Positions 1 to 50,240 of a stretch of DNA of 50,240 bases are shown in pieces. This stretch comes from Verrucomicrobiota bacterium (GTDB lineage: Bacteria; Verrucomicrobiota; Verrucomicrobiia; Opitutales; Opitutaceae), in assembly GCA_025361935.1 (NCBI GenBank), contig JANYJB010000101.1:1-50240 (forward strand). The letters run 5' to 3'. The notes below the pieces were generated by a model. That model saw only the letters and a list, made by a program, of their open reading frames with translations. It searched no databases and was not told the DNA's origin. The position numbers and the translations under genes are program-made. Position 1 is the stretch's first letter, and every line of letters starts with the position of its first letter.

Positions 1-652
1 GGCGGTAGAGCGACAGAATCATGCCGAAGAGACCGTAGAACTGGGTGCCTTCCATGCACTGGCCGAAGAGGAAAATATTTTTCGCGAGGAGCTGCTTGTT
101 CTCGGCCTTGGTGAGGTCGAGGTCGCGGCGGAGGTTGCGGGAGTTGTTTACGACAAAGGCGTTTTTCTTCGCGATGGTCGGGACGTCTTCGAACATGGCC
201 TCGCACTCGTGCGGGTTGATGCCGAGCGACGAAATCATGTAGAGCAGCGAGTCGGCGTGGATGTTCTCCTCGTGCGCGTGGCGGCCGAGAACGAGCTTGA
301 GCTCGGGAGCGGTGACGAGCTCGCGGACGACGTGCTGGATGTTGTCACCGACGATGCCCTCGGCGGCGGAGAAATAACCGATGCCCATGCGAATGATCCA
401 GCGCTCGACGTCGGAGACGAGCTTGGTGTCGCGCCACTGCTCGATGTCCTTGCCCATGGGAACGTCCTCGGGCTCCCAATGGTTGGCCTTCATCGTGCGG
501 TAGAGGTCGTAGGCCCACTGGTATTTCAGCGGGAGGAGATTAAAGCACATGGTCTGGTGACCATTGATGACCTTTTTGGCCGAGAAGGCGGCCTCGGCTT
601 TTTCCTGGTCGAGGACGAATGTCTTGGCGCCGACTTGAAACGTTTTCTGCAT
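1..652 (-). CDS. nrdB: Ribonucleoside-diphosphate reductase R2 subunit (class I, Ic-like), 3' end outside window
   Basis: This is the radical-generating small subunit of class I ribonucleotide reductase; it makes deoxynucleotides together with NrdA, which is not in this window. Only the first 217 residues are present. The ferritin-like core is recognisable: first carboxylate ligand Glu98 (in GYFSAAEGIVGDNI), then Glu129 and His132 in EENIHADSLLYM. The 31- and 34-residue spacings match E. coli Asp84, Glu115 and His118. By that register the tyrosyl-radical position (E. coli Tyr122) is Leu136, codon 245-247. Glu as first ligand and a non-tyrosine at the radical site are features of the class Ic (Mn/Fe, Chlamydia-type) R2 group, so a tyrosyl radical is unlikely here. 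The ATG at 650-652 is the only start that fits the family's N-terminus; no clear Shine-Dalgarno precedes it. The gene is truncated by the window edge, not visibly broken. Confidence 0.93.
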   Translation of the reverse strand, partial: MQKTFQVGAKTFVLDQEKAEAAFSAKKVINGHQTMCFNLLPLKYQWAYDLYRTMKANHWEPEDVPMGKDIEQWRDTKLVSDVERWIIRMGIGYFSAAEGIVGDNIQHVVRELVTAPELKLVLGRHAHEENIHADSLLYMISSLGINPHECEAMFEDVPTIAKKNAFVVNNSRNLRRDLDLTKAENKQLLAKNIFLFGQCMEGTQFYGLFGMILSLYR

Positions 653-1107
653 GGCTGAAGTTGAAAAATGACTACGGAGCGGAAGGGATGAAGGAGTGGA
701 TTAAACGAGGGAAAACCGAGCTGGTCGGGCTGCTGTTTTTAACACGGACAAGCCCCAAGCGAACCTAAGTTGCTGGAACTTGCTGACGCGTTACTAACCA
801 CAACCCGTAGTGGTCCTTTACCAAATATGCCACTACCCATGGGTTTTCGCTAAAACTCCGTCAATCGGTTTATCATCCCTCGGGTGATAATTTTAAAGAA
901 ATTTAGGCTTGCGGATGCGGGCGTGAGCCTACCCCCACGGAAAATCCGCCAAAAACAGGCAAAAAGGCGCGCAAGCGTAATCCCCGAAGCCCGATTTCAT
1001 CGGGTCGAGAGACAGGCGCAAATATCCTTGAGAGCGGCCGCGCCGCCCTTGGGATTTTTTAAAAACCAACGGGGCGACTTTACGCCGCAAAAACCAGCCG
1101 ACGGCCC
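653..1107. promoter_or_regulatory. Intergenic region upstream of nrdB with competing inverted repeats
   Basis: This is 455 bp with no supportable gene. It must hold the nrdB promoter (minus strand). At 797-845 three related segments can pair in two exclusive ways: accac (797-801) with gtggt (810-814), or aacccgtagtgg (802-813) with ccactac (830-836) continuing into gggtt (841-845). A regulator site or a transcript switch ahead of nrdB is possible. I do not see a clean NrdR-box pair. A small inverted repeat (catccctcggg/tgat area near 875-895) lies further upstream. The rest shows nothing I can name. Confidence 0.35.
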
Positions 1108-3027
1108 TTACGGAATCCGCAGCTTGGTGCCGAGGGAGAGGGCGTTGGGGTTGATGATGATGTCGCGGTTGGCGGCAAGGATTTCAGTCCAACGGCCGGC
1201 GCTGCCGTAGTAGTGCTTGGCAATGCTGTAGAGGGAGTCTCCGGCGGTGACGACGTGCGTGCGCGGCTCGGTGGCGGCGGGGGCAGCTTTGGCGGGCGCA
1301 AGGGCGGCGGCCGGCGCGGCGGGAGGGGCGAACATCGGTGTCGCCAGTGTAACGGCGGCCGGAGCGATGGCGGTGGTGCGGGAAGGCGCGGCCGAACCGG
1401 CACCCGCGCCGGCGAGGGCGAGGCGGGTCTTGAGATTGAGGGCTTCGTTGGCGTTGGCGGCGGCCTGGGCCTGGGTCTGGCGGAGCTGTTCGCGGACGGC
1501 GGCGAGGTCGTTGGTGGAAGTCTCGGCGATCTGGCGGGCGTTGGTCATGTCGCGGACGGCTTGGTCGAGGGACGCGGTGCGCTCGGCGAGGGCTTTTTGG
1601 GTGTCGGCGAGCTGGGCGCTGAGTGCGGCGACCTTCTCGGCGGAGGCGGCGGTGGCCTCGGCCTGAGGACGGAGGGTGGCGAGCTCCTTGTTGGCGGCGG
1701 CGAGCTTGTCGGAGAGGGTGGCGCGTTCGCCGTCGATGTTGGCGAGGGCTTTCTGAAGGCGGTCGATCTCGGCCTGGTTGAGCGTGTAGGTGCGGAGGGC
1801 GGCATCGAGCTTGGCGTCGGCGTCGACCTTGGCTTTTTCAAGATTGGCGAGGCGGGCGGTGGCCACCTCGGTCTCGGCGACGGCGGGCGCGGCGGCTGGA
1901 ACGGCGGCGGCGGTCTTGGCATCGGCGAGTTGCTGGGCGAGGGCGTCACGTTCCTTGGTGAGGGCGGCCACGGCGTCGGCAAAGTGGTCGCGGTCGGCCT
2001 TCAGGACGGCGATGCCGGTGGCGGAAAGGCCGCCGCTGGCGGACTTGAGGGAGGAGAGTTCATCTTGGGCGTCGGCGAGGGCTTTGGCGGTGGCGTTGAA
2101 CTTGGAGCGGAGTTCGGCGACGGCAGGCGACTCGGCGGTGGAAGCGGACTTGGCGGCTTCCAAGTCGCCGCGAAGACGGGCGGCTTCGGCGGTGGCGTTC
2201 TCAAGCTGGGCGGCGAGCGAGAGGCGTTCGGCGCTGGCTTTGTCGGCGGTGGACTTGAGGCTGGCGGTCTCGGATTCGGCAAGACGCTGGGCATCCTGGG
2301 CGGCAAGCGCGGACTTGTTGGCGGCGGCGAGCGCGGACTGGAGAGCGAGACGGTCACCCTCAGCCTTGGCAAAGGCGGCGCGGAGTTGGTCGCGTTCGCG
2401 GCGAACGAGATCGAGTTCGCCGGAACTCACAGTGGAAGTGGCGGGGACGGAAGCGGCGGAAAGGCGGGACTGAAGGTCGGTGAGCTCCTTGTCCTTGTTG
2501 GCAAGGGCGGACTCGGCGATGGCGAGGCGCTTGTTGGCGTCGGCGAGCTGCGCGGTGAACGAGGCCTTGACGCGATCGGTCTCCTTCCAAGACGAGGCGA
2601 GCTCCTCGCTGAGTTGTTTTTTCTCGGCTTCGACGGCGGGGTCTTGGACGGGCAAGATGGGCGAGGCGGCGGAGATGGGGCTGTCGGCGAGCGCGGGTTC
2701 GGAGCGCGGGGCGGCGAGGCGCTTGTTGGCGTCGGCGAGCTGCGCGGGGGTCAGCGTGGCGGTGATGGTTTCAAGGGCTTTGCCGGTCGCGCCGTTGGTG
2801 GCGGCGACGTTGAGCCACACGTATGCCTGCACGGGGTCGTAGGCGGGGCCGGTGCGGTCGGCGTAGGCGAGGCCGAGGTTGTATTGCGCGATGGCGTTGC
2901 CCTTCTCGGCCTTGGCCCGGAGCGCTTCGATGTCGGACAATGTCAGGGCGAAGACCGGGGAAGTGAGCAGCAGGGCGAACAAAAAGCTGCGAATGAAGGC
3001 GGGGCGGGAGAGGCTGGTTTGGTTCAT
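1108..3027 (-). CDS. Secreted Sel1-repeat / coiled-coil / LysM-domain protein
   Basis: Product of 639 aa. A signal peptide (about residues 1-27, ending SPVFA) is followed by one Sel1-like helical repeat (about 30-80, with KGNAIAQYNLGLAYADR). Then comes a very long Ala/Glu/Lys/Leu-rich coiled coil (about 130-540, many LADANKRL-type heptads). An Ala/Pro linker (about 545-585) leads to a C-terminal LysM domain (about 588-639, starting THVVTAGDSLYSIAKHYYG). LysM binds peptidoglycan glycan strands, so the protein probably sits in the periplasm, anchored to the wall by its C-terminus with an extended rod. The ATG at 3025-3027 gives the signal peptide directly. It is divergent from the envelope operon at 3341. 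The function is not known. The strong codon bias creates long open frames on the other strand, which I regard as shadows. Confidence 0.88.
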   Translation of the reverse strand: MNQTSLSRPAFIRSFLFALLLTSPVFALTLSDIEALRAKAEKGNAIAQYNLGLAYADRTGPAYDPVQAYVWLNVAATNGATGKALETITATLTPAQLADANKRLAAPRSEPALADSPISAASPILPVQDPAVEAEKKQLSEELASSWKETDRVKASFTAQLADANKRLAIAESALANKDKELTDLQSRLSAASVPATSTVSSGELDLVRRERDQLRAAFAKAEGDRLALQSALAAANKSALAAQDAQRLAESETASLKSTADKASAERLSLAAQLENATAEAARLRGDLEAAKSASTAESPAVAELRSKFNATAKALADAQDELSSLKSASGGLSATGIAVLKADRDHFADAVAALTKERDALAQQLADAKTAAAVPAAAPAVAETEVATARLANLEKAKVDADAKLDAALRTYTLNQAEIDRLQKALANIDGERATLSDKLAAANKELATLRPQAEATAASAEKVAALSAQLADTQKALAERTASLDQAVRDMTNARQIAETSTNDLAAVREQLRQTQAQAAANANEALNLKTRLALAGAGAGSAAPSRTTAIAPAAVTLATPMFAPPAAPAAALAPAKAAPAATEPRTHVVTAGDSLYSIAKHYYGSAGRWTEILAANRDIIINPNALSLGTKLRIP

Positions 3028-3340
3028 GCCGGTGCGGGAATGGGGCCACTATGGCAAAGCAAACGGCTTTTGCAAAGCGGCGATTTAGCGGAATGAAACA
3101 ATGCCGCCGCCCGGCACGAAACCGCCTAAGCGCGCCAAGGCAAGTCGCTTGACCTAGATAAGCCATCGGTTAGAAATGCGCCCTGCCATGCAACAACCGA
3201 CGCTGCATTTCGCCTGCTTGGGTTTCATGGAATCGCGCGGATTGCGGACCCCGTCTGTCAACGGCGGCCGATTCCGGGCCGATGCGTGAAACTAACGCCG
3301 CTATTTACTGTCCAGTCATTCGCCAAAACTTCTGCTCTCC
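3028..3340. promoter_or_regulatory. Divergent promoter region between LysM protein and envelope operon
   Basis: This is 313 bp without a gene, between divergently transcribed genes. A possible sigma-70 site for the plus strand is TTGACC at 3149-3154, a 16-bp spacer and TAGAAA at 3171-3176. It would leave a leader of about 160 nt before the ATG at 3341. No terminator or riboswitch is apparent. Confidence 0.3.
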
Positions 3341-4597
3341 ATGAAATTCCTCCGCATTCTCGCACTGCTGGCCACCCTCACGGCCCCGGCTTTGATCCCT
3401 GTTTCCGCCCAATCCACGGTCGTTACCGAAACTGAAAAAGGCGCGCCCGCCACCACCGTGGTGACGAAGACCTACGTCAAGGACGGCAAGACCGTTACCG
3501 AGCGCGCCACCACCACGACGCAGCAGGAGCGCGAGGCCGTCTCCAAAACCTACAAGGCCGCCGTCTTCGTTTCCAACCGCGCCGGCAAGGATTGCGATGC
3601 CAAGGTCTCCGCCCTCGAAGACTACGTCACCGGCCAGGTGACCGATCTCGGCATCTCCGTCATCAGCCGCGAAACCGCCGCGAACGCCGTCGCCCAACTC
3701 GACGGCGCCGCCGCCAACGCCACCGACAAGGCTCTCGCCGAAGGCTCCTCCGCCGTCCGCCTCGCGCAGACGCTCGGCGCCGACTATCTGCTTCAAGTCA
3801 CGCTCACCGGCTTCGACACCGCCGCCCGCACCATCGACGCCTACGGCGTGCAGGCGGTCAACGTGACCGACACCGCGCGCGTCACCTACAAAATTCTCGA
3901 CGGCCAGACCGGCGCCAGCCTCACCGCCGATACCGTGAAAGTTTCCAAGCTCGTCCAGCAGAGCCAGACCTCCGCCTCCGCGCAGGCCGACGTGCTCGAC
4001 GAGCTGCTCGCCGAAGCCTCCAAGAAAGTCGCCGCCAGCCTGAAGACGCGCATCGATGCCGGCCGCATCACCGCGCCTTCCGCCGCGCAGGGCCTCGTCA
4101 CCGTCACCATCCAGACCGAGGCGGCCGACCTCACCATCCCCGACGTGCGTATCGGCGTTGAAAATACAGTCACCATTTCCGAAAGCAAATTCAAGGTCTC
4201 GCCCCTCTCGGTCAACGTCGAGGTAGACGGCATCTCCGTCGGCTCCGCGCCCGGCGAGATCACCGTCAAACCCGGCCTGAGTAAGCTCCGCGTCACCCGC
4301 GAAGGCTTCAAACCCTGGGAGCGCACCGTCAACTTCATCAAGGGCCAGAAGCTCACCGTCGCGCTCGAATTGAGCGAGGAAGGCTACGCCCGCTGGAAGG
4401 ATTCCACCGCATTCCTCAACGGCCTCAAGAACGGCGCCAAGCTCACCGACGGCGATGTCAAAGTCCTCGAAGGCAAGGCGAAGTCCCTCGAACAAAGCGG
4501 CTTCAAGGTGGACACCAAGGACGCCCCCGCCGTCACCGTGAACAACATCGACCGCGCCCTCTTCGGCCCCGATGCAACCATTCCGGCCCGCAAATAA
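3341..4597 (+). CDS. Exported CsgG-like protein with C-terminal PEGA domain
   Basis: Product of 418 aa. A signal peptide (about 1-23, ending PVSAQ) is followed by a Thr/Val-rich stretch (25-62). An anticodon-binding/CsgG-like fold (about 72-238) shows the pattern GADYLLQVTLTGFDT and a closing helix ELLAEASKKVAASLK. A PEGA domain follows (about 289-345: VNVEVDGISVGSAPGEI, then LRVTREGFKPWERTV). PEGA domains are common in bacterial surface and periplasmic proteins. First gene of a five-gene same-strand run, with 19 bp to the next gene, which is a shorter CsgG-like protein without PEGA. Together with the LpoB and YcfL relatives downstream this points to an envelope or cell-wall role, probably periplasmic or at the outer membrane. 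The precise function is unknown. Confidence 0.78.
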   Translation: MKFLRILALLATLTAPALIPVSAQSTVVTETEKGAPATTVVTKTYVKDGKTVTERATTTTQQEREAVSKTYKAAVFVSNRAGKDCDAKVSALEDYVTGQVTDLGISVISRETAANAVAQLDGAAANATDKALAEGSSAVRLAQTLGADYLLQVTLTGFDTAARTIDAYGVQAVNVTDTARVTYKILDGQTGASLTADTVKVSKLVQQSQTSASAQADVLDELLAEASKKVAASLKTRIDAGRITAPSAAQGLVTVTIQTEAADLTIPDVRIGVENTVTISESKFKVSPLSVNVEVDGISVGSAPGEITVKPGLSKLRVTREGFKPWERTVNFIKGQKLTVALELSEEGYARWKDSTAFLNGLKNGAKLTDGDVKVLEGKAKSLEQSGFKVDTKDAPAVTVNNIDRALFGPDATIPARK

Positions 4598-4616
4598 CCC
4601 CGCACGTTTTCCCGTC

Positions 4617-5510
4617 ATGAAACTTCTCAAAATTATTTCCCTGCTCGCCCTCGGCGCCCTGCTCACCGGCACCGCCGCCATTGCCCAGGAAGCTCCCGGT
4701 AAAAAGAAACTCGCCATCACCAAGATCGCGCCGACCGAGTCCGTGAAGGCTCGCATGGCCAAGCAGGGCGTCGGTCTCTCGCTTTCCAGCGTGATCGAGG
4801 CGCTCGACTCTCAGGTTTACGACCGCGTGCTCAACACGAAGCGCTTCGAAATCCTCGAACGCTCCGACGCCGACGCGCTCGCCAAGGAGGCCCAGGCCGC
4901 CGGCGCCGCCTTCCAGTTCCAGCAGGCCGACTACATCCTCACCATCCGCGTGGACGGCTTCAATGACCGTATGGAGACGCGCACGCTCGCCGCCCTCGGC
5001 AAGACCGTCACCGCCCGTGTGATCGAGCTCTCCGCCGTCGCCAAGATCACCGAGGTCGCCACCCAGCGCGCCATCGCCAGCACCAACTTCCAGGTCTCGC
5101 GCCGCCAGGCCGACCAGCTCTCCGCCAACACCACCGAGAAGGTCGGCGAGTCCAGCGACGTGCTCATCACCGACATCACCCGCGAGATGGCCCAAAAGAT
5201 CGGCTCGCGCGTCGCCGACGCCGTCTTCCCCGCCCGCGTCATCGGCAAGCGCGACAAGGTCGTCACCATCAACCGCAACGACACCTCCGGCATCAAGGTC
5301 GGCCAAGTCTGGGAAGTGTTCACCCTAGGCGACGAGCTCGTCGATCCCGACACCGGCGACAAGAGCCGCGAGGAAATCAGCGTCGGCACCGTGAAAATCG
5401 CCCGCGTCACCCCTCAGAATTCGCAGGCCGACATCCTCACCGACACCGGCATCGACCGTCTCGCCATCGTCCGCCTGAAGGAAGACGTGCCCGAGCCGGC
5501 CGCCGAATAA
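4617..5510 (+). CDS. Exported CsgG-family protein
   Basis: Product of 297 aa. Signal peptide of about 23 residues (MKLLKIISLLALGALLTG, ending AAIAQ); no lipobox Cys, unlike E. coli CsgG. The CsgG-type pattern is clear: VYDRVLNTKRFEILERSDAD (about residues 76-95), then ADYILTIRVDGFNDR and a long C-terminal helix region with REMAQKIGSRVADAVFP. The last about 95 residues form a beta-rich tail (GQVWEVFTLGDELVDPDTG). I chose the ATG at 4617 over an in-frame ATG at 4572 because the latter overlaps the upstream gene and would bury the signal peptide. It shares the fold of the gene before it and, more distantly, of the LpoB-like protein at the end of the operon. Confidence 0.8.
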   Translation: MKLLKIISLLALGALLTGTAAIAQEAPGKKKLAITKIAPTESVKARMAKQGVGLSLSSVIEALDSQVYDRVLNTKRFEILERSDADALAKEAQAAGAAFQFQQADYILTIRVDGFNDRMETRTLAALGKTVTARVIELSAVAKITEVATQRAIASTNFQVSRRQADQLSANTTEKVGESSDVLITDITREMAQKIGSRVADAVFPARVIGKRDKVVTINRNDTSGIKVGQVWEVFTLGDELVDPDTGDKSREEISVGTVKIARVTPQNSQADILTDTGIDRLAIVRLKEDVPEPAAE

Positions 5511-5587
5511 TTTCTCCCGCCGAAGCCGTCCCTTGTCCAGGGGGCAGCTTCTCGTTTTCCAGTTTCGCTTCAGCCAACATCCATCGC

Positions 5588-7162
5588 ATGCAATCCACCT
5601 CCCTTCTTCACGCGTCGGGGCGCACGTTCGCCCTTGTCATTGGTGGCGTCTCGCTGCTTTTCGCCGTGACCGGCTGCCAGACCTACCAGCAGCAGTCCGC
5701 CGAACTCTCGACTTCGTTTCACAACAGCAACATCGCCGCCGCGGTGGCCAACGTTAACAAGGAAGCCAAGGCCAACGAGGGCGGGAAAGACGAGATCCTG
5801 TGGAAGCTCGAACAAGGCGCCACGCTCCGCACCGCGGCACTCACCGATCCTGCGCAGTTGCCGCCGCCCCCCGTCGTCATACCGAAGGATCCGGCCACGC
5901 CACCTGCGCCCCCTCCCACCCCGGCCGAGATCACTTCCAGTTACGCCAAACGCTCCATCGCCGCCTTCGACCAAGCCGAGGAAAAGGTGAACTACTGGGA
6001 AGAGCAGGCGAAGATCAAGGTCGGCTCCGAGGCTCTCTCCATCGTCACCAACCTCGCCAACATTCCCTACCGCGGGCGCACCTACGACAAGGTGATGCTC
6101 GATACCTACAACACCCTCAACTACCTCCAGCTCGGCCAGACGGATTCCGCGCGCGTCTCCCTCAACCGCGCCCTCCAGCGCCAGCGCGACGCCGTCGAGC
6201 TGAACCAGAAGCGCATCGCCGAGGCCCAGGAAGAAGCCGCCAAGGCCCGCGAGGGCAAGGTCAAGGACGAGAAAGGCCAGAGCGCCTCCTACGACGTGGA
6301 CAAGGCCCAGGCCGATCCCAGAACCGGCCCCGCCCTCAGCGCCGCCCTCGCCGAATCCACCGCCCCCATCAAAGCCTACGGCGATTACGTGAATCCCTTC
6401 GCCGTGTTCCTCGACGGCCTTTTCTTCACCGTGTGCGGTGAAAACGGCTCCGACTGGGAGCGCGGCCGCAAGTCCTTCGAGCGCCTCGCCGGCCTCGTCC
6501 CAGAAAACCCCTACGTCGCCGCCGACGCCGCGCTCGGTGCCGCTGCCGCCGAGGGCAAGGCCCCCGCAGGCGTGACCTACGTCATCTTCGAGACGGGCAC
6601 CGGTCCCGCCCGTGACCAGCTCCGCATCGACATCCCCACCTTCATCGTGACCAGCCGCCTCGCCTACGTCGGCGCCGCCTTCCCCAAGCTCAAGTTCAAC
6701 GGCGACTACGTGGCCACCCTCTCGGTCGGCACCTCCGCCGGCGCCCCTGCGGTCAACACCGCCACCGTGGCCAGCATGGACAGCGTCGTCGCCAATGACT
6801 TCAAAAACGAGTGGCCCACCACGCTCACCAAAACACTCATCGGCACCGCCACCAAAGCCATCGTCCAGGCCATCGTCCAGAAACAGATGAGCGACCAAAA
6901 CGCCGCGCTCGGCTTCCTCGGCGGCCTCGCCATGACCGCCGTCAACGCCTCCACCAACATCGCCGACACCCGCACCTGGCTCACCCTGCCCAAGGAGTTT
7001 CAATACGCCCGCCTCGCCACCCCGGCCGACCGCAAACTCACCCTCACCGCCGGCACCGAGACAAAGACGATTACTTTGGACCCCGGCGCCGTTAACGTTG
7101 TCTATGTGAAGAGCGTCTCCACCTCCGCCCCGCTCCTCGTCTCCCAGATTATCCTCAAATGA
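5588..7162 (+). CDS. COG3014-type lipoprotein
   Basis: Product of 524 aa with a lipoprotein signal: lipobox FAVTGC puts the lipidated cysteine at residue 30. The body begins with helical repeats containing SFHNSNIAAAVANV and later VMLDTYNTLNYLQLGQTDSARVSLNRALQRQ, a TPR-like helical pattern. This combination is typical of the COG3014 uncharacterised lipoprotein family. A Pro-rich insert (about 97-115) and a Lys/Glu-rich stretch (about 205-235) follow. Its last codon overlaps the next gene by ATGA, so the two are almost certainly co-translated. The constant association with YcfL and LpoB relatives suggests an outer-membrane lipoprotein tied to peptidoglycan synthesis. That link is inference. 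Confidence 0.78.
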   Translation: MQSTSLLHASGRTFALVIGGVSLLFAVTGCQTYQQQSAELSTSFHNSNIAAAVANVNKEAKANEGGKDEILWKLEQGATLRTAALTDPAQLPPPPVVIPKDPATPPAPPPTPAEITSSYAKRSIAAFDQAEEKVNYWEEQAKIKVGSEALSIVTNLANIPYRGRTYDKVMLDTYNTLNYLQLGQTDSARVSLNRALQRQRDAVELNQKRIAEAQEEAAKAREGKVKDEKGQSASYDVDKAQADPRTGPALSAALAESTAPIKAYGDYVNPFAVFLDGLFFTVCGENGSDWERGRKSFERLAGLVPENPYVAADAALGAAAAEGKAPAGVTYVIFETGTGPARDQLRIDIPTFIVTSRLAYVGAAFPKLKFNGDYVATLSVGTSAGAPAVNTATVASMDSVVANDFKNEWPTTLTKTLIGTATKAIVQAIVQKQMSDQNAALGFLGGLAMTAVNASTNIADTRTWLTLPKEFQYARLATPADRKLTLTAGTETKTITLDPGAVNVVYVKSVSTSAPLLVSQIILK

Positions 7163-7590
7163 AAACCTCCCGCCATCTCATCGCCGGCCCCGTGCTCACC
7201 GCCGGCCTGCTCGCGCTCCTCCCGGGTTGCGCCACCAACGTCAACACCGTCGAGCGCGCCCAGTCCCAGGCCACTCCCCACTACGTCTCCGACAAACGCG
7301 TCGTCACCGACAACACCCTCGCCCGCACCATCCGCGTCAACTCCATCAATCAGGCCACCGTCTCCGGCGAGCTCCTCAAGATTCAGGCCGAAGTCGAAAA
7401 CCTCAAAAGCGACCTCCGCTCCGTCCGCTACAAATTCGAGTGGATTGATCGCGACGGCATGGCGGTGAACTCGCCCACCGACGGCTGGAAAATCCTCAAC
7501 TTCTCCGGACGCGAAACCCTCCGCATCTCCACCGTCGCCACCTCTCCCGCCGCCGTCGATTTCGTCCTCAAATTCAGCGAACTCAAATAA
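7159..7590 (+). CDS. YcfL-like lipoprotein (DUF1425)
   Basis: Product of 143 aa. The lipobox LLPGC places the lipidated Cys at residue 24. The mature part has the DUF1425/YcfL pattern: a short N-terminal segment, TVSGELLKIQAEVENLKSDL, then YKFEWIDRDGMAV and WKILNFSGRETL. YcfL has no firm biochemical role. In E. coli its gene lies immediately before lpoB, the same order as here (9-bp gap to the LpoB-like gene). Starts inside the stop of the upstream gene (ATGA). Confidence 0.82.
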   Translation: MKTSRHLIAGPVLTAGLLALLPGCATNVNTVERAQSQATPHYVSDKRVVTDNTLARTIRVNSINQATVSGELLKIQAEVENLKSDLRSVRYKFEWIDRDGMAVNSPTDGWKILNFSGRETLRISTVATSPAAVDFVLKFSELK

Positions 7591-7599
7591 TCTCCACCC

Positions 7600-8208
7600 A
7601 TGACCACACACCGCTTCAAAACCCTCCTGCTCGCCGGCGTCCTTGCGCCCGCCACCCTCCTCGTCACCGGCTGTCAGACGACCTCCGAGACCCGCACCAT
7701 TGATGCCACCGGCCCGCAGGCCCTCAACACTAGCAACATCAACTCGCAGGACTGGGCCAACGCCGCCGACCAACTCGTCGGCTCGCTGCTCTCCGGCGGC
7801 GCCCTCGACAAGGCCCCCGTCCAGCCCGCCGTCCTCGCCGTGGACCGCATCATCAACAACACCCAGCTCAACATCGACACCGATCTCCTCATCAAAAAAA
7901 TCCGCGTCGCCCTCTCGCAAACCGGCAAGGTCGCCGTCACGAACACGATGGGCTTGGGCGAACGCGCCGTCGTCGCCTCCGAAGCCGCCGAGCTCGATGA
8001 AATGACTACCGGCAAGAAGGCCAAGGTCATCGTCCCCAACTTCACGCTCTACGGAAAGCTCATACAGCAGACCGACCGCTCCAACGGCGTTACCCAGAAC
8101 ACCTACAGCTTCCAGATGTCGCTGGTGAACGTGAAGAACGGCCTCACCGTCTGGGAAGACGAACGCCAGATCGCCAAGCAGACGAAGAAGTCCACCGTCG
8201 GCTGGTAA
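7600..8208 (+). CDS. lpoB: LpoB-like penicillin-binding-protein activator lipoprotein
   Basis: Product of 202 aa. The lipobox LVTGC gives lipidated Cys25. The C-terminal about 145 residues match the LpoB domain: VLAVDRIINNTQLNIDTDLL, then KIRVALSQTGKVAVTN and YSFQMSLVNVKNGLTVWEDE. In E. coli, outer-membrane LpoB reaches through the wall to activate PBP1B. Whether this distant relative binds a class A PBP here cannot be told from sequence. The linker after Cys25 is short (about 30 residues), so the reach would be limited. Last gene of the operon; a strong terminator follows 31 bp after the stop. Confidence 0.85.
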   Translation: MTTHRFKTLLLAGVLAPATLLVTGCQTTSETRTIDATGPQALNTSNINSQDWANAADQLVGSLLSGGALDKAPVQPAVLAVDRIINNTQLNIDTDLLIKKIRVALSQTGKVAVTNTMGLGERAVVASEAAELDEMTTGKKAKVIVPNFTLYGKLIQQTDRSNGVTQNTYSFQMSLVNVKNGLTVWEDERQIAKQTKKSTVGW

Positions 8209-8238
8209 TCGGCCCCATTCGAATTCCGAAAGCAAAAG

Positions 8239-8265
8239 GCCGCCTCGTGAAGAGGCGGCTTTTTT
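8239..8265 (+). terminator. Rho-independent terminator after lpoB
   Basis: Perfect 8-bp stem gccgcctc (8239-8246) / gaggcggc (8252-8259), loop gtgaa, followed by six T (8260-8265). It closes the envelope operon. Confidence 0.93.
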
Positions 8266-8283
8266 GTGCCGTCAGAAAGGTGG

Positions 8284-8305
8284 AGCGTGTTGTCCCCAAC
8301 ACGCT
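8284..8305. repeat. Perfect 9-bp stem-loop in convergent intergenic space
   Basis: agcgtgttg (8284-8292), loop tccc, caacacgct (8297-8305). It lies between the lpoB terminator and the end of the opposing FKBP gene. No T-tract follows on either strand, so it is not a textbook terminator. It could serve as a transcript 3'-end stabiliser for the minus-strand genes. A second palindrome, caacgcgttg, is at 8326-8335. Confidence 0.5.
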
Positions 8306-8378
8306 TGTTGAAACTCACCGCCCCGCAACGCGTTGAGGTCAGCGCGTTCCACCTCGGTCCCAACGGCTGCGATCACTC

Positions 8379-8915
8379 CTACTTGAAATCCACCAACTCC
8401 ACGTCGAACACCAGCGTGGCGCGACCAGGGATGGTTCCCCGGATGCCCTTCTCCCCATAGGCGAGCCAGAAGGGGACGATGAGCGTGCGCTTCTCGCCCT
8501 TGCGCATCGCGAGCAACGCCTCGTCCCATCCGGCGATCACGCGGTTCTCACCCACGACAAAGTTAAACGGCCCGCCATGATCCGCCGAGGCGTCGAACGG
8601 CTTTTCCCCGTCGAGCAGGCGCCCCGCGTAATTCACGCTCACGAGCTGTCCGCGTTTCGGAGTGGCCTTGCCGGCGCCGGGCGTGCGGACGAGCGTGCGC
8701 AGACCGCTCTTTGTTTCCTGAGCGCCGGGATAACGCAGCGCGATGAGCTCCCGCTCGCGGCCGTTAAACTGGTAGGAGTCGTCGGCCATCGCTTCCCTCA
8801 TGGCCGCGCTCATGGGCGCGCCGGGATGCTTGCGGGCGAGCATCCCCGAACGCACGACCAGCGAGAGCGTGATGAGCACGACGCCGAGAAATAGCAGCAC
8901 GAAAAAAGAGCGCAT
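8379..8915 (-). CDS. FKBP-type peptidyl-prolyl cis-trans isomerase, membrane-anchored
   Basis: Product of 178 aa. An N-terminal hydrophobic segment (about 3-22, FFVLLFLGVVLITLSLVV) serves as anchor or uncleaved signal. A linker leads to one FKBP domain (about 88-178) with GQLVSVNYAGRLLDGEKPFD, FVVGENRVIAGWDEAL, MRKGEKRTLIVP, AYGEKGI and a closing VFDVELVDF. The hydrophobic pocket Val/Ile-Ile-Trp (VIAGW) is intact, so isomerase activity is expected. It probably acts on folding of exported proteins outside the cytoplasmic membrane. I chose the ATG at 8913-8915; the frame is open further upstream but there it only shadows the next gene. It sits 31 bp after ppnP and is probably co-transcribed with it. 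Confidence 0.9.
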   Translation of the reverse strand: MRSFFVLLFLGVVLITLSLVVRSGMLARKHPGAPMSAAMREAMADDSYQFNGRERELIALRYPGAQETKSGLRTLVRTPGAGKATPKRGQLVSVNYAGRLLDGEKPFDASADHGGPFNFVVGENRVIAGWDEALLAMRKGEKRTLIVPFWLAYGEKGIRGTIPGRATLVFDVELVDFK

Positions 8916-8946
8916 GGGGAAACAGTCGGCGCGGAGACGCGCGCGT

Positions 8947-9279
8947 TCAGGCCGGCAGGAAAGAGCAGATGTATTCGCAGACGCCGCCGCCCACCTCGAT
9001 GGTGAAGCCGGACTTGCCCGCGACGTCGAAATGCGTGCCCGCCGCATAGGCGTTGACGGCGGTCTGGCCGTCGAGCGTGACCTTGCAGGCGCCCGCGACG
9101 ATTTCCATGCGCTCCGGCGCATCGGTGCCGAAGTGGTAGGAGCCCGGGTAGATGAGCCCGAGGGTTTTCTTGGAGCCATCGGCGAAAAGCACCGTGTGGC
9201 TGACGACTTTGCCGTCGAAATAAACATTGGCCTTGGTCACGACCGTGACGCCGGCGAACTGGGTGGGAAGACTTGCCAT
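8947..9279 (-). CDS. ppnP: Pyrimidine/purine nucleoside phosphorylase
   Basis: Product of 110 aa, close to the usual 94-110 aa of the YaiE/PpnP (DUF1255) family. These small cupin-fold enzymes split nucleosides with phosphate into base and ribose-1-phosphate. The family signature is clear: NVYFDGKVVSHTV near the start, then KKTLGLIYPGSYHFGTDAPE, MEIVAGACKVTLDG and a C-terminal FDVAGKSGFTIEV. Cytoplasmic, nucleoside salvage. Followed 31 bp later by the FKBP gene on the same strand. Confidence 0.92.
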   Translation of the reverse strand: MASLPTQFAGVTVVTKANVYFDGKVVSHTVLFADGSKKTLGLIYPGSYHFGTDAPERMEIVAGACKVTLDGQTAVNAYAAGTHFDVAGKSGFTIEVGGGVCEYICSFLPA

Positions 9280-9410
9280 GGGAAGAAAAGGGAAAGCGGG
9301 GAAAACGGAAAGTTCAACCCCGCTTATGAGGCAGCCCGATTGATCGTCGCCGCTCCTGCACCACCCGCACCAAAAAATTGACGCAGCCCGCCCCAGGCCC
9401 TTCGGACGAC

Positions 9411-10280
9411 TTAGCGTCGGCGACGTGCCAGCAGGACACCCGTGAGCGCCAAAGCGCCAGCAAACAAAGCATAGGTGGCCGGCTCAGGAATCGCGATGAT
9501 GGTGAACGAGGTCAGATTCGTGTAAATGGCCGCGTTGGTGGAAATGGTTCCGGGAGCGTTCGGATTGTTTACGATATCCTGATCGGCCAGACTATTGAAC
9601 TGCATTTCTACCGTGTAACTTTCCCCGGAAATAAACGTGCTCGCAGGGATGTCTATATAACCACCCGACATTGATCCCGACCCAAAATTTTCGTATTTAA
9701 TATCTCCCGTATAATTTCCGTTAAGGTTTATGCCCACGTGTCCGTTGCCAACTCCGAAATTGACACTATTAAGGGTGATGGTGAGCGCCAGCGTAGGATC
9801 GACGTAGAGAATCCCGCCCGTCCAAGTTCCCGCGCTTGCCGTGCCGACCGGGGTGGGATCGGGGTAGCTGTCGCCGCTCAAATTCAGCGTGAGCGTGGTC
9901 GCTTTGACTGTGACCGTGTAGGTGCCGTTGTTAAAAGCGGCGTCGAGCGCGGTTTGATCGACGTAGCTGTTCGTGACATGCCAAGAGTCCTGGCTGGCAC
10001 TGTAATCAGCACCGCCAAAAGTCGCGGAACTCACCCCCGACCCGGCTGGCGTCGTATAGCTCGGAGCTGAAATGCTCGCCAAGTTGTCAGGCACGGTCCC
10101 CTTGCCCTCGATCCGGATGCTGCCCACCCACCCAGTTTGCATCGTGGTGGACGCATCGGTTTGCACAAAGACCTTCTGTTTTTCGACCAGCACCGTATCA
10201 ACCGTTTTCGGGGCGCCACCGACAGCCCCCGAACACAGCGAGAGAGAAACCAAGGCGGTTTTGAATAGATGAGTTTTCAT
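9411..10280 (-). CDS. PEP-CTERM sorting-domain surface protein
   Basis: Product of 289 aa. A signal peptide (about 1-22) precedes a Gly/Ser/Thr-rich beta-type body without recognised domain. The C-terminal sorting signal is complete: IPEPATYALFAGAL, a hydrophobic helix, and the basic tail LLARRRR. PEP-CTERM proteins are processed by exosortase/EpsH, usually in bacteria that make extracellular polysaccharide. No exosortase is in this window. The protein has four Asn/Gly-rich segments of low complexity and looks like a secreted adhesin or matrix protein. The role is unknown. Confidence 0.88.
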   Translation of the reverse strand: MKTHLFKTALVSLSLCSGAVGGAPKTVDTVLVEKQKVFVQTDASTTMQTGWVGSIRIEGKGTVPDNLASISAPSYTTPAGSGVSSATFGGADYSASQDSWHVTNSYVDQTALDAAFNNGTYTVTVKATTLTLNLSGDSYPDPTPVGTASAGTWTGGILYVDPTLALTITLNSVNFGVGNGHVGINLNGNYTGDIKYENFGSGSMSGGYIDIPASTFISGESYTVEMQFNSLADQDIVNNPNAPGTISTNAAIYTNLTSFTIIAIPEPATYALFAGALALTGVLLARRRR

Positions 10281-10406
10281 GACGTTATGCAGCGATTAGA
10301 TGCAGGTTATGCGCCAGCAATCCACTAGGTCGCAAGTTTTCTGGTTGTAATGGCGCGACGCCGCTCAGGCAGACGATTTAAGCGCCGCGCCGTTGATAGC
10401 TCCGCC

Positions 10407-12200
10407 TCACGGCGCCAGCACAAGAAAATCGACCCGCTGGAGTTGTAGTTTCTGACCGCCAGAATAAACCCGCCCCTCCACGTGCAGCAGCACGATCCGA
10501 CGCCGCTCGCCCGATTTGAGCACGACTTCGCCGGCAATGAGCGCCGTGTTCGCGTCCGTCTTCGTTTTTAATTTGGCGGTGTAATTTTTTAATGCGGCGT
10601 TGATCTCAGCCACCGGTTTCCAGTCACCGTCCGTAGACTCCATTTCAAGACCTGCGTCATTAGACGACAGACGCAGATTAAGGCCCAAGCCACCGACGCT
10701 CGATGGGCTCCGCGCTCCGTAACCAATCGAGCCATAATCCGCCCTCTTAAAACCCGCGAGATCGCAAGGCGGCGCGTAGAACCAAAACCATTCCGAGCCC
10801 GAACCGTCATCACCTAGACTGGCAATCTGCAGCCACCCGAGCGCCTCACTACCGAATCCCCAGCGCGCATCGCGCCGCGCAGAATAAATCTTCAGCCAAG
10901 GGTCCAGCCGAGCATACAACCCGGCCGACTGATGCCGCTTATGCAGATAATCTATCACCGAGCGCAGGTCGGAAAACTCCTTGAGCGATAACGTCTGCGC
11001 CTTCGGTCGGGCCACGCCGTGCTCCACCAACCCGTATTTCGCCAGCAACCTGTCGAACCGGGCAAGCTGCGACCGCTCGGCAACCGCGAAAAGACTCCAC
11101 GGCCCCGCCAGCAAAAACACCACCACCCCGAGCAACGAAAGCGGGATCACCCGCAGCGAGCGTTTCGCCGCACCGCCCGTGCCGAAATACAGCCCCATCG
11201 CCGCCAACCACCCCGCTAACACATATCCGGCGTAGCGCGATTCCGTCAGTCCATAGTCGCCCACCCGCACGCTCACGGCCAGCGCCAGCAGCACCGCCAT
11301 CGGCACCAGCAACCGCCCAAACCACCGCCCCGCAAACCACTCGGCCCACCACAACCCCGCCCTAGCCAACGGCTGCACCAGCAGCACCGCCAGCAACCCG
11401 ATCACTGCCAGCCCGATCACCGGCACCGCCACCCACCCGTCCGGCCACACCCGCGTCAGCGCGATCTTCACCGCGTAAGGATAAAGGATCGCCAGATACA
11501 CCGCCACCAACGGCAGGAGCACGCCCCCGGCGGAAACCCTCAACACGCGCGGCGGCTCCGCCTCGGCCTGTTCGTCCGCCCTCACCTTGGGCACGCCCGC
11601 CAGCAACCACAACGGATGAAACCCAAAAGTGATCAGCACCCACAACTGTCCGTAACGCTCCCCCTCCACAGTAAAATCAAACAGCTTCACCGCACTCGTC
11701 AGCGCCAATGCCAGCCCGGCGAAAAAAATCACCGCATACAAAACCCCCACCCAATAGCGGCTGAACAGATTCCAGTTAAACGTCCAGAACGCCTCGTGGC
11801 TGCGATGCTTCGCCCCCACGGCCACTGCCAGATGCAGCGCAAGAAACAACATCGCCGTGCGAATCCAAAACGACTCCGGCACCGCCTCCAACTTCGCCGG
11901 TAACATCGCCCAATAAGCGACCACCAAGCCGAGCCCAATCGCCTGAAGCGCCGCAAGTTTGCCGCGCGTCCAGTCCCGACTTTCGCCCGCCACCACCAGG
12001 AAAACACCGAGCGGCACGCCCAGTGCCGCCGCCATCGCCACGCGTTGCCACACCCAATCCGAGTTGGAACCGCTCTCTATCACCACGAGCAACGTCACCA
12101 TCACGCCCAGTGCGGAAACCATCGCCAGCGGAAAACGCCCCCATGCCTGCACCACGCCTTCGACCAATCGTTTTCCTGCGTCAGCCAGTTTGGTTATCAT
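10407..12200 (-). CDS. DUF4153 integral membrane protein
   Basis: Product of 597 aa from the ATG at 12198-12200; an in-frame TTG lies 18 bp upstream. About 11-12 hydrophobic helices fill residues 20-400 (e.g. GRFPLAMVSALGVMVTLLVV, LLPLVAVYLAILYPYAV). A soluble C-terminal region of about 200 residues follows (DLRSVIDYLHKRH, then a beta-rich domain ending QRVDFLVLAP). Arrangement and motifs fit the DUF4153 family, which has no assigned function. It follows the ketopantoate-reductase gene by 29 bp on the same strand, so they may share a transcript. Confidence 0.8.
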   Translation of the reverse strand: MITKLADAGKRLVEGVVQAWGRFPLAMVSALGVMVTLLVVIESGSNSDWVWQRVAMAAALGVPLGVFLVVAGESRDWTRGKLAALQAIGLGLVVAYWAMLPAKLEAVPESFWIRTAMLFLALHLAVAVGAKHRSHEAFWTFNWNLFSRYWVGVLYAVIFFAGLALALTSAVKLFDFTVEGERYGQLWVLITFGFHPLWLLAGVPKVRADEQAEAEPPRVLRVSAGGVLLPLVAVYLAILYPYAVKIALTRVWPDGWVAVPVIGLAVIGLLAVLLVQPLARAGLWWAEWFAGRWFGRLLVPMAVLLALAVSVRVGDYGLTESRYAGYVLAGWLAAMGLYFGTGGAAKRSLRVIPLSLLGVVVFLLAGPWSLFAVAERSQLARFDRLLAKYGLVEHGVARPKAQTLSLKEFSDLRSVIDYLHKRHQSAGLYARLDPWLKIYSARRDARWGFGSEALGWLQIASLGDDGSGSEWFWFYAPPCDLAGFKRADYGSIGYGARSPSSVGGLGLNLRLSSNDAGLEMESTDGDWKPVAEINAALKNYTAKLKTKTDANTALIAGEVVLKSGERRRIVLLHVEGRVYSGGQKLQLQRVDFLVLAP

Positions 12201-12229
12201 TGCCCCACGCAGCCACAAACCATCGACGA

Positions 12230-13165
12230 TTACAATCCGCGCATCCGCCCCGCCGCCAGCGGGAGCAGCCGCTCGTAAAGCGCCGCCAGTCGCGGCGTCT
12301 CCACGCCCTTCGCTCTCGCGCGCCGCAGCGGCTCGCCCCAGATCGACTCCACCTCCAGCGGCTTGCCCGCGAGATAGTCCAGCATCGTCGAGGGTTTATA
12401 CGGCCCCATCGGTCGCGTGCGCTCGACCTGCAACGTCACAAAATCCTCGGGTATTTTAAATCCATAGGCCGCCGCCGCCGCCTGCACCTCGCGCATCAGC
12501 GCCCACACTTCGGCCTCCCGCTCCGGCGACTCCAGGATCACGTCGGTCGTCATGCCGCCATGCAAGACCGAGAGGCCGTTGAACGGCACGTTCCACACCA
12601 GCTTGCGCCAGCGCGCCTCCAGCAGACTCGCGCCGATCTCCGCCTTCACTCCCGCGCGGACAAACCAGTCCGCCACCGCCCGCGTGCGCGGCTGCGGCCC
12701 GCCGGAGAATTCGCCGATCACGACATGCCCCGGCATCGTGCACTCGGCCACGCCGGGCGCGATACGGTTCGCGCAGATGAAACACAGCCCGCCCAGCGTG
12801 CGCTCCGGCCCCGCGACCGCCGCGACAGGTTCGTCCACGCCAATGCCATTCTGGAGATTGAGCACGACGGTGTCCGTGTGCAGCAGCGGCGGCAGCAACC
12901 GCGCGAGCTGGTCGTTGGCGGTCGCCTTGAGCGTGATGATGACAAGGTCAACCGGCCCGATTTCCTCGGGCTTCGTCGCCGCTTTTACGGACGGCAGCGT
13001 GAAGTCGCCGTCGGTCGCCTTCACCATAATCCCTCGCGTGAGCAGCACTGCGAGGTCGCTCCGCGCCAGAAAAGAAACGTCCGCGCCGGCCCGCGCAAGC
13101 CGCGCACCGTAGTAGAGCCCGAGCGCACCGGAACCGACGATGGCAATGGAGGAAATGGACTTCAC
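12230..13165 (-). CDS. panE: 2-dehydropantoate 2-reductase family protein
   Basis: Product of 311 aa, the normal family length. The N-terminal Rossmann motif is GSGALGLYYG (residues 11-20), followed by VDLVIITLKATANDQL (catalytic-Lys region) and LNLQNGIGVDE, all hallmarks of ApbA/PanE reductases. The C-terminal helical domain carries RWRKLVWNVPFNGLSVL. Known members reduce ketopantoate to pantoate with NADPH in pantothenate/CoA synthesis. Several paralogues in the family act on other 2-keto acids, so the substrate is probable rather than sure. The start ATG at 13163-13165 fits. Confidence 0.88.
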   Translation of the reverse strand: MKSISSIAIVGSGALGLYYGARLARAGADVSFLARSDLAVLLTRGIMVKATDGDFTLPSVKAATKPEEIGPVDLVIITLKATANDQLARLLPPLLHTDTVVLNLQNGIGVDEPVAAVAGPERTLGGLCFICANRIAPGVAECTMPGHVVIGEFSGGPQPRTRAVADWFVRAGVKAEIGASLLEARWRKLVWNVPFNGLSVLHGGMTTDVILESPEREAEVWALMREVQAAAAAYGFKIPEDFVTLQVERTRPMGPYKPSTMLDYLAGKPLEVESIWGEPLRRARAKGVETPRLAALYERLLPLAAGRMRGL

Positions 13166-13229
13166 GCGCCGACGTTAAAGGATGGCGACCGTCAAACTCC
13201 AGAACGCATCCCGTATGAACCGATGATTT

Positions 13230-14294
13230 TCAGGAGTTTTTCAGCGAGGCCATGTCGATCACGAAACGGTATTTCACGTCGCTCTTCAGCATGCGTTCGT
13301 AGGCCTCGTTGATCTGGTTCATGCGGATCATCTCGATGTCGGAGGTGATGTTGTGCTTGCCGCAGAAATCGAGCATCTCCTGCGTCTCCGCAATGCCGCC
13401 GATGAGCGATCCGGACAGACTCTTGCGGCCCATGATCAGAGAGAACGCCGCGACCGGCAGCGGCTTCTCGGGTGCGCCCACGAGGGTGATGTTGCCGTCA
13501 ACCGCGAGCATGCCGAGGTAGGCGTTGATGTCGTGGTCGGCCGACACGCAATCGAGGATGAAGTCGAACGTGCCCGCGTGCTTCGCCATCTCGCCGGCGT
13601 TGCGCGAGACGACGACTTCGTGCGCACCAAGGCGAAGCGCATCGGCCTTCTTGCTCTCCGACGTGGTGAACACGACGACATGCGCGCCAAACGCACGGGC
13701 AAACTTCACGCCCATGTGGCCGAGTCCGCCGAGACCGACGATGCCCACTTTTTTACCCGGGCCGACTTTCCAGTGGCGCATCGGCGAGTAGGTGGTGATG
13801 CCCGCGCAAAGCAGCGGCGCGACGGCGGCGAGATTGAGGTTCTCGGGCACGCGCAGGACGAAGTGCTCGTCCACCACGATGCCCTCGGAGTAGCCGCCAT
13901 AGGTCGGCAGGCCGAGGTGTTTGTCCATCCCACCGTAGGTGCCGACCATCGTGGGCGAGAATTGTTCGAGATTTTTCCGGCAATGCGGGCAGCTCGGGTC
14001 GGCGTCCACCATGCAGCCGACGCCGGCGATGTCGCCGGGTTTGAACTTGGTGACCTTGGGGCCGACTTTGGTCACGCGGCCGACGATCTCGTGGCCGGGC
14101 ACGGCGGGATATTGGGTAAAGTGCCACTCGTTGCGCGCGAAATGGAGATCGGAATGGCAGACGCCGCAGAAAAGAATTTCGATCTGCACGTCACGATCCG
14201 TCGGCTCGCGGCGCGGAATCGCGGCGGCAGCGAGCGGCGAGGGCGCGCTGGCGGTGGAGTAGGCTTTGACAGAATAGGCGCGTGGTTTGGACAT
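13230..14294 (-). CDS. Zinc-type NAD(P)-dependent alcohol dehydrogenase (YahK/CAD-like)
   Basis: Product of 354 aa. Catalytic zinc site: CGVCHSDLH (Cys43, with Cys46-His47) and GHE (67-69). Cofactor loop GLGGLGHMGVKFA (about 193-205) and the full MDR fold are present. Relatives such as YahK reduce a broad range of aldehydes. The structural-zinc lobe is unusual: only Cys102 and Cys105 remain of the usual four cysteines, in the segment SCPHCRKNLEQFS, where the family normally has further Cys on both sides. The domain may still fold without that zinc. Monocistronic by spacing (more than 60 bp on each side). Confidence 0.9.
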   Translation of the reverse strand: MSKPRAYSVKAYSTASAPSPLAAAAIPRREPTDRDVQIEILFCGVCHSDLHFARNEWHFTQYPAVPGHEIVGRVTKVGPKVTKFKPGDIAGVGCMVDADPSCPHCRKNLEQFSPTMVGTYGGMDKHLGLPTYGGYSEGIVVDEHFVLRVPENLNLAAVAPLLCAGITTYSPMRHWKVGPGKKVGIVGLGGLGHMGVKFARAFGAHVVVFTTSESKKADALRLGAHEVVVSRNAGEMAKHAGTFDFILDCVSADHDINAYLGMLAVDGNITLVGAPEKPLPVAAFSLIMGRKSLSGSLIGGIAETQEMLDFCGKHNITSDIEMIRMNQINEAYERMLKSDVKYRFVIDMASLKNS

Positions 14295-14373
14295 GGAAAT
14301 TTTTGGGGTTAACGGAAGAATGTGCCGGTTTTAATTTTTTGCCAGCGACCACCGCCGAATCAACCACGTCGGC

Positions 14374-14901
14374 TTACTCCGCAGGCTGCGAAACTGGGGC
14401 AAGCCGGGCCGGATCGTAGCCCTGCGCACGGATGCGTTCCAAAATACCGGCGTAAGTCGCCGCAGGGAGCTGACGGTCGCGCGCGAGAACCCAAAGCAAC
14501 CCCCGACCGGGCGTGCCGACGACGGCCCAGCGGTAATCGGGATCAAGTTCGAGCACGAGGTAGGTCGCGGTGAACGGCCAGATGAAGCGGACTTTCCACT
14601 CGGCGTTGGTCTGCGTGTTGACCACCCACGCCGTGCCGTGCCACGTGGTTTCGGGGGCGTCGAAGGAGCCTTTGCGGAAGGTGAAATTATTGACGAGCGT
14701 GCCATCGGGCCTGCGGGCGTAGGTGTCGTAGCTGGCGACTTTTCCCTTCTCCAAAAAGTAAGGGATGTTCGCGATGACATACCAGCGCCCGAGGTAGCGG
14801 TCCATGTCCACATGCGCGACGGTGCGCAGCGGCGGTGCCTTGGGGCCGGACGCACAGCCGACAAACAGCAGAGGCAAGACCAGCGGAAGAAAACGCATCA
14901 T
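14374..14901 (-). CDS. Lipocalin-family lipoprotein (Blc-like)
   Basis: Product of about 175 aa; start uncertain among the ATGs at 14910, 14901 and 14898. A lipoprotein signal has lipobox LLFVGC (Cys16 from the 14901 start). The lipocalin signature is DRYLGRWYVIANIPYFLEKG. Later strands include TWHGTAWVVNTQTNAEWKV, YLVLELDPDYRWAVVGTP and a C-terminal helix YAGILERIRAQGYDP. Bacterial Blc proteins are outer-membrane lipocalins linked to lysophospholipid binding and membrane stress. The gene lies 46 bp downstream of the DUF5069 gene on the same strand. Confidence 0.88.
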   Translation of the reverse strand: MMRFLPLVLPLLFVGCASGPKAPPLRTVAHVDMDRYLGRWYVIANIPYFLEKGKVASYDTYARRPDGTLVNNFTFRKGSFDAPETTWHGTAWVVNTQTNAEWKVRFIWPFTATYLVLELDPDYRWAVVGTPGRGLLWVLARDRQLPAATYAGILERIRAQGYDPARLAPVSQPAE

Positions 14902-14947
14902 GGGAATCATACGCACGAGGCGGTTGATCAGACGCGCGCCCGCTTCC

Positions 14948-15397
14948 TCAACCCAGGACGGCGAGAGGCGTGCGGCCCTCCTCGGCGTCGTGGAGGTCAA
15001 CGTAGGTATGGACGTCGGTGCGCGCGGCAAAACCGGCGGCCTGCTTTCCCTCGACCACTCCGGGCGAGCCGCTGTCGCGCCAGCCTCGTTTGAGGAGGAA
15101 GAGATTCCACACGAAGACCTGCTCGGGGTTGAGCGGCTGGCGGCCGGCGAAGAGGTCGTCGAAGATTTCCCCGGCGGTGCCGCCCTGGAGCGAGCGAGCT
15201 TTGATAGCCTCGTAGTCGAGTCCCCAGAAACGCGAAAACCGCGCGTCGAAGCTGGTGTTGTCGGCAAACCCGAGATGGCCGACGAAGTCTGCGGGAAGTT
15301 TGCCGGCGGCGTGGAGGCGGATTTTGTCCACGAGGCGCGCGAAATAGACGACGCCGCGGGTTTTGACGTGATCGCTGACGGGGAACTGGATGCTCAT
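14948..15397 (-). CDS. DUF5069 domain protein
   Basis: Product of 149 aa. It shows the DUF5069 pattern: TRGVVYFARLVDKIRLHAAG near the N-terminus, then DARFSRFWGLDYEAIKARSL and an acidic middle. The family is found mainly in Verrucomicrobiota and cyanobacteria and has no known function. No signal peptide, so it is probably cytoplasmic. Upstream of the lipocalin gene on the same strand. Confidence 0.85.
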   Translation of the reverse strand: MSIQFPVSDHVKTRGVVYFARLVDKIRLHAAGKLPADFVGHLGFADNTSFDARFSRFWGLDYEAIKARSLQGGTAGEIFDDLFAGRQPLNPEQVFVWNLFLLKRGWRDSGSPGVVEGKQAAGFAARTDVHTYVDLHDAEEGRTPLAVLG

Positions 15398-15461
15398 GGT
15401 GAAACCGAATTAACAGCGCGGGCTTTGAACGCAAAGCCGCAAAGGGCGGATTAAATAAATC

Positions 15462-16208
15462 TCAGCTTTTCTTCGCCAGCAGCGCGTAAATAAGCACCGC
15501 GCCGGCCACCGACACGTTGAGCGACTCCACGCGGCCGCTGCCGGGGATGGTCACCATTCGCGTGCAGGCTTTTTCCACCTCGGGCGCGAGCCCGTGCTCC
15601 TCATTGCCCAGCACGAGCGCGACCGGTTTGGCCGGGCCGGAGAGGGCGACGGGTTTTCCGCCGCGCGCCGCCGCGCCCGCCACGTCGTAGCCCGCCGCCG
15701 CGAGGTCTCGCAGGAGCTTCGCCAGATCGGGCGTGCGCCACACTTCGACCTGCTCCAGCCCGCCTTCGGAAACGCGATACGCCGCCTCGCCGGGCAGCGC
15801 CGCCTGCGGATGCGCGGGAATAATAATGTGCTCCACGCCGAAAAACGCCGCCGTGCGCGCGATGGCACCGAGGTTGTGCGCGTTGCCGATGCGGTCGAGC
15901 AGCACGAGCGGCGTGCGCGTCGCCGCCCATTTCCCGATCGTCACCGTGTCCGGCGCGCGAAGCTTGGGCGCGTCGATCACCGCGACGATGCCGCCGTGGT
16001 GGATGCTGCCCGCAATTTTCTCCAGCTCCGCCGGCGGCACGCAGCGGTAAACCTTCCGCGCGGCGGCGAGCGCCTTGCAGATCGCGCCGACCTTGCGGCC
16101 GGTCGCCTCGTCGAAAAACAGCCGCTTGATCGACGCCGGCTCGCGCTCGAAACGCGAACGCACCGCCGCCAGCCCGCACAGGTTGAGCTCTTTTGAATTC
16201 GCGCTCAT
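15462..16208 (-). CDS. TrmH/SpoU-family RNA 2'-O-ribose methyltransferase
   Basis: Product of 248 aa from the ATG at 16206-16208. The N-terminal substrate-binding domain (about 10-85, KRLFFDEATGRKVGAICKAL) is of the L7Ae-like type. The SpoU knotted domain has all three motifs: NAHNLGAIARTAAFFG, ALVLGNEEHGLAPEV and IPGSGRVESLNVSVAGAVLI. It should methylate a ribose 2'-OH in rRNA or tRNA using SAM. The closest match by architecture is RlmB (23S G2251), but the exact target cannot be read. The preceding gene on this strand is a second RNA methyltransferase (113 bp away). Confidence 0.9.
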   Translation of the reverse strand: MSANSKELNLCGLAAVRSRFEREPASIKRLFFDEATGRKVGAICKALAAARKVYRCVPPAELEKIAGSIHHGGIVAVIDAPKLRAPDTVTIGKWAATRTPLVLLDRIGNAHNLGAIARTAAFFGVEHIIIPAHPQAALPGEAAYRVSEGGLEQVEVWRTPDLAKLLRDLAAAGYDVAGAAARGGKPVALSGPAKPVALVLGNEEHGLAPEVEKACTRMVTIPGSGRVESLNVSVAGAVLIYALLAKKS

Positions 16209-16320
16209 AAGCCCGTTCCCAAGGTAGGGCGGGACCGCTGGGCCCGCCGAGCAGTCTTTGCGGCCTGCGCCCACCTACACGGACGGCCCATCGGTCCGTC
16301 CCTACCTTTAAACCCGCCGC

Positions 16321-17328
16321 TCATGGGCGCACCTCGCCGACGATGGTGAATTCCTCGCGGTCGTGGTAAAGGTGGCGCACGCGCACGCCGGTGGCGCAGC
16401 GCGAAAAGACCGACTCCGGCGCACGCACCTGCTCCAGCAGCGCGAGCGGATCGACGCGCCCGAACTTCAAGATCACCACGAAGCGGCGGCACCATTTGTT
16501 CTCCAGCCACGGCGCGACGAGGTCGTTGAGCACGTGGTGCGGCTCCTCCACGAGGTCGCAGAACATCCAGTCAAACACCTGCCCCTCGGCGGGGCGGAAC
16601 GCGAACGCGTCCTCCATGCGGTGCTCGATCTTGTAGTTGTTATACGCGCCGCCCTTGAGCGGGCCGTTGTCCACGGCGACGATCTTCGCGCCGCGCTTGG
16701 ATGCGCTGTAGCTCCAACCGCCGGGCGCGGCGCCGAGGTCGGCCACGGTTTCCTCGAAACCCGGTTCGCGGCCGAGCACGATGTAGGCCTCCTCGATTTT
16801 CAGGTAGGAGCGCGAGGGCGCCTGCTCGTCGTCGGCCATGCGGCGCTGTCCGCCGAACACCGCCTCGCGGGCGACGTAGGCGCGCTTGAAATCGACGAAG
16901 AACACATAGAGCCCGCGCAGGCGGGCGACGCCGCGGGGCTTGTCGGCCACGGCGAGGCGGGAGACGCGGCTCATGCGTTTCTTGAGGTTTTCCTGCACCA
17001 TCTTTTCGACGCCCTTCACACGGCGGCCGAGGCCGTCGAGCTCGGCGGCCTCCTCAAAGAGAAACGGCCACTCGCCCTCGAAGCGCTCGGTTTTTGCGGT
17101 CGTGAGAAATTGCTCGGTGATTCTCGCCGCGAGCGCGTTGACGGAGTCGCCGGTGATCTCGACGGGGTCGAGCAGCGCCATCTGCGGGAAACACAGGTCG
17201 GGCAGGTCCCCGGCCGCCGCGCCTTCCGTGCGAACCCAGCCCGCGCCCTGCTCGGCCGACGCGTAGCCGCAGGCGGCAAGCTCGGCGGCGAGCAGGTCCA
17301 CGAATCCGGGTTGGCAGGTGAAGATCAT
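16321..17328 (-). CDS. RlmM-like FtsJ-domain RNA methyltransferase
   Basis: Product of 335 aa. The N-terminal half is THUMP-like as in RlmM, the enzyme that methylates 2'-O of C2498 in 23S rRNA. The C-terminal RrmJ/FtsJ Rossmann domain has ADLGAAPGGWSYSASKRGAKI (SAM site) and catalytic K-D-K candidates in RSYLKIEEA, FDWMFCDLVEEPH and VVILKFGRV. The closing Glu is probably in REEFTIVG. Length is close to E. coli RlmM (366 aa). The stop is 69 bp before the class II RNR gene's end region on the right; the two are transcribed in the same direction. Confidence 0.87.
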   Translation of the reverse strand: MIFTCQPGFVDLLAAELAACGYASAEQGAGWVRTEGAAAGDLPDLCFPQMALLDPVEITGDSVNALAARITEQFLTTAKTERFEGEWPFLFEEAAELDGLGRRVKGVEKMVQENLKKRMSRVSRLAVADKPRGVARLRGLYVFFVDFKRAYVAREAVFGGQRRMADDEQAPSRSYLKIEEAYIVLGREPGFEETVADLGAAPGGWSYSASKRGAKIVAVDNGPLKGGAYNNYKIEHRMEDAFAFRPAEGQVFDWMFCDLVEEPHHVLNDLVAPWLENKWCRRFVVILKFGRVDPLALLEQVRAPESVFSRCATGVRVRHLYHDREEFTIVGEVRP

Positions 17329-17396
17329 CGGCCGGCGAGCGTGCCGGCCGCCCGCGTCGGCGGCGAGGCATTTTCAGATCCGCCGTTCAGGAAGCC

Positions 17397-19934
17397 TCAG
17401 TGGAGCTCGCAGGTGCCGCCGGCGCAGGCGATGTGTTCCTTGAGGGCGGTCTCGTCGGTCGCCTCGCGCATCTTGGTGTAGTCCACCTTCAGCGGGCGCA
17501 GGGTGTTCCATGCGGCGACGTCGGCCTCGGTGGAAACCTCCTCGCGCGGAGCCTGCATGTAGGCTTTGTCGCCCGCGTCCTGAAGAAGCGAGATGCCGGT
17601 GAAAAACTCGCGGTTGGCCCAAATGAAGTCCTGGACCTCGTTCCACTCGTCGGGGCGCACGGTGCAGGTGTTGGACACGTTGTGATGCAGGCCGGGCGAA
17701 CGCGTGGCAGGGTCGCCGCCGGGCACGACCCAGTTGAGCTGCACGAGCTTCACGAGTTCGAGGAACTGGCGCGCGTTGATGTCCTTGCGCAGGATGGCGT
17801 GCTTCGGAGCCTCGACGGGAAAAGAGATCACGTCGTCGGTGTCGGGGTTGTAAACGGAGACGGCGGTCATCTGCGGGTTGACGGACTTGAAGAACGCGTA
17901 GATCGGCTCCTTGCGGTTGGCCTGCACGCGGCGGAAGTAGCGGCGAGCGTGGTGCGGATGGATGCCGGAGGCGGCGTTGAGGAGGAGCGAGGCGGTGCCT
18001 TCTGGCTTCGTGGTCGTGAGGCGCGCGGCCGGGCGGATGCCGATGAGCGCGGCGACGAACTTGTTGGTCGCACGGCAGAGCGCCGCGCCTTGACGGAGCA
18101 CCTCGGGATCGAAGAGCACGCGGGGGTTGTCCATGAAACCGCAGATGGAAACGCCGAGGAGCGAGTCGTGCTCGTTGATGAGTTTGGTGACGGGACCGAG
18201 ATACTTCATGTCGGTGTAGGCCGCCTGAAGGGTGCCGATGACCGTCGCGTAGATGCAGGCTTGGTGGAAGTCTTTCGGGGTGGTGGCCGCGCCGCCGTTG
18301 ATGGTGGTGAGATTGCAGTGCTGAAAGCCGGACAGGCGGGTCATGCCAGGCAACTCGCCCTTGTAACCCTCGCTGAAGAGGCGGGAAAGCTCCTCGCCTG
18401 AAAGCTCCCAGTCCACGACCGGCATGAGGCTGATTTCGGCGCACGGGTTGCAGCCCGCCTCGGGGTGGTCGCAGAAGTAGAAGCCCGGCTCGCCGAATTC
18501 TTTCTGAGCCTTGAAGAGCTTGCGGAAGTGCTCGCCGTTTTTCTCGCCGCGCGTGAGCACGGCGGAGTTGTTGGAAGCTGAACGCTGCGGGTGTTTTTCA
18601 AACCAGTTGCCGGTCTTCGCATTCATCATCTCCTCGTCGTCGGGCGAGAAAAGGCAGATGGTGGCCGAGCGGCGGATGCCGCCGGCGAGCACGGCCTTCG
18701 CGATGAACATGTTGATGTCGTAAACCTCGATCGGGCGCAGCGCGCGGCCCGCCACCTGCTCGAGGATGTGCTCGACCTTGTGGAGAGATTTTTTGAGCGG
18801 CAGGTGGCCGGGCGCCTTGCCGCCCGAGGTGCGCAGGGCGGCGCCACGCGGACGGATAGCGGAAAAGTTGAACTCGATTTTTTTGCCGTCGTAGAACGAC
18901 TTGAACAGGGCGTCGAGCGAGTCTGCCCAGCCCTCGATCGTATCCACGATGTCGTAGTGCCAGACCGGCAGGTCGTGGTCGGCCTCGCGCTTGGGCAGCG
19001 CGGGCAGGAGCGCGATGTGATGCTTTTGCACGGAGAAGCCTACGCCGCAGCCGCTCAGCAGGAGGAAGAAATATTCCCGGAAGAAGGCCACGCGGTCCAC
19101 GTTGGAGAAGCTACAGTTGAACATGCGGCTGTGGTTCTTGAGGATCGCCTCGCCGCCGAACTGCATCGAGCGCATGCTCGGGAGGACCTTCTTGGCGGCA
19201 ACCTGCGCGAAGGCGTCATTGATCATGCGGTCGAGGCTCGCGCCTCCAAGGGTCGTGGCGAGCAGGTCGGCGTTGACGCCGGCGAAGGCGTTCACGTCGG
19301 CGGGCAGCGCGGCGGGGGCTTTCAAATCCAACTTGGGCGTGAAAAACGAGAGGTGCATGTCGCGCACGCGCTCGACGCCCTCGGTGAAGATTTCGCGGCG
19401 GCCGAGATCGGGTTGGTAGCGCGCGTATTTCGCCATCGCGATGTAGTCGGCGAGGCCGTTTTCGTCGAAGTGCGCGAGGCGACGTTCCGCGTGCAGCGCG
19501 CGGTAGAGCATGAAGGCGCGGGCGACGTCCCAGTGGCCGGAGGCGGCGATGGTCTTCTCCACGCTGTCCTGCACCTGGTCGATCGAGGGATGTTTTCCGT
19601 CGCGGTAGTAAAGCTCCAGCATCTGCGAAACGCCGGAGGCGATCTTCGTCACCTCGATGAACATGTCGCTGTCGAGGCCGAAGCAGGCGAGCATGTCGTC
19701 GCGGTAGGGGTTGGGCGCGTTGTCGGTGCGCACCTCGTGGAAAGCGAGCGCGATGGCGCGGGTGATCTTGTTGAGATCGAAGCGGGCCTTGGAGCCGTCG
19801 CGCTTCAGCACCATGCGTTCCTCGACGGGAATCGCGCGGTTGAGCAGCTCTTCGCCTTTGGATCTTACCGGGGCGGAGGTTTCGAAATCAGGACGCGAGG
19901 AGGACAGGGTAAACGACTTGGGATGGCTGGACAT
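17397..19934 (-). CDS. nrdJ: Adenosylcobalamin-dependent (class II) ribonucleoside reductase
   Basis: Product of 845 aa. An N-terminal ATP-cone (about 40-155, VLKRDGSKARFDLNKI and IDQVQDSVEKTI) precedes the 10-stranded barrel. Catalytic residues fit monomeric RTPR-type enzymes. Cys274 (in SRMFNCSFSNVD) and Cys540 (QHCNLTTIN) are the redox pair. GCNPCAEISL holds Asn496, radical Cys498 and Glu500. C-terminal shuttle cysteines are Cys837 and Cys842 in CAGGTCELH. The SGCGVGFSV loop is also present. It makes deoxynucleotides with or without oxygen and needs B12, not NrdB. The 42-residue gap between Cys498 and Cys540 is longer than the 11 in the Lactobacillus enzyme, so an insertion is present. Start is the ATG at 19932-19934. 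I looked for a cobalamin riboswitch upstream and found none. Confidence 0.93.
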   Translation of the reverse strand: MSSHPKSFTLSSSRPDFETSAPVRSKGEELLNRAIPVEERMVLKRDGSKARFDLNKITRAIALAFHEVRTDNAPNPYRDDMLACFGLDSDMFIEVTKIASGVSQMLELYYRDGKHPSIDQVQDSVEKTIAASGHWDVARAFMLYRALHAERRLAHFDENGLADYIAMAKYARYQPDLGRREIFTEGVERVRDMHLSFFTPKLDLKAPAALPADVNAFAGVNADLLATTLGGASLDRMINDAFAQVAAKKVLPSMRSMQFGGEAILKNHSRMFNCSFSNVDRVAFFREYFFLLLSGCGVGFSVQKHHIALLPALPKREADHDLPVWHYDIVDTIEGWADSLDALFKSFYDGKKIEFNFSAIRPRGAALRTSGGKAPGHLPLKKSLHKVEHILEQVAGRALRPIEVYDINMFIAKAVLAGGIRRSATICLFSPDDEEMMNAKTGNWFEKHPQRSASNNSAVLTRGEKNGEHFRKLFKAQKEFGEPGFYFCDHPEAGCNPCAEISLMPVVDWELSGEELSRLFSEGYKGELPGMTRLSGFQHCNLTTINGGAATTPKDFHQACIYATVIGTLQAAYTDMKYLGPVTKLINEHDSLLGVSICGFMDNPRVLFDPEVLRQGAALCRATNKFVAALIGIRPAARLTTTKPEGTASLLLNAASGIHPHHARRYFRRVQANRKEPIYAFFKSVNPQMTAVSVYNPDTDDVISFPVEAPKHAILRKDINARQFLELVKLVQLNWVVPGGDPATRSPGLHHNVSNTCTVRPDEWNEVQDFIWANREFFTGISLLQDAGDKAYMQAPREEVSTEADVAAWNTLRPLKVDYTKMREATDETALKEHIACAGGTCELH

Positions 19935-20141
19935 GGCGTGGAAAAACAGGGTGGAAATGTGGACGAAGAAAACGCTCCCCGCCCGGAGAAACTTGCGAGG
20001 CCCAGATGCCGCTTCCGTCAGCTTTCAGTCAAAGCCTATGCCGTCGGCGCGTTCAGGTATAATCTCCGCTTCTTAATCTTGTCAGGCTTCGCTTAAACCC
20101 TGTTCCCCTGCGGATTTTTGTGGACGTTTCTCCCCCAAGGC

Positions 20142-21026
20142 TCATGCCCGCCGGCCATGCCGCTGAAGCGACTTCGGCGACACGCCGTGGACCGCCTTGA
20201 AGCACCGTGAAAAGTGATACGGGTCGGCAAACCCCACGCGCTGGGCGGCCTCTTTCACCAGACCGCCGCTTTCCACCAAAAACGCCGCCGCCAGGTTCAT
20301 CTTCCGGCGCAGGAGGTATTGGTAAGGACTCGTCCCTTGAAACCGCCGAAACAGCCGGCACACGCTCGACTCCTCCAGCCCCGCCTTCGCCGCGATCTCG
20401 CGCAACGTCTGCAACCGCTCCGCCTCGGCGTCGATGAGCGCCTTGCAACGCTGGAAGTTTTCCTGCGCCGGGTCGCCGTGCGCGCCCACTTGGGCGGCGT
20501 CCTCGATCTTGAGGAGCAGGAGCTCAAACAACTGCGCGCAGATCGCCTTGGCCAGATCGCCCGTGCGCTGCCCCTCGCGCATCACGTCCTCGAAAACACT
20601 GCGGACCTCCGCGTGCGCCGCGAGGACGGGCACCTTTCCCGGCGCGACCTGAGTCCCGCGCAATCTCCGCACGATCGTGGTGCCGGCGAAACAGATGAAA
20701 TACTTCAGCATGGGCCGCCGCGGATCGGTGCGCATCGCGCAACGCGTGGCTGGTCCGTAGGCGAAAACGCTGCCCGCGCCCAACTCGTGGCGCACGCCGT
20801 CCAGCTCCACTTCGCCCGCGCCTTCCGCCACGTATTCGAGCACATGAAAGGGATAGGAATGCGCCTCGCGGCGGATCTCGTAATCGGGATTGCACCGCTC
20901 GCGGCCGCCCAGCGCCACCGCCAACCGCACGGTTTTCGCGGGCGCCAGGCTCAGGAAGAAATGCCGCGTGCCCGTGACTTGCTTCGACAGCAATTCGACC
21001 GGTAAATTTGAGCCGACTTTATCCAT
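20142..21026 (-). CDS. AraC-family transcriptional regulator
   Basis: Product of 294 aa. The N-terminal cupin-type ligand-binding domain (about 20-130, YPFHVLEYVAEGAGEVELDG) is followed by a C-terminal AraC/XylS double HTH (about 185-285). The HTH shows QTLREIAAKAGLEESSVCRLF and the second-helix signature RVGFADPYHFSRCFKAVHGVSP. Such proteins usually activate neighbouring sugar-use genes on binding a sugar. It is divergent from the fucose-isomerase-family gene at 21146, with 119 bp between. The likely ligand is that enzyme's substrate or product, by context only. Confidence 0.9.
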   Translation of the reverse strand: MDKVGSNLPVELLSKQVTGTRHFFLSLAPAKTVRLAVALGGRERCNPDYEIRREAHSYPFHVLEYVAEGAGEVELDGVRHELGAGSVFAYGPATRCAMRTDPRRPMLKYFICFAGTTIVRRLRGTQVAPGKVPVLAAHAEVRSVFEDVMREGQRTGDLAKAICAQLFELLLLKIEDAAQVGAHGDPAQENFQRCKALIDAEAERLQTLREIAAKAGLEESSVCRLFRRFQGTSPYQYLLRRKMNLAAAFLVESGGLVKEAAQRVGFADPYHFSRCFKAVHGVSPKSLQRHGRRA

Positions 21027-21064
21027 GCTTGTCCGTCATTTATCCATTCTAATGCCGCGATATC

Positions 21065-21083
21065 GAGAGTATAGTTGACTCTC
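21065..21083. promoter_or_regulatory. Candidate AraC operator between divergent genes
   Basis: Perfect 6-bp inverted repeat gagagt (21065-21070) / actctc (21078-21083) with a 7-bp spacer, inside the 119-bp intergenic region. Its position and symmetry suit autoregulation plus control of 21146. A second palindrome, cgatatcg, is just upstream at 21058-21065. Confidence 0.4.
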
Positions 21084-21145
21084 CCTCAACATCCGGCACC
21101 CCGCCGATTATTTCTAGGGAGCCTCCCCGACAAAATCTTATCTCC

Positions 21146-22774
21146 ATGTCCAAATCCTCCAAAAAAACCGTCACCCTGATCGCCAATGGCGATCTCCGCC
21201 ACACCGCCAACGCCGTCTGCTGGGCCGCCCAGCAGGAGATGGAAAAGACGCTCACCGCGACCGTCGCCACCCTCGGCTACAAACTCGTCCGCGCCCACGG
21301 CTACAAGGCCGACGTGAAACACGGCTTCATCGCCTCCCAAAAGGAAGGCATGGAGGTATTCTCGAAAATCGATCCCGATGCGCCCATCATCGTCGCCGAA
21401 GCCGTCTGGCAATATTCCCACCACATCCTCCACGGCCTCATCTCGCATCGCGGCCCGATCCTCACCGTCGCCAACTGGTCCGGCACCTGGCCCGGCCTCG
21501 TCGGCATGCTCAACCTCAACGGCTCCCTCACCAAGGCCGGCGTGAAATACTCCACGCTCTGGAGCGACAACTTCGACGACGCCTACTTCCTTTCCAGCCT
21601 CGCCACGTGGCTGAAGACCGGCGTCACCAAGCACAAGATCACCCACGTCAAACCGCTCGCCAAGGCCGCCGTCCCCGCCAAGGCCAAGGCCCTCGCCAAG
21701 AAGCTCGCCGAAGAGCTCCGCGTGAAGAAGTCCATCATGGGCGTCTTCGACGAAGGCTGCATGGGCATGTATAACGCCATCATCCCCGACGAACTCCTCT
21801 TCCAGACCGGTGTCTACAAAGAGCGCCTCTCCCAGTCCGCCCTCTACTACGGCGCGACCCAGGTCAGCGACGAGGACGCGCTCGCCGTTTTCAACTGGTA
21901 TAAGAAGAAGGGCCTCAAGTTCCACTTCGGCAAAGACGAGGCCACCGAACTCACCGAGGCGCAGGTCCTCTGGCAGTGCAAAACCTACATCGCCGCCGTC
22001 CGCATCGCCGACGAATTCGGCGCCGAGACCATCGGCATCCAGTATCAGCAGGGCCTCAAGGACCTCCTCCCCGCCTCCGATCTTGTCGAAGGCACGCTCA
22101 ACAATTCCGATCGCCCGCCTGTCAAAAATGCGCAGGGCAAAATCATCCGCGACGGCGAACCCATCCCGCACTTCAACGAAGTGGACGAATGCGCCGGCCT
22201 CGACGGCCTCTTCACCTACCGCGTCCACAAGGCCCTCGGCCAGCCCGTCGAGAACACGCTCCACGATCTGCGTTGGGGCGCCTACGACGAGAGCGGCACC
22301 ACCGACGAATACGTCTGGGTGTTCCTCATCTCCGGCAGCGCTCCTCCCGCGCACCACGTCGGCGGCTGGGCGGGCTCCGACTCGCTCCGCCAGCCCGGCA
22401 TGTATTTCCGCCTCGGCGGCGGCACGCTGCGCGGCATCGCCAAGGTCGGCGAGATCGTCTGGAGCCGCGTCTTCGTCGAAAACGGCAAACTCAAGATGGA
22501 CCACGGCCGCGCCAAGGTCATCGCGTTGCCCCAAGCCGAGACCGAGCGCCGCTGGAAGGAGACCACCGTGCAATGGCCGATCATGCACGCCGTGACCTAT
22601 GGCGTTTCCCGTGACCAGATGATGGCCCGCCACAAGAGCAACCACATCCAAGTCGTTTACGCCAACAGCGCCAAGGAAGCCGATCTCGCGCTTTATACCA
22701 AGGCCCAACTCGCCGCCAACCTCGGCCTCGAAGTCGCCCTCTGCGGCACCAAGGCCAACGGCGGCGCATTCTAA
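21146..22774 (+). CDS. L-fucose/L-arabinose isomerase superfamily protein
   Basis: Product of 542 aa. The fold has the isomerase layout: an N-terminal region with [19 protein letters not shown] and the segment [32 protein letters not shown], followed by [20 protein letters not shown] middle domain contains [30 protein letters not shown], and the C-terminal beta domain starts at about residue 370. Family members interconvert aldoses and ketoses with a metal ion, and FucI is 591 aa. The actual substrate is uncertain because this subgroup has diverged from characterised enzymes. Divergent from its presumed AraC regulator; a strong terminator is 32 bp past the stop, so it looks monocistronic. Confidence 0.75.
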
Positions 22775-22805
22775 ACGCTCCCGCCCGCCGATCACGGCTC
22801 TTGCA

Positions 22806-22836
22806 GGCGCGAAGACCCCGGTCTTCGCGCCTTTTT
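22806..22836 (+). terminator. Rho-independent terminator after the isomerase gene
   Basis: Perfect 11-bp stem ggcgcgaagac (22806-22816) / gtcttcgcgcc (22821-22831), tetraloop cccg, then five T. Confidence 0.95.
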
Positions 22837-22873
22837 GTTTTACGCCCGTCGTCTGCGCCGGAAGCCTTTCACC

Positions 22874-23119
22874 ATGTCCGCCTCGCCCACCTCCGCCCTC
22901 CCCGACGGCCCGCTCCCCGGCCGCTACCGTCACTACAAGGGCAACGAATACCTAGTGCTCGACGTCGCCCGCCACTCCGAGACCGAGGAAGAACTCGTCG
23001 TTTACCGCCAGCTTTACGGCGACCACAGCCTATGGGTGCGTCCACGCGCCATGTTTTTGGAGACAGTCGTCATCGACGGCCGCGCCGTTCCGCGTTTCGC
23101 CTTCGTCGGACCGTCCTGA
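22874..23119 (+). CDS. DUF1653 domain protein
   Basis: Product of 81 aa from the ATG at 22874; an in-frame ATG at 22835 falls inside the terminator's T-tract area and adds an unlikely basic extension. It matches DUF1653: PGRYRHYKGNEYLVLDVARH, SETEEELVVYRQLYGD and LWVRPRAMFLETV. These small cytoplasmic proteins appear in many bacteria with no assigned role. It stands between the isomerase terminator and the NamZ gene. Confidence 0.85.
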   Translation: MSASPTSALPDGPLPGRYRHYKGNEYLVLDVARHSETEEELVVYRQLYGDHSLWVRPRAMFLETVVIDGRAVPRFAFVGPS

Positions 23120-23140
23120 TTCTTGCGCTTGGCGGCCGCC

Positions 23141-23173
23141 GTCGGAAAGTTGACACCACCCGCTCCTTCCGAC
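23141..23173. promoter_or_regulatory. Inverted repeat upstream of NamZ gene
   Basis: gtcggaa (23141-23147) and ttccgac (23167-23173), 7-bp arms with a 19-bp spacer holding ttgaca (23150-23155). It could be an operator over a -35 element, but no convincing -10 follows. Confidence 0.3.
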
Positions 23174-23208
23174 TGGACGGCACCCCTCGCAAATCCAATG
23201 TAAACGCG

Positions 23209-24558
23209 ATGATGCCTGGTTGCGCCCGCCCCATTTTCCTCACCGTCTTGTGCGTCTCTGTCGCGGGACTCCTCGCCATCTCCGGCTGCAAATCGCACCC
23301 CAGGCCGGTGCCGCCGCCTCCGCCGCCCGCCGCGGCCTCCGCCCGCGTCCAGCCGTCTTCCACGGATCGCGAGTTTCCCGTTATGCTCGGCATCGACGTG
23401 CTCGAAGCCACCGGTTTCAAGGCCGTCGCCGGCAAACGCATCGGGCTCCTCACCCACGTCGCCGGCGTCAACCGCCGCGGCGAAAGCACCATCGACGTCC
23501 TCCGCCGCGCGCCCAACACCAAACTCGTCGCCCTCTTCTCGCCCGAACACGGTCTCTACGGCGACGTGAAGGCCTCGGTCAACATCGACAACTCCACCGA
23601 CAAACGCACCGGGCTTCCCGTTTACTCGCTCTTCGGGAAAAACCGCTTCCCCACCCCCGCCGAACTCAAGGGCCTCGATGCGGTCGTCATCGACCTGCAG
23701 GACATCGGCGTGCGTTCCTACACGTTCAACGTCGTCATGCGCTACACGATGGAGGCCTGCTTCACCAACAACGTCGAAGTCATCGTCCTCGACCGCCCCA
23801 ACCCCCTCGGCGGCTACAAGGTGGACGGCCCCCTCCTCGACCGCGAATGGATGAGCGGCGTCGGCGCGTTCCGCATTCCCTACGTCCACGGCCTGACCAT
23901 GGGCGAACTCGCCCGCATGGCCGCCAGCGCCCCCGGCGTCCTCCAAATCCCCGACAGCGTGCGCGCCAAGGGCCGGCTCACCATCGTCCCCATGCGCGGC
24001 TGGAAACGCTCCATGCGCTGGCCCGAGACCGGCCTCAAGTTTATCCCCACCTCCCCGCTGGTCCGCGACTTCAACGCCGTCGTCGGCTACGCCATGATCG
24101 GTCTTGGCTGCGAGTTCAGCGGCTTCAAGCACGGCATCGGCGCCAGTTATCCATTCCGCGGACTCAGCTTCAAGGGCGTCACTGCCGACAAACTCGTCCA
24201 GGATCTAAACGCCCTGCGCCTCCCCGGACTTTCCTACCGCAAGATCACCGCGCCCGATCAGTCCGGAAAACCCAAGGAGGGCGTCTATGTCGATGTCTCC
24301 AACTGGGACGCGTGGAATCCCACCGAGCTGAGCTTCGCCCTCATGCGCGTCGCCTGCCGCTACGACCCGCCCAACCCGTTCGTCAAGCTCGGCGAAAAAG
24401 ACGCCCGCAGCTTCAACATCCACGTCGGCTCCACCGCCTGGTGGAACGCCCTCAAACGCGACGGCGCCCGCGTCAACCTCGAAGCCTTCCTCGCCGACTG
24501 GCGCGAAAAGGACACGATTTACCAAAAACAAAGCCGCAAGTATTGGCTCTATAACTGA
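23209..24558 (+). CDS. namZ: Exo-beta-N-acetylmuramidase NamZ-type lipoprotein (DUF1343)
   Basis: Product of 449 aa from the ATG at 23209 (or the next ATG at 23212). The lipobox AISGC gives lipidated Cys27, followed by a Pro-rich linker. The DUF1343 body includes TGFKAVAGKRIGLLTHVAGV, LVALFSPEHGLYGDVKAS, DAVVIDLQDIGVRSYTF and VIVLDRPNPLGGYKVDGP. DUF1343 has been identified as NamZ, which releases MurNAc from the non-reducing ends of peptidoglycan fragments. The lipoprotein form suggests attachment to a membrane facing the periplasm and a role in wall recycling. The first gene after the DUF1653 gene, 38 bp before a Gfo/Idh/MocA gene. Confidence 0.9.
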   Translation: MMPGCARPIFLTVLCVSVAGLLAISGCKSHPRPVPPPPPPAAASARVQPSSTDREFPVMLGIDVLEATGFKAVAGKRIGLLTHVAGVNRRGESTIDVLRRAPNTKLVALFSPEHGLYGDVKASVNIDNSTDKRTGLPVYSLFGKNRFPTPAELKGLDAVVIDLQDIGVRSYTFNVVMRYTMEACFTNNVEVIVLDRPNPLGGYKVDGPLLDREWMSGVGAFRIPYVHGLTMGELARMAASAPGVLQIPDSVRAKGRLTIVPMRGWKRSMRWPETGLKFIPTSPLVRDFNAVVGYAMIGLGCEFSGFKHGIGASYPFRGLSFKGVTADKLVQDLNALRLPGLSYRKITAPDQSGKPKEGVYVDVSNWDAWNPTELSFALMRVACRYDPPNPFVKLGEKDARSFNIHVGSTAWWNALKRDGARVNLEAFLADWREKDTIYQKQSRKYWLYN

Positions 24559-24596
24559 GCCCGCCTCTCGGCTTTCGTCTTTCAACCCCGCCCCCC

Positions 24597-25757
24597 ATGA
24601 CCCGCAAACTCCGCTTCGGCATGATCGGCGGCGGCCGAGGCGCCTTCATCGGCGCCGTCCACCGCATCGCCGCGCAGATGGACGGTCAGGCCGAACTCGT
24701 CGCCGGCGCCTTCTCATCCGACCCAGCCCGCTCCGCCGCCTCCGGCGAAGACCTCTTTCTCGACCCCTTCCGCGCTTACGGCTCATACGTCGAGATGGCC
24801 GCCGCCGAGGCCAAAAAGCCCGGCGGCCAACGACTCGACTTCGTCGTCATCGTCACGCCCAACCACCAGCACTTTCCGCCCGCGAAACTTTTTCTCGAAG
24901 CCGGCTTCAACGTCGTCTGCGACAAGCCCGTCACCTTCGACCTCAAGGAAGCCCTCGCCCTCCGCAAAATCATCGCCAAGTCCAAGAAAGTATTCGTCCT
25001 CACCCACAACTACACCGGCAACGTCATGGTGAAGCAGGCCCGCGACCTGGTCCGCGAAGGTAAACTCGGCGCGATCCGCAAAGTCGTCGTCGAGTATCCG
25101 CAGGGCTGGCTCTCCACTGCCCTCGAAAAAACCGACCAGAAACAGGCCGCCTGGCGCACAGACCCGAAACGCAGCGGCGCCGCCGGCTGCATCGGCGACA
25201 TCGGCACCCACGCCGAAAACCTCGCCCGCTACATCACCGGCCTCGAGATTGATTCCCTCTGCGCCGACCTCACCACCTTCGTGAAAGGCCGTCAGCTCGA
25301 CGACGACGGCAACATCCTCGTCCGCTTCAAAGGCGGCGCCAAAGGCATCCTCCACGCCTCCCAGATCAGCGTCGGCGAGGAAAACAACCTCAACATCCGC
25401 ATCTACGGCGAAAAAGCCGGCCTCGAATGGAGACAGGAGCACCCCAACCAGCTCGTCGTTAAATACCCCGACCGCCCCACCGAAATCTGGGGACGCGGCC
25501 ACGGCTACCTCACATCCGCCACCGCCAAGGCCGCTACCCGCATCCCCGCCGGCCACCCCGAGGGTTACCTTGAAGCGTTCGGCAACATTTACCGCGAAGC
25601 CTTCCGCGCCATCCGCGCCGAGGTATCCGGCAAAGCCCAGCCGAAGGACCTCGATTTCCCCACCATCGCCGACGGTGTCGAAGGCATGGCCTTCATTGAA
25701 ACCACCGTGAAAAGTTCAAAGGCTGGCGCCCGCTGGATGAAGCTGCCGAAACCCTGA
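24597..25757 (+). CDS. Gfo/Idh/MocA-family NAD(P)-dependent oxidoreductase
   Basis: Product of 386 aa. Rossmann start [20 protein letters not shown] (the GGGRG loop), then [21 protein letters not shown] and the family's CDKPVTFDL (EKP-type motif). The C-terminal domain has [21 protein letters not shown], containing the Asp and His usually needed for catalysis. These enzymes oxidise or epimerise sugars, inositols and related compounds. Fit with a local sugar-use locus is likely, but the substrate is not readable. Its TGA (25755-25757) abuts the stop of convergent xseA (25758-25760). Confidence 0.9.
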
Positions 25758-27044
25758 TCATTCGTCCGCCTTCACCGGCACCGTTCCATCGGCGAACTCC
25801 GCCGCCAGCCGCTGTCCCTTCCGGACAGCGGCTTTTTTTTGCACCGGCTTGCCCGTTTCGTCGCGCATGATCACAAAACCGCGGTTCAACACCGACGCCG
25901 GACTCGCCGCCTGCAACCGCTTCCACAACGACAGCAACCGCTGCGACTCTGACTCCACCCGACGCTGCGGCGAACGCTCGCGCAACAGCGACCGCACCTC
26001 GCTCAACCGCTGCCGCCGCGCCTGCACCGTTTTTCCCAGCGCCGCGCCAAGACGGTTCGCCAAATCATCCAGTTTCAAAAACCCGCGCTCGATCTGCGCC
26101 GACGGCGCCAGCAGCCGCAGCCGCGACCGCGCATGATCCAGACGCTCGCTCGCCGTCTCCAGCGCCGCGCCGACATGGTGCTCCAAATCCTCCGCCAGCC
26201 GCGCTGCCTTTTCCAACGCCGCCACAAAGCCGCTCGAGATCAACTCCGCCGCCGCGCTCGGTGTCTCCGCCCTCACGTCCGCCGCGAAATCGCATAGCGT
26301 AAAATCAATCTCATGCCCCACCGCCGAGATGATCGGGACCGTGCACGCCGCGACCGCGCGCACCAGCGGCTCCTCGTTGAACGCCCACAAATCCTCCAAC
26401 GACCCGCCCCCGCGCCCGATCACCAGCAGGTCGAAAATCCCCAGCCACTCCGCCTCCGCAAGCATCCCGATCATCTCCGCCGCCGCGCCGTCGCCCTGCA
26501 CCTTCGCAGGCAACACCACGACTCGTCCGCGCCAGCCGCGCCGGATCAAAATCCGCAAAAAATCCTGCACCGCCGCGCCCGTCGGCGACGTGATAAACCC
26601 CACGACCTGCGGCATCGCCGGAATCGCCGCCTTGTTCTCCGCCGCGAACAAGCCCTCTTCGGCCAGCTTGCGCTTCAGCGCCTCAAACTCGCGCTGCAAC
26701 CGCCCCACGCCGTCCTCGATGATCACGCGCACGACGAGCTGGTAGTTGCCCCGCGCCTCATAGACGGAAATCTCCCCGTAAACGACCACCTGCATCCCGT
26801 CGCGCAGCTTCACCGCCTGCTTCGACGCGTCGCCACGAAACATCACTGCTGACACTTGTGCGCCCGCGTCCTTCAGCGAAAAATAAAAATGCCCGCTCGC
26901 CTGAGCGCGCAGGTTGGATACCTCCCCGCGCACCCAGCCCGGCCGGATTTCCTTTTCCAGCACCGTCTTCACGCGGCGCGTAAACTCAGTCACGCTTTCC
27001 GGACGCGGCCCGCCGTCGAGTTCGATTTCCCGTTCCCCGTTCAT
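25758..27044 (-). CDS. xseA: Exodeoxyribonuclease VII large subunit
   Basis: Product of 428 aa, normal length. The N-terminal OB fold is GWVRGEVSNLRAQASGHFYFSL. The catalytic domain carries VGFITSPTGAAVQDFLRIL, VVVLPAKVQGDGAAAEMI and VIGRGGGSLEDLWAFNEE, plus a long helical region. The enzyme degrades single-stranded DNA together with XseB; no xseB is in the window. The start ATG at 27042-27044 overlaps the stop of the upstream TVP38 gene by 4 bp, so translation may be coupled. Confidence 0.95.
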   Translation of the reverse strand: MNGEREIELDGGPRPESVTEFTRRVKTVLEKEIRPGWVRGEVSNLRAQASGHFYFSLKDAGAQVSAVMFRGDASKQAVKLRDGMQVVVYGEISVYEARGNYQLVVRVIIEDGVGRLQREFEALKRKLAEEGLFAAENKAAIPAMPQVVGFITSPTGAAVQDFLRILIRRGWRGRVVVLPAKVQGDGAAAEMIGMLAEAEWLGIFDLLVIGRGGGSLEDLWAFNEEPLVRAVAACTVPIISAVGHEIDFTLCDFAADVRAETPSAAAELISSGFVAALEKAARLAEDLEHHVGAALETASERLDHARSRLRLLAPSAQIERGFLKLDDLANRLGAALGKTVQARRQRLSEVRSLLRERSPQRRVESESQRLLSLWKRLQAASPASVLNRGFVIMRDETGKPVQKKAAVRKGQRLAAEFADGTVPVKADE

Positions 27045-27730
27045 GGCGTCTTCGCCTGTTCTCGCTGGTAATGCCGCCGGAGAAACTTAACCCCGACCGA
27101 GAAGGCGATGAACAGGCTCACCGCGAGAAAAGCCATTTTCCCGCGCCCATGCACCAGCGCGTCGCCAAACAAAATGAACGCCGCCGAAAAAAGACTCACG
27201 ATCGCAAGCGACGCCGCCATGTAGAGGCCGAACGGGATCGCCGTCATCCCGAGCACGAAGTTTTGCAGCGCGTAAGGCGGCCCCGGCGTCACCCGCACGA
27301 GCACGAGCAGCCCCAGCCGGTCCTCCTCCGCGACCTGCGGCAGCGTATAGCCCATCCAGGCGAGCAGTTTCTCCACCCAAGGCCGCAGGGCATAACGCGC
27401 CAGCCAGTAGGAAAATGCCAGGTTCACCGTGATACTGGCCAACGCCAGCCCCACGACGGTCGGCGCGCCCAGTTGGCCGCCAAACACCGGCAGTGCCGAC
27501 AACGTAAACGCCGTGAGCGGACACCCGAACGAAGGCAGCACCGCCATCGCCGCAAAAAAAGTCACCGGCCCGAGACTGCGGATGAACTCCAACCCGCTTT
27601 TGAATAACGCCTTCAAATCGACGCCTTGCAGCACCATCAAGGCGACTCCGGCGAGCACCACACCAAGGGCCGCCAGCTTAAACAGCAGCGCCGGACTCAC
27701 ACGGAAAGAGCGTTTCTCAGAGGAAGACAT
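27041..27730 (-). CDS. TVP38/TMEM64-family membrane protein
   Basis: Product of 229 aa from the ATG at 27728-27730. Six or so hydrophobic helices. The SNARE-associated/VTT domain includes LPSFGCPLTAFTLSALPVFGGQL and VRVTPGPPYALQNFVLGMTAIPF. Relatives are inner-membrane proteins related to DedA; a scramblase or transport role is proposed for some. Overlaps xseA by 4 bp. Confidence 0.88.
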   Translation of the reverse strand: MSSSEKRSFRVSPALLFKLAALGVVLAGVALMVLQGVDLKALFKSGLEFIRSLGPVTFFAAMAVLPSFGCPLTAFTLSALPVFGGQLGAPTVVGLALASITVNLAFSYWLARYALRPWVEKLLAWMGYTLPQVAEEDRLGLLVLVRVTPGPPYALQNFVLGMTAIPFGLYMAASLAIVSLFSAAFILFGDALVHGRGKMAFLAVSLFIAFSVGVKFLRRHYQREQAKTP

Positions 27731-27818
27731 ACCGATGACGATGCCCCCGCCCACTCGCCACCGTCAAGCACGCGCCCCCAAAGGTGAACCATAGGTCAAA
27801 AATCTGATGGGCAGGGAA

Positions 27819-27866
27819 AAAGGCTTCCGTCCTTCTCCGCCCCTCCTAGCCTCCTCCCATCATGAA
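27819..27866 (+). repeat. Direct repeat copy 1: pyrimidine-rich leader with start codon
   Basis: About 48 bp from aaaaggcttccgtccttctc through catcatga, matching copy 2 (29161-29208) with two mismatches. Both copies end at or near an ATG AAG. In copy 1 the ATG at 27863 opens only a 19-codon frame ending in a stop, so it looks like a gene leader cut off from its coding sequence. Confidence 0.8.
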
Positions 27867-27938
27867 GGAAAGCATGGCAGTCGCCCCTGTGCGCGTCAAA
27901 AAAGCCGATCCCATGCCGTGAGGCTGAAAATTAAGCCC

Positions 27939-28970
27939 ATGAAAAACGCCGTCATTATTTTCGCCATCACTTTAGTTTGCGCCGGCCTTTCACTTTTATC
28001 GGTTACGCCCCGGGTTACCCCGTGGGCACCGAATCTGGCGAGCGGCAGCATTGAAGAAATACGCGCGCCCGAACTTGCCCGGCAACTTGCGCACCCCTTG
28101 ACTTCGGTGGAACCGGCCTTGCGCTGGCGGCTGCTCATGCCGGTGGTCGGTCATGGGCTGGGTTTGTCTTTGCCGGTTTACTTCTGTTTACCTTACATAG
28201 GGATCCTGGCGCTGCTTTATGTCGTGTGCGGCTATGCCCGGCAGATTAGCGGGGAGTGGTTGTCGGCGTCCGTAGCCACGCTCATGGTGGCAACGTCGGC
28301 GGCTTTTTATGTCGCCACGGGTTGGGTTGGACAAATGGATCCGTTTTATATTCTGGCGCTCGTGGTGTTTACCTTCACCACCTCGCCCTTTGCGGCCGGG
28401 TTCGCCTGCGCCGTCGGCCCTTGGATCGATGAGAGGTTTTTGATTGTGCTGCCTGTATTCGTCCTAGTCCGCCGCGCACGGGGTGGCTCTTGGCGCAGCC
28501 TCGCCATGGAGACGGCGCCGGCCCTAGCCTACATTCTTATTCGGCTGGCGACCATGGTTTTTGCCCATGGTGGCGGCCCCATCGCCGATCAAGTGCATAG
28601 CCAACTTGCTCAGTTGGCGCACTACGCCTTTAACATCCCGGCTGGTTGGTGGCATGGCTTTCGCGCAGGTTGGCTTGTAATCGGGGCAGGAGTGCTCGTG
28701 ACAGCCCGCAGCCTGCGGGGCCTGGAACGGGCGGCCTTGTTCTTTGGGCTGATCACCAGCGTGGCGCTCATCACCTTCCTCGCATGGGACGTAAGCCGCT
28801 CCATTGTGATGCTAATCCCTTTTCTGGTGCTCGGCGTTTTGCCATGGCCTGGGATAACTCTGCTGGTGCGCCGCTGGGCGCTACTATCGCTCGCTCTTTT
28901 AAATCTTCTCTGCCCCGCCGCCAACGTAGTATCGGATGCAACCATTTATCTGCATTCATTCTTAACCTGA
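27939..28970 (+). CDS. Polytopic membrane protein, possibly GT-C type, unknown function
   Basis: Product of 343 aa from the ATG at 27939; I do not recognise the family. Signal-anchor-like start MKNAVIIFAITLVCAGL, then about eight hydrophobic helices. A conserved-looking loop RWRLLMPVVGHGLGLSLPVY precedes the second helix. Without the acidic DE motif seen in the other glycosyltransferases downstream, a transferase role is only suggested by place. Bracketed by two copies of a 48-bp repeat, which suggests the gene was inserted or duplicated into the leader of the glycosyltransferase operon. Confidence 0.75.
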   Translation: MKNAVIIFAITLVCAGLSLLSVTPRVTPWAPNLASGSIEEIRAPELARQLAHPLTSVEPALRWRLLMPVVGHGLGLSLPVYFCLPYIGILALLYVVCGYARQISGEWLSASVATLMVATSAAFYVATGWVGQMDPFYILALVVFTFTTSPFAAGFACAVGPWIDERFLIVLPVFVLVRRARGGSWRSLAMETAPALAYILIRLATMVFAHGGGPIADQVHSQLAQLAHYAFNIPAGWWHGFRAGWLVIGAGVLVTARSLRGLERAALFFGLITSVALITFLAWDVSRSIVMLIPFLVLGVLPWPGITLLVRRWALLSLALLNLLCPAANVVSDATIYLHSFLT

Positions 28971-29160
28971 ACGATTGATGCAGCCACGCCACAGTATTTT
29001 CTCTGCAAGCACACTTAATTACCAACTGTTTTCCCGAGAGGCTCGCGACGCGGCAAGGAAACCGGTAACGCGAGACAGGGATGCAGCCGACCGATGCGAT
29101 TGGTTAATATGCCGGTCCTCAGCCAGTGAAAACGCTATCAACCTTCCAGCGGACGCTTGG

Positions 29161-29208
29161 AAAAGGCTTCCGTCCTTCTCCGCCCCTCCTAGCCTCCTCT
29201 CATCCTGA
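29161..29208 (+). repeat. Direct repeat copy 2: leader of the glycosyltransferase operon
   Basis: Second copy of the pyrimidine-rich repeat (copy 1 at 27819-27866), two mismatches. Here it directly precedes the ATG AAG of the GT2 gene at 29210 and so acts as its 5' leader. The 190 bp between the upstream gene and this repeat shows no gene; an inverted repeat ctcgcg (29042-29047) / cgcgag (29069-29074) lies there. Confidence 0.8.
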
Positions 29209-29209
29209 C

Positions 29210-29899
29210 ATGAAGCTCTCCATCGTCATCCCCTGCTACAACGAGGTTAAGACCATCCGCAACATCGTGGATCGGGTGCGCAGCGCCCCCGTGGCGGACA
29301 AGGAGATCATCATCGTGGACGACTGCTCCCGCGACGGCACCCGCGACCTATTGCGCGCCGAAATCGCCCCACTGGTGGACAAGATTCTTTTCCACGAGGT
29401 CAACCAGGGAAAGGGTGCCGCCCTCCGCACGGGGTTTAAAGTCGCCACCGGCGACGTTGTCATTGTCCAGGACGCCGACCTCGAATACGACCCTAACGAA
29501 TATCCCAAGCTCCTTCAGCCGATCATCGACGGAAAAGCCGACGTGGTCTTCGGCTCGCGCTTCGCCGGCGGCGAGGCCCACCGCGTGGTGTATTTCTGGC
29601 ACATGGTGGGCAACAAGGGCCTCACCCTGCTCTCCAACATGATGACCAACCTCAACGTCACCGACATGGAGACCTGCTACAAGGTCTTCAAACGCGAGGT
29701 CATCCAAGGCATCGAGATCGAGGAAAACCGCTTCGGCTTCGAGCCGGAGATCACCGCCAAGGTGTCCAAGCTCGACGTGGTCATCTACGAGGTCGGCATC
29801 AGCTACTACGGCCGCACCTACAAAGAGGGCAAAAAAATCGGCTGGCGTGACGGCATCCGCGCCCTCTACGCGATCATCAAATACAACCTCTTCCGCTGA
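29210..29899 (+). CDS. GT2 glycosyltransferase, dolichol/polyprenyl-phosphate sugar synthase type
   Basis: Product of 229 aa. GT-A fold: [28 protein letters not shown] (Asp37-Asp38), [18 protein letters not shown] and the Dx[14 protein letters not shown] (Asp88 and Asp90). The fold and length resemble DPM1-like enzymes that load a sugar onto a polyprenyl phosphate at the cytoplasmic face, the donor used by GT-C membrane transferases. No C-terminal membrane helices. Start ATG at 29210 sits just past the repeat leader. Seven bp separate it from the epimerase gene. Confidence 0.92.
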
Positions 29900-29906
29900 A
29901 TATCGC

Positions 29907-30980
29907 GTGAAAATCCTCATCTCAGGCATCTGCGGTTTTGCCGGAAGCATGATCGCCCGCTCCTTGATGGATTCGGGCAAAGGCCACGAGTTGCTGGGCT
30001 TCGACAACTTCAGCCGCCCTGGCAGCGAGACGAATCGCGCGGCTCTCAGAAGATTGGGCGTCCAAGTAGTCCATGCCGACCTCCGCATGCCCAGCGACGT
30101 CGAGGCACTGCCGCGGGCCGACTGGGTGATTGATGCCGCCGCCAACCCCAGCGTGCTCGCCGGTGTGGACGGAACAACCGGTTCGCGCCAGCTCGTCGAA
30201 AACAATCTCGGCGGCACCGTCAACCTGCTGGAATATTGCAAGCGCCACCGCGCCGGCTTCATCCTGCTCAGCACCAGCCGCGTTTATTCGATCCCCCCGC
30301 TCGTGAGCCTCGTCGTCGAGGTGAAAAATAACGCCTTCCGCCCCGCCACCGGCGCGACCTTGCCCGCCGGCCTCACCGCCTCAGGGGTGGACGAGACCTT
30401 CGCGACCGCGGCCCCCGTTTCCCTCTACGGCGCGACCAAGCTCGCCAGCGAGGCGCTCGCCCTCGAATACGGCGAGACGTTCGGTTTTCCCGTTTTCGTG
30501 AACCGCTGCGGCGTGCTCGCCGGTGCGGGACAGTTCGGCCGCCCCGACCAGGGAATTTTTGCGTATTGGCTGAACAGCTATCTGCACCGCCGCGCCCTCA
30601 ACTATATCGGCTTCGGCGGACACGGTCATCAGGTGCGCGACTGCCTGCACCCGCGCGACCTTGTGCCGTTGCTTGAAAAGCAATTCGCCCGGCCCGGCAT
30701 CTCTGCGGAGGATCGCATCATCAACGTCTCGGGAGGCGGCGCCTCGTCCCTGTCTTTGCGCCAGTTGAGCGACTGGTGCGCCGACCGTTTCGGTGCGCAC
30801 ACCGTCACGGCCGATCCGGAACCCCGCCGCTTCGATATCCCTTGGATGGTTTTGGACTCCGCGAAAGCCGCGAAAATATGGTCGTGGGCACCACAAACAC
30901 CCACAGACGCGGTTCTCAAGGAAATAGCCGCGCACGCCGAAGCCAACCCGGGCTGGCTCGAACTGTCCGCGCCTCTTTGA
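29907..30980 (+). CDS. CDP-paratose 2-epimerase-like SDR
   Basis: Product of 357 aa with a GTG start at 29907. Extended SDR: cofactor loop GICGFAGSMIARSL, the WVIDAAANPSVLAGVDG segment, LLSTSRVYSIPPL and the YxxxK catalytic pair in SLYGATKLASEALALEYG. The STSRVYSI/ANPSVLAG combination is characteristic of CDP-paratose 2-epimerases (RfbE-type) that make tyvelose precursors; related NDP-sugar epimerases are the alternative. It would supply a nucleotide sugar to the neighbouring transferases. Stop TGA at 30978-30980, 2 bp before the next ATG. Confidence 0.85.
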   Translation: MKILISGICGFAGSMIARSLMDSGKGHELLGFDNFSRPGSETNRAALRRLGVQVVHADLRMPSDVEALPRADWVIDAAANPSVLAGVDGTTGSRQLVENNLGGTVNLLEYCKRHRAGFILLSTSRVYSIPPLVSLVVEVKNNAFRPATGATLPAGLTASGVDETFATAAPVSLYGATKLASEALALEYGETFGFPVFVNRCGVLAGAGQFGRPDQGIFAYWLNSYLHRRALNYIGFGGHGHQVRDCLHPRDLVPLLEKQFARPGISAEDRIINVSGGGASSLSLRQLSDWCADRFGAHTVTADPEPRRFDIPWMVLDSAKAAKIWSWAPQTPTDAVLKEIAAHAEANPGWLELSAPL

Positions 30981-30982
30981 TC

Positions 30983-31765
30983 ATGCGCTCCTCTTCCCCT
31001 CCGTTCGGCGCACCGGCGCTCAAGCTCCTTTCTGTGATCATCCCCGCCCGGGATGAAGAAGGCTGCGTCGCCTCGACCGTCGAACACCTGCATCTCGAAC
31101 TTAAACTCCACGCCGTCCCCCACGAAATCGTGGTGGTGGACGACGGCAGCAGTGACCGCACCTGGGAAATCCTCACGGAGCTGCGCACGCGCGTGCCGGC
31201 GCTGGCTCCGGTTCAAAACACCGGGGACCACGGCTTCGGTCGCGCGATCATCCACGGCCTAAACAAAAGTCACGGCGACGCGCTCGTGATCTTCATGGCC
31301 GACGCCTCCGACGACCCCCGCGATGTCGTCCGCTACTGGCAGAAACTCAACGAAGGCTGGGACTGCGTGTTTGGCAGCCGCTTCATCAAGGGCGGCGGCG
31401 TGATTGATTACCCACGTTACAAACTCCTGCTCAACCGCCTCTTTAATTTTTTCATCCGCGTCCTCTTCAAGCTCTCGCTCAACGACACCACCAACGCATT
31501 CAAATCCTACCGGCGCACCGTGATTGACGGCGCACGCCCGCTCATCGCGCCGCATTTTAACCTCACAGTGGAGCTCCCACTGAAGGCGATTGTGCGAGGC
31601 TACGCCTGGACGGTCATTCCCATCACATGGCGCAACCGCCGCTCCGGGGAGGCCAAGCTCAAGATCAAGGAAATGGGCAGCCGCTACTTTTTCATCTGCA
31701 TGTATGTGTGGCTGGAAAAATACTTCAGCCGCGGCGACTACCGTAAGCCCGACTCTCAATCGTGA
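30983..31765 (+). CDS. GT2 glycosyltransferase, polyprenyl-phosphate type
   Basis: Product of 260 aa from ATG 30983. GT-A core: LLSVIIPARDEEGCVA, EIVVVDDGSSDRTWEIL (Asp53-Asp54), GHGFGRAII equivalent GDHGFGRAIIHGLN, and FMADASDDPRDV (Asp107 and Asp110). Late motif VFGSRFIKGGGVIDYP is typical of DPM1-like enzymes. No C-terminal membrane pair, like the GT2 at 29210. Its stop overlaps the GTG start of the next membrane protein (GTGA at 31762-31765). Confidence 0.9.
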   Translation: MRSSSPPFGAPALKLLSVIIPARDEEGCVASTVEHLHLELKLHAVPHEIVVVDDGSSDRTWEILTELRTRVPALAPVQNTGDHGFGRAIIHGLNKSHGDALVIFMADASDDPRDVVRYWQKLNEGWDCVFGSRFIKGGGVIDYPRYKLLLNRLFNFFIRVLFKLSLNDTTNAFKSYRRTVIDGARPLIAPHFNLTVELPLKAIVRGYAWTVIPITWRNRRSGEAKLKIKEMGSRYFFICMYVWLEKYFSRGDYRKPDSQS

Positions 31766-33678
31766 CGTTGATCGCCACCACTGCGTTCAGCTGGATATTG
31801 CTACCGTTCGTTACAGTCGCCGGCTTTATTTTTCCCGGCTACCTGCTGACACGCCTTGTCCCAACCGCGAGCGTCGCACTCTCGTCGTTCCTAGGTTCGA
31901 TTCTTGTTTTATTCTGGATTGTGCTCGGAAATCAATTCGCAGGGAACCCACTCGATTTGCCCCACATCGCCGGAAGCCTCGGCTTAGTCAGCCTTGGCCT
32001 GACGGCCTTGGTCGTCTGGCAAAAAAGCACCTCCCCGCGTCGCCCACTCGTCTCCGACACGATCCCGTCCCTGCGAGCCGATCATCTTCTCTACGCCTCC
32101 GCCGCTTCTCTGGGCCTTGCCAGCATTATTGTGCGGGCAGCCGTCGATCCGCTGTCGGGATATGATAATATTTTCCGATGGAATGCCCTGAGCTTGGAAA
32201 TGCTCAAAACAGGCAGTCTGGACTACTACCCTGCGGTGAGCAGTGAAGCCTTCGCGCATTATTCTTGGTGCGATGGCATGGCCCCCTTGGTGTCATCGCT
32301 CAATTTCTGGCTCTATCTTGGCACAGGCAGCACCGCGCCGATCATGACAGTCGCACGCATCGCCTTGGAGTCGGGACTCCTGTTTCTGGGCGTTTTCCAA
32401 TTTGCCCGCGTGCTGTGGGGCAGCCGGGCGGCCGGCTGGGCCGCCATGGGCATGCTGGCAACGAGCTCCCTCGCGCTTTGGGCCGTAGCGATGGGCCAGG
32501 AAACCGGACTGACCGCCCTCACCCTGGTCACGATGCTTTATTTTCTGCACACCTACGCACAGTCACGTCGCTCCTTCGAGTTGATCTGGGCGGGCGCGGC
32601 GGCGGCGGCGGGCGCGCTGAGCAGGGAATACGGCCTGTCCTATATCATCATCGGCACGCTCATCCTGCTTTTCCAAAAAGCACGGCGACAGAACATATTC
32701 ACGTTTCTGGCCGTGGCGACCGCCCTGCCTATACCGTGGTATCTGCGCAACGCATGGATAACGGGAAACCCCCTTTACAGCATGGATATGCTGGGGCTTT
32801 TCCCCGTAAACAAAATCCACATGGCAATGATGGCCGCGATCATCAGAAATTGCAGCCTCTCCTCTCAGCCGGAAAATCTGCGCTACTTGCTCATACTACC
32901 CTTGGTTTTCATGGGAGCCATTTTGCTTGGCGCGGTGGGTGGCATTTATCGCCTTAAAACCAAAAGTTCCCCGCTACTGCTTGCCGGTTTGGTGATCGGC
33001 GCACTCTGGCTCTGGTCGGTCGGACAGACCGCCGGAGGCTGGGTTTATTCCATGCGCGTGTTATCGCCCTTGGTGGCCATTGCCGCGATTCTCGCCGGAC
33101 ACATCGCGCTTGTCCCATTGCGCACCGGGATAGCATGCGCGGTGGCTGTGCTGGCGATATCGGCCGACGCAGCGCGGCGTTCCTGGCATCTCCCTACCCA
33201 TGTGCTCACAAACCCGTGGAGTGTTTCGTTTGCCGCCTGGTCCGACACCAAGGAAACGGTCGAGCGCCCCTCGGCCCCAAAATTCTGGGCGTATTTATGC
33301 ACGGTGGCAGGCACCAAAGGCATAATCGTGGAGCATCCCGGTAATCATATTTTGGTGAGACTCCACGGTGGCCAAGCTGTGCCCCTGTTCAGTCCGAGGG
33401 CTGACTGCCTGTTTGATCTCCGCCAGACACTCCCCGCGATCATCGCTGAGTTAAAGGAGCGCAACATCCGGTTCGTCATTCTGGCCGAAAAGAGCCCCAT
33501 CACAGATGATTTCAACAATCGCTACCCCTTCTTGCGTGAATTACGCCAATCCAACTTCAAGGTTTTCAACTTAGGGGACATCATCGCCATTTATGACGTG
33601 GACATGATCGCCACGCTGCTCGGCCAGTCTTCCGCCGAACCCAGCCAAACCCGTCAACATGTTCACGACATTCACTGA
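31762..33678 (+). CDS. Large polytopic membrane protein, GT-C/GT39-like
   Basis: Product of 638 aa, GTG start at 31762 overlapping the upstream stop. About twelve hydrophobic helices in residues 1-475, then a soluble C-terminal region of about 160 residues. An acidic loop after the early helices (VRAAVDPLSGYDNIFRWNALSLEMLKTG) resembles the substrate loop of GT-C transferases. Motif YYPAVSSEAFAHYSWCDGMAPL follows. It would act at the cytoplasmic membrane using a polyprenyl-linked sugar. The family is not identified beyond this; function is inferred. Confidence 0.72.
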   Translation: MTLIATTAFSWILLPFVTVAGFIFPGYLLTRLVPTASVALSSFLGSILVLFWIVLGNQFAGNPLDLPHIAGSLGLVSLGLTALVVWQKSTSPRRPLVSDTIPSLRADHLLYASAASLGLASIIVRAAVDPLSGYDNIFRWNALSLEMLKTGSLDYYPAVSSEAFAHYSWCDGMAPLVSSLNFWLYLGTGSTAPIMTVARIALESGLLFLGVFQFARVLWGSRAAGWAAMGMLATSSLALWAVAMGQETGLTALTLVTMLYFLHTYAQSRRSFELIWAGAAAAAGALSREYGLSYIIIGTLILLFQKARRQNIFTFLAVATALPIPWYLRNAWITGNPLYSMDMLGLFPVNKIHMAMMAAIIRNCSLSSQPENLRYLLILPLVFMGAILLGAVGGIYRLKTKSSPLLLAGLVIGALWLWSVGQTAGGWVYSMRVLSPLVAIAAILAGHIALVPLRTGIACAVAVLAISADAARRSWHLPTHVLTNPWSVSFAAWSDTKETVERPSAPKFWAYLCTVAGTKGIIVEHPGNHILVRLHGGQAVPLFSPRADCLFDLRQTLPAIIAELKERNIRFVILAEKSPITDDFNNRYPFLRELRQSNFKVFNLGDIIAIYDVDMIATLLGQSSAEPSQTRQHVHDIH

Positions 33679-35392
33679 TTTGATTTTCTTCGCCATGCTG
33701 GCGCCCGGCCTTGGCGCGGCGCTGGCTCCCGATTGGTCGCTGAAGGCCGGCGAACGTCTTTGCCTCGGCATTGCCTCCGCGCTCACCATACTCTATCTTT
33801 CAGCGTTTGGTATTTTTGTCGCCGGCCTTAACCCCGAGTCGCTCTGGTGCCTGCCCCCCGCCGCACTGATCGTCATAGCTTGGAAGCGCAAAAAAATCGG
33901 CGCCCTCGCCCGTGATGCGGAGATGCAAAGCCTGCTCGGTCATTGGGGCGTTTTTGTGCTCTGGACCCTGGGCCTGCTGGCGCTCGTGGTGAGCTATTCC
34001 GGCGGCGGCTGGGCGGGCGACTGGTTGGAGCACTACCAACGCACCCTGGTTTTCATGCAGCAGGAAAGCCCGCACAGGCATTTCATGGGATCTTATACGC
34101 TCACCTCGCGACCGCCCATGGCCAACGCGATTACGGCGTTGTTCATGGAATTTTCCCCGGGGCAGTTTTCCGACTACCAGTTGTTTACCACCCTGCTCAG
34201 CACGTTGTTTTTCTTTCCGGGCTGGCTTTTTTACCAGCGGTGGAAAGGACCGCGCTGCACAGACGCACTGTGGGTGGTCGTGCTGATGCTTAACCCTCTG
34301 GTCGCACAAAACACCACCTTTGCGTGGACCAAGCTGACCTGCACGTTCTGGATTTTAAGCGGCAGCTATTTCCTGCTCCGCGGCGTCATGGATGAGTTCG
34401 GCCAACGCGCGCGCATCGCCGGTTTTCTTTGCCTGACCGCCGGGTTGCTCACCCATTATTCCACCGGCCCGTGGATTTTGGCCTGGCTGATCGCCTACGC
34501 CATCTGGTGCCTCAGGCAAAGCGGTTTGCTGCGGACCGTGCGAGAAGTATTCCTCATCGGAGGCGTGTGCGCAGTGCTCGCGATAACATGGTTCGGCTGG
34601 GCCGCCCACACGTTCGGATGGACGGACACGGGAACCAGCAACAGCGCGGCTCAGGAATGGCATCAGCAAACACCCCGCGAGCACTGGATCACCCCGATCA
34701 ACAATATCGTTAACACCATTATCCCCCACCCCTTCCGGGACATGAACAAGGATCTGATCTACCAACTCAGCCAAGGCGGCTGGATCCGGGATTATTTTTT
34801 TAACATTTACCAGACTAACCTGCCGCTGGCCGCAGGCTTCAGCGGATTGTTTGTGATTGTTTGCACCCTGCTGCGCCCGCCTGCAACCAAGGTTTTTATA
34901 TCTCGTCCGGAAATACAATTTTGGCGCTGGTTTCTTCCGTTTATCATCGTGACGGGCATCGTAGTCAGCACGCCAGCCGAGGGCTGGGGCTTGACTCATA
35001 TTTGCCTGCAACCGCTGGTCATCATCGGTCTTGCTTGGATCGCCCCGTGCGTGCCGAGATTGCCGCCCGTCGCGCGCACAGGCTTCCTGTTGCTGCTCAT
35101 CTGGGATGTGGGCGCGGGTATCGTGCTGCCTTTCGTTATAGAGGCCGGCACCACTCATGCAAACGCGTTAGACGCGCTGCCGGTCCAAGGATTTGAAGTC
35201 ACGCGGCTGAACCTCACCGCCATGATCAATTACGGAGTTAAAAACGCCCACGGGCTGAAGTTTTTCTCCGACACCCTCGGCATCCCCGCACCCTTGGCTG
35301 CAACCTTCCTGCTTGCACTGCTCGCCCTGATGATCGTCCACGTCCGACATCATGCGACAGGCACGCCCCCCGCCTCCCATGCCGACACCTAG
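33659..35392 (+). CDS. Large polytopic membrane protein, GT-C-like
   Basis: Product of 577 aa overlapping the previous gene by 20 bp. About twelve hydrophobic helices. The first outside loop GGGWAGDWLEHYQRTLVFMQQESPHRHFMGSYTLTSRPPM carries an acidic pair and many aromatic residues, as in GT-C enzymes, though I cannot match it to a named family. The overlap and strand suggest co-translation with its neighbours. Function is inferred from the cluster. Confidence 0.7.
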   Translation: MFTTFTDLIFFAMLAPGLGAALAPDWSLKAGERLCLGIASALTILYLSAFGIFVAGLNPESLWCLPPAALIVIAWKRKKIGALARDAEMQSLLGHWGVFVLWTLGLLALVVSYSGGGWAGDWLEHYQRTLVFMQQESPHRHFMGSYTLTSRPPMANAITALFMEFSPGQFSDYQLFTTLLSTLFFFPGWLFYQRWKGPRCTDALWVVVLMLNPLVAQNTTFAWTKLTCTFWILSGSYFLLRGVMDEFGQRARIAGFLCLTAGLLTHYSTGPWILAWLIAYAIWCLRQSGLLRTVREVFLIGGVCAVLAITWFGWAAHTFGWTDTGTSNSAAQEWHQQTPREHWITPINNIVNTIIPHPFRDMNKDLIYQLSQGGWIRDYFFNIYQTNLPLAAGFSGLFVIVCTLLRPPATKVFISRPEIQFWRWFLPFIIVTGIVVSTPAEGWGLTHICLQPLVIIGLAWIAPCVPRLPPVARTGFLLLLIWDVGAGIVLPFVIEAGTTHANALDALPVQGFEVTRLNLTAMINYGVKNAHGLKFFSDTLGIPAPLAATFLLALLALMIVHVRHHATGTPPASHADT

Positions 35393-36764
35393 GTTTTGCC
35401 TGCGCGCCGCCAGTCACGTGGGTCTGTTCGCGGCCTTTGCCGGAGCCTTGGTTTATCTCTGGTCCATGCTCTGCGTTTTTCCCGCGCACTCGTGGAACGC
35501 CGTGCGGCTGGCCCCGAGTTTCATGCTGCGCTTCGGGCCAACGCCGTATCCCGGAGTGGCGGAAGGCCCGCTGACAACGTGGATCTACGGTCCCGTGCCG
35601 CTGTTCCTTCAATGGCCGACCACCTTTGCCGGCGATGCGGTCAACGCCTTGCTCGCCGCCGCCGTCATCAACTACGCGGTCCTGCTTCTGCCCTTGATCG
35701 TGGCGATCCGGATCGGAAGTAAAACCCAGATGCTGGCGCTGCTGATCGCGATCATGCTAGTGCCGGCAAGCTGCTGGCAATTCTGGCAGTCGGACAATGC
35801 CGCCATCGCCTTCGGCCTGCTGGCCAACGTCGGCCTGCTTGCGAACACGACTCGTTCAACCGTTCTCGCCGCACTGTTCACCGCGCTCGCCGTATGGTCT
35901 AAGCAGACCGAACTCCCCTTGGTGCTGGCGCAGGCAAGCTGGCTGGTTTGGACCCGCGGACGCGGCCCGGCCGGTCGGTATCTCGCCCTCTGCGCGGGCT
36001 TCGGGCTCACCCTTGGCGTGTGCTTTGCGCTGTGGTTCGGCCCGGAGAGATTCTGGTTTAACCTCGTCACCCTGCCGGGCCTCACCCCCTTCGCCCCTTT
36101 AGTAAACAAGCTCCACGATCTCGGCCCGGAATTTTTGATCTACGCGCTGCTTCCTCTGCTGCTGGCTTGGAAATTCAAAGCGGCGATCCGCACCTCCCCT
36201 TCGCTCACCTTGGGTGCGGTGAGTTTTCTTATCCTGCTGCCTTTTTCGATCATCAGCTTTTTCAAGATCGGCGGCTCGGTGAACTCCTTGCATCCCGCGC
36301 TTTATCTTTTGCCCGGGGCGGCTGTTGGAATGTCGGAGTGGCTGGCCAAAAAATCTACCTTCGCATCCCTTGCCACAGTCGGCGTGGTCGTGGTTTTATG
36401 CATCTTCAAAGCCGGACCCGGCCTTGGGATTCTACAGCCGCAAACCAAGGCCCTCAAGCAAGGCGCCTATCTGGCGGAATCCCTCCACGACTCCATTTAC
36501 ATGCCATGGAATCCACTGATCACCTATTTTACAGATCACCGTTTTTATCATGCAGAGGACGGTCTGGGCACGCGGCTGGCGGCGGGATTTGTTTTCACAC
36601 CGGCCAGTCTGCGCGCCCACCTGCCCGACAAGCTCTCCGTGGTCGCCTACGCGCGCGAAGATCCCCCGGGCTTCATCACCAGCATGCTTCCGGCCCGCGC
36701 CCGCCACGATCGCTTTGGCGAATGGGATCTCTACTCTTGGGAACTTGCGCCGACCAAACCCTAG
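35379..36764 (+). CDS. Polytopic membrane protein, GT-C-like
   Basis: Product of 461 aa from the ATG at 35379; an in-frame ATG at 35352 would add nine residues and deepen the overlap with the previous gene to 41 bp. About ten hydrophobic helices, with repeated Leu/Ala-rich stretches (AAVINYAVLLLPLIVAIRIG). The loop SWNAVRLAPSFMLRFGPTPYPGVAEGPLTTWIYGPVPLF is rich in Pro, Trp and Tyr. I see no DE motif, so a transferase function is a guess from location. Confidence 0.68.
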   Translation: MPTPRFCLRAASHVGLFAAFAGALVYLWSMLCVFPAHSWNAVRLAPSFMLRFGPTPYPGVAEGPLTTWIYGPVPLFLQWPTTFAGDAVNALLAAAVINYAVLLLPLIVAIRIGSKTQMLALLIAIMLVPASCWQFWQSDNAAIAFGLLANVGLLANTTRSTVLAALFTALAVWSKQTELPLVLAQASWLVWTRGRGPAGRYLALCAGFGLTLGVCFALWFGPERFWFNLVTLPGLTPFAPLVNKLHDLGPEFLIYALLPLLLAWKFKAAIRTSPSLTLGAVSFLILLPFSIISFFKIGGSVNSLHPALYLLPGAAVGMSEWLAKKSTFASLATVGVVVVLCIFKAGPGLGILQPQTKALKQGAYLAESLHDSIYMPWNPLITYFTDHRFYHAEDGLGTRLAAGFVFTPASLRAHLPDKLSVVAYAREDPPGFITSMLPARARHDRFGEWDLYSWELAPTKP

Positions 36765-36807
36765 CGTTACCCACAATCTGTCACCCGTAATCCCGCAAAC
36801 CAACTCA

Positions 36808-37758
36808 ATGACTCGTCCGCCATCGCCCGCCATCGCCATCGTCATACCGGTCTACAACGAAGAACCTGTGCTGCCCGAGCTTTTGCGGCGGCTCACGGAG
36901 GTCTTCGACGGCCACCCCGACATCCGATGGACCACGGTGTTTGTCAATGACGGCAGCCGCGACGGCACAGTGGCGCTCATCTCGGCGCTAAACACCCGTG
37001 ATCCCCGGTTCAAGCTCGTCGATTTCTCCCGCAACTTCGGCCATCAGGCCGCGCTGACCGCCGGTTTGGCGCACGTCGCGGAAGCCGATGGGGTGGTGAC
37101 CATGGACGCCGACCTTCAGGACCCGCCCGAACTTATCCCCGATCTTGTCGCGGCGTGGCGGGGCGGCGCGGACGTCGTGCTCGCGGTGCGCCGTTCCCGC
37201 CAGGAAACCGGGGTGCGCCGACTCGGGTTTGATTTCTTCCACAAGGTTTTTCAAAAGCTCACCGACTTTCCCATCGAGGCCAACACGGGCACCTTTTGCC
37301 TGCTGGGGAAAAACGCCGTCGGAGCCTTCAACCAGCTTTCCGAAAAACACCGCTTCTTCCCGGGCCTGCGCGCCTGGGTGGGCTTCAAACAGGCGGAGGT
37401 TTTTTATCACCGAAAAGAACGCGCGGCGGGCACCCCGGCGGTGACCCTACACAAACTCGTGCGCTATGCGCTCGACGGCCTGTTCAGCTTTTCGCACCTG
37501 CCCCTGCGTGCCTTGACCTACGCCGGACTGATGATCGCTGGACTAGGTTTTGCGGTGGGCCTGTTTTTCATCGCCCGCAGATTATTGGGGATCGAAGTCG
37601 CACAGACTGGCTTCACCACGCTTGTCACGCTAGTGCTCTTCCTCGGAGGCATCCAGCTCATCGGCATCGGCGTCCTGGGAGAATATCTCGGCCGTATTTA
37701 TGACGAGGTGAAGCGTCGCCCCCCCTACATCATCAAAAACCGACATGGCTTTGAATAA
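36808..37758 (+). CDS. GT2 glycosyltransferase with C-terminal membrane helices (GtrB/ArnC-like)
   Basis: Product of 316 aa, ATG 36808. GT-A core: IAIVIPVYNEEPVLPELLRRL, VFVNDGSRDGT (Asn47-Asp48), DFSRNFGHQAALTAGLAH and the DxD MDADLQDPPELIPDLV (100-113). The C-terminal part (about 225-290) holds two membrane helices, as in GtrB and ArnC, which make polyprenyl-phosphate sugars for a GT-C partner. It overlaps the next gene by 14 bp. The adjacent membrane protein (37745) is its likely acceptor transferase. Confidence 0.92.
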   Translation: MTRPPSPAIAIVIPVYNEEPVLPELLRRLTEVFDGHPDIRWTTVFVNDGSRDGTVALISALNTRDPRFKLVDFSRNFGHQAALTAGLAHVAEADGVVTMDADLQDPPELIPDLVAAWRGGADVVLAVRRSRQETGVRRLGFDFFHKVFQKLTDFPIEANTGTFCLLGKNAVGAFNQLSEKHRFFPGLRAWVGFKQAEVFYHRKERAAGTPAVTLHKLVRYALDGLFSFSHLPLRALTYAGLMIAGLGFAVGLFFIARRLLGIEVAQTGFTTLVTLVLFLGGIQLIGIGVLGEYLGRIYDEVKRRPPYIIKNRHGFE

Positions 37759-39931
37759 ACGCTCGCTTGGTTCGCTGGCACTCGTGCTCGGACTCGGCTG
37801 CGTGCTCGCCATGATCGGCCGGTGGATGTTGTTCACGACATTCATGATCTACGACGACGAGGGCTACGTGCTTTACTCGTTAAGAAACTACATCGTCCAC
37901 GGAGATCTCTACACTCGGGTTTACAGCCAATACGGGCCGTTTTTCTATAACTTCTACGACATGCTACAGCGCGTGCTGCCTCTGGAGTATGACAACGTCA
38001 GCGGCCGATGGATCACCCTAATCAACTGGATGACAACCGTCGGGGCAAGCGGACTGCTCGTATGGCGCTATAGCCGCTCGCTCACCCACACGCTGTTTGT
38101 CATGGGTATGACGTTTTTTTGTCTGTGGGTGATGGTCAGTGAACCCATCCATCCCGGAGGTCTGCTGACGGCACTGGTCGCTCTGGGAACCGTGATAGGC
38201 GCCATCATGATCGAACGTGAACGCCCCATGTCGTTTGCCGTCAGCGGCGCGCTGATCGGCATCGCACTGCTCCTGACAAAAATAAACGTCGGGGTGTTTT
38301 TCCTCACCTCCGTGGGCGGCTGGATGCTCATTAACAGCGCCTATAAAGCCACAGGGCGACTTTACGCCAAGTGGCTGGTCGCGCTTGGATGTGCGCTGCT
38401 TCCCTTTTTGCTCATGCAATCCTTGTGGGGCTCAACCTCAACGCGGATTTTCGCGCTGATCGTCGCCACGTCAGCCCTGAGCCTCGTGATGCTTTTGAAC
38501 CAAAGCCGTCGGCCAGAACATTCTTCCGCCACTTGGATCGGTCTGATCGGCGTAGGCACGGCCTGGGCCTTTCTCATCGGACTGCTGACTTGGATGCGCG
38601 GCACCGGCTGGATAGAACTCGTTCAGGGCGTGATCCTGAATCCGCTCAAACACCCGGGCGTTTACTCATTGCCCCTAGTCTGGAAAGCCGCGTCCCTGCC
38701 TCTGGCCATCGGCTCGTTCGCGTTGGCGCTGTGGCTTTACACCCGGAAGACCTACCCCGCCTCTGTTTCGACGGTCATCGCCGGACTAAGATTCGTGATC
38801 CTCGTTTTTTTCCTAATGGCGGGACAGGTAAGCATGGGGAGGTTTGGCCAGCTTTATGGCATCCCGCTGATTTGGCTGCTCGTCGTTCCCCTAACCCCCG
38901 ACGCCATCACCGGGCGTGATCGCGCACGTTTGTGGATCGGATGGGTGCTGGTGTTCCAAAGCCTGCATGCCTATCCGGTCGCGGGCAGCCAAATCAACTG
39001 GGGAACCTTTCTGTTCCCAGCCTTGCTCGGCATGGGCGTCTACGAGGCTCTGGTTTACATCAAAAAACTCCAGCCAACGCTCGGACGCGGACTCGCGATC
39101 CTGTCCGGCGCGACCATGATGATCCATCTCGTATCGCTCACGTATAACGTGGGGAAAACTTCCGCCGGCCATTATTACGAAAGCCCTTCTCTGAAACTTC
39201 ACGGAGCGGAGCAGGTGCGGATGTCCAACGATTTCACCGACACGCTCCAGATCATCTCCGGCAACCTGAAGTTATACGCCAATACCCTGTTCAGCTTTCC
39301 CGGGCTCTACAGCATGAACATATGGACGGGCAAGCCCACGCCCACCCTGGAAAATGCCACGCACTGGTTCACGTTGCTCACTCTGCCGCAACAACAGGCC
39401 ATCATAGACCGGCTTGAGGCGGATCCGAACGCCTGCGTCGTTGTGCAATGCATGATCGTCGATTTCCTTGAGATGAACGGCTTCAGCACCAAGAGCCTGC
39501 TGCGGGATTATCTCGTCCGGGAATTTACTCCCGCCCTCAAACTCGATGGTTACGCCATCTGGATTCACAAGCACCGCACAATCCAGCTGATCAACATCAT
39601 CAGCATCCAACAAATCGGCCCGGGGCCCCGCATACGCTTGGAAGGCATTGTTCCCATTGGCACGGAAACCATCGGCCGCATCGATTTGCTCAACTATGAA
39701 ACAGATCCTCGCGTCATCCAGCTAATCGATACGCATGCATCCACTACGAATTTCACCTCAACGCCTTTCGTCCCAAGCGACATACCGCCTTCATCCGTGG
39801 CGCCGGGCGACCTGATGCGTTTCACCGTGGAGTTCACGGGTGCCTTCAACCACCTCAATCCGCATGATGCTTTTGCCATCCTGAAGTCCACCGACGGCCG
39901 CGAACTCGCCCGCCTGAGATTCGCGCACTGA
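37745..39931 (+). CDS. Large membrane protein with GT-C-type DDE motif
   Basis: Product of 728 aa, overlapping the GT2 gene by 14 bp. About twelve hydrophobic helices. The first outside loop carries MIYDDEGYVLYSLRNYIVHGDL (Asp37-Asp38-Glu39), the acidic signature of GT-C/PMT-type transferases, followed by YTRVYSQYGPFFYNF. The last 250 residues look soluble and beta-rich (EGIVPIGTETIGRIDLLNY). It probably moves a polyprenyl-linked sugar to an outside acceptor; the acceptor is unknown. Confidence 0.82.
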   Translation: MALNKRSLGSLALVLGLGCVLAMIGRWMLFTTFMIYDDEGYVLYSLRNYIVHGDLYTRVYSQYGPFFYNFYDMLQRVLPLEYDNVSGRWITLINWMTTVGASGLLVWRYSRSLTHTLFVMGMTFFCLWVMVSEPIHPGGLLTALVALGTVIGAIMIERERPMSFAVSGALIGIALLLTKINVGVFFLTSVGGWMLINSAYKATGRLYAKWLVALGCALLPFLLMQSLWGSTSTRIFALIVATSALSLVMLLNQSRRPEHSSATWIGLIGVGTAWAFLIGLLTWMRGTGWIELVQGVILNPLKHPGVYSLPLVWKAASLPLAIGSFALALWLYTRKTYPASVSTVIAGLRFVILVFFLMAGQVSMGRFGQLYGIPLIWLLVVPLTPDAITGRDRARLWIGWVLVFQSLHAYPVAGSQINWGTFLFPALLGMGVYEALVYIKKLQPTLGRGLAILSGATMMIHLVSLTYNVGKTSAGHYYESPSLKLHGAEQVRMSNDFTDTLQIISGNLKLYANTLFSFPGLYSMNIWTGKPTPTLENATHWFTLLTLPQQQAIIDRLEADPNACVVVQCMIVDFLEMNGFSTKSLLRDYLVREFTPALKLDGYAIWIHKHRTIQLINIISIQQIGPGPRIRLEGIVPIGTETIGRIDLLNYETDPRVIQLIDTHASTTNFTSTPFVPSDIPPSSVAPGDLMRFTVEFTGAFNHLNPHDAFAILKSTDGRELARLRFAH

Positions 39932-39932
39932 T

Positions 39933-40664
39933 TCAACCACGCCGCCTCGCCACCAGCAGCAGACTCACCCCAAAGGGAAACGGCACCCGGATACGCGCGA
40001 GGCCCACGAAGGTGCGTTTGAGCAGCGTGTTCAGCCAACCTGCCGGCTCACGGTCCTCCGCCCGGCTGTGCGGCGACGGGAACCATTTGCGCCATTTGCG
40101 CACGAGCCACACGGCCGGATAAACCACGACGTTGGTGTAGTTGACGTGCACCAGTTCCCATTTTACATCGGGAAAAAGCGCGCGCAACTGGCCGCGGTTG
40201 TAACGACGGTAGTGATGAAGCGTCACGTCCCAGTCGCTCCACAGGGCCATGCTGGCCGGCACGGTGATCACCGCGAGACCGCCCGGCTTCAGCAGGCGAT
40301 GGAACCCGTTGACCACGGCCGAATCATCCGGCACGTGCTCCAGCACATCGAGCGCCGTGACATACTCCAGCGAACCATCCGCCAGCGGCACTTGGTCGCC
40401 CGCCAAAGAGAGAACCTGCTCCGCGCGGAACCGTGTGCGTAAAATCCGCAGAGCCTCCTCGTGATCGTCGAGAACGAGGACCCGGCAGGAAGCTTCCATC
40501 TCCTTCGCGAAAATCCCGGTGCCCGCGCCGCAATCCAGCAGGAGGTCGTCCGCCTGCGGCGGCCTCGCAAGTTCGATCCAGCCGCGGACCATCTCTCGCT
40601 TGCCCACATAATACCAGTGCGTGCGCTCCACTTGCTCCAGATTGCGATACTCTTCGGCATTCAT
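39933..40664 (-). CDS. Class I SAM-dependent methyltransferase
   Basis: Product of 243 aa from the ATG at 40662-40664; an in-frame GTG upstream at 40728 is possible. SAM-binding motif LLLDCGAGTGIFAKEM, then VLVLDDHEEALRIL, VTALDVLEHVPDDSAVVNGFHRLL and a tail that looks membrane-associated (VVVYPAVWLVRKWRKWF). Substrate is unknown. It lies between two plus-strand glycan genes, on the opposite strand, so modification of a sugar or lipid carrier is plausible. It ends 2 bp after the stop of the 37745 gene, convergent with it. Confidence 0.85.
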   Translation of the reverse strand: MNAEEYRNLEQVERTHWYYVGKREMVRGWIELARPPQADDLLLDCGAGTGIFAKEMEASCRVLVLDDHEEALRILRTRFRAEQVLSLAGDQVPLADGSLEYVTALDVLEHVPDDSAVVNGFHRLLKPGGLAVITVPASMALWSDWDVTLHHYRRYNRGQLRALFPDVKWELVHVNYTNVVVYPAVWLVRKWRKWFPSPHSRAEDREPAGWLNTLLKRTFVGLARIRVPFPFGVSLLLVARRRG

Positions 40665-40757
40665 GAAAAAGGGTAAATCCGGCCGCGCAAACAGTTCATT
40701 CTTGTGGCGACCTTCAAGACGACCCGACACTGTGTCGAAGCAATTTTCAATCCCACA

Positions 40758-42734
40758 ATGTCATCTTCGCCGCATCCGCTTCCCCGCCCCGTTCTCACGG
40801 CCCTCGTGACATTTCTCTTGGCGATGCATGCCTGGCTCGCGGTATCGGCCAGCCTCGGGAAATCGTTCACCTTTGACGAAGTCGGGCACCTTACAGGCGG
40901 CTTTTCCTACTGGCATAATAACGATTATCGCCTTCATCCGGAAAATGGAAACCTCCCCCAGCGTTGGGCTGCGCTTCCGCTCGTCGCGGCGGGAGCGACC
41001 ATGCCCGTGACCAATCAGGAGGCCTGGCACCGGTCCGACGTGTGGACCATCGGCGAACAGTTTCTCTTCCGCAGCGGCAACAACACCATCTTCCTCCTCG
41101 CCTGCGCGCGCAGCATGATGGTGATTTTCAGCGTGGGCACCGGCCTGCTTGTTTTCCTGTGGTCCCGCCGGCTTTGGGGAGATCACGGCGCCCTGCTCTC
41201 GCTCTCCCTGTTTACCCTGTGTCCCAACTTTCTCGCTCACGGAGCGCTTGTGACCTCCGACGTGGCCATGACGTTTTTCTTCATGGCCACCACCACGGCC
41301 TGGTGGTGGCACTTGCGGCGGCCTTCCTGGACATCCTGGACCGTAAGCGCCGCTACGCTCGGGCTGGCCTGCCTCTCCAAGTTTTCATTTCTCCTGCTCG
41401 TCCCCATGTTCGGGCTGCTCGCGATCTGGCAGATGGTCGCCGTAGATGAAAAAACTGCGGAAAAACGCATCACCGTCCGGCAACTGCTGCTCTCCTCAGG
41501 CGGCCACATCGCCGTCGCCTGGTTCATGATCTGGATGGCGTTCGGCTTTCGCTACACCGCCTTCGCGCCGGGCCTGCCCGAAGGCCAACAGTTTTATGCT
41601 TCCTGGGAGGTCATCCTCCCTAAACAAGGCCCGATGGCCTGGTTCTTCAACGTCACGCGCACCCTCCATCTTTTCCCCGAAGCGTTTTTGCAGGGCCTCG
41701 CCTTTGTGCTCAGCGCGTCCAAGCAACGCGGGGCGTTTCTCAACGGCGAATTCAGCATCCACGGCTGGGTATGGTTTTTCCCTTACGCCTTTTTTGTCAA
41801 GACACCGCCCGCCCAGCTCCTCGCCTACGCGTTGGCGGCCATCATGGGACTGGAGCGAGCCCACGCCTTGGGCTCGTCATTCAAAACCCGCGCAGCGGTT
41901 TTATTCGGCGGCCTGCGAAAGGCCGCCCCGCTAGTCGTGGTATTTTTCGTGTATTGGGCGATTTCGCTGACCACCAGCCTCAACATCGGGCATCGGCACA
42001 TCCTCCCGACCTATCCAGCGCTTTTCGTGCTGTCGGGCGCAATCATCGTCTGGGGTTCGCCGCGCTGGCGCACCTGGGTTGCCGGAGGTCTTGTCATTTG
42101 GGCGGCGACCACATCCTTCGCGATTCGCCCCCACTACCTCGCTTATTTCAACGACTTCGCCGGCGGCCCCGCCAATGCGCACCGGCACCTCGTGGACAGC
42201 TCTCTCGACTGGGGACAGGACTTGCCCGGTCTGGCTGAATGGATCGCCCAAAACCGCCGGCCGGACGAGATGGTTTACCTGTCCTATTTCGGCAGTGCGC
42301 CGTTTTCGTATTACGGCATCCCCGCCCGCGAACTTTCACCCTATCCGTTGGTCGTAAAGCCGTATTTCTGGCATGTGCTTCAGCCGGGGCTTTACTGCAT
42401 GAGCGCGACGATGCTGCAGGATGTCTACAGTCCCTGGCGCGGCGCATGGACGCTCGAAACCGAAAATCTCTACCGCCAGATACGGGATCAGGCCAAGTTC
42501 CCCCCGGCCAATGCCGAGGAGACCCGGACGCGATCCAGCGTGTTGTGGAAACTGGACCGGCTGCGTTTCGCGCGCCTGTGCCAATACCTGCGCGTGCGAC
42601 GCCCCGAAGCCAATATCGGCTACAGTATCCGCATCTACCGGCTCAGCCCCCGCGAACTGCACGCCGCCACCGAAGGCTCCCTCAGCGAACTTGCCGGTAT
42701 CATGGCTGAAGCCGAGGCTCCAGCCGGGAAATAG
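40758..42734 (+). CDS. GT39-type membrane glycosyltransferase
   Basis: Product of 658 aa from the ATG at 40758. Diagnostic first loop: SLGKSFTFDEVGHLTGGFSYW (Asp40-Glu41), then LPQRWAALPLVAAG. About ten membrane helices and a soluble C-terminal domain with SSLDWGQDLPGLAEWI. Relatives (PMT/ArnT group) take a sugar from polyprenyl phosphate and add it to an outside acceptor. The start is 93 bp from the divergent methyltransferase gene. Confidence 0.88.
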   Translation: MSSSPHPLPRPVLTALVTFLLAMHAWLAVSASLGKSFTFDEVGHLTGGFSYWHNNDYRLHPENGNLPQRWAALPLVAAGATMPVTNQEAWHRSDVWTIGEQFLFRSGNNTIFLLACARSMMVIFSVGTGLLVFLWSRRLWGDHGALLSLSLFTLCPNFLAHGALVTSDVAMTFFFMATTTAWWWHLRRPSWTSWTVSAATLGLACLSKFSFLLLVPMFGLLAIWQMVAVDEKTAEKRITVRQLLLSSGGHIAVAWFMIWMAFGFRYTAFAPGLPEGQQFYASWEVILPKQGPMAWFFNVTRTLHLFPEAFLQGLAFVLSASKQRGAFLNGEFSIHGWVWFFPYAFFVKTPPAQLLAYALAAIMGLERAHALGSSFKTRAAVLFGGLRKAAPLVVVFFVYWAISLTTSLNIGHRHILPTYPALFVLSGAIIVWGSPRWRTWVAGGLVIWAATTSFAIRPHYLAYFNDFAGGPANAHRHLVDSSLDWGQDLPGLAEWIAQNRRPDEMVYLSYFGSAPFSYYGIPARELSPYPLVVKPYFWHVLQPGLYCMSATMLQDVYSPWRGAWTLETENLYRQIRDQAKFPPANAEETRTRSSVLWKLDRLRFARLCQYLRVRRPEANIGYSIRIYRLSPRELHAATEGSLSELAGIMAEAEAPAGK

Positions 42735-42743
42735 CCGGTTCGC

Positions 42744-44594
42744 TCAGGGCAGTTGCTTCAGCCAAAGAGACAGGTTCTCTGCGTCGGATTCACGGATCGC
42801 GGCCTTGGCGGAGGCGGGCAATGGCACGATCTTCTCACGCTTGGTCTTCCAGGCCTTCAGCTTTGCCTCGTCCACGCCCAGCACGCGGCTCAACCGCAAA
42901 ACATAGATCGGCGAAAAGGCTTTTTCGTCGATCAGCTCCAGCTTGAAGGCATCCCCCAGATCATCCTCCACCGACAGGTAGCGGGACTGGTTTTTAACAT
43001 CCACTCCCCAGCGCTGCACGACCAGGTAGTCGTCAAAGCTGTGATTTTTGTAGTGAAACAGATACTTCTCGGATTCATCCGCGACCATCGCCGGCATGAT
43101 CGAGGATTGTCTGTGGATGATCCACTGCAACCCCTCGTTTCCATCGATGGCCAGCACCCGTTTGCCGTCCAGATGCTGGGTGATGTAATCGGAAACCCAG
43201 TTGTTGGTGCGCGCCGCAAAATTCTCCTGCGTGTAACAATGCCGCGCCGACACGGGCACGGTCACGCCCCAGATATACAGCAGCGTGGCGCCGGTCAGCA
43301 CCTGCCAGGCCCTGCGATGGAAAATAAGGCGCGGAAAGACATACACTAAGGCGAATATCAGCAACAGATGCGCCGGCAGGCTCAGTCGGCGAATCAACGG
43401 ATCGTCCCACCGGCCCCAAAAATAACAAAGCATGAAGACAGTATGAAGAATCAGCCCAATCAGGAAGATGGAGAGCACCGCCAGAACCGGCGAAGACACG
43501 AAAATGGTCCGGTGCTCCTTATAGAGCATCAATCCAAAGAACCCGACCCCGAACGCCCCCAGAATGCCCAGCCACCAGGAACTGGGTTGGCTACCATCAA
43601 AGCACAGAAAAAAATTAAGCGCGTGTCCGACGTTGTCATAAAAATACTGCACGCCAAACGGTTTGGCGGCCCCCTCGATGTCATTCAACTGCCAGGTCAC
43701 ATCCGCCAGTTTGAATACATTATATTGCCATGGATATACCACCAAAAGCAGCGGCGCAAAAATCAACGCCCACGGCAGTTTTACCGTCCGTTGATGCCAC
43801 CATACATAAAGAATGGTCACGCCGACCGGCAACAGAAAGAGGACGGACTCATAACGCACTTGCGCCAATAATATCCCTGACAGCAAAAAAGCAGAGAGGC
43901 GGTCGTCCGAGGGGGCTTCCGCATGGCGCATACCCAGCCACAGCGTGCACACAATCATCGTCAAATTCAGCAATTCGAAGCCTCCCCCAACCGCGTTTTG
44001 ATTGACCAGCGGCACCGATATCAAAAGCAGCACGGCCACGACGCCCGCCCAAAGACCTCCCACCCGCCGCCCCACTAGATAGGTCAGGGTCGTCAACACC
44101 AAGGAAAGCGCTCCGTTCAACCAGAAGACGTTTTCCACTCGGTAGCCGGTGAGATCATGCACCGTGCTCAGCAAAAACGGGAAAAACAGCGGTCGTTTAT
44201 CCACATAGATTTTAAAGCTGATGAAGTTACCTCCGAAGTCATAAGCCTTGACCGAAGCCGAGGCTTGACGATCAAAGTGCATGTCCATCGCCGTGGCCTG
44301 AAGGACCACCTCGTCCATCACGATCTTGAACTCATGCCGCTCGTGTATGTGCAAAAAAACCGCGGCCAGAGCGATCACGACCACCGGCCAGCGCCACTCG
44401 GCCCAAGTCCAACCCCGCAAACCTCCGCGCAGACTTCTAGTAAGATAAAAACCAAAGAGACAGGTGCTCGCCAAGATCAACCAGTATCCCACTTCTTTCA
44501 CCATCCAAACGGCACGCACGGAACCGAAGGAGAAAAAGCCCAGTATAATCGCCAGAAGAGCGATAAGAGCCAAAAGTAGAAACCGTTTTTGCAT
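42744..44594 (-). CDS. GT39-type membrane glycosyltransferase
   Basis: Product of 616 aa. First outside loop ERHEFKIVMDEVVLQATAMDMHFD (Asp94-Glu95), the acidic pair of PMT/GT39 enzymes, followed by DKRPLFFPFLLSTVHDLTGYR. About eleven hydrophobic helices, with a C-terminal region holding NNWVSDYITQHLDGKRVLAIDG. It faces the previous GT39 gene and is the only member of the island's large transferases on the minus strand. It ends 49 bp after the pilin-1 stop and could be co-transcribed with the pilins. Confidence 0.87.
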   Translation of the reverse strand: MQKRFLLLALIALLAIILGFFSFGSVRAVWMVKEVGYWLILASTCLFGFYLTRSLRGGLRGWTWAEWRWPVVVIALAAVFLHIHERHEFKIVMDEVVLQATAMDMHFDRQASASVKAYDFGGNFISFKIYVDKRPLFFPFLLSTVHDLTGYRVENVFWLNGALSLVLTTLTYLVGRRVGGLWAGVVAVLLLISVPLVNQNAVGGGFELLNLTMIVCTLWLGMRHAEAPSDDRLSAFLLSGILLAQVRYESVLFLLPVGVTILYVWWHQRTVKLPWALIFAPLLLVVYPWQYNVFKLADVTWQLNDIEGAAKPFGVQYFYDNVGHALNFFLCFDGSQPSSWWLGILGAFGVGFFGLMLYKEHRTIFVSSPVLAVLSIFLIGLILHTVFMLCYFWGRWDDPLIRRLSLPAHLLLIFALVYVFPRLIFHRRAWQVLTGATLLYIWGVTVPVSARHCYTQENFAARTNNWVSDYITQHLDGKRVLAIDGNEGLQWIIHRQSSIMPAMVADESEKYLFHYKNHSFDDYLVVQRWGVDVKNQSRYLSVEDDLGDAFKLELIDEKAFSPIYVLRLSRVLGVDEAKLKAWKTKREKIVPLPASAKAAIRESDAENLSLWLKQLP

Positions 44595-44642
44595 AAAGCA
44601 CTAAGATGGTGCGCACCGACGGTTTTGCAGGGAAGACAAAAC

Positions 44643-44993
44643 TTATTGGATATAAGTCAAGGTGCGTGCACCCGATATTCCCGAAACGATGACTGGCATA
44701 CTTTGCGAATAATTCTGGGGATAGGTTTCGTTGGCAACCGTGCTCAAAATTTTTATGTAATTCGACGAACCGATCAATGAGGCAATGGCTGCTTGATTGG
44801 TGCCGTTTTCCAGAAAAAATTGATCGGCCGCGCCCCCCAGTTGGCGCATGTTGTTAAGCACCGCCTTGTCCTGTGAAGCTGAACGCACCTTTTGAAATGC
44901 AGGAATAGCCAAGGACGCAAGCAAACCGATGATGACCACGACGATCATGATTTCGACAAGCGTAAAGCCGCTCGCGGCGTTTTGGGGTTTCAT
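44643..44993 (-). CDS. Prepilin-like protein, diverged third copy
   Basis: Product of 116 aa. Type IV prepilin leader: cleavage at SG|FTLVEIMIVVVIIGLL, with Glu5 of the mature chain present and a hydrophobic N-terminal helix. The rest is short, without cysteines, so no disulfide loop. It aligns along its whole length with the two near-identical proteins at 45167 and 45805 but differs at about 20% of positions, for example TVANETYPQNYSQSMPVIVSG. It is probably a pilin or pseudopilin; which machine uses it cannot be told. No terminator of the type found after the other two copies follows it. Confidence 0.87.
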   Translation of the reverse strand: MKPQNAASGFTLVEIMIVVVIIGLLASLAIPAFQKVRSASQDKAVLNNMRQLGGAADQFFLENGTNQAAIASLIGSSNYIKILSTVANETYPQNYSQSMPVIVSGISGARTLTYIQ

Positions 44994-45115
44994 ACTGTCA
45001 AATTTTGCAAAAAAGATTAATAATAAGAATGAGCCTATTAGTGACTTTTAAGCTACGCCGCGGAAACAGGAAGTCCATCAATCCTGCGTAAGTATATGTC
45101 GGATTATTTAGACAT

Positions 45116-45147
45116 AAAAAACCGCCCACATTAACATGGGCGGTTTT
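45116..45147 (-). terminator. Terminator after pilin 2
   Basis: Stem ccgccca (45122-45128) / tgggcgg (45137-45143), loop cattaaca, flanked by a six-A tract (45116-45121) that is the T-tract on the minus strand. Ends the 45167-45517 gene. The A and T runs on both sides may allow it to act bidirectionally. It is almost identical to the terminator at 45756. Confidence 0.92.
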
Positions 45148-45166
45148 GAGTGAGACGACACTTAAC

Positions 45167-45517
45167 TTACTGGAGGTAAGTAAGGGTGCGGGTTCCGGCG
45201 ATACCGGAAATGATGATCGGAGTGCCTTGAGTATAGTTGGCAGGATAAAACTCGTTAGCAACCGTGCTCAGCGCCTTCACGTAGTTGGAAGAGCCAACCA
45301 GCGAAGCTATGGCAGCCTGATTGGTGCCGTTCTCAAGGAAGAACTGGTCAGCAGCAGCACCGAGCTGGCGCATGTTGTTGGTTACAGCCTTGTCTTGAGA
45401 AGCTCGGCGAACTTTTTGGAACGCAGGAATGGCCATCGCGGCCAGAAGGCCGATGATGACCACGACAATCATGATTTCAACGAGGGTGAAGCCCTTGGAT
45501 GATTTGATCTGTTTCAT
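45167..45517 (-). CDS. Prepilin-like protein, copy 2
   Basis: Product of 116 aa differing from copy 3 only at residue 38 (Arg here, Thr there). Leader MKQIKSSKG|FTLVEIMIVVVIIGLL shows the prepilin peptidase site after Gly9 and Glu5. No cysteines; the globular part is small, with NNMRQLGAAADQFFLENG. This could be the major subunit of a type IV pilus or a T2SS-like pseudopilus. The gene, its terminator and its product repeat those of copy 3, so recent duplication or gene conversion is clear. Confidence 0.9.
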   Translation of the reverse strand: MKQIKSSKGFTLVEIMIVVVIIGLLAAMAIPAFQKVRRASQDKAVTNNMRQLGAAADQFFLENGTNQAAIASLVGSSNYVKALSTVANEFYPANYTQGTPIIISGIAGTRTLTYLQ

Positions 45518-45560
45518 GACAAAAATATCGGCAAGGAATAATGAATGTTTAACGGAAAGT

Positions 45561-45575
45561 GATCTAGCTTAGATC
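45561..45575. promoter_or_regulatory. Palindrome upstream of pilin 2
   Basis: gatcta (45561-45566), spacer gct, tagatc (45570-45575); a perfect 6-bp inverted repeat 44 bp upstream of the pilin-2 start. It could be an operator. It is not found before copy 3. Confidence 0.35.
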
Positions 45576-45755
45576 GAACAAGATATGCATTTTTGGCAAT
45601 GATTATTACATTTTAGTTAGAAATCAAAACCCATCGCCTAACTCACAATCTATAAAACCTATGATGCGAGCCTGCTACCAAGCCGGGGCAGCGCACTCGC
45701 CAAGCTTGGAACCCGGGGCAAACCCGAGCACTGGTTAAAGGGAAACTCCAGACAT

Positions 45756-45788
45756 AAAAAAACCGCCCACATTAACATGGGCGGTTTT
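45756..45788 (-). terminator. Terminator after pilin 3
   Basis: Stem ccgccca (45763-45769) / tgggcgg (45778-45784), loop cattaaca, seven-A tract at 45756-45762 on the plus strand. About 38 bp here match the terminator at 45116 apart from one extra A. Confidence 0.92.
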
Positions 45789-45804
45789 GAGTCAGGCAAC
45801 AAAC

Positions 45805-46155
45805 TTACTGGAGGTAAGTAAGGGTGCGGGTTCCGGCAATACCCGAGATGATGATCGGAGTGCCTTGGGTATAGTTGGCAGGATAAAACTCGTTGGCAAC
45901 CGTGCTCAGCGCCTTCACGTAGTTGGAAGAGCCAACCAGCGAAGCTATGGCAGCCTGATTGGTGCCGTTCTCAAGGAAGAACTGATCAGCAGCAGCACCG
46001 AGCTGGCGCATGTTGTTGGTAACAGCCTTATCTTGGGAAGCGGTGCGAACCTTCTGGAACGCAGGAATGGCCATGGCGGCGAGAAGGCCGATGATGACCA
46101 CGACAATCATGATTTCAACGAGGGTGAAGCCCTTGGATGATTTGATCTGTTTCAT
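45805..46155 (-). CDS. Prepilin-like protein, copy 3
   Basis: Product of 116 aa identical to copy 2 except Thr38. Prepilin leader MKQIKSSKG|FTLVEIMIVVVIIGLL; Glu5 conserved; no Cys. First of the three pilin genes in transcription order. Its upstream region differs from copy 2's, so the two may be expressed separately. Without the assembly genes (pilB, pilD etc.) in the window, pilus versus pseudopilus cannot be decided. Confidence 0.9.
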   Translation of the reverse strand: MKQIKSSKGFTLVEIMIVVVIIGLLAAMAIPAFQKVRTASQDKAVTNNMRQLGAAADQFFLENGTNQAAIASLVGSSNYVKALSTVANEFYPANYTQGTPIIISGIAGTRTLTYLQ

Positions 46156-46176
46156 AATAATTATTTTTAACGATGT

Positions 46177-46198
46177 ATTGTAAGGCTCAAACGTGAGC
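46177..46198 (-). promoter_or_regulatory. Possible -10 box and hairpin upstream of pilin 3
   Basis: On the minus strand TACAAT (46177-46182) lies 21 bp ahead of the pilin-3 ATG; immediately upstream is the inverted repeat gctca (46185-46189) / tgagc (46194-46198). No good -35 is visible, so a promoter is tentative. Confidence 0.3.
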
Positions 46199-46306
46199 AG
46201 TGATCAGGATCAAATCGGCTCACGCGAATTCACGCAAGAGGCAATTCGTAAAAAAAATGTGAAATACCTGCAAAGCTCCGTAAAGCGGTTCCTCCTAAAA
46301 CCCTAT

Positions 46307-46813
46307 TCACCGAGCCTTCTTTTTAGCCAAAGGCTTTTTCTTTTTGGCAGCTACGACAGGCTTCTTGATGGAGCTTTTTTTCACCAATGGCTTCTTTGCC
46401 TTTTTCGAAACCGACACCTTGTCGGCGAACTTGGGCTCCGCTAGGAGCTTTGCTAAATTAATGTCTTCAGCGTCCCGCCAAAGCTTTTCGAGCGCGTAAT
46501 TGGCACGCTGTTCAGGCGTGAAGAGGTGCATCATGATCTGGTAGGCGTCCACCACCGTCCAGCCGCTGCCATAGGTGCCCGCATCCATGCCGGCGATCGG
46601 CGTTTTCGCCGCATCGAGCACTTTTTCGAGTTCGACGCGCAATGCACGTAAATGCGGCTCCGAGGTGCCCGTAGCCAGCACGAGGTAATCGGTGATTGTT
46701 GACTTCGCGGCTACATGCAGAACCCGGAGGTCGCCGGCCTTTTTTTCTTCGAGCGCGAGGACGATCTGCTTGAGCAAGGGGAGGACAGAATCACTGGAGG
46801 TCTTGTTGGACAT
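46307..46813 (-). CDS. rsfS: Ribosome silencing factor RsfS
   Basis: Product of 168 aa. The RsfS/YbeB core (about 10-115) shows KKAGDLRVLHVAAKSTITDYLVLATGTSEPH and YGSGWTVVDAYQIMMHLFTPEQR. The family binds L14 of the large subunit and prevents 70S joining when nutrients are scarce. The last about 40 residues are an unusual Lys-rich tail (KKAKKPLVKKSSIKKPV) that extends past the usual length and could bind RNA. Two bp separate it from the nadD stop, so they form an operon as in many bacteria. Confidence 0.95.
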   Translation of the reverse strand: MSNKTSSDSVLPLLKQIVLALEEKKAGDLRVLHVAAKSTITDYLVLATGTSEPHLRALRVELEKVLDAAKTPIAGMDAGTYGSGWTVVDAYQIMMHLFTPEQRANYALEKLWRDAEDINLAKLLAEPKFADKVSVSKKAKKPLVKKSSIKKPVVAAKKKKPLAKKKAR

Positions 46814-46815
46814 TT

Positions 46816-47394
46816 TTAGTGATAAAGACGGGTTTCGCGGATATACTCAACCGTCTTGTGCGGTATAAAATAATCTATCGGCAGCCCCTGCCTTATCCGC
46901 TGCCGGATATCGGTCGAACTGATCTCAAGGAGATGCCCTTCGCATCCCCTAAGCCGCAAGCCAGGGATGTCCGCAAGCTCCGCGCCCCCGTGCCCAGGGC
47001 GCGCCAGCACAATAAACTCAATCAAACCGGCAAGCTCAGATATCTCCCTCCACCGATGCAGCCCCGGCAACTGATCGGCCCCAACGATCCAGTAAAGCTC
47101 GTCGCCGGGAAACTGCTCGCGAAAGTGCCTAACCGTATCGATAGTATAACTAATCCCTCCGCGCCGTATCTCGTGATCGAATATCCCAAAGCGACTGTTA
47201 TCCTCCACAGCCATATTTAGCATGGCCAACCGATGCTCGGCCGAAGCCTGCACCGCTCCCGGTTTCAACGGCGCTTGAGCCGCAGGCACAAAGACCACTC
47301 GGTCTAATCCTCCATGTTCAAGCGCGTCCTGCGCAGCCATGAGATGCCCGAAATGCACGGGATCAAAACTTCCGCCAAGTAAACCGATTTTCAC
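46816..47394 (-). CDS. nadD: Nicotinate-nucleotide adenylyltransferase
   Basis: Product of 192 aa with a GTG start at 47392-47394. Nucleotidyltransferase signature GGSFDPVHFGHL (the HxGH motif), then VVFVPAAQAPLKPG, DNSRFGIFDHEIRRGGISYTIDTVR and the C-terminal ISSTDIRQRIRQG. It joins ATP to nicotinate mononucleotide in NAD synthesis. An ATG-starting longer frame is not possible without entering the tRNA fragment 44 bp upstream. It is co-transcribed with rsfS. Confidence 0.94.
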   Translation of the reverse strand: MKIGLLGGSFDPVHFGHLMAAQDALEHGGLDRVVFVPAAQAPLKPGAVQASAEHRLAMLNMAVEDNSRFGIFDHEIRRGGISYTIDTVRHFREQFPGDELYWIVGADQLPGLHRWREISELAGLIEFIVLARPGHGGAELADIPGLRLRGCEGHLLEISSTDIRQRIRQGLPIDYFIPHKTVEYIRETRLYH

Positions 47395-47437
47395 CCAAAC
47401 AGCAGAACGAGCCCGCTCAGACCACGCAAGGTCGAGA

Positions 47438-47465
47438 TGGTGCCCCCGGCCGGACTCGAACCGGC
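47438..47465 (-). pseudogene. tRNA 3' fragment (T-arm, 3' acceptor strand, CCA) at integration junction
   Basis: On the minus strand the sequence reads T-stem gccgg, loop ttcgagt, T-stem ccggc, acceptor 3' strand cgggggc, discriminator A and encoded CCA. These are exactly the last 28 nt of a tRNA. No matching 5' strand gcccccg occurs in the 95 bp upstream, and no plausible anticodon arm pairs there, so the gene is incomplete. Discriminator A and the sequence fit a tRNA-Leu-like 3' end, but the anticodon is missing. This is the classic scar of site-specific integration into a tRNA 3' end. Confidence 0.8.
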
Positions 47466-47497
47466 AGGGAGTGTTTTTCAAACGTCTGCAAGCGAGA

Positions 47498-47528
47498 GAA
47501 CTTCCGAAAGCGACCATTCGCCAAGTTC
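47498..47528. promoter_or_regulatory. Hairpin upstream of Rep, candidate nicking origin
   Basis: gaactt (47498-47503) / aagttc (47523-47528) outer stem, inner stem cgaa (47505-47508) / ttcg (47517-47520), loop agcgacca. Lies between the tRNA junction and rep. Double-strand origins of HUH Reps are often hairpins near the gene. No nick motif is recognised. Also in this 195-bp stretch: ccccttgggg (47560 area) and agttg...caact. Confidence 0.35.
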
Positions 47529-47660
47529 ACTCATAGCATCACAAAAAGCGGTCCCCTTGGGGCCTGAGTTGTCTGAAGTCGTCAACTGTTGGCCAACGCT
47601 TCCCGCGAGCTTGCAGGCCGCAATTCTGGCCATCGCAAGAACGTCAAAAGGCGGTGCCGC

Positions 47661-48512
47661 ATGATCTCCACGACTGCGGAGAGTCCCGAAGTCGGCCAGC
47701 TCTCGCAAATCCTGCGGCCCTACAATCCGGCCTCGTGGTTTCATCCGGTCGGTATCCGCAAGGTGCTCGCCAAACTGGAACCGCGCCTGCCGGACGTGAC
47801 CGGGTGCCTGTTTCTCACGTTCACCTTCAACCCTGCACTCTTCGCCGATCCATCCCTGGCATTTGAAACCGGCCGCGACCGCCTCCGCCGCATCTTCCAC
47901 AAGCTGCGCCGTGGGGTGGAGTGGAAAGACAAAACCTACCTGATCGACGCGCCCAACTTCGTGAAAGTGGAATTCCACGCGAACGGCTGGGCGCATTTTC
48001 ACGTCATCTTTCTTACCCGCCGCTACCTGCCCGGCGACCTGCTCAACGAGCTTTGGAAACTAGGTCGCACCAACGTCCGGCGCATCCGCAACAAAACCTT
48101 CCGCTACCTGCTCAAATACGTGACCAAAGGCGGCGACCTGCCTGCGTGGGTGCTCGGTCGCAACCGTCTCCGCGTGGTGCAATCCTCCCGTGGCTTCTAC
48201 CGTCCGACCACGGAGACGCCCGCTGAGGAAAAACACGCCGAGTCGTCGGGCCACAAGCGCCGCCAAACTACCATCGGCGAACGCCTGGAAAGCTGGCGAG
48301 TGTCAGGCCTGCTCCAATGCCGCGACGAGTTCCGCCGCATTACCCTCGGCGCTCCGTTCATGGAACTGCTCGCCGACCTCATCTTACCCGTAGCCCTCGA
48401 CCGTCGTTATCTGGGCAACGGACACATCATCATTAACGACAATCAACAACTCATCCCATGGATAATCCAGAAACCAAAATCAGTGCCGGCGGACTTTATG
48501 TGCGCGGCGTAA
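47661..48512 (+). CDS. HUH-endonuclease rolling-circle replication initiator
   Basis: Product of 283 aa from the ATG at 47661; an upstream TTG extends the frame but the ATG has a better context (aaggcgg 8 bp upstream). Rep motif 1: CLFLTFTFN (49-57). Motif 2: NGWAHFHVIF with His112 and His114 as the HUH pair. Motif 3: FRYLLKYVTKGG, with Tyr149 or Tyr153 as nicking tyrosine and Lys156. This enzyme nicks one strand at the double-strand origin and stays linked to the 5' end. The overall length and motif spacing suit filamentous-phage or small-plasmid Reps (Phage_GPA/RepA-like). Ends 55 bp inside the next gene. Confidence 0.85.
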   Translation: MISTTAESPEVGQLSQILRPYNPASWFHPVGIRKVLAKLEPRLPDVTGCLFLTFTFNPALFADPSLAFETGRDRLRRIFHKLRRGVEWKDKTYLIDAPNFVKVEFHANGWAHFHVIFLTRRYLPGDLLNELWKLGRTNVRRIRNKTFRYLLKYVTKGGDLPAWVLGRNRLRVVQSSRGFYRPTTETPAEEKHAESSGHKRRQTTIGERLESWRVSGLLQCRDEFRRITLGAPFMELLADLILPVALDRRYLGNGHIIINDNQQLIPWIIQKPKSVPADFMCAA

Positions 48513-48784
48513 TCGTATCCTTCACCGCCAATGCTTTTCAGCGCAAAGACGGCTCGGGCACCGTCGTCAAAGTGCAGCACGAAATCGCCACCCAGCCCGG
48601 CGTCGTGCTCTACGAGCAATACTTCGACCCGAAAGAAACCAAGGAGGTGAAAGTGGAAGACGGTAAAGTGACCGCCTTCCCGCACCACGCGCAGTTCAGC
48701 ACCGTCATGCTGAAAGTCCTGCGCTACCGCTTCGACCGCGAAAAGTTCATCGTGAGCGGTGCGGAACCGATAGCCGGAGTTTGA
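48458..48784 (+). CDS. Small protein overlapping rep, possible ssDNA-binding protein
   Basis: Product of 108 aa, ATG 48458, 55-bp overlap with rep in another frame. No family is recognised with certainty. Sequence is beta-rich and charged, starting MDNPETKISAGGLYVRGVIV, with VKVQHEIATQPGVVLYEQYF and a basic-aromatic segment LKVLRYRFDREKF. Size, position directly after Rep and composition fit the gV ssDNA-binding protein (OB-fold) of filamentous phages. That is inference from context. Confidence 0.6.
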   Translation: MDNPETKISAGGLYVRGVIVSFTANAFQRKDGSGTVVKVQHEIATQPGVVLYEQYFDPKETKEVKVEDGKVTAFPHHAQFSTVMLKVLRYRFDREKFIVSGAEPIAGV

Positions 48785-49134
48785 GCGCGACGGGCTAGGC
48801 GTCGCAAGAAGCTCGTTCAAACGAGCGGGGCGTCTCGTGACCTGGCGGCAGGTCATGAGTCGTAGGCCAACCCAGCGGCACGAAGGGTCGGCCCAAAGCG
48901 GAGTCACTGAAAAGTGGTGAAGCGGAGGGCTGAGCTTTCGTGGCGCTCGTCTTTCGCGCTCACCCGCTCGGGCCATAGTCACAAAAAGTTTTTAAATAAA
49001 ATGCTAGAAACAAATAATAGGGGAGGATTCTAACGACAAAAAACCCTCCGGTTTGACCGGAGGGGGAAGTTTTAAAACTGGATTTGCGCGACTTCTTACC
49101 AGAACCAGCTTCAGGACTTCATTAATGAGCCAAG
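48785..49134. promoter_or_regulatory. Intergenic hairpin array, possible origin or packaging signal
   Basis: This 350-bp stretch has no gene but four compact hairpins. They are gcgacg/cgtcgc (48787-48805), gctcgt/acgagc (48811-48826), tgacctg/caggtca with loop gcgg (48838-48855), and cact/agtg with a gaaa loop (48905-48916). aagcggag occurs twice around 48896 and 48920. Filamentous phages carry their origin and packaging hairpins in a non-coding region of about this size; here it follows the ssb-like gene. The right part holds the terminator at 49035-49064. Confidence 0.5.
49035..49064 (-). terminator. Terminator of the 49135-49467 gene
   Basis: Perfect stem ccctccggt (49044-49052) / accggaggg (49056-49064), loop ttg, followed on the minus strand by a six-T run (plus strand aaaaaa at 49038-49043). 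Confidence 0.9.
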
Positions 49135-49467
49135 CTAACCACCTGGACGGTGAATAAACTTAGTTGCTGCGCACACTGCCCCCATAATCGCCACGATAAT
49201 GGCGCTCATTTGATCAGGGTGCCGCAACTCGTTAATTACACTTCCCAATGCACAGGTGCTTACCCCCAAGTGAAGCGGACAAGCCCAACGGGCCAATCCG
49301 GCAACAAAAGAAGATTTCGCGTTTCCCATTTCCACTGACCCAATCTCCTGTGTATCAACAGACAAACAGTCTCTAGATGCTCTAGCGAGCGGTCTAGTGA
49401 CGACTCCCGATTTACTGCGAAGCGGCCCACGCGGGACAGTGGGCGGCGTTTTAGTCGAGTTGGACAT
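49135..49467 (-). CDS. Small membrane protein of the mobile element, unknown
   Basis: Product of 110 aa, ATG 49465-49467 with a good ribosome-binding site (aagggga, 8 bp upstream). The N-terminal half is Arg/Ser/Pro-rich (PPTVPRGPLRSKSGVVTRPLARAS). Two hydrophobic stretches follow, ARWACPLHLGVSTCALGSV and MSAIIVAIMGAVCAATKFI near the C-terminus. It has three Cys. The strong RBS and dedicated terminator on this strand support a real gene. A role as a phage minor coat or membrane protein is possible, not shown. Confidence 0.65.
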   Translation of the reverse strand: MSNSTKTPPTVPRGPLRSKSGVVTRPLARASRDCLSVDTQEIGSVEMGNAKSSFVAGLARWACPLHLGVSTCALGSVINELRHPDQMSAIIVAIMGAVCAATKFIHRPGG

Positions 49468-49616
49468 ACGAGTCCCCTTCTTTGAATCAGGGACACGCTT
49501 AAAGTCACAAGTTTTTTACAAAATGCAAGAGGAAATTAATCTGATTAATAGCTTTTTTAAAGTGCCAGAACATCATTTTAACATCATTTTTTAATTTTAA
49601 AAAGAAAATGCTTGAA

Positions 49617-49632
49617 TGTTCCACGTAAAACG
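49617..49632. promoter_or_regulatory. Degenerate parS-like site
   Basis: tgttccacgtaaaacg differs from the parS consensus TGTTNCACGTGAAACA at two positions, one of which breaks the central CACGTG. It lies just upstream of the RHH-like gene in AT-rich DNA. I give it weak standing. Confidence 0.2.
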
Positions 49633-49669
49633 ATTGATTCCTCCCTTCGTCTTACCAGTCCGAGGCAAA

Positions 49670-50080
49670 ATGAAAACGCCTTGTTTACTAGAAAAACATA
49701 CGAAATTAAGTTTAATGTCGGTAAAATTACATCCATCCATGAGCTCGAAAATGGTTAGAATCCAGTTCGAAATCTCGTCTACCTTGGCCAAAGAAATTGA
49801 GGCTTTCGAGGCAGAATCAGAAATTGGTTCACACCGTGAATTCTATGCGAATCTCATCTCCCTTTGGAGATGGTCTGCAAACCGTGTCCGTGAGGGCAAA
49901 ATGATTGCCGCTATCGATCCGCAAAGAATGAAATTCAACGAAATCACCCTCCCGTCTCTTGAGACAATAAAATACAAGGCTATGGCCGAAAGAGAATTGT
50001 CCATTGCCGGGTTGTCTGAGCCACGACTAGGAGGCGAATTGACCCACAACGGAGGAGACCTAACTCCTCAGCATGCATAA
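49670..50080 (+). CDS. Ribbon-helix-helix-like DNA-binding protein
   Basis: Product of 136 aa from ATG 49670, which has the best ribosome-binding site (gagg, 4 bp spacing); in-frame ATGs also occur at 49616 and 49712. Residues about 28-78 fit an RHH (Arc/MetJ) fold: strand VRIQFEIS (29-36), helix TLAKEIEAFEAES (38-50), GSHREFYANLISLWRWSANRV (53-73). The tail (about 95-136) is polar. Such proteins act as repressors or as plasmid partition/addiction regulators. The region is lower in GC than the host, consistent with acquired DNA. A strong terminator follows. Confidence 0.6.
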   Translation: MKTPCLLEKHTKLSLMSVKLHPSMSSKMVRIQFEISSTLAKEIEAFEAESEIGSHREFYANLISLWRWSANRVREGKMIAAIDPQRMKFNEITLPSLETIKYKAMAERELSIAGLSEPRLGGELTHNGGDLTPQHA

Positions 50081-50114
50081 TTCTCCATTCGAGATTATCA
50101 TTTGAGATTACCTT

Positions 50115-50147
50115 GCCGCCGAACTATCAAGTTTGGCGGCATTTTTT
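50115..50147 (+). terminator. Terminator after the RHH-like gene
   Basis: gccgccgaact (50115-50125) / agtttggcggc (50130-50140), one G-U pair, loop atca, then a T-run after one A (50142-50147). Confidence 0.9.
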
Positions 50148-50174
50148 GACAGTTAACCCGTGGCATCAGTGCCC

Positions 50175-50240
50175 ATGCCCTCGATAATGAGAAGGAGATT
50201 CGCCCGGAGGCTGTCCGGCGGATGCGGCCGCAAGGCCGCG
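50175..50240 (+). CDS. Possible Arg-rich gene cut by window edge
   Basis: An ATG at 50175 (and one at 50187 in frame) opens a frame that is still open at the window end, 22 codons, rich in Arg: MPSIMRRRFARRLSGGCGRK. It is too short to identify. Small basic coat or minor proteins are known in filamentous phages, but this might also be chance. Confidence 0.25.
   Translation, partial: MPSIMRRRFARRLSGGCGRKAA

Follow-up and report, generated by a model that had tools for sequence, protein, structure and literature searches.

The class Ic R2 protein of Chlamydia trachomatis (structures 1SYY, 4D8F and 4M1I) has Glu as its first metal ligand and Phe at the site of the radical tyrosine. The passages of PMC4118035 and PMC8463856 that deal with it describe Mn/Fe chemistry and a relay through Tyr222 and Trp51, and PMC4118035 also gives the role of Phe197 between the metals. 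Leu, Ile and Val were reported at the class Ic Phe site in R2c proteins by Hogbom (2010), as cited in a part of PMC3824934; the window protein described below carries the same substitution and, as a guess, may belong to the very group that was meant. The ferritin-like subunits of class O RNRs have 'Phe or Leu ... much like class Ic RNRs' according to an excerpt of PMC9531940, where they are called minimal, whereas the window protein belongs to the full-size class I R2 family. The Leu-for-Tyr substitution is already known, and the verrucomicrobial Leu lineage looks uncharacterised in the open literature searched: nothing was found there on a Leu-type radical site in Verrucomicrobia nrdB or on the NrdB of opitut bacteria, and the passages found on class Ic RNR in connection with Verrucomicrobia concern Chlamydiae.

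A truncated nrdB and its radical site

In this study, we analysed an nrdB gene at one end of the window, that is, the whole stretch of 50,240 nucleotides from a member of the Opitutaceae. The gene starts with an ATG at 652-650 and encodes 217 residues before its frame runs off position 1; because the window starts at base 1 of contig C101, the gene has been cut by the assembly (Table 1). Tyr230, Glu235, His238 and Tyr347 lie past residue 217, and the last ligands and Tyr347 were taken from relatives that are 98-99% identical over the shared part.

Table 1 Positions of nrdB, its key residues and associated features (window coordinates unless a locus is named)
Feature	Position	Strand	Remarks
nrdB, first 217 aa of ~361-aa R2	2..652	-	Pfam PF00268 1.5e-33; full-length relatives 361-362 aa; 3' part past contig end
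Trp59, equivalent of E. coli Trp48 and C. trachomatis Trp51 (electron relay)	476..478	-	
Glu98, first metal ligand (E. coli Asp84, C. trachomatis Glu89)	359..361	-	alignment
Glu129, metal ligand (E. coli Glu115, Chlamydia Glu120)	266..268	-	alignment
His132, metal ligand (E. coli His118, Chlamydia His123)	257..259	-	alignment
Leu136, site of radical tyrosine (E. coli Tyr122, C. trachomatis Phe127)	245..247	-	CTG; + strand cag
Tyr138, two residues past Leu136	239..241	-	Tyr also in 11/11 Glu/Phe R2s compared
Glu201, fourth metal ligand (C. trachomatis Glu193)	50..52	-	
Phe205, equivalent of C. trachomatis Phe197, between metals	38..40	-	alignment
Two NrdR-box-like palindromes, tentative	798..845 (798-813, 830-845; 32 bp apart)		upstream of nrdB
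Tandem ligand-less R2 paralog, upstream of Leu-type R2	L116 1461-2510	+	also L197-L210

The first three ligands align without gaps with their counterparts in E. coli and Chlamydia, and the distance from the first ligand to the radical site is 38 ungapped residues in the window protein, C. trachomatis R2, a verrucomicrobial Phe-type R2 and the E. coli protein. Leu136 shares its column with E. coli Tyr122 and C. trachomatis Phe127. The earlier note had claimed this register from a comparison with E. coli, together with Leu at the radical-tyrosine position and Glu as the first metal ligand, and all three were borne out; a register shift is ruled out by the gap-free alignment. Among solved structures, those of the C. 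trachomatis class Ic R2 come nearest to the 217-residue fragment (122 bits). With a 21-sequence profile they score 304 bits over 342 profile positions, ahead of 6Y2N (265), another Phe protein, and of the next R2 (152). These matches, and the lack of a Tyr at the site, support the suggestion that the enzyme works without a tyrosyl radical and resembles that of Chlamydia. The NrdB of locus L002, a near-identical relative of the window protein, passes the cut-off of NCBIfam PRK07209 (330.5 vs 309 bits) and that of PRK09614.1-5 as well (243.7 vs 237); the truncated window protein passes neither, scoring 167 with PRK07209.

Distribution and ancestry of the Leu-type R2

The Leu variant is real and common to many Verrucomicrobia. 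R2 proteins were taken from loci L001-L173 and L196-L215, and the sequences read were part of the matches, namely the best 80 of 578 loci, 30 phylum-sample loci, 60 stretches and 20 further loci. An alignment with R2 subgroups and a check for Leu had been proposed at the outset; among 194 distinct proteins, the window's own excluded, Leu occupies the site in every one of the 154 whose identity to the L002 NrdB is 70% or more, the radical site itself not being counted. All six ligands are present in 152 of the 154, one of the other two being partly uncovered at the ligands and one coming from a gene split over two frames. With duplicates counted, residues 98 and 136 are Glu/Leu in 174 of 212 rows, Glu/Phe in 10 and Asp/Tyr in nine, the rows left being ligand-less paralogs (16) and split or broken frames (three). 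The 174 Glu/Leu rows use CTC (76), CTG (67), TTG (13), CTA (8), CTT (6) and TTA (4). An error of register or sequencing, for which the contig end and the fragmented assembly might speak, has next to no chance of explaining Leu136: the alignment is gap-free, all 154 close relatives have Leu, and a sequencing error is very unlikely because six different Leu codons occur across these rows.

The 68-row reference alignment has 33 rows with Glu and Leu, 11 with Glu and Phe and 22 with Asp and Tyr; the two exceptions are a Glu/Tyr protein from Blattabacterium and a ligand-less Gln/Leu copy. Glu98, Glu129, His132, Glu201, Glu235, His238, Trp59, Tyr230, Tyr347 and Leu136 are invariant in the 21 full-length relatives. 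The family to which the window's genome belongs was represented by 252 genomes, of which 204 contain a match to the L002 NrdB (142 of the 165 that are at least 90% complete) and 48 gave none. A sample of the phylum yielded matches in 113 of 387 genomes at E 1e-10, a part of which carry the Phe or Tyr type.

Several side observations came from the same searches. Loci L140 and L209 hold Leu-type R2 genes that are seemingly split over two frames. Window-type NrdB proteins also occur on contigs labelled Rubrivivax (L029, 86% identity) and Paceibacterota (L081, 85%), both of which are probably mis-binned. A scan of viral contigs with the 21-sequence alignment gave one weak relative only (23% identity), and in plasmid and phage records (305 and 1876 matched, respectively) even the best places fell short of 60% identity to the L002 protein.

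We built a maximum-likelihood tree from 68 R2s (IQ-TREE) and rooted it by choice on a class Ib NrdF; in it the Leu proteins fall into a clade of their own (SH-aLRT 99.7/bootstrap 98). Its sister is a clade (97.8/99) of haloarchaeal, chlamydial-type and Phyllobacterium/6Y2N Glu/Phe proteins, and the superclade of the Leu lineage and the Chlamydia type has support of 100/100. Nested inside the Chlamydia-type Glu/Phe clade are Asp/Tyr R2s from plasmids of Pseudomonas, Burkholderia, Acidithiobacillus and Teredinibacter and from an Acinetobacter phage record. Topologies were tested by quick searches under LG+G4 with 40 taxa, a set that kept 10 Leu-type rows and omitted the ligand-less copy, the two second Opitutaceae copies and four further rows. 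A topology with all Tyr-less R2s in one clade was rejected (AU p 0.0175), as was one with all Glu/Phe R2s together (AU p 0.017). An ancestor shared with the Chlamydia R2c but not with any Tyr-bearing R2, a criterion which we added and which lies outside the published definition of class Ic as far as seen, was not found for the Leu lineage; nor do the Glu/Phe proteins form such a group by themselves, which bears on class Ic as a whole. Lundin et al. (2010), as related in a passage of PMC3824934, had already found R2c polyphyletic. Since both constrained trees were rejected, the radical Tyr has either disappeared several times or come back together with Asp in one branch, and the nested Asp/Tyr enzymes, hinting at a regain, make the choice between loss and regain testable.

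Class, cofactor and radical transfer

The window protein shares the marks of class Ic. Its first ligand is Glu98, the residue at the radical-Tyr site, Leu136, is redox-inert, the remaining ligands and the Phe197 equivalent are the same as in the C. trachomatis R2, and the Tyr222/Trp51 relay and the C-terminal Tyr have equivalents in Trp59, within the window, and in Tyr230 and Tyr347, from the 21 full-length relatives. However, it has Leu where the chlamydial protein has Phe, the Leu type is a separate sister lineage, and identity to the chlamydial R2c amounts to 71 of 204 positions, which counts against a class Ic-like reading.

Other classes were considered and rejected. Classes Ia and Ib have Tyr at the radical site and Asp as the first ligand, in place of which Leu136 and Glu98 are found here. 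The signature of class Ie is the loss of metal-ligand carboxylates together with a DOPA radical, and the window protein retains its ligands. R2lox was set aside as well, as the best R2lox model gave the L002 protein 40.6 bits against a cut-off of 194, and the relatives carry the C-terminal Tyr347 for NrdA. Class Id combines Tyr with a Glu first ligand; its marks, counted from that ligand, are a Trp at +7 and, for one subgroup, a Lys at +4 (section 7 of PMC6754362). The window protein lacks this combination.

One R2 and one PF02867 large subunit were found in the genome, which is 88% complete. Neither a second PF02867 reductase nor NrdD was found in it, an absence that is not proof because at this completeness a second RNR could be missing. 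As the only R2 found beside one R1, the Leu-type protein is probably the working enzyme of the cell. The nrdA fragment opens contig C21 and retains counterparts of Cys439, Glu441, Cys462, Tyr730 and Tyr731 as well as a C-terminal CEAC; the Cys225 equivalent falls outside the fragment. In the complete genome behind locus L007 the order is nrdB then nrdA, in contrast to the nrdA-nrdB order given for Chlamydia in a passage of PMC3019208, and the NrdA has an ATP cone. That both genes are cut at contig ends in the window's genome fits this arrangement.

The genome also contains an nrdR gene. A strict form, CACWANNNNTWGTG, which we take to be the NrdR-box consensus, fits the first of the two palindromes upstream of nrdB and not the second. 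It occurs upstream of nrdB in seven of the 22 loci tested, window included, and in none of the other 15, counts made without a shuffle control, and the palindromes are only tentatively regarded as NrdR boxes. Rfam gave no match in the window at gathering scores.

Taking the residues, the relatives and the NrdA fragment together, we consider it probable that NrdB is a class Ic-like R2 of the cell's class I RNR, in which a metal centre would serve as the oxidant. O2 would activate a dinuclear metal site formed by Glu98, Glu129, His132 and Glu201 with Glu235 and His238, the last two known from full-length relatives. With Leu in place of the redox-active Tyr nearby, the metal centre, which is most likely Mn(IV)/Fe(III) like that of Chlamydia, would keep the oxidising equivalent. 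From there it would travel by way of Trp59 and then the C-terminal Tyr347 into NrdA, to Tyr730/Tyr731 and finally Cys439 (E. coli numbering). We infer the identity of the metals from relatedness to class Ic, and likewise their oxidation states and the activity of the enzyme. Tree position alone has no power to fix the cofactor, since Asp/Tyr R2s nest in the Chlamydia-type clade. An AlphaFold2 model built from the 21-sequence alignment (mean pLDDT 53) was set aside as poor.

The same Tyr-less principle might operate with a dimanganese or diiron centre, such as the Mn2(IV,III) centre of class Id or a new pair. The metal is not determined by the sequence, and Glu as first ligand is common to class Id according to passages of PMC8463856 and PMC6754362; we nevertheless regard such a centre as unlikely, given that the nearest solved relatives are class Ic and that the class Id marks are absent, all 33 Glu/Leu rows having Gly at +4 and Ile or Val at +7.

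A tyrosyl radical on another residue appears still more improbable. The best candidates would be Tyr93, on the first-ligand helix, which is Tyr in 30 of 30 Leu-type rows and Phe in 11 of 11 Glu/Phe rows, and Tyr48, which is Tyr in 29 of 30 Leu-type rows and Trp (nine) or Arg (two) in the Glu/Phe rows. Yet the Tyr93 column holds Tyr in the E. coli protein as well, whose radical is carried by Tyr122, and the remaining positions with at least 90% Tyr in Leu-type rows are Tyr in all covering Glu/Phe rows, except Tyr302 (six of nine). Tyr138 is not a replacement radical site special to the Leu lineage, because the Glu/Phe R2s compared have Tyr there too (Table 1).

Many free-living bacteria appear to depend on an RNR that lacks the Tyr, probably uses a metal oxidant and can do without even the Phe of Chlamydia. 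Since Leu cannot be oxidised in the role of the radical Tyr, the Leu-type R2s let radical initiation by metal alone be tested cleanly in naturally occurring proteins.

Tandem R2 paralogs and neighbouring genes

Fifteen genomes, namely 12 of genus g231, G378, and G772 and G773 of another genus, carry a ligand-less R2 paralog ahead of the Leu-type R2; seven further matching genomes of the latter genus gave one match each only. In all 15 paralogs the equivalents of Glu98, His132, Glu235, His238 and Tyr347 are replaced, the Tyr347 column falling in a poorly alignable stretch, and four or five of the six ligands are lost. The equivalent of Glu129 is kept in 13 of the 15 and that of Glu201 in every one, and the paralogs retain an acidic tail with Asp-Leu at its end. 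Among the 12 paralogs of g231 the median dN/dS is 0.07 (range 0.04-0.24; 14 of 66 pairs with unsaturated dS), and for the neighbouring Leu-type R2 it is 0.03 (14 of 55 pairs). The low median suggests that the ligand-less paralogs are under constraint and not in decay.

These occurrences raise the question whether the Leu copy of the window is itself an accessory or inactive paralog and not a catalytic R2, since ligand-less copies do sit beside Leu-type R2s in these relatives. This is hardly credible: the window copy retains all the ligands that it covers, its full-length relatives retain them all, and no other R2 was found in the genome.

The ligand-less tandem paralog looks like a bacterial beta'. 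A passage of PMC3824934 states that yeast Rnr4, too, is without diiron-centre residues and that it might serve as a chaperone. As with Rnr4, metal-site residues are lost in the paralogs and the partner R2 is intact; unlike Rnr4, the paralogs are bacterial and lie within the Leu lineage in the tree. Among the titles and opening lines of abstracts in the literature searched, no bacterial case of an Rnr4-like R2 was found, and the paralogs may give a bacterial model for the role of beta'. It is conceivable, although we hold it rather doubtful, that the Leu-type R2s of Verrucomicrobiota form a biochemical subclass of their own, with a cofactor or assembly route unlike the Mn/Fe of Chlamydia, and that some lineages work as beta/beta' heterodimers with the metal-less tandem R2, like yeast Rnr2/Rnr4.

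In genomes G116 and G207, of the window's family, a second Leu-type R2 lies downstream of the first (L114 2447-3526, plus strand; L115 5396-6643, minus strand). It keeps the ligands, with Asn in place of Tyr230, the Tyr222 equivalent, and His in place of Tyr138. In the window itself, a LysM-domain protein is encoded on the minus strand at 1108-3027, beside a plus-strand stretch (3341-8208) with genes for a PEGA-domain protein (3341-4597), a DUF1425 protein (7159-7590) and an LpoB-like protein (7600-8208).
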